DNA of 33,598 bases, taken from contig CACYAX010000014.1 of assembly GCA_902772435.1 (NCBI GenBank), positions 1-33,598 of the forward strand. Direction: 5' to 3'. Positions 1-33,598 of this stretch are shown here, in pieces. Position 1 is the stretch's first letter, and each line of letters opens with the position of its first letter. A program made the translations under genes and the position numbers. Under the pieces are notes generated by a model. That model saw only the letters and a program-made list of their open reading frames with translations. It was not told the origin of the DNA and searched no databases. Source of the DNA: an uncultured Coriobacteriaceae bacterium. GTDB taxonomy: Bacteria; Actinomycetota; Coriobacteriia; Coriobacteriales; Atopobiaceae.

Positions 1-234
1 GTCTTTGCCACGGCTGCGCATAGCCTGCGTCGGAACGAGCAGGTCAACGGGTCTGCTCGTTACACCCAGAGCAACAAAATCCGCTTCTTTGGCCAGCTCT
101 TTGAAGGTTCGCTGGTTGGATATGCAGGCACCCGAAAGCGGGAGTCCACGCGCCTCGGAGGGCCATGTTTGCCTCGGTCCGTCGAGTGACCGGAGGGCCT
201 CGCACGCAGAGCCATGGGAAAGGAATGCGTACAT
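1..234 (-). CDS. Partial hypothetical protein, 5' end only; possibly AbiEi-like
   Basis: An open frame starts at an ATG at 234-232 and runs off the left edge, giving 78 residues without a stop. A strong ribosome binding site (AAGGGAGAG, then CCCATC) precedes this ATG and decides the start. The protein begins MYAFLSHGSACEALRSLD and later reads FKELAKEADFVALGV and PVDLLVPTQAMRSRGKD. The frame reads as real protein, unlike the low-complexity overlapping frames on the other strand. The layout (an opening 'SH-x-SA-x-EALR' helix, then a 'hVLVP...RSR' strand) resembles coriobacterial proteins annotated as type IV toxin-antitoxin AbiEi-like or DUF559-like. That family assignment is from memory and uncertain. 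Function cannot be given from this fragment. A 23-bp inverted repeat lies about 230 bases upstream, and bases 235-461 hold only a noncoding leader. Confidence 0.6.
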   Translation of the reverse strand, partial: MYAFLSHGSACEALRSLDGPRQTWPSEARGLPLSGACISNQRTFKELAKEADFVALGVTSRPVDLLVPTQAMRSRGKD

Positions 235-461
235 GATGGGCTCTCCCTTCGAGTGCGGTTGGGTGGGTGGAATCGTACGGGAGTGCAGTGGCCTCGAGGC
301 CGAAGCGCGCTCCCAGGGGCATGGCGGCCTGGGGCCGAGGAGCGTTATCAGGATCACAGAGGCCTCAGAGCCGAATGCGCTCTCGGAAGCGTGGCAGCCG
401 GGAGCCGTAGCGCCCTTCGAAGAGATCGGCGGCACCAACCCCGATACAATTCTAATAGGAA

Positions 462-554
462 ATTACACAGCTATGTTCTGTTTTCATTTTATGAAGAGAC
501 ATAACCCCAGTTGATGCGTTTTCAATTCTCAAAAACAGAACATAGCTGTGTAAT
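462..554. repeat. Perfect 23-bp inverted repeat enclosing 47 bp
   Basis: Bases 462-484 (starting ATTACACAGCTATG) are the exact reverse complement of 532-554. The arms and the 47-bp centre are much more AT-rich than their surroundings. No transposase and no clear target-site duplication flank it. The element sits in the leader side of the partial gene at 1-234. It could be a cruciform or hairpin operator, a miniature element, or a small invertible segment; the sequence alone does not decide. Confidence 0.8.
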
Positions 555-565
555 ATTAGGACGCT

Positions 566-712
566 GGACGCCCTCGCGAGCGACGGGCCCGAGGCCGGAA
601 AGTGCCTAGGAAGAGGACGCCCTCGCGAGCGACGGGCCCGAGGCCGGAAAGTGCCTAGGAAGAGGGCTCTCCCGCGAGCGACGAGCCCGAAGTCGGCGGA
701 CGCCTGGGAAGG
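566..712. repeat. 49-bp tandem repeat, three copies
   Basis: Units start at 566, 615 and 664. The first two are essentially identical and include GCGAGCGACGGGCCCGAGG and GTGCCTAGGAAGAG. The third is diverged but alignable, and a decayed fourth start may follow at 713. The unit length is not a multiple of three and no credible gene covers it. From 713 to about 877 there is only GC-rich sequence in which I see no gene. Confidence 0.85.
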
Positions 713-879
713 GGGACGCCCCAACTCGAGAGGTCCACGCGCGCTATCGCCGCGCTCGACCCCGGGAAAACCACGCGGGGCGGGCGCGGCTCAGCCCGGG
801 AGGACTCCACGTCCGGAACGCCACGCTCAGCCCGAGCCCCCGTGCGGCGGCCGCGCCAACTCCCCGGCCCTCACAAACG

Positions 880-918
880 CGCGGGGCGCGAGGGGCAAAC
901 CGCCCCACGCGCCCCGCG
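880..918 (-). terminator. GC-rich hairpin downstream of the GatZ-like gene
   Basis: CGCGGGGCGCG (880-890) pairs with CGCGCCCCGCG (908-918). An inner GGGGC/GCCCC pair extends the stem. It lies about 50 bases past the stop of the minus-strand gene at 967. There is no clear T-tract, so it is either a weak intrinsic terminator or a 3'-end stabilising hairpin. Confidence 0.55.
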
Positions 919-966
919 ATCCTCACGGATAATGAGACCCACCGCACCCGTATGGCCGCGGCAAGC

Positions 967-2250
967 CTATGCGCCCAGAACCTCCTTGATGCGGCTCGTG
1001 ACGCCCACCATGTTGTAGCCTTCCACGAACTGCTGGATGGAGCGCTTGACGCAGTTGCAGGCGTAGCGCTGCGCGTCCACGTGGCAGGCGGCCAGGTTCT
1101 CGGCGTTCTTGGCGACTTCCGCCTTGACCTCGGGCTCGTTGAAGGTGTAGTGCCCGGCGATGTCGAGGATGACGAGCGCCTTCTCCTGGTCGGCGAAGAT
1201 CTGCTCGACGGTGAGCTTGGTGTCGTCGCCCACCATCCACTTGCGCCAGCGCTCGGTGCGGATGGCGTGGTCGAGCAGCACGTCATGCAGGTTGGAGGCG
1301 TCCTCGGCCTTGATGAAGCCACGCGCCACCAGCGTCTGCTCGAGCTCGGCCAGGCGCAGGAGCGCACGGGTCTCCTCGGTACCGAACTGCGGCGCCACGT
1401 TGGAGGCGGTCACGCCCGCAGGCTGGTGCAGGAGCATCGTGATGTCGTCGAGGTAGTCGCAGTTGTGCTCCTTGAGGCCCACGCCGTAGCTCGCGGCCAT
1501 CTTGCCCAGCGCGATGGCGTTGTCGAAGTCGTAGGTGCCCACCTGCTCGGTCAGGCGCACGAGGGTGCCGGTCTGGCCCACGATGAAGGTGGGCATGGGC
1601 AGCCCGCGCTCGCCCAGCTCGACCTTGAGCTGCTCGATGAAGACCTGGTACTTGTCGGTGGTGGTCAGGCCGCCGTTGGTCTCCTCGGTACCCACCTCGT
1701 AGCCCACGGGCGGCAGGCCCAGGGCCTTGCGCTCGTCCTCGCACCACTGGATGAGGTCGACGGTGCGGCGCAGCACCACGTCGAGCGGGATGACCTTGCC
1801 GATCTCGAACGGGTCCTTGGTCGGGTCGATCATGAGCAGGTCGAAGCCCGCCTCGAGGTCGGCCTTGTACGACTTGCGCGCGAGCTCCATGGCCTCTTCC
1901 TCGGGGATGTGCGCGTTGCGCTCGCCGTCGCGCTGCCACGGGCCGCCGTGGTCGCGGCAGAGGTAGTAGTCGCCCGTGTAGCCCACGGCGTCAGCCGCGG
2001 CCTTGATGTCGGCAGAGAAGCGGAACTGGTCCCAGCCGTTGACGTAGCCGCCGCCCAGCTCGTCGAGGTCGACCTGGTTGCGGCTCGCGATGAACATCGG
2101 CGGGAAGTCGAGGTCGCGCGCGAGCTCGAAGGTCGCCTGCAGCAGGTTGGAGGACATCGGGCCGATGCCGATGAGGGTGGAAGGCTTGCCCTGCTCGGTC
2201 AGCTTGAGCATGCCCTCGACGGTCTGCATGATGGTGAGCTTGTTGGCCAT
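967..2250 (-). CDS. GatZ/KbaZ-like tagatose-bisphosphate aldolase family protein
   Basis: A 427-residue protein, the usual length of the GatZ/KbaZ family. Recognisable stretches are IASRNQVD near residue 55, CRDHGGPWQ near 97 and LLMIDPTKDP in the middle. This family was described as the non-catalytic chaperone subunit of class II tagatose-1,6-bisphosphate aldolase. Some members were later reported to act as sugar-phosphate epimerases. The predicted role is therefore cytosolic metabolism of galactitol, tagatose or a related sugar. The start is fixed by AAAGGAG five bases before the ATG. No catalytic GatY/KbaY subunit, kinase or PTS gene lies next to it, so it is a stand-alone gene here and its substrate is open. 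A GC-rich hairpin follows at 880-918. Confidence 0.8.
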   Translation of the reverse strand: MANKLTIMQTVEGMLKLTEQGKPSTLIGIGPMSSNLLQATFELARDLDFPPMFIASRNQVDLDELGGGYVNGWDQFRFSADIKAAADAVGYTGDYYLCRDHGGPWQRDGERNAHIPEEEAMELARKSYKADLEAGFDLLMIDPTKDPFEIGKVIPLDVVLRRTVDLIQWCEDERKALGLPPVGYEVGTEETNGGLTTTDKYQVFIEQLKVELGERGLPMPTFIVGQTGTLVRLTEQVGTYDFDNAIALGKMAASYGVGLKEHNCDYLDDITMLLHQPAGVTASNVAPQFGTEETRALLRLAELEQTLVARGFIKAEDASNLHDVLLDHAIRTERWRKWMVGDDTKLTVEQIFADQEKALVILDIAGHYTFNEPEVKAEVAKNAENLAACHVDAQRYACNCVKRSIQQFVEGYNMVGVTSRIKEVLGA

Positions 2251-2562
2251 GGCGTCTCCTTTGCGCTTGCGCCGGCGGCCGCCATCTGTAGGCCGCCCTC
2301 TTTTCGCCCTCTAGTGTAAACCCCGCATGGGACCCACGGCATGAGGCTGCCGCAAAGGGCAAGGAAGCCCCATCTGCTGGTGAACAGGAATGCAACTAAT
2401 TTGGAATGAGGGCCACAGCACGGACACAGAGAACAGGGGCCGCAGCACACAGGCCACGACCCCCGTACGTTCAATTTTGCGGAGCGTTTGCCGCCCTCAC
2501 TCATAGGCTATCTCGCCGAGCGCGGTCCGGTGCACGCCCGCAGCCCACCCGCCACGGACAGC
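2251..2562. other. Intergenic region, no gene seen
   Basis: About 310 bases between the GatZ-like start and the stop of the RDD gene. The part nearest 2251 must carry the GatZ-like promoter; a weak minus-strand -10-like TACACT is seen at 2313-2318 without a convincing -35. I find no hairpin terminator with a T-tract for the RDD gene and no repeat. Confidence 0.4.
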
Positions 2563-3270
2563 TTACGAGTACACCCACGTACGTGCGATGCGGTCATGCA
2601 GCGACAGGTGGTAGCGGTCGAGCCACGTGGCGAAGACCGAGAATACCGAGGCAGCCATGCCCACATAACGCCAGCCCGCCATCACGATGCCGGGCAGTAC
2701 CATGTCGAAGAACTGCAGCGCGAAGCTGGTGGCCATCATGAAGAGGATCTCGAGGAAGAACATCACCGCCCAGCGGATGGTGAGGGTCTTGATGCCCGCC
2801 ACCTCGCCGTCGACCGTCACGACCTCGATGCCGGCGAGGCGCTTGCCCGGCGTCTGGCCCGTCCACACGCGCGTGGGGATGATCACGTAGTACCACCAGC
2901 TGATGGCGCAGGCCACGAGTACGATGAGCCCGACCACGGGCAGGCTGAGCCCGATCTTGGTGTAATCCGCCACGTCGTAGAGGAGCGCCCCGCCGTTCAT
3001 CCAGTAATACGGGACGACCAGCGGGATGAGGCACAGCACGCCGCACAGGATGTAGTCGGTGACGAAGGCGAGCACGCGCTGCGCGATCGGGCGCGTCATG
3101 AACCAGTCCGTGACGGAGTTGACCCAGCCAGGAACGTCTTCGTCGGTCTGCGCGTGGGACTGGCCCTTCTTCGAGCTGGTCTTTGCCTGCCCCTCGAGCT
3201 CCTCGCTCTCGACGGCCTCGCTGTACGCGGCCGCCGGCCTCTGGCCCTTCTTGCGCTTCTTCTTAGCCAT
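2563..3270 (-). CDS. RDD family membrane protein
   Basis: 235 residues. The N-terminus is lysine-rich and cytoplasmic (MAKKKRKKGQ), followed by a polar linker of about 50 residues and then three to four hydrophobic segments. These include a stretch with RVLAFVTDYILCG, a GLIVLVACAISWWYYVI helix and a MFFLEILFMMATSFALQF helix. The first helix carries the R and D typical of RDD proteins, and the tail LHDRIARTWV carries the last D. The GQTPGKRLAGIEVV motif between helices is also diagnostic. Function in the family is poorly defined; membrane or ion-related roles have been proposed. The start at 3270 is chosen because AGGAG lies just upstream; upstream in-frame ATGs lack a binding site. It is separated from the activase gene upstream by a terminator hairpin. 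Confidence 0.85.
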   Translation of the reverse strand: MAKKKRKKGQRPAAAYSEAVESEELEGQAKTSSKKGQSHAQTDEDVPGWVNSVTDWFMTRPIAQRVLAFVTDYILCGVLCLIPLVVPYYWMNGGALLYDVADYTKIGLSLPVVGLIVLVACAISWWYYVIIPTRVWTGQTPGKRLAGIEVVTVDGEVAGIKTLTIRWAVMFFLEILFMMATSFALQFFDMVLPGIVMAGWRYVGMAASVFSVFATWLDRYHLSLHDRIARTWVYS

Positions 3271-3354
3271 GTCACTCCTCATGCTGCCGCCACACGACTT
3301 CGCTGGCCGCACGGCGCCTTTCTAACGGGTTTTGCACGCACCTATAATAGCCAA

Positions 3355-3386
3355 GGACCCCGCCGAGGCACGCCTCAGCGGGGTCC
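3355..3386 (-). terminator. Hairpin terminator after the activase gene
   Basis: GGACCCCGCCGAGGC (3355-3369) pairs with GCCTCAGCGGGGTCC (3372-3386), a 15-bp stem with one mismatch and a two-base loop. It lies nine bases past the activase stop. The following minus-strand bases contain only short T runs. The same short gap must also hold the RDD gene promoter. Confidence 0.75.
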
Positions 3387-3394
3387 GTTCGCGC

Positions 3395-6300
3395 TTATTT
3401 AACGCCCGCAAGCTCCTTCACGCGCTCAAGCTCCTCCAGCTGCTCGGGGGAGAGGGTGATATCGCCATAGCTGTGCGTCGGCTTCTCGGGAATGTCGTCC
3501 TCGCCGAGGTCGAAGCCATGGCCCTCCTTCCAGCTCTCCTTGGCGACGCTGATCATGAGCTTGATGCGGTTGAGCTGGTTGACCTCGCTCGCGCCGGGGT
3601 CGAAGTCCACGGCCACGATGTTGCTCTCGGGGTGCATCTGGCGCAGGCGCTTGATGACCGACTTGCCGACCACGTGGTTGGGCAGGCAGGCAAACGGCGA
3701 GCAGCACACGATGTTGGGCGTGCCCGTCTCGATGAGCTCGATCATCTCGGCTGTGAGCAGCCAGCCCTCGCCCATCGTGTTGCAGAGCGACAGCACCTGC
3801 TCGGCCTTCTCGCCCAGCTCGTAGATGGAACCGTAGGGCTCGAAGCGCTCGCTCCTCTCGAGCATGCGGTTGATGGGCGCGCGGACGCCTTCGATGAGGG
3901 CGATGCCCGCGCGATGCGTGGCGCGCTTGGACGCCTTGCTGCCCAGCTCGTGGGCCATGTTAATCTGGTTGGTGGCGCCGAAGAGGAAGAAGTCCACCAA
4001 GCCCGGGACGTTGGCCTCGCAGCCCTCCGCCTCGATGACCTTGACCAGCTCGTTGTTGGCCGTGGGGTGGAACTTGACCAGGATCTCGCCCACCACGCCC
4101 ACGCGCGGCTTGGAGCGGTCGTTCACAAGGGGCAGCGTGTCGAAGGCGTCGATGGTGTCCTGGCAGAGCTTGTTGAAGCCACGGCGCGTCATGGTCGGGA
4201 CCTGCGTCTTGGCGCGCGACATGAAGCTGTTGTAGAGGCGGTCGGCAGAGCCCGGCACGGCCTCGTAGGGGCGCACGCGGTAGAGCACCTGCATGAGCAG
4301 GTCGCCGTAGATGAGGGCGTAGCACGCGTGCAGCAGGAGCTTGGGCTTCTTGATGTTGAAGCCCGGGTTGCTCTCGTCAAGGCCGCCTGCCAGCGAAAGC
4401 GAGATGACGGGGATCTCGGGGTGGCCGGCGTCAGCAAGGGCCTTGCGGATGAGGGCGATGTAGTTGGTGGCACGGCAGCCGCCGCCCGTCTGCGAGATGA
4501 GCGCGGCCGTGCGGCTGAGGTCGTACTTCCCGCTCTCGATGGCTGCCATGATCTGGCCGGTCACGAGGATGGACGGGTAGCAGATGTCGTTGTTCACGTA
4601 CTTGAGGCCCGTGTCCACGGCGCGATGGTCAACGGAGGGCAAAAGCACCACGTTGTAGCCCTCGACGCGCAGCAGGGCCTCCACGATCTCGAAGTGGATG
4701 GGCGCCATCTGCGGGGCGAGGATGGTGTAGCCGTCCTCCTGCATCTCCTTGGTGTAGCGCGCCTTGGGGAAGGCGGCCGAGGCAGACGCGCGCTCGGCGG
4801 GCACGCGGCGCGGATGGTCGGTCTCGGCAGCATCCTGCAGCGAGCCCTCGGCCTCGAGCTTCTTCACGAGCTCCTCATGCTGCTCCTTGAGGGCGGCCAT
4901 GAGCGAGCGCACGCGGATGCGCGCGGCGCCCAGGTTGGAGACCTCGTCAATCTTGAGCACGGTGTAGACCTTGCCGCTCGCCTCGAGGATCTCCTGCACC
5001 TGATCGGTAGTCAGGGCGTCGAGGCCACAGCCGAAGCTGTTGAGCTGGATGAGGTCGAGGTCGTTGCGGCTGGCCACGAAGCGCGCCGCACGATAGAGGC
5101 GGCTGTGGTACATCCACTGGTCGACCACGCGGATCGGGCGCTCGGGCTGCATCTTGTGGGCCACGGAGTCCTCGGTGAGCACGGCGAAGCCGAAGCCGTT
5201 CACGAGCTCGGGGATGGCATGGTTGATTTCGGGATCGTTGTGGTACGGGCGCCCGGCAAGCACGATGCCGTGGCCACCGTGCTCCTCGATCCAGGCCAGC
5301 GCCTCGTCGCCCGCGTCCTGCATGGCCTGCTTGAAGGCCACGTCGGCCTCCCAGGCCTTGTTGACGGCCGCGTCGATCTCGGCACGGGTGATGTGCTCGC
5401 CGCGCACGCGTCCGCGGCCCTCTGCCGCGTCGTGCTCGCGCTGCTCGGAGACCACCTCGTAGAGGCGGCGCTTGAGCTCGTCCTTCTTGTCGTACGGCAT
5501 GAAGGGGCAGAGGTACTCCACGTTCGGGGCGGCGAGCTCGTCCACGTTCAGCTCGAGTGCCTGCGGGTAGCTCATGACGATCGGGCAGTTGTAGTGGTTG
5601 CCCGCGGTCTCGTCCTCCTGGCGCTCCCAGCGCACGCAGGGCATCCAGATGAAGTCCGGGTCCTTCTTGAGCAGGCTCATGATGTGGCCGTGGCTGAGCT
5701 TGGCGGGATAGCACACGCTCTCGCTCGGCATCGACTCGATGCCCGCGTCGAAGGTCTTCTTGGTGGTCTGCTCGGAAAGGATGACGGCGAAGCCCAGCTC
5801 GGTGAAGAAGGCATGCCAGAAGGGGTAGTTCTCGTACATGTTGAGCGCGCGCGGGATGCCCACGGTGCCGCGCGGGGCCTCGTCGGGGCTGAGGCACGGA
5901 CGGTCGAAGAGCAGCTCGTTCTTGGTCTTGAAGAGGTTGGGGGCCTCCACCTTCGCGCGCTTGGTGCCCGCGCCCTTCTCGCAGCGGTTGCCCGTCACGA
6001 AGCGGCGGCCATGGCCGAAGTCGTTGATGGTGAGCAGGCAGTTGTTGGAGCAGCGGCCGCAGTGCGCCTTGGTGAGCTTGACCTGCAGCGTGTCGATCTC
6101 CTCGCGGGAGAGGACCGTGGAGGTGCCGTCGACGCCCGCGCGGTCACGGGCGAGCAGGGCCGCACCATAGGCGCCCATGACGCCCGCGATGTCGGGTCGG
6201 ATGACCTCGCGGCCCGAGAGCAGCTCGAACGCGCGCAGGGTCGCGTCACTCATGAAGGTGCCGCCCTGCACCACGATGTGCTTGCCCATCTCGTTGTAGT

Positions 6301-7981
6301 CGCGCAGCTTGATGACCTTGAAGAGCGCGTTCTTGATGACGGAGTAGGAGAGGCCGGCGGCCACGTCGCCGATGGTCGCGCCCTCCTTCTGGGCCTGCTT
6401 GACGCGGGAGTTCATGAACACCGTGCAGCGGCTGCCCAGGTCGACGGGACGCTCGCCCTTGACGGCGGCCTTGGCGAACTCCTGCACCGACATGCCCATG
6501 GAGTCGGCGAAGCTCGCGATGAACGAGCCGCAGCCCGAGGAGCACGCCTCGTTGAGCGAGATGTGCTCGATCACGCCGTCACGCACCTGCAGGCACTTCA
6601 TGTCCTGGCCGCCGATGTCGAGGATGAACTCCACGTCGGGCACGAAGGCCTGGGCACCGCGGAGGTGCGCCACGGTCTCGATCTCGCCCGAGTCGGCGCG
6701 CAGCGCCTCGATGAGCAGGGCCTCGCCGTAGCCCGTGGTGGTCACGTGGCCGATGGTCACGCCCTGGGGCAGGTGGTCGTAGATGTCGTCCATGATCTTG
6801 CGGGCCGTGCCGAGCACGTCGCCGTTGTTGTTGTCATACCAGGTGTAGAGGAGCTGGCCGTCCTCCCCCACCACGGCGGCCTTCATGGTCGTGGAGCCGG
6901 CGTCGATGCCGATGAAAGCACGGCCCTGGTAGTCGACGATGCGGCCGCGCTGCACGAACTCGCTGTCGTGGCGGCGGCGGAAGGCGTGGTAGTCCTCCTC
7001 GGTCTCGAAGAGCGGGTCGAGGCGCGCGACCTCGGAGCCCTGCGTGTCCTTGAGGTTGGCCAGGGCATCGATGACCTCGGCAAACGTGACGCGCTTCTCC
7101 GACTCGCCGGCGAGCGCGGCACCCGTCGCCACGAAAAGGTGGGCATTCTCGGGCACGATGCGGTGCTCTTCGTCGAGCTTCAGCGTCTCGTAGAAGCGCT
7201 TGCGGAGCTCGGAGAGGTACTGCAGCGGGCCGCCGAGGAAGGCCACGTGGCCGCGGATGGGGTGGCCGCAGGCGAGGCCCGAGACGGTCTGGTTGGCCAC
7301 GGCCTGCAGCACGGAGCACGCCACGTCAGCGGGGGCCGCGCCCTCGTTGAGCAGCGGCTGCACGTCTGACTTGGCGAACACGCCGCAGCGGCTCGCGATC
7401 GGGTAGATGTGCGTGGCCTGCTTGGCCAGCTCGTTGAGGCCCGGCGCGTCGGTCTCGAGCAGGGAGGCCATCTGGTCGATGAAGGCGCCCGTGCCGCCGG
7501 CGCAGGTGCCGTTCATGCGCTGCTCGATGCCGTTGTCGAAGTAGATGATCTTGGCGTCCTCGCCGCCGAGCTCGATGGCCACGTCAGTCTGCGGGATGAG
7601 CGTCTCGACCGCGCGCTTGGAGGCGATGACCTCCTGCACGAACTCGAGGCCGAGCCACTTGGCGAGCAGCATGCCGCCGGAACCCGTGATGGAGACGCGC
7701 ATCGAGGCGCCGTCGATCACGCGCTGGGCGCGCTCGAAGAGCTCGCGGGCCGTGGCGCGGATGTCGGTGTGGTGGCGCTCGTAGTTGGCATACACCAGGT
7801 TGTTGTTGGCGTCGATGACCGCCAGCTTGACCGTGGTGGAGCCCACGTCGATGCCGAGACGTAGCTGCGCGTGGCGGAAGTCGACCGCGCCAGCGGGGCT
7901 CAGCTCGGCGCCGTCCTGGCGCAGCTTGATCGCATGACGGGCAGCGCTCTGGGCGCGCTGGGAGTCCGTGGTCCTAACCAT
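3395..7981 (-). CDS. Acyl-CoA dehydratase activase, giant BadF/BcrA-type with DUF2229
   Basis: A 1,528-residue protein of the 2-hydroxyglutaryl-CoA dehydratase activator superfamily. Two ASKHA ATPase modules are visible. The first starts near residue 42 (IDVGSTTVK) with NGTCAGGTGAF near 155. The second starts near 355 (GIDAGSTTMK) with EACSSGCGSF near 477. The single cysteines in these motifs bind a [4Fe-4S] cluster between subunits in studied activases. A cysteine cluster HCGRCSNNC lies near 640. DUF2229 begins near 700 and a 2-hydroxyacyl-CoA dehydratase-like region follows from about 890. Such multidomain activases are common in anaerobes, but their dehydratase partner and substrate are mostly unknown. 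AAGGAG precedes the start. The first 8 bases overlap the end of the TetR gene, which implies translational coupling. No separate dehydratase subunits are nearby. Confidence 0.9.
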   Translation of the reverse strand: MVRTTDSQRAQSAARHAIKLRQDGAELSPAGAVDFRHAQLRLGIDVGSTTVKLAVIDANNNLVYANYERHHTDIRATARELFERAQRVIDGASMRVSITGSGGMLLAKWLGLEFVQEVIASKRAVETLIPQTDVAIELGGEDAKIIYFDNGIEQRMNGTCAGGTGAFIDQMASLLETDAPGLNELAKQATHIYPIASRCGVFAKSDVQPLLNEGAAPADVACSVLQAVANQTVSGLACGHPIRGHVAFLGGPLQYLSELRKRFYETLKLDEEHRIVPENAHLFVATGAALAGESEKRVTFAEVIDALANLKDTQGSEVARLDPLFETEEDYHAFRRRHDSEFVQRGRIVDYQGRAFIGIDAGSTTMKAAVVGEDGQLLYTWYDNNNGDVLGTARKIMDDIYDHLPQGVTIGHVTTTGYGEALLIEALRADSGEIETVAHLRGAQAFVPDVEFILDIGGQDMKCLQVRDGVIEHISLNEACSSGCGSFIASFADSMGMSVQEFAKAAVKGERPVDLGSRCTVFMNSRVKQAQKEGATIGDVAAGLSYSVIKNALFKVIKLRDYNEMGKHIVVQGGTFMSDATLRAFELLSGREVIRPDIAGVMGAYGAALLARDRAGVDGTSTVLSREEIDTLQVKLTKAHCGRCSNNCLLTINDFGHGRRFVTGNRCEKGAGTKRAKVEAPNLFKTKNELLFDRPCLSPDEAPRGTVGIPRALNMYENYPFWHAFFTELGFAVILSEQTTKKTFDAGIESMPSESVCYPAKLSHGHIMSLLKKDPDFIWMPCVRWERQEDETAGNHYNCPIVMSYPQALELNVDELAAPNVEYLCPFMPYDKKDELKRRLYEVVSEQREHDAAEGRGRVRGEHITRAEIDAAVNKAWEADVAFKQAMQDAGDEALAWIEEHGGHGIVLAGRPYHNDPEINHAIPELVNGFGFAVLTEDSVAHKMQPERPIRVVDQWMYHSRLYRAARFVASRNDLDLIQLNSFGCGLDALTTDQVQEILEASGKVYTVLKIDEVSNLGAARIRVRSLMAALKEQHEELVKKLEAEGSLQDAAETDHPRRVPAERASASAAFPKARYTKEMQEDGYTILAPQMAPIHFEIVEALLRVEGYNVVLLPSVDHRAVDTGLKYVNNDICYPSILVTGQIMAAIESGKYDLSRTAALISQTGGGCRATNYIALIRKALADAGHPEIPVISLSLAGGLDESNPGFNIKKPKLLLHACYALIYGDLLMQVLYRVRPYEAVPGSADRLYNSFMSRAKTQVPTMTRRGFNKLCQDTIDAFDTLPLVNDRSKPRVGVVGEILVKFHPTANNELVKVIEAEGCEANVPGLVDFFLFGATNQINMAHELGSKASKRATHRAGIALIEGVRAPINRMLERSERFEPYGSIYELGEKAEQVLSLCNTMGEGWLLTAEMIELIETGTPNIVCCSPFACLPNHVVGKSVIKRLRQMHPESNIVAVDFDPGASEVNQLNRIKLMISVAKESWKEGHGFDLGEDDIPEKPTHSYGDITLSPEQLEELERVKELAGVK

Positions 7982-8681
7982 TGTTGTTCTCCTTGTACAT
8001 GGCCAAAGCCTGAGGTCCCATGGTGGTGATGTCGAGCCCGATGGGCTTGCCGTAGAGGTCGCCGGGGCGTACGAACATGAGCGCCGTCATGAGGCATGCC
8101 ATGACCTCCACGCTCTCGTGCATGCCCGTGGTGAGCCACCTGACGACCACGCCCACCTCGGCAGATATGGCAAACGTGAGGTAATAATCGAGCAGTGCGC
8201 TCGCGATCGAGCCCGTGGGGGCCACGAAGCCCTCCGCCGCGCGGCTGGCGGCCACCTCGCGCACCATCTGCATGAGGCGGCTCTGGAACGCGGGGTCACC
8301 ACCATCGCCGAGCAGGGCCGGCAGGTAGCTCGCGCGCTCCACGAAGTAGCTGAGCACGTCGATGGCCCCAGGGCAGGGCTGGAAGGCGTGGATCGCCTCG
8401 TCGAGCTCCTCAAGCTTGGTCTGGCTGATTACCTGCACGAGGGGACGCAGCTCCGCGATGGTCTCCTCCTCGATGCTCGTCACGAGCCCGGGGATGTCGC
8501 GGTAATGGGAGTAGAACGTGCGGCGCGTGACGTTGGCGCGGTCTGAGACCGCGGTGACGGTCACCTGCGAGAGGTCGCCCGTGGCCTCGATCTCGGCCGC
8601 GAGCGCGTCGCGCAGGGCCGCGCGCGTGCGCAGGGCGCGTCGGTCGGTTGACGCAGTCGTCGTCTGTACGGTACTCGGCAT
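7974..8681 (-). CDS. TetR/AcrR family transcriptional regulator
   Basis: 235 residues. The N-terminal helix-turn-helix is seen as LRDALAAEIEATGDLSQVTV, then AVSDRANVTRRTFYSHYRD at about residues 45-65. The C-terminal ligand-binding region is unassigned, with long helices around residues 90-220. The start at 8681 is chosen from its AAGGAC site and the position of the DNA-binding domain; the frame stays open far upstream, but only as antisense of the ATPase gene. The stop overlaps the ATG of the activase gene by 8 bases (AATGGTTAG). The two genes are therefore one transcript, and the regulator plausibly controls the activase as well as itself. The effector is unknown. Confidence 0.9.
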   Translation of the reverse strand: MPSTVQTTTASTDRRALRTRAALRDALAAEIEATGDLSQVTVTAVSDRANVTRRTFYSHYRDIPGLVTSIEEETIAELRPLVQVISQTKLEELDEAIHAFQPCPGAIDVLSYFVERASYLPALLGDGGDPAFQSRLMQMVREVAASRAAEGFVAPTGSIASALLDYYLTFAISAEVGVVVRWLTTGMHESVEVMACLMTALMFVRPGDLYGKPIGLDITTMGPQALAMYKENNNG

Positions 8682-8703
8682 CAGAGTCCTTCGTAATGAG
8701 TTT

Positions 8704-8758
8704 TTGCACAGTTTGAGTAGTATTGCACACACTGAGAAAAAATATACCCCGTGTGCAC
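8704..8758 (-). promoter_or_regulatory. Putative operator repeats upstream of the TetR gene
   Basis: TTGCACA occurs at 8704-8710 and again at 8723-8729, start-to-start spacing 19 bp, close to two helical turns. A related GTGCAC palindrome lies at 8753-8758. The stretch is AT-rich, including a run of A/T at 8736-8746, against a GC-rich background. Spaced half-sites just before a TetR gene suggest autoregulation. No confident -35/-10 pair was found. Confidence 0.4.
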
Positions 8759-8932
8759 AGCAACATGGAAGCACCACGGAACGCACACCCCCTACCGTCT
8801 GCGCAGGTCGCAGGTGAGTACGCGCGGAGGGGACGGCTGTCCCAGCGAGCCGCGCGGCGGGCGAGCAGAGTGCCAAGCGGGGCTCGTTGAGGGTGACTAC
8901 CAGCGAAAACGCGCTTTCCCGCAGACGCTGCG

Positions 8933-11011
8933 CTACGCGTATGGGCGGGTCGCGGCGATGCCCAGCGCGACCGTCGAGCTGTTGTGCAGAAGCGAGGAGG
9001 TCTGCGGCGTGATGGCGCCCGCGATGCCCAGCGCGAGCAGCGTGGAGTTGAAGCCCATGATGGTGCGGTACGAGGTGTCGAAGCGCCGCGACAGGCCCAT
9101 GCTGATGCGCCTCAGGGTCACGAGCGCCTGCAGGTCGGAGTCGGTGAGGGTGATGTCCGCGACCTCGCGGGCGATGGCGGTGCCCGCAGCCATGGCCACG
9201 CCCACATCTGCCTCGGAGAGCGCCGGCGAGTCGTTGACGCCGTCCCCCACCATGACCACGTGGTGCCCCGCGCGGCGCAGCCCCTCGACGTAGGCGTGCT
9301 TGCCCTCGGGCAGCATGTTGGCCTGGTACTCGGTGATGCCCGCCTCCGCGGCGACGCGCGCGGCAGAGGCCTTGTTGTCGCCCGTAAGCATGACCACGTG
9401 CTCGAAGCCGAGCGCGCGCAGGTCGGCGACCGCCTCGGCGGCACCCGGCTTGAGCGGGTCCTCGATGCCGATCACGCCCACGAGCTCGCCATCGAAGGCG
9501 AGGTAGAGCACCGACAGGCCGCCCATCTCCGCGGCGATCAGGGCCGCCGCCTCGTCGCTCACCCGTATGTGCTCGTCCTCGACCACGAAGTGGCGCGAGC
9601 CGATGACCACGCGCTCCCCGTTGTAGGTGGAGGCGAGTCCGTGGGCCACGATGTAGGCGACCTCGGTATGGTACTCGCGATGCTTGAGGTTCGCCTCGGC
9701 AGCGGCCTTGACCACGGCGCGGGCCACGGGATGCGGGTAATGCTCTTCGAGGCAAGCGGCCAGACGCAGCACGCGATTGCGCGTCCACTCATGAAAGCCG
9801 ATGACCTTAGCCACGCGCGGCGTGGCCTCGGTGAGCGTGCCAGTCTTGTCGAAGACGATGGTGTCGGCCGCGGCCACCCGCTCGAAGTGCTTGGAGCCCT
9901 TGACCGTGAAGCCCAGGCGCGCGCTCTCGCTCATGGCGGCGAGCACCGAGATGGAACCCGTCAGCTTGAGCGCGCAGGAGTAGTCGACCATGAGCGCTGC
10001 GGCCACCTTGGTGATGTTGCGTGTAACGAGGCCCACGATGCCCGCCAGCAGGAAGTTCCACGGCACGATGGCATCGGCGAGGCGGTCGCGGCGCTCCTGC
10101 GTTTCGGAGCGCAGATTCGAGGACTGCTCCACGAGCGCGACGATTGAGCGGAGCTTGGTCTCGCCCGCCGACTTGCGCACGCGCACGTAGATCTCGCCCT
10201 CGTCGATGGCGGTGCCCGCGAAGACGTCGTCGCCCGATGTGCGCTCCACCGGCAGCGGCTCGCCCGTGAGCGCGGCCTGGTTGACCATGGCGACGCCGCG
10301 CTCCACCGTGCCGTCGATGGGGACGGGGTTGCCCGTACGCAGCACGATGAGGTCGTCCACCGCAAGGTCCGTCGAGGGCACGGCCTCCTCCCTGCTGCCC
10401 ACCACGCGCTGGGCGGTCTCGGGCACGGCGAGGAGCGAGTAGATGAGCTCATTTTGCGAGCGGGCGCGGGTGTAGTCCTCGAGCGTCTCCTCGAGATCGA
10501 GGAGGAACATGGTCTCGGAGGCCGTGCGCGGGTCGGACTGCACGAGCGAGACGCCGATGGCCGACGCGTCGAGCACGGGCACGGCGAGGCGCGCGTGAAG
10601 GAGCGAGCTCAGGGCCTCCCGCACGAAGGACCGGTAGTGCCAGAAGGTCCAGAGCGCGGACAGGCGTGCGGGGAAGAACCATCTGCGCAGGTAGAACCCC
10701 CCAACGAGGTTTGCGATGTCGAGCAGGAGGGAGTGGGTGCGAGGCGCCAGGGCAACGGAGCACGCAGGGCGCGCGGCCTCCACCATCTCGCTGTCTATAC
10801 GCGCGAGGTGGGTGAGGACCTCCCTGCGCGCACCCGGGACGCACTCGTAGCGCACGGTGACGGAACCGATGCGCGGGTAGACGCGCGCCTCCCGCACCAG
10901 CTCATGGGCCACGACCACCTGTGAGAGCACGTCGATGTCGCGCTCGGGAATGGTGCCGCCCAGGCGCACACGGACGCGCCCGGGGATCTCATGCTCGATT
11001 GAAAACCTCAT
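8933..11011 (-). CDS. P1B-type heavy-metal translocating ATPase, CtpC-like
   Basis: 692 residues with all P-type ATPase landmarks: TGEPLP near 247, phosphorylation motif DKTGT near 386, HP motif (HYPHPVAR) near 420, TGDN, and GDGVNDSPAL near 587. Residues 1-70 (HEIPGRVRVRL...) resemble a degenerate HMA domain without the CxxC metal site. The metal-selecting membrane motif is SCALKL near 344 in place of the CPC of copper and zinc pumps. SCALK-type motifs are, from memory, found in CtpC-like Mn/Zn exporters. It probably exports a divalent metal across the cytoplasmic membrane. A small one-helix protein gene lies 15 bases upstream and is presumably co-transcribed. The binding site before the ATG is weak, which fits coupling to that upstream gene. 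Confidence 0.9.
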   Translation of the reverse strand: MRFSIEHEIPGRVRVRLGGTIPERDIDVLSQVVVAHELVREARVYPRIGSVTVRYECVPGARREVLTHLARIDSEMVEAARPACSVALAPRTHSLLLDIANLVGGFYLRRWFFPARLSALWTFWHYRSFVREALSSLLHARLAVPVLDASAIGVSLVQSDPRTASETMFLLDLEETLEDYTRARSQNELIYSLLAVPETAQRVVGSREEAVPSTDLAVDDLIVLRTGNPVPIDGTVERGVAMVNQAALTGEPLPVERTSGDDVFAGTAIDEGEIYVRVRKSAGETKLRSIVALVEQSSNLRSETQERRDRLADAIVPWNFLLAGIVGLVTRNITKVAAALMVDYSCALKLTGSISVLAAMSESARLGFTVKGSKHFERVAAADTIVFDKTGTLTEATPRVAKVIGFHEWTRNRVLRLAACLEEHYPHPVARAVVKAAAEANLKHREYHTEVAYIVAHGLASTYNGERVVIGSRHFVVEDEHIRVSDEAAALIAAEMGGLSVLYLAFDGELVGVIGIEDPLKPGAAEAVADLRALGFEHVVMLTGDNKASAARVAAEAGITEYQANMLPEGKHAYVEGLRRAGHHVVMVGDGVNDSPALSEADVGVAMAAGTAIAREVADITLTDSDLQALVTLRRISMGLSRRFDTSYRTIMGFNSTLLALGIAGAITPQTSSLLHNSSTVALGIAATRPYA

Positions 11012-11026
11012 GGTTCCAGCCCGCTG

Positions 11027-11254
11027 TTAGTAATCGACGTCCTCGACGGCGTTGACGTATGCGGCCTCGGCGACGACGTCCTCGACCTCGGCGCGGGCCT
11101 GCTCGACGATGTCGTCGTACGAGGCCTTGGCGCGCATGCCGGCGGCGACCGCCTGCACGGCAGCCCTCCTGACCGGCTCGGTCTGCAGGGCCTTCACGCC
11201 CACGGTTCCGGCGAGGAAGCCGCCGGCGAAGATGAGAAGCTTGCTGTCCAACAT
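11027..11254 (-). CDS. Small one-helix membrane protein, DUF6110/PacL1-like ATPase partner
   Basis: 75 residues: an N-terminal glycine-rich hydrophobic helix (LLIFAGGFLAGTVGVKAL), a basic amphipathic stretch with VRRAAVQAVAAGMRAK, then an acidic helical tail (DDIVEQARAEVEDVVAEA) ending EDVDY. The start at 11254 follows GGGAGGACACC; upstream in-frame ATGs lack a site and give an unlikely cysteine-rich leader. In mycobacteria the small DUF1490 protein PacL1 is encoded next to the ATPase CtpC and scaffolds it in the membrane. The size, topology, acidic tail and gene order here are the same. I infer an analogous partner or metal chaperone. The family name DUF6110 is from memory and should be confirmed by profile search. 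Confidence 0.7.
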   Translation of the reverse strand: MLDSKLLIFAGGFLAGTVGVKALQTEPVRRAAVQAVAAGMRAKASYDDIVEQARAEVEDVVAEAAYVNAVEDVDY

Positions 11255-11319
11255 GGTGTCCTCCCAATCGCGTCCCGCGCATCGCGCGCGCCCATCGCAA
11301 CGGCATAAGTATACTCCGC

Positions 11320-11352
11320 CTAACTTTTTAAGTATGAGCAATCTAACTTTTT
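11320..11352 (-). promoter_or_regulatory. Direct repeat upstream of the metal ATPase operon
   Basis: On the minus strand AAAAAGTTAG occurs at 11352-11343 and again at 11329-11320, 23 bp apart. A TATACT that could be a -10 box lies just downstream at 11314-11309. GTTAGGC overlaps the second copy and resembles half of a DtxR/IdeR-type site. A metal-responsive operator is plausible but inferred. Confidence 0.4.
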
Positions 11353-11473
11353 GATGGCAACTCGTACGGGTGAGATGGGCTGTTCATGGGGAGCTGCCCT
11401 TTTGGGCGCCCGCTCGCGAGGGGCCGAGATGCTCACGCTACAATGGGACTCCATCCCCAACATAAGGAGCTCC

Positions 11474-12271
11474 ATGGACCTCACCACCTGGCCTGGGTAC
11501 GTCCCCGGCTTCAGCCAAGACCACAACCTGCGCGAACTCGGCGGGCTGCCCACCATGGACGGCCGTCACGTGCGCCGCGGGCTGCTCTTCCGCGGCAGCG
11601 CGCTCACGGAGCTGGATGACGTGGAGCGCGTGCGCCTCGACGAGCTGGGCCTCCGTTTCGTGCTCGACCTGCGCGCAAAGGGAGAGGCGGCGGGCAACCC
11701 CGAGCGCGTGCCCGAGGGGGCCGAGTACCTGCGCCTCGGCGGCATGCGCTACGAGGACGGCAGCGAGGTCGACTTCTCCCCCGAGGGCATCGAGCGGTTC
11801 CAGAGAGAGGCCGGCCTCGACGGCCCCTTCAAGCCGGCGGACGACTTCTTCTCGAGGCTCTACATATCCATGCTGTTTGACAATCCCGCGACCCATGCAC
11901 TCTGGGAGCGCTTCGAGCAGCACGTCGCGCCGCTCTTCTTCCACTGCACCGCAGGCAAGGACCGCACGGGCATGAGCGCCGTGGTGCTTGAGCTGGCGCT
12001 CGGCGTCACCCGCGAGGCCATGCTCGAGGACTTCATGATCACCAACCAGTACCGCGAGTTCGTGATAGAGCGCGCGGTCGCAAGCCTGTCCGACGGCAGC
12101 CCCGCCGCCGAGGAGCACGTGCGCAAGGCATACGGGGTGCAGATCGAGAACGTGCAATCGGCGCTTGCCGCGGTGGACGAGCGCTTCCCTTCGCCTGAGG
12201 CATACGTGCAGGCGGAGTATGGTGTGAGCCCTGACGAGCTTGCAGCGCTGCGGGACTTCTATCTCGAGTAG
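11474..12271 (+). CDS. Tyrosine-protein phosphatase, DSP/PTP-like
   Basis: 265 residues. The catalytic P-loop HCTAGKDRTG lies near residue 160, with the nucleophilic Cys and invariant Arg present. This HCxxGKDRTG form with an N-terminal NLRELGGL motif near residue 16 is the signature of the Y_phosphatase3 family. Related proteins such as mycobacterial PtpB act on phosphotyrosine or phosphoinositides, but many bacterial members have unknown substrates. No signal peptide is seen, so it is cytosolic. AAGGAG four bases before the ATG at 11474 fixes the start and excludes the longer frame. It is a single-gene unit, with a hairpin at 12380-12419 downstream. Confidence 0.88.
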   Translation: MDLTTWPGYVPGFSQDHNLRELGGLPTMDGRHVRRGLLFRGSALTELDDVERVRLDELGLRFVLDLRAKGEAAGNPERVPEGAEYLRLGGMRYEDGSEVDFSPEGIERFQREAGLDGPFKPADDFFSRLYISMLFDNPATHALWERFEQHVAPLFFHCTAGKDRTGMSAVVLELALGVTREAMLEDFMITNQYREFVIERAVASLSDGSPAAEEHVRKAYGVQIENVQSALAAVDERFPSPEAYVQAEYGVSPDELAALRDFYLE

Positions 12272-12361
12272 CGCTGCCGCTGCGGCGTGCGGGTGGCCGG
12301 TGTTGGCGCATCGGCGTGCGGATGACGCCGGCGCTGCCGCATCGGCGTGCGGATGACGCCG
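12272..12361. repeat. Imperfect ~30-bp tandem repeat, three copies
   Basis: The 23-bp sequence that begins GCATCGGCGTGCGG is identical at 12308-12330 and 12339-12361. A diverged copy lies at about 12280-12301. The first copy begins directly at the phosphatase stop codon, so the repeat forms its 3' untranslated region. Confidence 0.75.
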
Positions 12362-12379
12362 CGAACGCCCAGAATCCCT

Positions 12380-12419
12380 GCAAACGAGGGCCCCGACGCC
12401 GCTTTCGGGGCCCGTTTGC
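12380..12419 (+). terminator. Strong hairpin after the phosphatase gene
   Basis: GCAAAC plus GGGCCCCG (12380-12395, with a two-base bulge) pairs with CGGGGCCCGTTTGC (12406-12419). An outer CCCTGC/GCAGGG pair can extend it. No T-tract follows, so termination is probable but not proved. Confidence 0.6.
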
Positions 12420-12429
12420 TACGCCGCAG

Positions 12430-12557
12430 GGACGCAAGTGACTCTTATGCGTCATTTATTTGAGAACTCCCAAGTATCAAGCGGCGTTTCCGCAGGACAA
12501 AACGGGCCAATACTTGGCGGTACGCGAAATAATGACGCATAAGAGTCACTTGCGTCC
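12430..12557. repeat. Perfect 26-bp inverted repeat enclosing 76 bp
   Basis: Bases 12430-12455 (GGACGCAAGTGACTCTTATG...) are the exact reverse complement of 12532-12557. A nested inverted repeat CCAAGTAT (12470-12477) / ATACTTGG (12510-12517) lies inside. The element sits between the phosphatase terminator and the aldose epimerase. No transposase is encoded. From 12558 to 12742 there is only the epimerase leader, with no gene seen. It could be an invertible segment, a miniature element or a large RNA hairpin. Confidence 0.85.
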
Positions 12558-12742
12558 ACAACGACCCGTCCGCGCGGGCAAACAGGGCCAATTGGGCCCA
12601 TCTTCCCGCGAAAAGGCGAGCCGAGAGCGCAAAACGCGCAGCTATCTCACCGTCTGACGCCCGCTCGCCCACACGATATCCGCGCGACAACCTGAAGATG
12701 CTACAGTCATCCCTGAAGCCATTCCCATCGACAGGAGTCATC

Positions 12743-13765
12743 ATGCTCGTCACCACCTCGTATGGCACGACCGCGACTGGCCAGACCGCGAATCTCTACA
12801 CCGTCACCAACGCGCAGGGCGCGTCCTTCACGGCAAGCGACTACGGCGCCACCCTGTATTCGGTGCGCGTACCCGATGCGCAGGGCAACTTCCTGGATGT
12901 CGCACTCGCCCACGCGGGGCTGGGCGGCTACGAGAAGAACGCACCCGGTTTTGGCGCCACGGTCGGGCGCAACGCCAACCGTATCGCGGGCGCAGGCTTC
13001 GAGCTAAACGGGACGACTCACCACCTCTCGGCTAACGAGGGCGCGAACAACCTGCACAGCGGCCCGTTCCCCTGGTTCGAGCGCATGTGGCAGCTCAGCT
13101 CCTCCGATGAGCGCTCCGTCACGTTTGGGCTGCTCAGCAATGCGGGCGACCAGGGCTTCCCCGGCGAGGTCAGCGTGCACGTGACCTACACCCTCGACGA
13201 CGAGAACCGCCTCACCATCTACTACAGCGCCATGCCCACCGAACCCACGGTGATCAACCTGACCAACCACACCTACTGGAACCTCGAGGGCCATGCCTAC
13301 GGCAGCGTCGATGCCCACAAGTTGCAGGTCGATGCCTCGCGTTACACGCCGACCGACGAGGCCCTCATCCCCACCGGCGAGCTACGCGATGTGGCCGACA
13401 CCCCCTTTGACCTGCGTGAAGACAAGGTGCTTGGCGACATTCTCCGCGCTGTTCCCGGCGGACTCGACCACAACTTCTGTCTCGACAGCGGTGTGGGGAT
13501 CGCACACGCGGCACGCCTCGTGGCGGGTGAGTCGGGCATCGCGCTGGACGTGTTCACCGACCTGCCGGGCATTCAGGTGTACACGGCGGGCGGGCTTGCC
13601 GACATGCGCGGCAAGGACGGCGCGGCCTACGGACGATTCGCGGGCGTCGCCCTCGAGACGCAGTACTGGCCCGATGCCATCCACCACAACGACTGGCCCC
13701 AGCCGGTCTTTGGGCCGACGCACCCGTTCGTCTCAACCACGGTCTTCGCCTTCTCGCTTGCGTAA
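12743..13765 (+). CDS. galM: Aldose 1-epimerase (galactose mutarotase)
   Basis: 340 residues, the normal GalM length. It converts the beta to the alpha anomer of galactose or glucose in the cytosol and so feeds the Leloir pathway. Seen motifs: VGRNANRIAGA near 75, NLHSGPF near 97 with the first active-site His, NLTNHTYWNL near 172 with the second, and ALETQYWPDAIHH near 305 with the catalytic Glu. CAGGAG five bases before the ATG at 12743 decides the start; the frame is open further upstream without a binding site. There is no gal operon beside it. A 33-bp repeat array begins right after its stop codon, and a 26-bp inverted repeat lies upstream. Confidence 0.92.
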   Translation: MLVTTSYGTTATGQTANLYTVTNAQGASFTASDYGATLYSVRVPDAQGNFLDVALAHAGLGGYEKNAPGFGATVGRNANRIAGAGFELNGTTHHLSANEGANNLHSGPFPWFERMWQLSSSDERSVTFGLLSNAGDQGFPGEVSVHVTYTLDDENRLTIYYSAMPTEPTVINLTNHTYWNLEGHAYGSVDAHKLQVDASRYTPTDEALIPTGELRDVADTPFDLREDKVLGDILRAVPGGLDHNFCLDSGVGIAHAARLVAGESGIALDVFTDLPGIQVYTAGGLADMRGKDGAAYGRFAGVALETQYWPDAIHHNDWPQPVFGPTHPFVSTTVFAFSLA

Positions 13766-13766
13766 G

Positions 13767-13899
13767 ACTGGTGCACAGAACCGACGGATGTTTGCACCAA
13801 CTGGCACGTAGGACCGACGGATGTTTGCACCAACTGGCACGTAGGACCGTCGGATGTTTGCACCAACTGGTGCATAGGACCGTCGGATGTTTGCACCAA
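13767..13899. repeat. 33-bp tandem repeat array, four units, after galM
   Basis: The core GGATGTTTGCACCA recurs with exact 33-bp spacing; the CGACGG/CGTCGG anchors lie at 13782, 13815, 13848 and 13881. The array starts directly after the galM TAA. A second array of the same unit in opposite orientation lies at 15471-15620, after murB. Because 33 is a multiple of three, short repeat-rich reading frames appear across it, but these are not credible proteins. Bases 13900-13990 hold no gene. Confidence 0.9.
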
Positions 13900-13997
13900 A
13901 ACAGCGGGGCGCGCGGAGCACGGGCTTCGTGCGCCCCGCCAATTGAGACCACCCGTGGTGCTTTTGCCCAGATGCGCTGCACGCGGCGCTCCTTCTC

Positions 13998-14003
13998 TAT
14001 AAT
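13998..14003 (+). promoter_or_regulatory. Candidate -10 box of the UPF0210 gene
   Basis: A consensus TATAAT lies 30 bases before the UPF0210 start, and no good -35 box is seen at 16-18 bp. It stands out in a GC-rich stretch and suits a single-gene promoter. Confidence 0.4.
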
Positions 14004-14033
14004 GGGCACGTCAGCCCAAGAGAAAGGCTCCGC

Positions 14034-15398
14034 ATGGACATCACTCCCCAGGAAGTCGCCGAGACCCTCAGCATGGTCTCCCAGCAGAACCTCGACCTGC
14101 GCACCATCACCATGGGCATCTCGCTCATGGGCTGTGCCGACGAGGACATGGGGCGCATGTGCACCAAGGTCTACGACCACATCACCCACACCGCGGAGCA
14201 CCTCGTCGGCGTGGCTGACGACCTGCAGGCGGAGTACGGCATCCCCATCGCCAACAAGCGCGTCTCGGTGACGCCCATCGCCCAGATTGCGGCGGCCTGC
14301 CCCGACCAGGACCTCACGCCGCTCGCGGCAACGCTCGACCGCGCGGCTGCCACACTCGGCATCGACTTCCTCGGCGGGTTCTCGGCCCTCGTGCAGAAGG
14401 GCATGGGCAACGCCGACCGTCGCCTCATCAACTCGATTCCGCACGCACTGGCCACCACCGAGCGCGTCTGCAGCAGCGTGAACGTGGCCTCCACGCGCGC
14501 CGGCATCAACATGGACGCCGTGATGCTCATGGCCGAGACCATCGTGGAGACCGCCCGCCAGACCACGGCGCGCGACTGCTGTGGTGCCGCCAAGCTGGTC
14601 GTCTTCGCCAACATGGTGGAGGACTCGCCCTTCATGGCCGGCGCCATCCACGGCACGGGCGAGGCGGACGCCGTCATCAACGTGGGCGTCTCGGGCCCCG
14701 GCGTCATGGCCGCCGCCCTCAAGCAGCTGCCCAAGAGCGCGAACCTCATGGAGGTCGCCGAGACCATCAAGAAGACCGCCTTCAAAATCACGCGCGCGGG
14801 CGAGCTCATGAGCCGCGAGGCCAGCAGGCGCCTCGGCGTCGAGAAGGGCATCGTGGACCTCTCGCTCGCGCCGACGCCCGCGGCGGGCGACTCCGTGGCA
14901 GAGATCCTCGAGATCATCGGCGTGGGCCGCACGGGCGGCCCCGGCACCACCTGCGCACTCGCGCTGCTCAACGACGCCGTCAAGAAGGGCGGCGTGATGG
15001 CCAGCTCGAGCGTGGGCGGCCTTTCGGGCGCGTTCATCCCCGTCTCCGAGGACGCGGGCATGATCCGCGCGACCGAGGAGGGTGCCCTCACGCTCGAGAA
15101 GCTCGAGGCCATGACCTGCGTGTGCTCCGTGGGCCTCGACATGATCGCCGTGCCGGGCAGCACCACGCCCGAGACGATCGCGGGCCTCATTGCCGACGAG
15201 ATGGCCATCGGCGTCATCAACACCAAGACCACGGCCGTGCGCGTGATTCCCGCCATCGGCCATGACGTGGGTGACACGCTGGTGTTTGGCGGCCTGCTGG
15301 GCACCGCGCCCGTCATGCCGATCAACCAGTTCGCGGGATCGGTGCTCGCACACCGCGGCGGCCGCTTCCCCGCGCCGCTCAACTCGCTCAAGAACTAG
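14034..15398 (+). CDS. UPF0210 (DUF711, PFL-like) family protein
   Basis: 454 residues, matching the family length almost exactly. Characteristic stretches are [13 protein letters not shown] near 16, [13 protein letters not shown] near 76, [13 protein letters not shown] near 110, an INMDAVM stretch, and [20 protein letters not shown] near 305. Members share a fold with pyruvate formate-lyase and anaerobic ribonucleotide reductase, but no reaction is established. In many genomes the gene is paired with a small ACT-domain regulator (UPF0237), which is not present here. AGAAAGG lies upstream of the ATG. A clear terminator follows at 15421-15455. The gene is flanked by oppositely oriented 33-bp repeat arrays. 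Confidence 0.92.
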
Positions 15399-15420
15399 GA
15401 GCGCGCACGCCAGAGAGACG

Positions 15421-15455
15421 AGCGCCCCGCTGAGCAGCTGGCCCAGCGGGGCGCT
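15421..15455 (+). terminator. Intrinsic terminator of the UPF0210 gene
   Basis: AGCGCCCCGCT (15421-15431) pairs perfectly with AGCGGGGCGCT (15445-15455), followed by TTTCCGTTTG. It lies about 22 bases past the stop codon. Confidence 0.85.
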
Positions 15456-15470
15456 TTCCGTTTGCTATGG

Positions 15471-15620
15471 ACTGGTGCAAACATCCGACGGTCCTTTGTG
15501 CCAGTTGGTGCAAACATCCGACGGTTCTTTGTACCAGTTGGTGCAAACATCCGACGGTCCTTTGTGCCAGTCTTTGTGCCAGTTGGTGCAAACATCCGAC
15601 GGTCCTTTGTGCCAGTTGGT
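15471..15620. repeat. 33-bp tandem repeat array, four units, after murB
   Basis: The TCCGACGGT anchors lie at 15484, 15517, 15550 and 15595. Spacing is 33, 33 and 45, the last because of a 12-bp duplication (TCTTTGTGCCAG). The unit is the reverse complement of the one at 13767-13899, with a few differences. Read on the minus strand the array begins immediately after the murB stop codon. Each unit can form a short hairpin, GGTGCAAA with TTTGTGCC, using two G-U pairs. Confidence 0.9.
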
Positions 15621-16543
15621 TAGCCGAGGAAGCGCACCTCGGGCTCGAGTCGCACGCCAAACTGGCGCTCCACCTCGTCCTGCACGTGCTCGATCACGGC
15701 GTGCACGTCGGCGGCGGTCGCCTCGTCGACGTTGACCACGAATCCCGCGTGCTTCTTCGACACGGCCGCGCCACCCACCTGATAGCCCTTGAGGCCCGCG
15801 TCCATGATCAGCTTGCCCGCGAAATAGCCCTCCGGCCGCTTGAACGTGGACCCCGCGCTCGGCAGCTCGAGCGGCTGCTTCTCCTCACGCTGGCGCGTGA
15901 GCTCCTCCATGCGCTCGCGGATGACTTCGGGCTTGCCCGCCTTGAGGGCGAAGGTGGCCGAGACCACCACAAGCCCCTCACTGGCGATGCGGCTCTTGCG
16001 GTAGCCAAGCTCGAGCTCGTCGACGGACAGCGTGGCAAGCGAGCCGTCAGGGCAGATGACGCGCACGGAGCTCAGCACGTCGGCCATCGACCCGCCGTAG
16101 GCCCCAGCGTTCATGTAGCAGGCGCCACCCACGGACCCCGGAATCCCACAGGCGAACTCAAGGCCAGAAAGCCCCAGCTCACAAGCCATTTCGGAAGCCT
16201 CGCGCAGGCTCACGCCCGCCTGGCAGGTCATCTCCTTGCCCTCGACGGTCACGCCCACGAGGCCCTCGGTGAGCGAAACGATCACCCCGCGATAGCCCTC
16301 GTCGGAGACGAGCAGGTCGGAGCCACAGCCGAGCAGGAAATGCGGGGCGCGCGCTTCGGCACAGGCCGCCAGAACGCCACGCAGCTCGTCGGCATCATCA
16401 GGCGAGACGAAGATGTCGGCCGGTCCGCCGATCTTGAACGTCGTGTGCCCGCTCAGCGGCTCGTCAAACGCGATGTTGTCCTCGCCCACGATCTGGCGCA
16501 GCTTTGCTGCAAGGCTGTCTCGGTCATAGTCGGCGTCGGGCAT
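15620..16543 (-). CDS. murB: UDP-N-acetylenolpyruvoylglucosamine reductase
   Basis: 307 residues. MurB reduces the enolpyruvyl group of UDP-GlcNAc-enolpyruvate with NADPH and FAD, giving UDP-MurNAc for peptidoglycan. FAD-binding motifs TTFKIGGPADIFV near 33 and GCGSDLLVSDEGYRG near 70 are present; the usual N of GSNLLV is D here. FACGIPGSVGGACYMNAGAYG near 120 and the catalytic-serine region LPSAGSTFKRP near 220 follow. The C-terminal EPEVRFLG is typical of the family. The start at 16543 is chosen because GGAGGAGAGG lies directly before it; an ATG five codons upstream has no site. The gene stands alone on the minus strand, and its stop abuts a 33-bp repeat array. Confidence 0.95.
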   Translation of the reverse strand: MPDADYDRDSLAAKLRQIVGEDNIAFDEPLSGHTTFKIGGPADIFVSPDDADELRGVLAACAEARAPHFLLGCGSDLLVSDEGYRGVIVSLTEGLVGVTVEGKEMTCQAGVSLREASEMACELGLSGLEFACGIPGSVGGACYMNAGAYGGSMADVLSSVRVICPDGSLATLSVDELELGYRKSRIASEGLVVVSATFALKAGKPEVIRERMEELTRQREEKQPLELPSAGSTFKRPEGYFAGKLIMDAGLKGYQVGGAAVSKKHAGFVVNVDEATAADVHAVIEHVQDEVERQFGVRLEPEVRFLG

Positions 16544-16722
16544 GTTCCTCTCCTCCATGGCGATGCGTGTTGCCTAGAACAGAAGTGTAGCGCATGTGGC
16601 CCCTGCACGCTGAAGCGCCATCGTTGTCCCATGGGTCCCGTGGAGCCGGCGTCGTGCCGCAAAGCTTTGCCGCACGAACACTTGCGCGACGTGCGTAGAA
16701 TGGCTAAGCTCAGACGCACATA

Positions 16723-16846
16723 GTTTCAGGGCGGGGTGCAATTCCCCACTGGCGGTATCGGGTGAGGCCCGTAAGTCCGCGAACCGCGCGAGCGGCCGAT
16801 CTGGTGCGATTCCAGAACCAACGGTTACAGTCCGGATGGAAGAAAC
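16723..16846 (+). promoter_or_regulatory. FMN riboswitch (RFN element)
   Basis: The conserved RFN blocks are all present in order: TTTCAGGGCGGGGTGCAATT, CCCCACTGGCGGTA, AGTCCGCGA, CTGGTGCGATTCCAGAACC, then CGGTTACAGTCCGGATG and GAAGAAAC. The closing stem pairs GTTTC (16723-16727) with GAAAC (16842-16846). The ribosome binding site CGGAGG starts at 16846, so the closing stem abuts it. There is no room for a terminator before the ATG at 16857, so control is most likely at translation initiation. A -10-like TAGAAT lies at 16696-16701. High FMN should lower expression of the transport operon. Confidence 0.95.
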
Positions 16847-16856
16847 GGAGGCCATC

Positions 16857-17432
16857 ATGGCAACTTCCACGCATCGCAGGGATACCCACGCAACCACCGC
16901 TCAGGGCGGCTGGTCCACCAAGCGCATCGCCACCACCGCGCTCTTCTGCGCCGTCGCGGCCATCGCGACGCTCTTCATCGAGTTCCCGATCCTGCCGGGC
17001 GTCACGTTCCTCAAGTACGACCCGTCGGCCATCGTCGCGCTCGTGGCAGGCTTCGCCTACGGCCCGGCAACCGGCGCCATCGTCTCGATCCTCTCCTATC
17101 TGGTGCACCTCGCCACCGAGAGCGGCCTCTACGGCACCTTCATGGCCATCGTGGCGACGCTCACCCTGGTGCTGCCCGCCTCCCTCATCTACCAGCGCAA
17201 CACCTCCATGAAGGGCGCCATCACGGGCCTCGCGGTGGGCGCCGTGGTCTGCCTGGTGTGCACCATCCTCGCCAACATCGTGGTGACCCCGCTCTACATG
17301 GGCGCCCCCACCGAGACGGTCATCGGCATGATCGTGCCGGTGCTGCTGCCGTTCAACGTGCTCAAGATCCTCATCAACTGCGTCGCGTCCGCCCTCGTCT
17401 ACAAGCCCGTGAGCAAGGCTCTCGAGGCATAG
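16857..17432 (+). CDS. ribU: ECF transporter riboflavin-binding S component
   Basis: 191 residues with about six hydrophobic helices, starting with RIATTALFCAVAAIATLFIE near residue 27. The stretch LKYDPSAIVALVAGFAYGP near 57 is typical of RibU-like S components. The protein binds riboflavin in the membrane and delivers it through the EcfT/ATPase module encoded immediately downstream. The assignment rests on the FMN riboswitch in the leader as well as the sequence. CGGAGG five bases before the ATG at 16857 fixes the start; an upstream in-frame ATG falls inside the riboswitch. The stop codon directly touches the GTG start of the ATPase gene. Confidence 0.92.
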   Translation: MATSTHRRDTHATTAQGGWSTKRIATTALFCAVAAIATLFIEFPILPGVTFLKYDPSAIVALVAGFAYGPATGAIVSILSYLVHLATESGLYGTFMAIVATLTLVLPASLIYQRNTSMKGAITGLAVGAVVCLVCTILANIVVTPLYMGAPTETVIGMIVPVLLPFNVLKILINCVASALVYKPVSKALEA

Positions 17433-19460
17433 GTGAGCGCTGGCCACGTCATAAACACGCAGGTCGCAGGCCCTGACATGCAGGCGGGGAGCAACTCTTC
17501 CGCCGCATGCCAGGGCTCTTCATGCTCGCAGAGCAAAACCGCGGTGCACGGACTTACCGGCGCCTGCGGCACGGTTGCGGGTGCAGTTTGCGCGGGCGAC
17601 ACGGCTGCGGGCGCAGTTTGCGCGGGACACGACCCTCTCATCGCGCTGGACGACGTGACGTTGCGCTACGGCGACGACGTGACCGCACTGAGCCACGTGA
17701 ACCTCGCGGTCGCGTCTGGCGAGCGCATCTGCGTGCTCGGCGCGAACGGCTCGGGCAAGTCGACGCTCGCCTCGGTCATCGCGGGCCTCCTCGCGCCGGA
17801 CGAGGGCACCGTCTCCCTCGTGGGACGGACCGTCTGCAGGGACGGGCAGCCCGACTTCGAGGCGTACGGCCATGCGCGGCGCAAGATCGGCCTCGTCTTC
17901 CAGAACCCGGACGACCAGATCGTGACCTCCATCGTGGAGGAGGACGTGGCGTTCGGCCCCGAGAACCTCTGCCTGCCCCCCGACGAGATCGGCCGGCGTG
18001 TGGAGCGCGAGCTCGCGCGCGTGGCCATGGGCGATTACGCCCGCTCCGACCCTTCGCGCCTCTCCGGCGGCCAGAAGCAGCGCGTGGCCATCGCGGGAGC
18101 GCTCGCCATGGAGCCGGAAGTGCTCGTGCTCGACGAGCCAGGCGCCCTGCTTGACGTGCGCGGACGTCGCGGCATCATGCGCGTGATGGCCGGCCTGCGC
18201 GCGCAGGGCACCACCATCATCCACATCACGCACTTCATGGAGGAGGCCCTGGCGGCAGACCGCGTGCTCGTCATGGACCACGGCCGCATCATGTTTGACG
18301 GCGGGCCGCCGGAGGTCTTCAGCCACTGCGACGAGCTGCTTGCGCTCGGCCTGGAACTGCCCTTCACCGCCCGGCTCTCGGCAGAGCTGCGCGTGCACGG
18401 TTTCGACGTGCCGTGGACCTGCGATGACGAGGAGCTGCGCGAGGCGCTTGCGCCGCAGTGTGCTTGCACGCGGGCGGGACATGCGTCTGCTGCGGAAGCG
18501 GATGGCCTCCCGCAGGAGAGGGTCCCCTCTGATCAAACAGGACGAACGACCACGACGGGCGGGGCGCCTCAGGGCAATCCCGCCTGCACGGTGGAACGCG
18601 TCTCGTACAGCTACAACGACGATGGCGGGCGCCGTGCGCTCGAGGACATCAGCTTCGGCGTTTCCCGTGGCAGCTCCGTCGCCATCGTGGGACAGACGGG
18701 GTCGGGCAAGTCGACCCTCGTGCGCCTGCTCTGCGCCCTCGAGGTGCCCGATGCGGGGCGCATCGTGGTGGACGGCATCGACACCGCGCGCAAGCGCGAC
18801 CGCAGGCTCCTCCACGGGCGGATCGGCTACGTGATGCAGCATCCCGAGCGCCAGCTCTTCGCCGAGACGGTCCTCGAGGACGTTGCCTACGGGCCCCGCA
18901 ACATGGGCCTTTCCCCTGACGAGGTGCGCGCTCGCTGCGCCCGCGCCCTGGAGCTCGTGGGGCTCACGGGTCGCGAGGATGCCTCGCCCTTCACCCTTTC
19001 TGGTGGCCAGCAGCGCCTTTGCGCCATCGCGGGCGTGCTTGCCATGGAGCCGAAGGTGCTCGTGCTCGACGAACCCATGGCGGGGCTTGACCCCCACGGA
19101 CGCGCCCAGCTCGAACAGATCCTGAGCGACGTGCTCGCTGCGGGCACGACCTCGATCCGCGTGACGCACTCGATGGATGACGCGGCCAAGGCAGACCAGG
19201 TCATCGTCCTTGCGCAGGCGCGCCTCCTCATGCGCGGCACGCCCGAGGAGGTCTATGCGCCGACACACGAGGCTGAGCTCCATCGCGCTGGCCTGGGTCT
19301 TCCCGCCGCGACGCGTTGGGCGCTTGCCCTGGGGCTGGATGCTGCTCCGCTCACCATGAGCGCGCTGGTACGCGAGCTGTCGCGCACGCGCGCGGTGGCT
19401 GCGCGGCTCGGATCGGGGCTGTCGGACGCTGCGGAAGGGGGCGACGAGCATGGCGCTTAA
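17433..19460 (+). CDS. ECF transporter ATPase, two fused nucleotide-binding domains
   Basis: 675 residues carrying two complete ABC ATPase domains, equivalent to EcfA1 plus EcfA2. Domain 1: Walker A GANGSGKST near 106, QNPDDQ, LSGGQKQR near 210, Walker B VLVLDEP near 230, His in ITHFMEE. Domain 2: GQTGSGKST near 420, MQHPERQ, LSGGQQR near 522, VLVLDEPMAGLD near 545, VTHSMDD. It drives riboflavin uptake by ATP hydrolysis on the cytoplasmic face. The GTG start, with GAGG five bases before it, follows the ribU stop without a gap. The first 60 residues form an odd extension rich in Ala, Gly and Cys, part of which is a 30-bp DNA duplication (17571-17630). An ATG at 17478 is an alternative start. 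Confidence 0.92.
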   Translation: MSAGHVINTQVAGPDMQAGSNSSAACQGSSCSQSKTAVHGLTGACGTVAGAVCAGDTAAGAVCAGHDPLIALDDVTLRYGDDVTALSHVNLAVASGERICVLGANGSGKSTLASVIAGLLAPDEGTVSLVGRTVCRDGQPDFEAYGHARRKIGLVFQNPDDQIVTSIVEEDVAFGPENLCLPPDEIGRRVERELARVAMGDYARSDPSRLSGGQKQRVAIAGALAMEPEVLVLDEPGALLDVRGRRGIMRVMAGLRAQGTTIIHITHFMEEALAADRVLVMDHGRIMFDGGPPEVFSHCDELLALGLELPFTARLSAELRVHGFDVPWTCDDEELREALAPQCACTRAGHASAAEADGLPQERVPSDQTGRTTTTGGAPQGNPACTVERVSYSYNDDGGRRALEDISFGVSRGSSVAIVGQTGSGKSTLVRLLCALEVPDAGRIVVDGIDTARKRDRRLLHGRIGYVMQHPERQLFAETVLEDVAYGPRNMGLSPDEVRARCARALELVGLTGREDASPFTLSGGQQRLCAIAGVLAMEPKVLVLDEPMAGLDPHGRAQLEQILSDVLAAGTTSIRVTHSMDDAAKADQVIVLAQARLLMRGTPEEVYAPTHEAELHRAGLGLPAATRWALALGLDAAPLTMSALVRELSRTRAVAARLGSGLSDAAEGGDEHGA

Positions 19461-20253
19461 GCTCTCGATCGGCCAGTACTGGCCCGGAACGTCGCTGCTC
19501 CACCGACTCGACCCCCGTGCGAAGGTCGCTTGCGCGATCCTCATGATGGTCTCTGTGTTCTTCATTCGCAGCCTCGCGCAGCTGGGCTTTGCCTGGGCAT
19601 GCGCCCTCGCGCTCGTGCTGGTGTCGCGCGTGCCGCTGCGCAAGGTGCTCAGCTCCATCAAGCCCATCGTGTTCATGCTCACGCTGCTCAGCGTCTGCAA
19701 CCTGCTGCTCGTCAAGACCGGCGACGTGCTCGTGCAGTTTGGACCGCTCGTGATAACTACGGGGAGCGCGTGGGCGGCGCTGCTGTATCCGCTGAGGCTC
19801 GTGGTCGCCGTCATCGTGGCGGCACTTCTGCTGCTCACGACCACGCCTACGGAGCTCACTGACGCCTTTGACGCGGGGCTCGCACCGCTCGCGCGCTTTG
19901 GACTTCCCGCCCATGAGCTCGCGATGGTGTTCTCGCTCATGCTGCGCTTCATCCCCACGATTGCCGACGAGACGCAGGCGATTCTCGACGCGCAGACCTC
20001 CCGCGGCGGCGCGCTGGCCGAGGGGTCGCCGTTGCGCCGCGTGAAGGCCGTCGTGCCCGTGGTGGTTGCGCTGCTCGCCAGCTCGACGAGGCACGCGAAC
20101 AACCTGTCGCGGGCGCTCGACGCGCGTTGCTACGTGGGTGGGGCTGCGCGGAGCCACTGGCACCCGCTCCACATGGAGCGGCGCGACTGGGTGGCGCTCG
20201 CCATGACGGCGGCGTATGTGGGGTGTTTGCTCGCACTGTCGCTGGTGGGGTAA
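19450..20253 (+). CDS. ecfT: ECF transporter transmembrane component EcfT
   Basis: 267 residues with several membrane helices, for example KVACAILMMVSVFFI near 25 and LVVAVIVAALLLLTT near 118. The cytosolic coupling region carries two short Arg motifs that contact the ATPases. Here they read DAQTSRGGAL near 178 and LDARCYVGG near 223; the second has Cys where the usual motif has Gly. The gene overlaps the end of the ATPase gene by 11 bases, so translation is coupled. With ribU and the fused ATPase it forms a self-contained riboflavin transporter. The 94/95-bp repeat array begins 10 bases after its stop codon. Confidence 0.92.
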   Translation: MALKLSIGQYWPGTSLLHRLDPRAKVACAILMMVSVFFIRSLAQLGFAWACALALVLVSRVPLRKVLSSIKPIVFMLTLLSVCNLLLVKTGDVLVQFGPLVITTGSAWAALLYPLRLVVAVIVAALLLLTTTPTELTDAFDAGLAPLARFGLPAHELAMVFSLMLRFIPTIADETQAILDAQTSRGGALAEGSPLRRVKAVVPVVVALLASSTRHANNLSRALDARCYVGGAARSHWHPLHMERRDWVALAMTAAYVGCLLALSLVG

Positions 20254-20262
20254 GGCGCGGGG

Positions 20263-21395
20263 CTTCATACGAGGTGGCGCATCCGGGTGTTTCGGGGCCG
20301 TGGGGGTGCCTCGTATGAAGGCCGGCCTGCTGCCAGCTGGGCAAACGCTCCGCGCGCTTCATACGACCAGCCCTTTCCCAGGCATTTCGGGGCAGTAGGG
20401 CCGCCTCGTATGAAGGCCGGCCAGCTGCTAACTGGGCAAACGCTCCGCGCGCTTCATACGACACGACGTATTCGGACGTTTCGGGGCTGTTGGGCCGCCT
20501 CGTATGAAGTCGGGCCAACCGCCAGCTGGGGAAACGCGGCGAGACCTTCATACGACACGGCATTGTCAGGGCGTTTCGGGGCCGTTGGGCCACCTCGTAT
20601 GAAGGTCGGCACGCCGCCAGCTGGGGAAACGCAGTGAGAGCTTCATACGACCAGCCCTTTCCCAGGCATTTCGGGGCAGTAGGGCCGCCTCGTATGAAGT
20701 CGTGCCAACCACCAACTGGGCAAACGCTCCGCGCGCTTCATACGACACGACGTATTCGGGCGTTTCGGGACCGTTGGGCCGCCCCGTATGAAGGTCGGCG
20801 CACTGCCAGCTGGGGAAACGCAGTGAGGGCTTCATACGACTCGGCATTGTCAGGGCGTTTCGGGACCGTTGGGCCACCTCGTATGAAGGTCGGCACGCCG
20901 CCAGCTGGGGAAACGCAGTGAGAGCTTCATACGACTCACCCTTTCTCAGGCATTTCGGGGCTGTTGGGCCGCCTCGTATGAAGTCGTGCCAACCACCAAC
21001 TGGGCAAACGCGTCGCGCACTTCATACGACACGACGTATTCCGGCGTTTCGGGGCCGTTGGGCCGCCTCGTATGAAGCCGTGCCAACCGCCAGCTGGGCA
21101 AACGCGGCGGGACCTTCATACGACACGGCATTGTCAGGGTGTTTCGGGGCCGCAAGGGCACCTCGTATGAAGGCCAGCCAGCTGCTAACTGCGGAAACGC
21201 GTCGCACACTTCATACGACTCGGCCTTTCCCGTGCATTTTGGGCCGACGGAGCCGCCTCGTATGAAGTCGCGCCCGCCGCCAGCTGAGCAAACGCGTCGC
21301 GCACTTCATATGACTCGGCATTTCGCGGGAGATTCGGGCCCTCGGGGCCACCTCGTATGAAGTCGCGCCCGCCGTCCTCCCGGCAAACCCCCAGC
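20263..21395. repeat. 94/95-bp repeat array, 12 copies with A-B-C higher-order order
   Basis: CGTATGAAG recurs at 20312, 20407, 20501, 20596, 20691, 20785, 20880, 20975, 21069, 21164, 21259 and 21354 (spacing 95, 94, 95 repeated). Each unit has TCGTATGAAG followed about 36 bases later by its complement CTTCATACGA, often with CCAGCTGG between them. The linker to the next unit comes in three types that cycle in order: A (CCCTTTCCCAGGCATTTCGG), B (CACGACGTATTCGG) and C (CGGCATTGTCAGGG). This gives a 284-bp higher-order unit, three full cycles, then decaying copies. The unit is not a multiple of three and no gene is credible. Bases 21396-21506 hold the SDR leader. Confidence 0.95.
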
Positions 21396-21506
21396 AGCCT
21401 CGCCCCCAAAGCAGGCTTCGAAGGAGATTCCCCCGCCTCACCAGCACCGCGTGTGGCAGCGCCCCCGTTTGGGTAAGCTGGTAAGGACCGACGAGAAAGG
21501 GACCTC

Positions 21507-22289
21507 ATGAAAGACATCGCACTTGTTACCGGCGCCTCCAGCGGACTCGGCCTCGAATTCGCCAAGCTCTTCGCCCAGGACGGCTACGACCTCGTGCTCG
21601 TGGCGCGCAGCGCCGACAAGCTCGACGCACTCGCCCACGAACTCGACCAGGTCTACGACGTGACCGCATGGACCGTCGCGGCAGACCTGTCCACGCCCGA
21701 AGGGCTCGCCACGCTCACGAGCTTCACCAGGTCGTCCGGCCTCGTGATCAGCGCCCTCGTGAACAACGCCGGCTTTGGCGACTGCGCCGACTTCGCACAG
21801 GCCGACATCGCCAAGCTCGACCAGATGGTGGAGCTCAACATCCGCGCGCTCATGGACCTCAGCTACTACTACCTCGGCGACATGCTCGAGCGCAACAGCG
21901 GCCTCATCCTCAACGTCGCAAGCGTCGCGGGATTCGAGCCCGGCCCCGGCATGGCAACGTATTTTGCCAGCAAGGCCTTCGTGCTCTCGTTCAGCGAGGC
22001 GCTCGCCGAGGAGCTTCGCGGCACGGGCATTCACGTGACGGCGCTCTGCCCCGGCACCACGGCGACCAAGTTCTGGAACGTCGCCGAGGCGGGGACGCTC
22101 TCCATGCTGCGCCAGGCCGTGATGGCAAAGCCCGAGGACGTGGCGGCGTATGGCTACGAGAGCCTCAAGCGCGGCCGCGTGGTCGCGGTCCCGGGCATCG
22201 GCAACAAGCTCATGGTGAACGCGCCGCGCTTCGTTCCGCGCGCCCTCGTGCGCCGCATCGTGCGCGAGCTGCTGCGCAAGAACGGGTAG
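21507..22289 (+). CDS. Short-chain dehydrogenase/reductase, classical SDR
   Basis: 260 residues with the classical SDR pattern: cofactor motif TGASSGLG at 8-15, NNAGFG near 87, and the catalytic YFASK near 153 with a serine upstream in NVASVAG. An Arg in the second strand region (VARSADKL) suggests NADP(H) preference. The overall sequence resembles the DltE/YqjQ-like cytosolic SDR group, whose substrates are mostly unknown. AGAAAGGGAC precedes the ATG. It is a single-gene unit between the repeat array and a shared terminator. Confidence 0.9.
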   Translation: MKDIALVTGASSGLGLEFAKLFAQDGYDLVLVARSADKLDALAHELDQVYDVTAWTVAADLSTPEGLATLTSFTRSSGLVISALVNNAGFGDCADFAQADIAKLDQMVELNIRALMDLSYYYLGDMLERNSGLILNVASVAGFEPGPGMATYFASKAFVLSFSEALAEELRGTGIHVTALCPGTTATKFWNVAEAGTLSMLRQAVMAKPEDVAAYGYESLKRGRVVAVPGIGNKLMVNAPRFVPRALVRRIVRELLRKNG

Positions 22290-22446
22290 CGAGCAGCGCC
22301 TCCTGGCACGGGCATGCGCCACGGAGAACAGACGTTGGCGGATGGCTCTTGCACGCCGCTGTTCATTGCCTCTCGCGCTATACCAGCCCCTGGCTGTCAC
22401 GCGAGGCGTAGCAAACCATAGACGGCACTCTGACCATAATCGCCAA

Positions 22447-22479
22447 CGGGCCCCTGCGACTATCCGTCGCAGGGGCCCG
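22447..22479. terminator. Bidirectional hairpin between the SDR gene and purL
   Basis: CGGGCCCCTGCGAC (22447-22460) pairs perfectly with GTCGCAGGGGCCCG (22466-22479), a 14-bp stem with a five-base loop. It lies between two convergent genes, about 54 bases past the purL stop. T runs are short on both sides. Bases 22290-22446 hold no gene. Confidence 0.75.
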
Positions 22480-22532
22480 CACCATTTCGCTGTTGACACG
22501 CAGCCAGCATGCCTGTCGTGGGGTCTTAGCCC

Positions 22533-25500
22533 CTATGCGAAGTACGCGACGCCTCCCGCGAAGAGCGGCTGGTAGGGGTTGCCCGGCACGTTCTGGAACG
22601 TGCCCTCGGAGTAGCGCTCGGTGTGGCCCATCTTGCCGAGCACACGGCCATCGGGGCTCGTGATGCCCTCAATGGCGAGGAACGAGCCATTCGGGTTGAC
22701 CGAGAGGTCCATGGAGGGCACGCCCTGCTCGTCCACGTACTGCGTCGCGATCTGGCCCGCGGCGGCAAGCTGCGCCAGCAGCTCGTCGCTCGCCACGAAG
22801 CGGCCCTCGCCATGGCTGATGGCGATGGTGTGCACGTCGTCCACGGAGCATTGCGAGAGCCACGGGGAGAGGTCGCTCGCCACGCGCGTGCGCACCAGGC
22901 GGCTCTGGTGGCGGCCGATGGTGTTGAACGTCAGCGTGGGACAGGTGTCGTCCATGGCGCGGATGTCGCCGTACGGCACCAGACCCAGCTTGACCAGCGC
23001 CTGGAAGCCGTTGCAGATGCCCAGCATGAGGCCGTCACGGGCCTGCAGCAGGTCGCGCACTGCCTCGGTGACCGCAGGCGCGCGGAAGAACGCCGTGATG
23101 AACTTGGCGGAGCCGTCAGGCTCGTCGCCGCCGGAGAAGCCACCAGGGATCATGACGATCTGGCTCTTGCCAATCTCTTCCACGAGCTTGGCCGTGCTCT
23201 CGGCAACGGCCTCGGGCGTGAGGTTGTTGATGACGAGCACGTGGGCGTCGGCACCCGCACGCTCGAACGCGCGCGCGGAATCGTACTCGCAGTTGTTGCC
23301 CGGGAAGACCGGGATGATGACGCGCGGGCGCGCGAAGCCGATCTTGGGAGCCGCGCGAAGGATGCCCTGCTCGGCAATGCGGAAGCTCGGCGCTTCGACG
23401 GCCTCGCCCTTGGCGCGGTACGGGAAGACGGGCTCGAGCTTTGCCTCCCAGGCCTCCTGCAGCGGCTGCAGGCCGACGGTCTCGCCGCACGCGACGAAGT
23501 CGTACGCCTCGGTCGTCGTGCCCAGCAGACCGACCGCGACGAGCGCGGAGGGGTCTTCCACCACGGCGTCGTCGGCGAGCTCCACGATGAAGCTGCCGTA
23601 CGCGAGGCCGAAGAGCGCCTCCTCGGTGTAGCTCGGCGCGAGCTCGAAGCCCAGCTGGTTGCCCACGCACATCTTGAAGAGCGCCTCGGCGGGACCGCCG
23701 TAGCCCGGCGTGGAGACCGCGAGGGCAGCGCCGTCTGCGATGAGCTGCTCGACGAGGTCAAGCGCCTCGAGGAAGGCATCGGGGTCGGGCGTGACGCCGT
23801 CGGCCTGGTAGCGCGGCACGATGGCGGCGACGCGGTGGCCAGCGCCCTTGAACTCAGGCGAGGTCACGCGGGACACGGTACCAACCGCCGTGGCAAACGA
23901 GACGAGCGTGGGCGGCACGTCGAGGTCCTCGAAGCTGCCGCTCATGGAGTCCTTGCCGCCGATGGCGCCGATGCCCAGGTCGGCCTGCGCCATGAGGGCA
24001 CCGAGCACGGCCGCGACCGGCTTGCCCCAGCGCTCGGGCACGTCGCGCAGACGCTCGAAGTACTCCTGGAAGGTGAGGTAGGCGTCCCTGTGGCAGAAGC
24101 CGGCGGCCACGAGGCGCGCCACACTCTCCACCACGGAGCAATAGGCACCGTGGAACTGGTCGGCCGACATGAGGTAGGGGTTGAAGCCCCAGGCCATGCC
24201 GGAGCACGTGGTGGTCTCGCCCAGCACGGGGAGCTTGGCCGCCATGGCCATGCTCGGCGTGAGCTGTGTGCGGCCGCCGAACGGCATGAGCACCGTGGCA
24301 GCGCCGATGGTGGAGTCGAAGCGCTCGGACAGACCCTTGTTGGAGGCCACGTTGATGTCGGTCACGAGGTTGTGCAGCTTCTCCGCGAAGCTCGCGCCCT
24401 CCAGCTCCACGCCGTCATAGGCACCTTGGGCCTCCACGTGGACGGCCTGGTGCTTGGGGGCGCCGTTGGAGTTGAGGAACTCACGGCTCACGTCCACGAT
24501 GGTCTCGCCCTGCCACACCATGCGCAGGCGCGGCTCGGCCGTGACCTTTGCCACCTCGGTTGCCTCGAGGTTCTCCTCGTGGGCATAGCCGATGAACTCG
24601 GCAACGTCTTCGGGAGCGAGCGCGACGGCCATGCGCTCCTGGCTCTCGGAGATGGCCAGCTCGGTGCCGTCGAGACCCTCGTACTTCTTGGGCACGCGGT
24701 CGAGCTCGATGAACAGGCCGTCAGCCAGCTCGCCGATGGCCACGCTCACGCCGCCCGCGCCGAAGTCGTTGCAGCGCTTGATGAGGCGACAGGCGTCCTC
24801 GCGGCGGAAGAGGCGCTGGAGCTTACGCTCCACGGGCGCGTTGCCCTTCTGGACCTCAGCACCGCAGGTCTCGAGGCTCTCGAGCTTGTGGGCCTTGGAG
24901 CTGCCCGTGGCGCCGCCGATGCCGTCGCGGCCCGTACGGCCGCCGAGCAGCACGATGATGTCGCCGGGGGCGGGGCACTCGCGGCGCACGTTCTTGGCGG
25001 GCGTGGCACCCACCACGGCACCGATCTCCATGCGCTTGGCCATGTAGCCTGGGTGGTACAGCTCGTTGACCTGGCCCGTCGCGAGGCCGATCTGGTTGCC
25101 GTAGGAGGAGTAGCCGGCAGCGGCCGTGGTGACGAGCTTGCGCTGCGGGAGCTTTCCGGGGATGGTCTCGGACACGGGCACGAGCGGGTCGGAGGCGCCC
25201 GTCACGCGCATGGCCTGGTAGACGTAGCTGCGGCCCGAGAGCGGGTCGCGGATGGCGCCGCCGATGCAGGTCGCGGCACCACCGAAGGGCTCGATCTCGG
25301 TGGGATGGTTGTGCGTCTCGTTCTTGAAGAGGAAGAGCCAGTCCTCGTCCTGCCCGTTGACGTCGACCTTCACCTTGACGGTGCAGGCGTTGATCTCCTC
25401 GGACTCGTCGAGGTTCTTGAGGTCGCCCGTGTGTGTGAGCCACTTGGCGCCCAGCGTGCCCATGTCCATGAGGGTCTGCGGACGCTCAGAGCGGCCCAGC

Positions 25501-26264
25501 TCCTCGCGCATGGCGAGGTAGCGCTCGAAGGCCTCCTGCACGGCCGCGTCATCAATCTGCACGTCGGTGAGCACGGTGCCGAACGTGGTGTGGCGGCAGT
25601 GATCGGACCAGTAGGTGTCGATCATCTTGATCTCGGTGATGGTGGGCGTGCGGCCCTCGCTCGCGAAGTACTGCTGGCAGAAGGTGATGTCCGCGAGGTC
25701 CATGGCGAGCCCGCGCTCCTCCATGAAGGCGGCGAGCCCCTCCTGGTCGAGCTCGAGGAAGCCGTCGAGCGTCTCGACCATGTCAGGCTGCGGGTACTCC
25801 ATCTTGAGCGTCGCGCGCTCGGCAAGGGAGGCCTCGCGGGCCTCGACGGGGTTGATCACGTAGTGCTTGATGGCAGCGACATCGGCCTCGGCAAGCGCTC
25901 CCTCGAGGTAGTACACCTTGGCGGAGAGCACGGCCGGACGCTCGCCCTGGCTGATGAGCTGGATGCACTCGCTCGCGGAGTCGGCGCGCTGGTCGAACTG
26001 GCCGGGCAGGTACTCGACCGCAAAGACCGTGGCACCCTCGGCGACAGGCATCTCCTCGGAGGCGTCGTCGGACTGGGGCTCCGAGAAGACGGTAGGCACG
26101 CACTGCTCGAAGAGCTCGCGCGAGATGCCCTCGACGTCATAGCGGTTGACCAGACGCAGGCCCGTGAGAGCCGAGATACCGAGGATGTCCTGGAGCTCAC
26201 GCAGCAGCTGGCGTGCCTCTACGTCAAAACCAGGCTTCTTCTCTACATAGACGCGAAAGACCAT
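22533..26264 (-). CDS. purL: Phosphoribosylformylglycinamidine synthase, single chain
   Basis: 1,243 residues. It converts FGAR plus glutamine and ATP to FGAM in purine synthesis in the cytosol. The order is the PurS-like N-terminus (residues 1-90), the two AIRS-like synthase halves, including TYWSDHCRHTTF near 216 and KNETHNHPTEIEPFGGAATC near 312, and a C-terminal glutaminase. The latter begins at VIIPVFPGNNCEYD near 977 and carries the nucleophile in GICNGFQ near 1070 and SHGEGRF near 1150. It is thus the long, fused form, not the split PurS/PurL/PurQ set. AAGGGGG before the ATG supports the start. A pair of LexA-like palindromes lies about 155-200 bases upstream. No other pur genes are adjacent. 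Confidence 0.96.
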   Translation of the reverse strand: MVFRVYVEKKPGFDVEARQLLRELQDILGISALTGLRLVNRYDVEGISRELFEQCVPTVFSEPQSDDASEEMPVAEGATVFAVEYLPGQFDQRADSASECIQLISQGERPAVLSAKVYYLEGALAEADVAAIKHYVINPVEAREASLAERATLKMEYPQPDMVETLDGFLELDQEGLAAFMEERGLAMDLADITFCQQYFASEGRTPTITEIKMIDTYWSDHCRHTTFGTVLTDVQIDDAAVQEAFERYLAMREELGRSERPQTLMDMGTLGAKWLTHTGDLKNLDESEEINACTVKVKVDVNGQDEDWLFLFKNETHNHPTEIEPFGGAATCIGGAIRDPLSGRSYVYQAMRVTGASDPLVPVSETIPGKLPQRKLVTTAAAGYSSYGNQIGLATGQVNELYHPGYMAKRMEIGAVVGATPAKNVRRECPAPGDIIVLLGGRTGRDGIGGATGSSKAHKLESLETCGAEVQKGNAPVERKLQRLFRREDACRLIKRCNDFGAGGVSVAIGELADGLFIELDRVPKKYEGLDGTELAISESQERMAVALAPEDVAEFIGYAHEENLEATEVAKVTAEPRLRMVWQGETIVDVSREFLNSNGAPKHQAVHVEAQGAYDGVELEGASFAEKLHNLVTDINVASNKGLSERFDSTIGAATVLMPFGGRTQLTPSMAMAAKLPVLGETTTCSGMAWGFNPYLMSADQFHGAYCSVVESVARLVAAGFCHRDAYLTFQEYFERLRDVPERWGKPVAAVLGALMAQADLGIGAIGGKDSMSGSFEDLDVPPTLVSFATAVGTVSRVTSPEFKGAGHRVAAIVPRYQADGVTPDPDAFLEALDLVEQLIADGAALAVSTPGYGGPAEALFKMCVGNQLGFELAPSYTEEALFGLAYGSFIVELADDAVVEDPSALVAVGLLGTTTEAYDFVACGETVGLQPLQEAWEAKLEPVFPYRAKGEAVEAPSFRIAEQGILRAAPKIGFARPRVIIPVFPGNNCEYDSARAFERAGADAHVLVINNLTPEAVAESTAKLVEEIGKSQIVMIPGGFSGGDEPDGSAKFITAFFRAPAVTEAVRDLLQARDGLMLGICNGFQALVKLGLVPYGDIRAMDDTCPTLTFNTIGRHQSRLVRTRVASDLSPWLSQCSVDDVHTIAISHGEGRFVASDELLAQLAAAGQIATQYVDEQGVPSMDLSVNPNGSFLAIEGITSPDGRVLGKMGHTERYSEGTFQNVPGNPYQPLFAGGVAYFA

Positions 26265-26419
26265 GAGGCCCCCTTAGGGTCGTCGAGTCGCAACGACTTC
26301 ATGATACGTCAGGCCGAGCGGTAGTGGAGCGACCGCGAACGGCATAACAAAACGCACGGAGATGAGCCCGAATGTGACTAGCCTCTGGGCTTCTCACACG
26401 GCAAGTAGAGCACACAATA

Positions 26420-26463
26420 CGAATATATGTTCTACTATTTCTAAATATTAGAATATATGTTCG
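26420..26463. promoter_or_regulatory. Pair of LexA-like palindromes
   Basis: CGAATATATGTTCT (26420-26433) and AGAATATATGTTCG (26450-26463) each share the GAAY-N4-GTTC form of Gram-positive SOS boxes (CGAAC-N4-GTTCG). Their starts are 30 bp apart, and together they form a 17-of-19 imperfect inverted repeat. The segment is strongly AT-rich. It lies between the histidine phosphatase stop and the purL leader, so purL would be the nearest downstream gene. Which gene it controls is unknown, and no promoter for purL was identified with confidence. Confidence 0.45.
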
Positions 26464-26475
26464 TATTCGTGATTC

Positions 26476-27198
26476 CTAATGGCGCGTATCGTCCTCGTAG
26501 CACTCGCAGAAGCGTGCGCCGAACGAGGGCTCGGCCCCCGCCAGCACGAGGTGCGGAATCGCGCCGTACGACGTGACCCTGAACGACGCCTTCCCCCGCC
26601 TGCGCTCCTCGGTGTAGGCCGTGGTGATGGAGGAGGGTGCGGCGCAGAGCCCGTGCCACAAGATCATCGGCGAGACGCTCATGAGGTGCGAGAGCAGCAC
26701 GCAGCCCAGCCCGTAGTGGCAGAACAGGGCGATGGTGTCATGGTTTGCCTGCTCCACCTGGTAGATCTTGCCCGCGCGCCGGTACCCATGCTGGGCAAGC
26801 AGCTCGTCGAAGCAGGCGCAGACCCTGAGGTACTCCTCCCCCACGCCATACTTTTGCATGGTCGGCTCCTCGTACCACTTCTCGGTATAGAAGATCTCGC
26901 GCTGGGTCCAGTCCTCGGGCAGCCAGTCCCACGCACAGCCGGGCACGAGCATGCTGGAGGGCTTTCTGATGTTGGGCCCGAACTCGTGGAGCCACTCGAG
27001 CGTCGTGGCGCCCATGCCCTGGTCGGCGAGGGTATACGCCGCGGTCAGCTGGGCGCGACCCATGGGCGATACATAGGCGTGGTCAATCGTCACGTCCCGC
27101 AGGTACGCGGCCAGATACGTCGCCTCTTCATGTCCGGTCGGCGTGAGAGAATCGTGTACGTAGTCGGGGTCCGCATGACGAATGATGAGCAGCCTCAT
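26476..27198 (-). CDS. Histidine phosphatase family protein
   Basis: 240 residues. The N-terminal catalytic motif is LLIIRHADPDY; the usual RHG is RHA here, which is common in the branch. The second active-site His lies in DTIALFCHYGLG near 160. Cofactor-type phosphoglycerate mutases and diverse small-molecule phosphatases share this fold, and the substrate cannot be named from sequence. The protein has no signal peptide. AAAGGAG eight bases before the ATG at 27198 supports the start. It diverges from the TerB-domain operon, with about 200 bases between them. Confidence 0.88.
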   Translation of the reverse strand: MRLLIIRHADPDYVHDSLTPTGHEEATYLAAYLRDVTIDHAYVSPMGRAQLTAAYTLADQGMGATTLEWLHEFGPNIRKPSSMLVPGCAWDWLPEDWTQREIFYTEKWYEEPTMQKYGVGEEYLRVCACFDELLAQHGYRRAGKIYQVEQANHDTIALFCHYGLGCVLLSHLMSVSPMILWHGLCAAPSSITTAYTEERRRGKASFRVTSYGAIPHLVLAGAEPSFGARFCECYEDDTRH

Positions 27199-27331
27199 GG
27201 GCGCATCTCCTTTGGTGGCACGACAAATATGCGCTCAACCATAACATTTCTGCAGCTCACGACCGCGCCGATGGGGCGCACCGCATAAAACCACCGTGGC
27301 ACTGCGGGTCCCACCACCACGGACGTTCGTA

Positions 27332-27371
27332 TTTGTTGTTCTTTACAACAAACATGTGTTCGCGCTAGAAT
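27332..27371 (+). promoter_or_regulatory. Promoter of the Shango-like operon with overlapping operators
   Basis: TTTACA (27342-27347) and TAGAAT (27366-27371) form a -35/-10 pair with 18-bp spacing, each one base from consensus. CAAACATGTGTTCG (27349-27362) sits in the spacer and matches 12 of 14 bases of CGAACATATGTTCG, a LexA-type box. A perfect inverted repeat TTTGTTGT (27332-27339) / ACAACAAA (27345-27352) overlaps the -35. Repressor binding here would block the promoter. The regulator itself is not encoded in the window. Confidence 0.55.
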
Positions 27372-27402
27372 AGAACGTCACCTGTGTGCGGGAGGAGGTG
27401 CC

Positions 27403-29532
27403 ATGGCCAACGTCGACAAGATTCTCGAAGACATCCTGAATGCTGCCCGCACGGAGGCCCGCACCGTCTTCTCAAAGCGCGTCTATTCAGACCAGCCCAT
27501 CATCCAGACCGGGCGCCAACTCCGCGAGCGCGCGGAGCAGGGCGCCGCGGGAGAAGGCTCTGCACGCTCTGCCAGCGAGGCTGAGGCCGCCCGGCGCAAG
27601 GCGCGCCGCGAGGCTCGCCGCGAAGAGCAGGCGGCCCGCGAGGCTGCCCGACAAGCCGCGCGTCGTGCAGCCCGAAAGGTGCGCGAGGGCGAGCCCGGCA
27701 TCACGCGCACCAGGCCAGACGGCAAGGCAGGCGCCCCCAAGCAGAGCCAGCTGTCGTTCGATGCCAACGCGTTCGACGAGTTCTTCAATGGTGGCCCGCA
27801 GGCTGGGCGCCAACCGTCGCATCCCCCAACAGCTGAGCAGAAGGCGTTTCGTGCGCGTCTCGCGGCACAGCACGCCGAGGCGGTACCCGAGCGCTACTAC
27901 CAGCTCCGCGAGCTCGCGGGGGCGCAGCCGCAGACTGGCTCGTCCTCCTTCCGTGGGGCACTCGCCTACGGCTCGCGCTCCGCGAACCAGCTGTTCTACG
28001 AGCAGGCGCGGTTCATGGAAGACTTCGAGGACGAGTACGAGTTCGAGGGGGACTTCTTCCAGTACTACCCCACCTACAGCTCCATGACGCTGCGCCAGCT
28101 GCGCGGCTACTTCTCGTGGCGCACGCGCGTGCGCAGAGGCGAGATGCCCCGCGCGCCGCTTTCGTTCGCGTTCCTCTACGTCTACGAGCTGCTCTCGGGC
28201 ATCGGCACCACGCCGGGCGAGGAGGGTTACGCGAGCCTTAAGGCGTTCCGCGACGCCTTCGTCGCCAACGACCTCGACCACGGCTCGTCGTTCAGCCCCT
28301 ACATGCGCAGGTGGATGAGCGACTACGTGGTCTACCATAACCTCGACCCAAGCCTGATCGAGCGGCAGGGCGAGGGGCTCTCCACGCACGTCCACACGCT
28401 CCTGCTCGCCGAGCAGGCAAAGCTTGCCGCCCTGGGAATGGCGCGCAGGGAAGGCCCCGAGCTGGAGGGGGAGGTGCCCTCGGCGGCAGAGCTCACGCAG
28501 GCCTTGAGCGCCTGCTCGAGCTACCAGATCTGCGGGGCGCGCCTCTTCAAGGACAACCCCTCTGACGTGCGGATAGTCTGTGCCCGGGTCTTCGAGGACC
28601 TCGTGCGCCACTGTGCGAAGCGCCGCAAGACCGACTACGTCGAGGGCCTGTTCGGGGGCGCGTCCACCGAGCGCTACGCCATGTATTCCTCGGCCGTGTT
28701 CTACGACCCCGAGCCGCATCCCGATGCCGAATTCGCCGTCTCCCCCACCGAACACTACCGCTGCACGAACAATCGCTGGTGGAAGAGCACCCTATGCGCC
28801 GTCAGCGCGCGCAGCAGCGCGCTGGGCGTCGTACTGCACGAGATAGACGTGCAGCTGCGCGCGGCGCTCGACTACCCCTATCCGCTCAAGGCACGCGCGT
28901 GCCCCGCCTACGTGAGCAAGTTCATCGAGAAGGCCATCGCGGGTCTGTTGGAGAGCAAGGCGGCAGAGGCGCAGCGCAAGGCCGAGGAGGAGCGCAGGCG
29001 CATCAAGATCGACCTCTCGCAGCTCGCCGAGATTCGCGCCGCGGCAGCCGTCACGCAGGAGGCCCTTCTCACCGACGAGGAGCGCGGCATCGCGGTCGCG
29101 GCCGACCAGACGGCGCCCGCCGATGATGGCCTGCACGGCCCTGTTTCCGCGGTTGGCCCGCAGCAACCGCTTGATGCGGCTCCCCTGCCCGATGCAGCGC
29201 CCATGAGCGACCAGCTGCGCGACGAGCCGGGCAGCGCGCAGGCATATCCGGTGTCCCAGGAAGAGCTGCCCTCCCCCGCACCAGACGATACGGCGCAGGG
29301 CGACGATGCAGGACTTTCGCCCGCTGAGCGTGCGGTGCTCGAAGCGCTGCTCACAGGCGACGATCCCGCCGTGGCACTGCCTGCCGGGGCACCCCTCCTC
29401 TCGCTCGTCGTCGACGCCATCAACGAGAAGCTCTTCGACCTCATCGGTGACGCCGTCATAGAGTACGAGGACGACGAGCCCGCTATCATAGAAGACTACG
29501 CAGACGACGTACGGGAGATTGTCGGAGCATGA
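27403..29532 (+). CDS. TerB_N/TerB_C domain protein, Shango SngA-like
   Basis: 709 residues. A basic coiled-coil-like stretch rich in Arg and Ala lies at about residues 60-95. TerB_N is seen from about 200: YYPTYSSMTLRQLRGYFSWR near 224, followed by VRRG and FAFLYVYELLSGIG. TerB_C lies at the end: RIKIDLSQLAEIRAAAAVTQ near 530, then LSPAERAVLEALLTGD near 645 and an acidic tail. A protein of this kind encoded before a DUF2791 ATPase and a DEAD-box helicase defines the Shango anti-phage system. The ATPase follows here (ATGA overlap); the helicase does not. GGAGGAGGTGCC precedes the ATG. The promoter at 27342-27371 carries a LexA-like site. The mode of action is not established. Confidence 0.75.
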   Translation: MANVDKILEDILNAARTEARTVFSKRVYSDQPIIQTGRQLRERAEQGAAGEGSARSASEAEAARRKARREARREEQAAREAARQAARRAARKVREGEPGITRTRPDGKAGAPKQSQLSFDANAFDEFFNGGPQAGRQPSHPPTAEQKAFRARLAAQHAEAVPERYYQLRELAGAQPQTGSSSFRGALAYGSRSANQLFYEQARFMEDFEDEYEFEGDFFQYYPTYSSMTLRQLRGYFSWRTRVRRGEMPRAPLSFAFLYVYELLSGIGTTPGEEGYASLKAFRDAFVANDLDHGSSFSPYMRRWMSDYVVYHNLDPSLIERQGEGLSTHVHTLLLAEQAKLAALGMARREGPELEGEVPSAAELTQALSACSSYQICGARLFKDNPSDVRIVCARVFEDLVRHCAKRRKTDYVEGLFGGASTERYAMYSSAVFYDPEPHPDAEFAVSPTEHYRCTNNRWWKSTLCAVSARSSALGVVLHEIDVQLRAALDYPYPLKARACPAYVSKFIEKAIAGLLESKAAEAQRKAEEERRRIKIDLSQLAEIRAAAAVTQEALLTDEERGIAVAADQTAPADDGLHGPVSAVGPQQPLDAAPLPDAAPMSDQLRDEPGSAQAYPVSQEELPSPAPDDTAQGDDAGLSPAERAVLEALLTGDDPAVALPAGAPLLSLVVDAINEKLFDLIGDAVIEYEDDEPAIIEDYADDVREIVGA

Positions 29533-30869
29533 CGAACGAACAGCAGGTCAAGGTACCCAAGCGCATTGCCGCGGTCATCATCAACTCGCTCAAGGGCGGC
29601 GTGGTGCCGCGCGTGGGCCTGCCCTACATCACGGTGGGGCGCGAGGCCGAGATCCGCGCGCTGCTCCACGACCTCGACCTCGTGGAGGACGGCGGCGCGT
29701 CGTTCCGCTTCCTCGTGGGGCGCTACGGCAGCGGCAAGAGCTTCCTGCTGCAGACCATCCGCAACCACGCCATGGGGCGCAACTTCGTGGTCTGCGACGC
29801 CGACCTCTCGCCCGAGCGGCGCCTGCAGGGCACCAAGGGCCAGGGCCTCGCCACCTACCGCGAGCTCATCCGCAACCTCTCCACCAAGACGCGCCCCGAC
29901 GGCGGCGCGCTCACGCTCATCCTCGACCGCTGGATCAGCGGCGTGCAGCAGGAGGTCGCCCTCGCGAGCGGCCTCGAGCCGACCGACCCCGCCTTCTCCC
30001 ACGAGGTCGAGCAGCGCATCATGCTCACCATCTCGCAGCTCCAGGAGCTCGTGCATGGCTACGACTTCGCGCGCCTGCTCACCATGTACTACCGCTCGCA
30101 CCTCGAGGGCGACGACGAGACCAAGGCCAACGTCATCCGCTGGTTCCGCGGCGAGTACCGCACCAAGACCGAGGCCCGCGCCGAGCTCGGCGTGAACATC
30201 ATCATCTCAGACGACGACTGGTACGACTACCTCAAGCTCTTCGCCGCGTTCCTCGTGCAGGCCGGCTACCAGGGGCTCGTGGTGCTCGTGGACGAGCTGG
30301 TCAACCTGTACAAGATCCCCAACGCCGTGTCGCGCCAGTACAACTACGAGAAGATCCTCACCATGTACAACGACACGCTGCAGGGACGCGCGCACAACCT
30401 CGGCATCATCATGAGCGGCACGCCCCAGTCCATCGAGGACCGCAGGCGCGGCCTGTACAGCTACGAGGCCCTGCGCTCGCGCCTCACGCAGGGACGCTTC
30501 GCCCAGGAGGGCCTGCTCGACATGCTCGCGCCCGTCATCAGGCTCGAGCCCCTCACCTACGAGGAGCTCCTCGTGCTCATCGAGAAGCTGGCAGACATCC
30601 ATGCGGGCTACTTCGGCTACACGCGCACCCTGAACGAGCAGGACCTCGTCACGTTCCTGCAGCTCGAGTACGGCCGCGTGGGCACCGAGACCCACCTCAC
30701 GCCGCGCGAGGTCATCCGCGACTTCATCGAGATGCTCGACATCCTCTGCCAGAACCCGCAGCTCAGCGTCGCGGAGCTGCTCGGCTCAAACGCGCTCAGC
30801 CATGCGCCGCTCCCCGGTGACCCCGAGGAGCCCACGGCAGGCAGCCAGTTCGCGGAGTTCGAGATCTAG
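29529..30869 (+). CDS. DUF2791/BrxD-like P-loop ATPase, Shango SngB-like
   Basis: 446 residues. Walker A GRYGSGKSFLL lies near residue 66 and Walker B LVVLVDELVNLYKI near 253. CDADLSPERRLQGTKGQG near 92 and IIMSGTPQSIEDRRRGLYSY near 293 are family hallmarks. Related ATPases occur in BREX (BrxD) and in Shango (SngB) phage defence. It starts within the stop of the upstream TerB gene (ATGA), so the two are translated together. It ends on a CTAG (30866-30869) that also holds the stop codon of the convergent phosphoesterase gene. No helicase follows, although Shango normally has one. Length and motifs are intact. Confidence 0.78.
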   Translation: MTNEQQVKVPKRIAAVIINSLKGGVVPRVGLPYITVGREAEIRALLHDLDLVEDGGASFRFLVGRYGSGKSFLLQTIRNHAMGRNFVVCDADLSPERRLQGTKGQGLATYRELIRNLSTKTRPDGGALTLILDRWISGVQQEVALASGLEPTDPAFSHEVEQRIMLTISQLQELVHGYDFARLLTMYYRSHLEGDDETKANVIRWFRGEYRTKTEARAELGVNIIISDDDWYDYLKLFAAFLVQAGYQGLVVLVDELVNLYKIPNAVSRQYNYEKILTMYNDTLQGRAHNLGIIMSGTPQSIEDRRRGLYSYEALRSRLTQGRFAQEGLLDMLAPVIRLEPLTYEELLVLIEKLADIHAGYFGYTRTLNEQDLVTFLQLEYGRVGTETHLTPREVIRDFIEMLDILCQNPQLSVAELLGSNALSHAPLPGDPEEPTAGSQFAEFEI

Positions 30870-31612
30870 CGCGACGGGTGCGGGAGCTCGCCCATCGGCA
30901 GGATCTGGTTGAAGAGCATCACGTGCTGCTCGTCGCCAAGCTGCAGGTCACTGTGGTAATGGCCGCAATACCAGCGCTTGAGGCGTTGCTTGTCGATGCG
31001 CTCGTCCAGCTCGTCCAAGAAGCGTGAGAGGCGGTCTGCGGGGTCATACTCCTCGCAGTACCAGTCGGGCATCGCGGCATGCCGCAGGTGGCGCGGCACC
31101 TCATGCGTGATCACGTAATCGACGCTCCAGCCTACGCGGTCGAGGTTGGCACACGCCTCCTCGTATTCCTCGTCGCTCGGCAGCTCGCGCGGCCACCAGC
31201 CGACACCGGGCTGGCGCCAATCCGCGTCACGCGTGCGCGCACCGCCCATGGTGAACCACAGGCCGTCGTGGGCCATGTCAAAGAGCTGTCCACGCATGAG
31301 GTGGATGAGGTTCTCGTACCCGGGCACGCGGTGCACCTTGCCACCGTGCCACGTGGACACCTCGAAGCTGTCCAGTAGGTCGTGGTTCTCGTGGTTGCCG
31401 TCGATGAAGAGAGTGGTCCATGGTTGCTCGTTGAGCCAGCTGAGGAAATAGCGCTCCCGGTACTGAGGCGGGTTGTCCCACACGAGGCCGAAGTCGCCGA
31501 GTATCAGCAGGTAGTCGCAGCGCCTGAGCGTCTGGCCCTCCTGCCAGCAGTCAGGCGCGAGCTTGCCGATGCTCAGGCAGCCATGTATGTCGCCCGTCAC
31601 GTAGGTGGCCAT
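30866..31612 (-). CDS. Calcineurin-like metallophosphoesterase
   Basis: 248 residues with the full two-metal motif set: GDIHG near 7, GDFG near 40, GNHEN near 75, a THE motif near 172 and GHYH near 225. The family hydrolyses phosphomonoesters, phosphodiesters or nucleotides; the substrate is unknown. The start at 31612 is chosen from its AGGAG site and from MATYVTGDIHG being a typical N-terminus. It begins 10 bases after the stop of the ROK-like gene, so the two are probably co-transcribed. Its stop codon shares a CTAG with the stop of the SngB-like gene. Confidence 0.85.
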   Translation of the reverse strand: MATYVTGDIHGCLSIGKLAPDCWQEGQTLRRCDYLLILGDFGLVWDNPPQYRERYFLSWLNEQPWTTLFIDGNHENHDLLDSFEVSTWHGGKVHRVPGYENLIHLMRGQLFDMAHDGLWFTMGGARTRDADWRQPGVGWWPRELPSDEEYEEACANLDRVGWSVDYVITHEVPRHLRHAAMPDWYCEEYDPADRLSRFLDELDERIDKQRLKRWYCGHYHSDLQLGDEQHVMLFNQILPMGELPHPSR

Positions 31613-31622
31613 CGCTGCGCTC

Positions 31623-32819
31623 CTATGCCTTCTTCTTCGTGGCATCGCCACCGTTGCGCAGGGCGTTCAGGCAGAGCGCCAGCTCGCCTATCATGATGCG
31701 CTCGTGGTAGTCGTCCACGGGAATGAGCTCGGGAATGTAGTCGACAGGCGTGGTCTTGGCGAGCTCCGCGCGCAGGGGTTCCGGGTCGGGAATCATCTCC
31801 ACAGCGACGTAGGCCGCCTCGGGAGCCACGCTGCTGATGCTGCAGAGCAGGAACTCGGCCACGATCTTGCACAGGCCCTCAGGGGACCAGCAGAGCTCCC
31901 GCACGTTATCCCACATGTCGAGGCGACGCGCCACGTAGCCCAGCTCACCGGCACCGCCCAGGCGGCCGCGCACGAGCCTGCCGTTGACGATGGTGCCCTG
32001 GCCGCCGACCAGGGCGCCCGTACGCTGTGTGTGCAGCACGATGGTCTCGTAGTCATCCTGCGTCACATAGCAGCCCACGGCAGCGGCATTCGCGTTGTTC
32101 TCCACGAAGACAGGCACCTCGAGCGCCTCCTCGAGATGGCCCTTGAGGTCAAACGGTTTGTCCTCAACTGCCGTGAGCCGCACCGTACCCTCGTGCACCG
32201 TACCAGGAATGGCCACGCCCACCGCGTCGAGCTCGCTGATGCGGTAGCCCATCACGCGGATGGCCGCCGCCACGTCCTCGAGGTCGCGGTAGTTGATGCG
32301 CTTCTTGTACACGTGGCCATCCAATGTGGTCTCGCCATGCTCGTACAGGCGATATCCGATGCGCGCGCCCTTGGGGCGGTGCACGACCGAGATGACGAGG
32401 ATGCGCTTGTCGTTGGAGAGGTCACGCTCGATCTTGGTGTCGGGCGAGGCACCGCGCGCAGCACGGGCATCCTCGTCGAGCGCGCTCAAAAGGAGGTGGA
32501 GCGCGGCTGCCGCATCGTAGGCACCGAAGATCTTCGCGGGGATCTCCACTGCCGCGACCGTACCGATCCCCTCGGTCTCCTTCTGGTCGACGACCTTGAC
32601 AGAATAGATGCGGTCCTTCGTGGCGACGACTTCCACCGTCACCGGTCCGTTCATTCCCTGGGCTGCTCCTGTACATGTCACCGCTTCCGCGGGGATATCC
32701 TTCAGGGCGACGCCGCTGTCGCTGGCGGTGTTCATCTTCAGGACATTGCCCAGATAGATCGGGACAATGATACCGACTACGATCAGCAGATACTGCAGGA
32801 TCCGTTTTGTGTTATTCAT
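31623..32819 (-). CDS. In-frame chimera: truncated FMN-binding protein fused to ROK-like protein
   Basis: 398 residues as it stands. Residues 1-97 are the start of a membrane-anchored FMN-binding protein: a signal anchor (RILQYLLIVVGIIVPIYLG), then MNGPVTVEVVATKDRIYSVK and QKETEGIGTVAAVEIPAKI. The flavin-attachment SGAT-T motif that should follow is missing. From about residue 98 (FGAYDAAAALHLLLSALDE) the sequence is ROK-like (sugar kinase or regulator fold), with VGVAIPGTV, VENNANAAAVGCY and the glycine-rich LVGGQGTIVNGRL...LGGAGELGYV. The zinc motif of active ROK kinases is absent, as is the N-terminal helix-turn-helix of ROK regulators. The switch lies near 32,530. The FMN part has CGGGAGG before its ATG. 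A chimeric assembly or a recombination event explains this better than a functional fusion. Confidence 0.7.
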   Translation of the reverse strand: MNNTKRILQYLLIVVGIIVPIYLGNVLKMNTASDSGVALKDIPAEAVTCTGAAQGMNGPVTVEVVATKDRIYSVKVVDQKETEGIGTVAAVEIPAKIFGAYDAAAALHLLLSALDEDARAARGASPDTKIERDLSNDKRILVISVVHRPKGARIGYRLYEHGETTLDGHVYKKRINYRDLEDVAAAIRVMGYRISELDAVGVAIPGTVHEGTVRLTAVEDKPFDLKGHLEEALEVPVFVENNANAAAVGCYVTQDDYETIVLHTQRTGALVGGQGTIVNGRLVRGRLGGAGELGYVARRLDMWDNVRELCWSPEGLCKIVAEFLLCSISSVAPEAAYVAVEMIPDPEPLRAELAKTTPVDYIPELIPVDDYHERIMIGELALCLNALRNGGDATKKKA

Positions 32820-32923
32820 ACTTTTCCTCCCGGTGACTGTCAGATTGATATAAAACACTGATTATCAAACACACTTTTTATCATATCACCGTTTTCGTTC
32901 ATTGGAAACAACAGACAGCAGTT

Positions 32924-33598
32924 TTATTCATGGTTTTCCGAAACATCTGAGAGTTCCTGGGCCCGTTCCAGCGCCGCGTAGATCCCGTTCCTCTCCAGCA
33001 GCTCCTGCCGGGTCCCCTGCTCCGGGATATGCTTTCCTTCCACCACGGCGATCCGGTCCGCGTTCCGCACGGTGGACAGCCTGTGGGCGATGACGATGCA
33101 GGTCTTTCCGACGGAGAGCCGCTCCAGACTCTCCTGGATCTTCTGTTCCGTCACGCTGTCCAGGGCGGAGGTCGCCTCGTCCAGGATCAGCACCCGCGGA
33201 TTCTTTAAGAACACCCGGGCAATGGAGATACGCTGCTTCTGTCCTCCGGACAGCTGGATCCCGCGCTCTCCCACATAGGTCCGGTAGCCCTCCGGCATCT
33301 GCATGATGTCGTCGTGGATCTCCGCCCGGATCGCGGCCCGGACGATCTCCTCGTCCGTCGCGTCCGGTTTTCCGTAGCGGATATTGTCCATCACGGTCCC
33401 GGCGAACAGGAACACGTCCTGCTGGATGATGCCGATGTGCCGCCGGAGACTCTCCTGGGTCACCTTCCGGACGTCCTGTCCGTCGATCAGCACCGCCCCT
33501 TCCTTCACGTCGTAGAACCGCGGGATCAGGTGGCACATGGTGGATTTGCCGCCGCCGGAGGCACCTACCAGGGCGAAGGTCTCCCCGGGACGGATGTG
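32924..33598 (-). CDS. ABC exporter ATP-binding domain, 3' part only
   Basis: 225 residues, open to the right edge of the window. Walker A GASGGGKST is at residues 13-21, Q-loop in IIQQDVFLF, signature LSGGQKQR near 137, Walker B VLILDEATSALD near 157, and H-loop in IVIAHRLS near 190. This is the nucleotide-binding domain of an MsbA/LmrA-type half-exporter; the membrane domain lies beyond the window. Base use and wording are closer to Lachnospiraceae-type Firmicutes than to the genes at 1-32 kb. The gap to the FMN-binding gene (32820-32923) is AT-rich and holds a TGATAT/ATATCA inverted repeat but no gene. Confidence 0.9.
   Translation of the reverse strand, partial: HIRPGETFALVGASGGGKSTMCHLIPRFYDVKEGAVLIDGQDVRKVTQESLRRHIGIIQQDVFLFAGTVMDNIRYGKPDATDEEIVRAAIRAEIHDDIMQMPEGYRTYVGERGIQLSGGQKQRISIARVFLKNPRVLILDEATSALDSVTEQKIQESLERLSVGKTCIVIAHRLSTVRNADRIAVVEGKHIPEQGTRQELLERNGIYAALERAQELSDVSENHE

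Follow-up and report, generated by a model that had tools for sequence, protein, structure and literature searches.

An intergenic array of inverted 10-bp arms in a coriobacterial genome shares its linker core with unrelated palindromes across the order

The REP sequences and BIMEs of enterobacteria and pseudomonads are short palindromic, mostly extragenic units that alternate in orientation with regular spacers, occur in tandem and are genome-specific (PMC2817692, PMC3116915). The repeat described here, which lies in a window of 33,598 nucleotides (the whole stretch of DNA analysed) from an uncultured Coriobacteriaceae bacterium of the order Coriobacteriales, shares with them palindromic units that are set at regular intervals and change orientation from one to the next (a layout as in PMC2817692). 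However, its arms are 10 bp long and have no GTAG, whereas a REP consists of a GTAG-like tag by an imperfect palindrome of 20-40 bp. Few repeat families, to our knowledge, have an identified mobiliser, as REP has in RAYT, and no account of the present repeats in the order came up in a limited literature search.

Architecture of the array

The array occupies positions 20263-21362 of the window, between the genes for CbiQ/EcfT, the transmembrane component of an ECF transporter (19450-20253, plus strand), and for a short-chain dehydrogenase (21507-22289, plus strand), both of which flank the repeat and lie outside it. It contains twelve copies that start at 20263, ten bases on from the EcfT stop codon (20251-20253), as a first, sequence-only reading had stated; the last arm ends at 21362. 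The same reading had extended it to 21395, which was not borne out, as no arm was found in 21363-21395. The 24 arms, 10 bp each (CTTCATACGA/TCGTATGAAG), alternate in orientation and are separated by gaps that alternate between 38 or 39 nt and 36 nt, so that the whole array amounts to a series of 12 palindromic elements E (CTTCATACGA-N38/39-TCGTATGAAG) with a 36-nt linker at each of the 11 junctions. The distance of about 36 bases that had been placed inside each copy is thus the distance between copies (11 of 11); within a copy the arms stand 38 or 39 nt apart. The spacer measures 38 nt in E1 (20263-20320), E3 (20452-20509), E6 (20736-20793) and E9 (21020-21077), and 39 nt in E2 (20357-20415), E4 (20546-20604), E5 (20641-20699), E7 (20830-20888), E8 (20925-20983), E10 (21114-21172), E11 (21209-21267) and E12 (21304-21362), the last of the array. 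Two of the 24 arms carry one mismatch each, namely the right arm of E6 (CCGTATGAAG at 20784) and the left arm of E12 (CTTCATATGA at 21304). A core, GCGTTTCCGCAGGTCGC, is present in nearly every 36-nt gap, and the core linkers, all assigned to the minus strand, are located at 20321-20356 (with GCGTTTGCCCAGCTGGC on that strand), 20416-20451, 20510-20545, 20605-20640, 20700-20735, 20794-20829, 20889-20924, 20984-21019, 21078-21113, 21173-21208 and 21268-21303.

Successive units are spaced by 94, 95, 94, 95, 95, 94, 95, 95, 94, 95 and 95 bp, with a mean period of 94.6 bp. Mean identity between units of the window array is 0.83 at lag 3 and 0.76-0.77 at lags 1 and 2. The lag-3 identity reaches 0.83-0.98 for units 2-9, and the first and last units show no clear excess. 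The A-B-C order of linkers proposed earlier is therefore real, but it is not strict over the whole array, being clear in units 2-9 and less so at both ends. Tandem Repeats Finder (TRF) scored the 284-bp period (1432) above the 95-bp period (1007), recovering the super-unit of the earlier reading, which can be seen in the central part of the array. That the array grew as a trimer was duplicated is likewise supported for units 2-9; the other arrays of the genome have no lag-3 excess, which makes it particular to the window array. The exact number of copies in the window is uncertain because the assembly is a draft of 312 contigs in which several arrays lie at contig ends and one (L028) contains a run of Ns.

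Other features of the window lie apart from the array. An FMN riboswitch (16718-16851; Rfam, 103.9 bits), the only family found by the Rfam scan of the window, overlaps the beginning of the gene predicted to encode an ECF riboflavin S component, after which come ATPase and then EcfT genes, a riboflavin transporter operon with the array at its end. Other short tandem repeats occur at 566-690 (49-bp period) and 12271-12361 (31-bp period).

Dispersal in the genome and lack of the arms, beyond chance, in the other species searched

The array turned out to be one of many, which goes beyond the sequence-only reading. The genome contains 81 exact arm pairs, whereas the reversed-pattern control gave 0, which places the window array far beyond chance. 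Repeat units were found in at least 15 contigs, the fifteenth (C303) by the core alone, and 13 further contig stretches around arrays were read besides the window. Counting all arrays, linkers are 36 nt long in 61 of 63 cases and 35 nt in two, and spacers measure 39 nt (53), 38 nt (17) or 40 nt (1). Array size ranges from 1 to 12 elements. The ends are defined and non-random: in 23 of the 25 located away from contig edges, the array stops at the outer arm of an element (CTTCATACGA at left ends or TCGTATGAAG at right ends). According to simple gene predictions, the arrays are intergenic and lie in mixed gene contexts with variable orientation relative to the genes, and one sits between divergent genes. 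A 344-aa open frame without a Pfam match was seen between two arrays of this repeat (L036, 447-1478), and in L027 an IS110-family transposase (7523-8608) lies 2.3 kb away from an array.

Perfect arms account for 127 of the 142 in all arrays. Identity between arrays is 98.2% for the arms, 69% for the core and 43% for the spacers, where chance would give 30% at that composition; the arm value is somewhat inflated by a detection that allowed up to 2 mismatches, and the regular spacing leaves few sites for lost arms. The arms are absent from 17 other species of the genus, where a single match with 3 mismatches looks like chance. A search of about 85,000 species genomes returned two unrelated single matches, approximately the number expected by chance. 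The members of the genus that are closest are too distant for orthologous empty sites to be recognised (the flanking dehydrogenase has 48% identity at best).

Among the functions proposed by the sequence-only reading, an array that binds a protein sequence-specifically fits best, on account of arms 98% identical between arrays as opposed to spacers at 43%. An architectural version of it would have the host maintain the array, with a dimeric or oligomeric protein that sits on the regularly spaced 10-bp arms and organises or supercoils the chromosome, in the way that gyrase or IHF act on the BIMEs of E. coli. The near-invariance of the arms in otherwise diverged arrays speaks for it, as do the near-palindromic arm itself (TCRTAYGA, seen directly), a mean period that equals 9.0 turns of B-DNA (10.5 bp per turn) and an orientation that is not fixed relative to genes. 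However, the arms occur in one species of the 18 in the genus, arrays vary in size from a single element to 12, no candidate protein has come forward and the tolerant detection makes the arms look more conserved than they are. Overall, maintenance by the host for such a purpose seems possible but rather doubtful.

The core in related genomes and the question of pairing

With up to 1 mismatch allowed, a search of 394 genomes of the order besides the window genome gave about 230 core matches, compared with about 38 for the reversed control. The matches cluster in 14 of these genomes, which have 4 to 19 each, and for several of the 14 the sister species have one match at most. Across a sample of the phylum, no genome outside the order reached 4 core matches. 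In the relatives, the core is the centre of long inverted repeats whose arms are unrelated to those of the window and specific to each genome, and 40 of 61 core matches have flanking arms that pair better than every shuffle. In the genus g54, the loop that holds the core is about 32-37 nt long and is enclosed by arms of 20-30 bp, of which there are at least three kinds. Two genomes (G282 and G284) have several unrelated arm families around the same core, and three more (G342, G244 and G180) have arm families of their own. The 36-nt linkers of the window share with other genomes of the order a core that lies within unrelated palindromes, a feature that the sequence-only reading had not noticed. 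The outer arm is 65 nt from the core in G180 and 67 nt in an E-linker-E of the window genome, and it is this geometry, together with the core, that would place the window genome's repeat in the same family. None of four arm families had a match in IMG/VR, and a viral origin was rejected on that ground.

With an element of g54 (type 2) as query, each of six genomes of that genus returned 19-44 matches, a figure that exceeds the number of copies since matches to flanking DNA and to the second strand of the palindrome were counted. Four sister species lack this element at one orthologous site. The edges of that empty site are ragged, and no clean target-site duplication was seen at it, the single one examined. 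The arm matches of G180 included no recognisable autonomous partner sharing the same ends. In L081, a gene that reads as Fic-like (2474-3442) lies between two type-1 hairpins in the same orientation, and this pair of hairpins recurs in G160 at nearly equal spacing.

The folded form could be followed best in G180, where 16 copies were read, each 149 nt from arm to arm (148 in one) and about 200 bp in full length. Changes on both sides of a pair were found in 19 of 50 pairs, more than in all 500 shuffles, and 93.1% of cells pair, compared with 38-46% when the alignment is slid; the structure was derived from the same alignment, which favours it. Because the two-sided changes exceed all the shuffles, the folded form of G180 is kept, by selection or by templated repair. 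In the window genome, only 1 of 11 mutated arm hairpins is compensated, and sequence past the arms pairs no better with its own mate than with a shuffled one. That 10 of the 11 remain uncompensated and that pairing stops at the arms suggests that the arms resemble sequence-specific binding sites more than RNA stems. For the window array, with arm compensation nearly absent in its genome, hairpin formation is putative. Linker positions 17 and 23, within the core, gave a covariation signal (z 4.1) that was set aside as unconvincing, most of it being contributed by a single group of arrays.

These results bear on the proposal that the array is transcribed and acts as serial hairpins, be it a structured 3′ RNA, a terminator, a sponge or a string of processed small RNAs. 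The compensatory changes of G180 argue for it, together with A- and T-tracts in some relatives' stems that resemble bidirectional terminators (seen directly) and the start of the array 10 bases past a stop codon. It is weakened by the mixed orientation of the core to neighbouring genes, including the array between divergent genes, by the uncompensated arms and shuffle-level pairing in the window genome, by a fold of the full array that mixes pairing partners and by the lack of an Rfam family, the scan in relatives giving tRNA and chance matches only. We consider this explanation distinctly unlikely. Coding was rejected as well, given that the 94/95-bp period is not divisible by three; in G180 elements five of the six frames are interrupted by stops in most copies and the remaining frame in one third, with no 3-base periodicity. 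One frame of the core reads AFPQVA with some third-position variation, a hint at coding.

Mobilisation and comparison with known systems

The layout of the array, with alternating orientation and two alternating spacers, is that of a BIME, and one RAYT-type Y1 transposase was found in the genome, which could mean a classical REP/BIME mobilised by RAYT (TnpA_REP). However, the RAYT-type gene (L078/L079) is bracketed by a different, 33-bp repeat and has no arms nearby; in the relatives, most RAYT-type genes have other palindromes at their flanks and none has core hairpins there; and no GTAG-like tag was found by eye at a fixed position beside the arms. RAYT mobilisation was therefore rejected as far as tested and is left with very little likelihood, a second RAYT being one that a draft 91.65% complete could miss. 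Since the defining link to a RAYT is missing, filing the repeat as REP/BIME is wrong on present evidence; describing its organisation as BIME-like is right. The 33-bp repeat (ACCGACGGATGTTTGCACCAACTGGCAC...), which forms inverted clusters at 13780-13899 and 15473-15616 of the window, either side of a DUF711 gene, is probably the REP of the RAYT-type enzyme, because the same repeat flanks the only RAYT found. Within it, GTTTGCACCAACTGGC resembles a variant of the core of the window array. Many of the relatives' RAYT-type genes (L137-L154) lie between short palindromes, TGAGACAAAGGGACAGTCCCTTTGTCTCA for example, which may represent a REP family of these genomes.

What is established is a pair of inverted 10-bp arms, a core linker of nearly fixed 36-nt length, intergenic arrays and an order-wide family of palindromes marked by the core with genome-specific arms. 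The reading that we favour, and judge reasonably probable, is that of dispersed non-coding palindromic elements, REP/BIME- or MITE-like, recognised at the core together with the arms by an enzyme acting in trans, amplified in tandem in this species and with arms kept constant by a factor. Non-autonomous repeats would have been spread by an enzyme that recognises core and arms, probably in single-stranded form or as an extruded hairpin, and local duplication of E-linker units (of a trimer in the window array) would then have built the arrays. The almost complete lack of compensation for arm mutations indicates that what is preserved in the arms is their sequence and not their pairing, and this points to a factor that binds DNA; a sequence-specific factor acting on the arms would leave them invariant and let the spacers drift. 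Against this reading count that no mobilising enzyme was found and no autonomous copy was recognised among the arm matches of G180, that the one empty site is ragged and lacks a clean target-site duplication, that arm compensation is nearly absent in the window genome, and that the link of this genome's repeat to the others depends on core and geometry. A further possibility, which we hold with little confidence, is a recombination or transposition system of the order that recognises the hairpin apex GCGTTTCCGCAGGTCGC and tolerates exchange of the stem, each genome having its own arm families and the arrays being amplification products. That the hairpins are attC-like recombination sites marking cassette boundaries is scarcely credible: two same-oriented hairpins surround the Fic-like gene and an open frame lies between two arrays, but most hairpins and arrays flank no gene and the attC consensus boxes were not seen.

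The favoured reading of trans-mobilised elements gains its interest from a palindromic family that, with one shared centre and genome-specific arms, spans one bacterial order. Core-rich genomes (G155-G158, G160, G162, G180, G244, G275, G278, G282, G284, G289 and G342) with core-free sister species offer a handle on the mobiliser, and the family would also account for the repeat-broken assemblies of these genomes. In comparison with REP/BIME, the repeat has a conserved core in every second spacer, and it does not flank the RAYT found, whereas RAYT-linked REPs flank their cognate RAYT as two inverted copies. It resembles MITEs in being small, non-coding and bounded by inverted repeats, with many dispersed copies, a patchy distribution and presence or absence at an orthologous site. 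In contrast to a MITE family, the core family is conserved at the centre and its arms vary by genome, and no target-site duplication was seen (at one ragged empty site). Integron attC sites are likewise imperfect palindromes with strand-specific features, foldable as single strands, but they are conserved at the base of the hairpin, the core family at the apex, and cassettes are mostly lacking here. Finally, CsrB-type sponge RNAs also repeat hairpins that share a loop motif, whereas the core repeats, known here from DNA alone, are mixed in orientation and dispersed over many loci.
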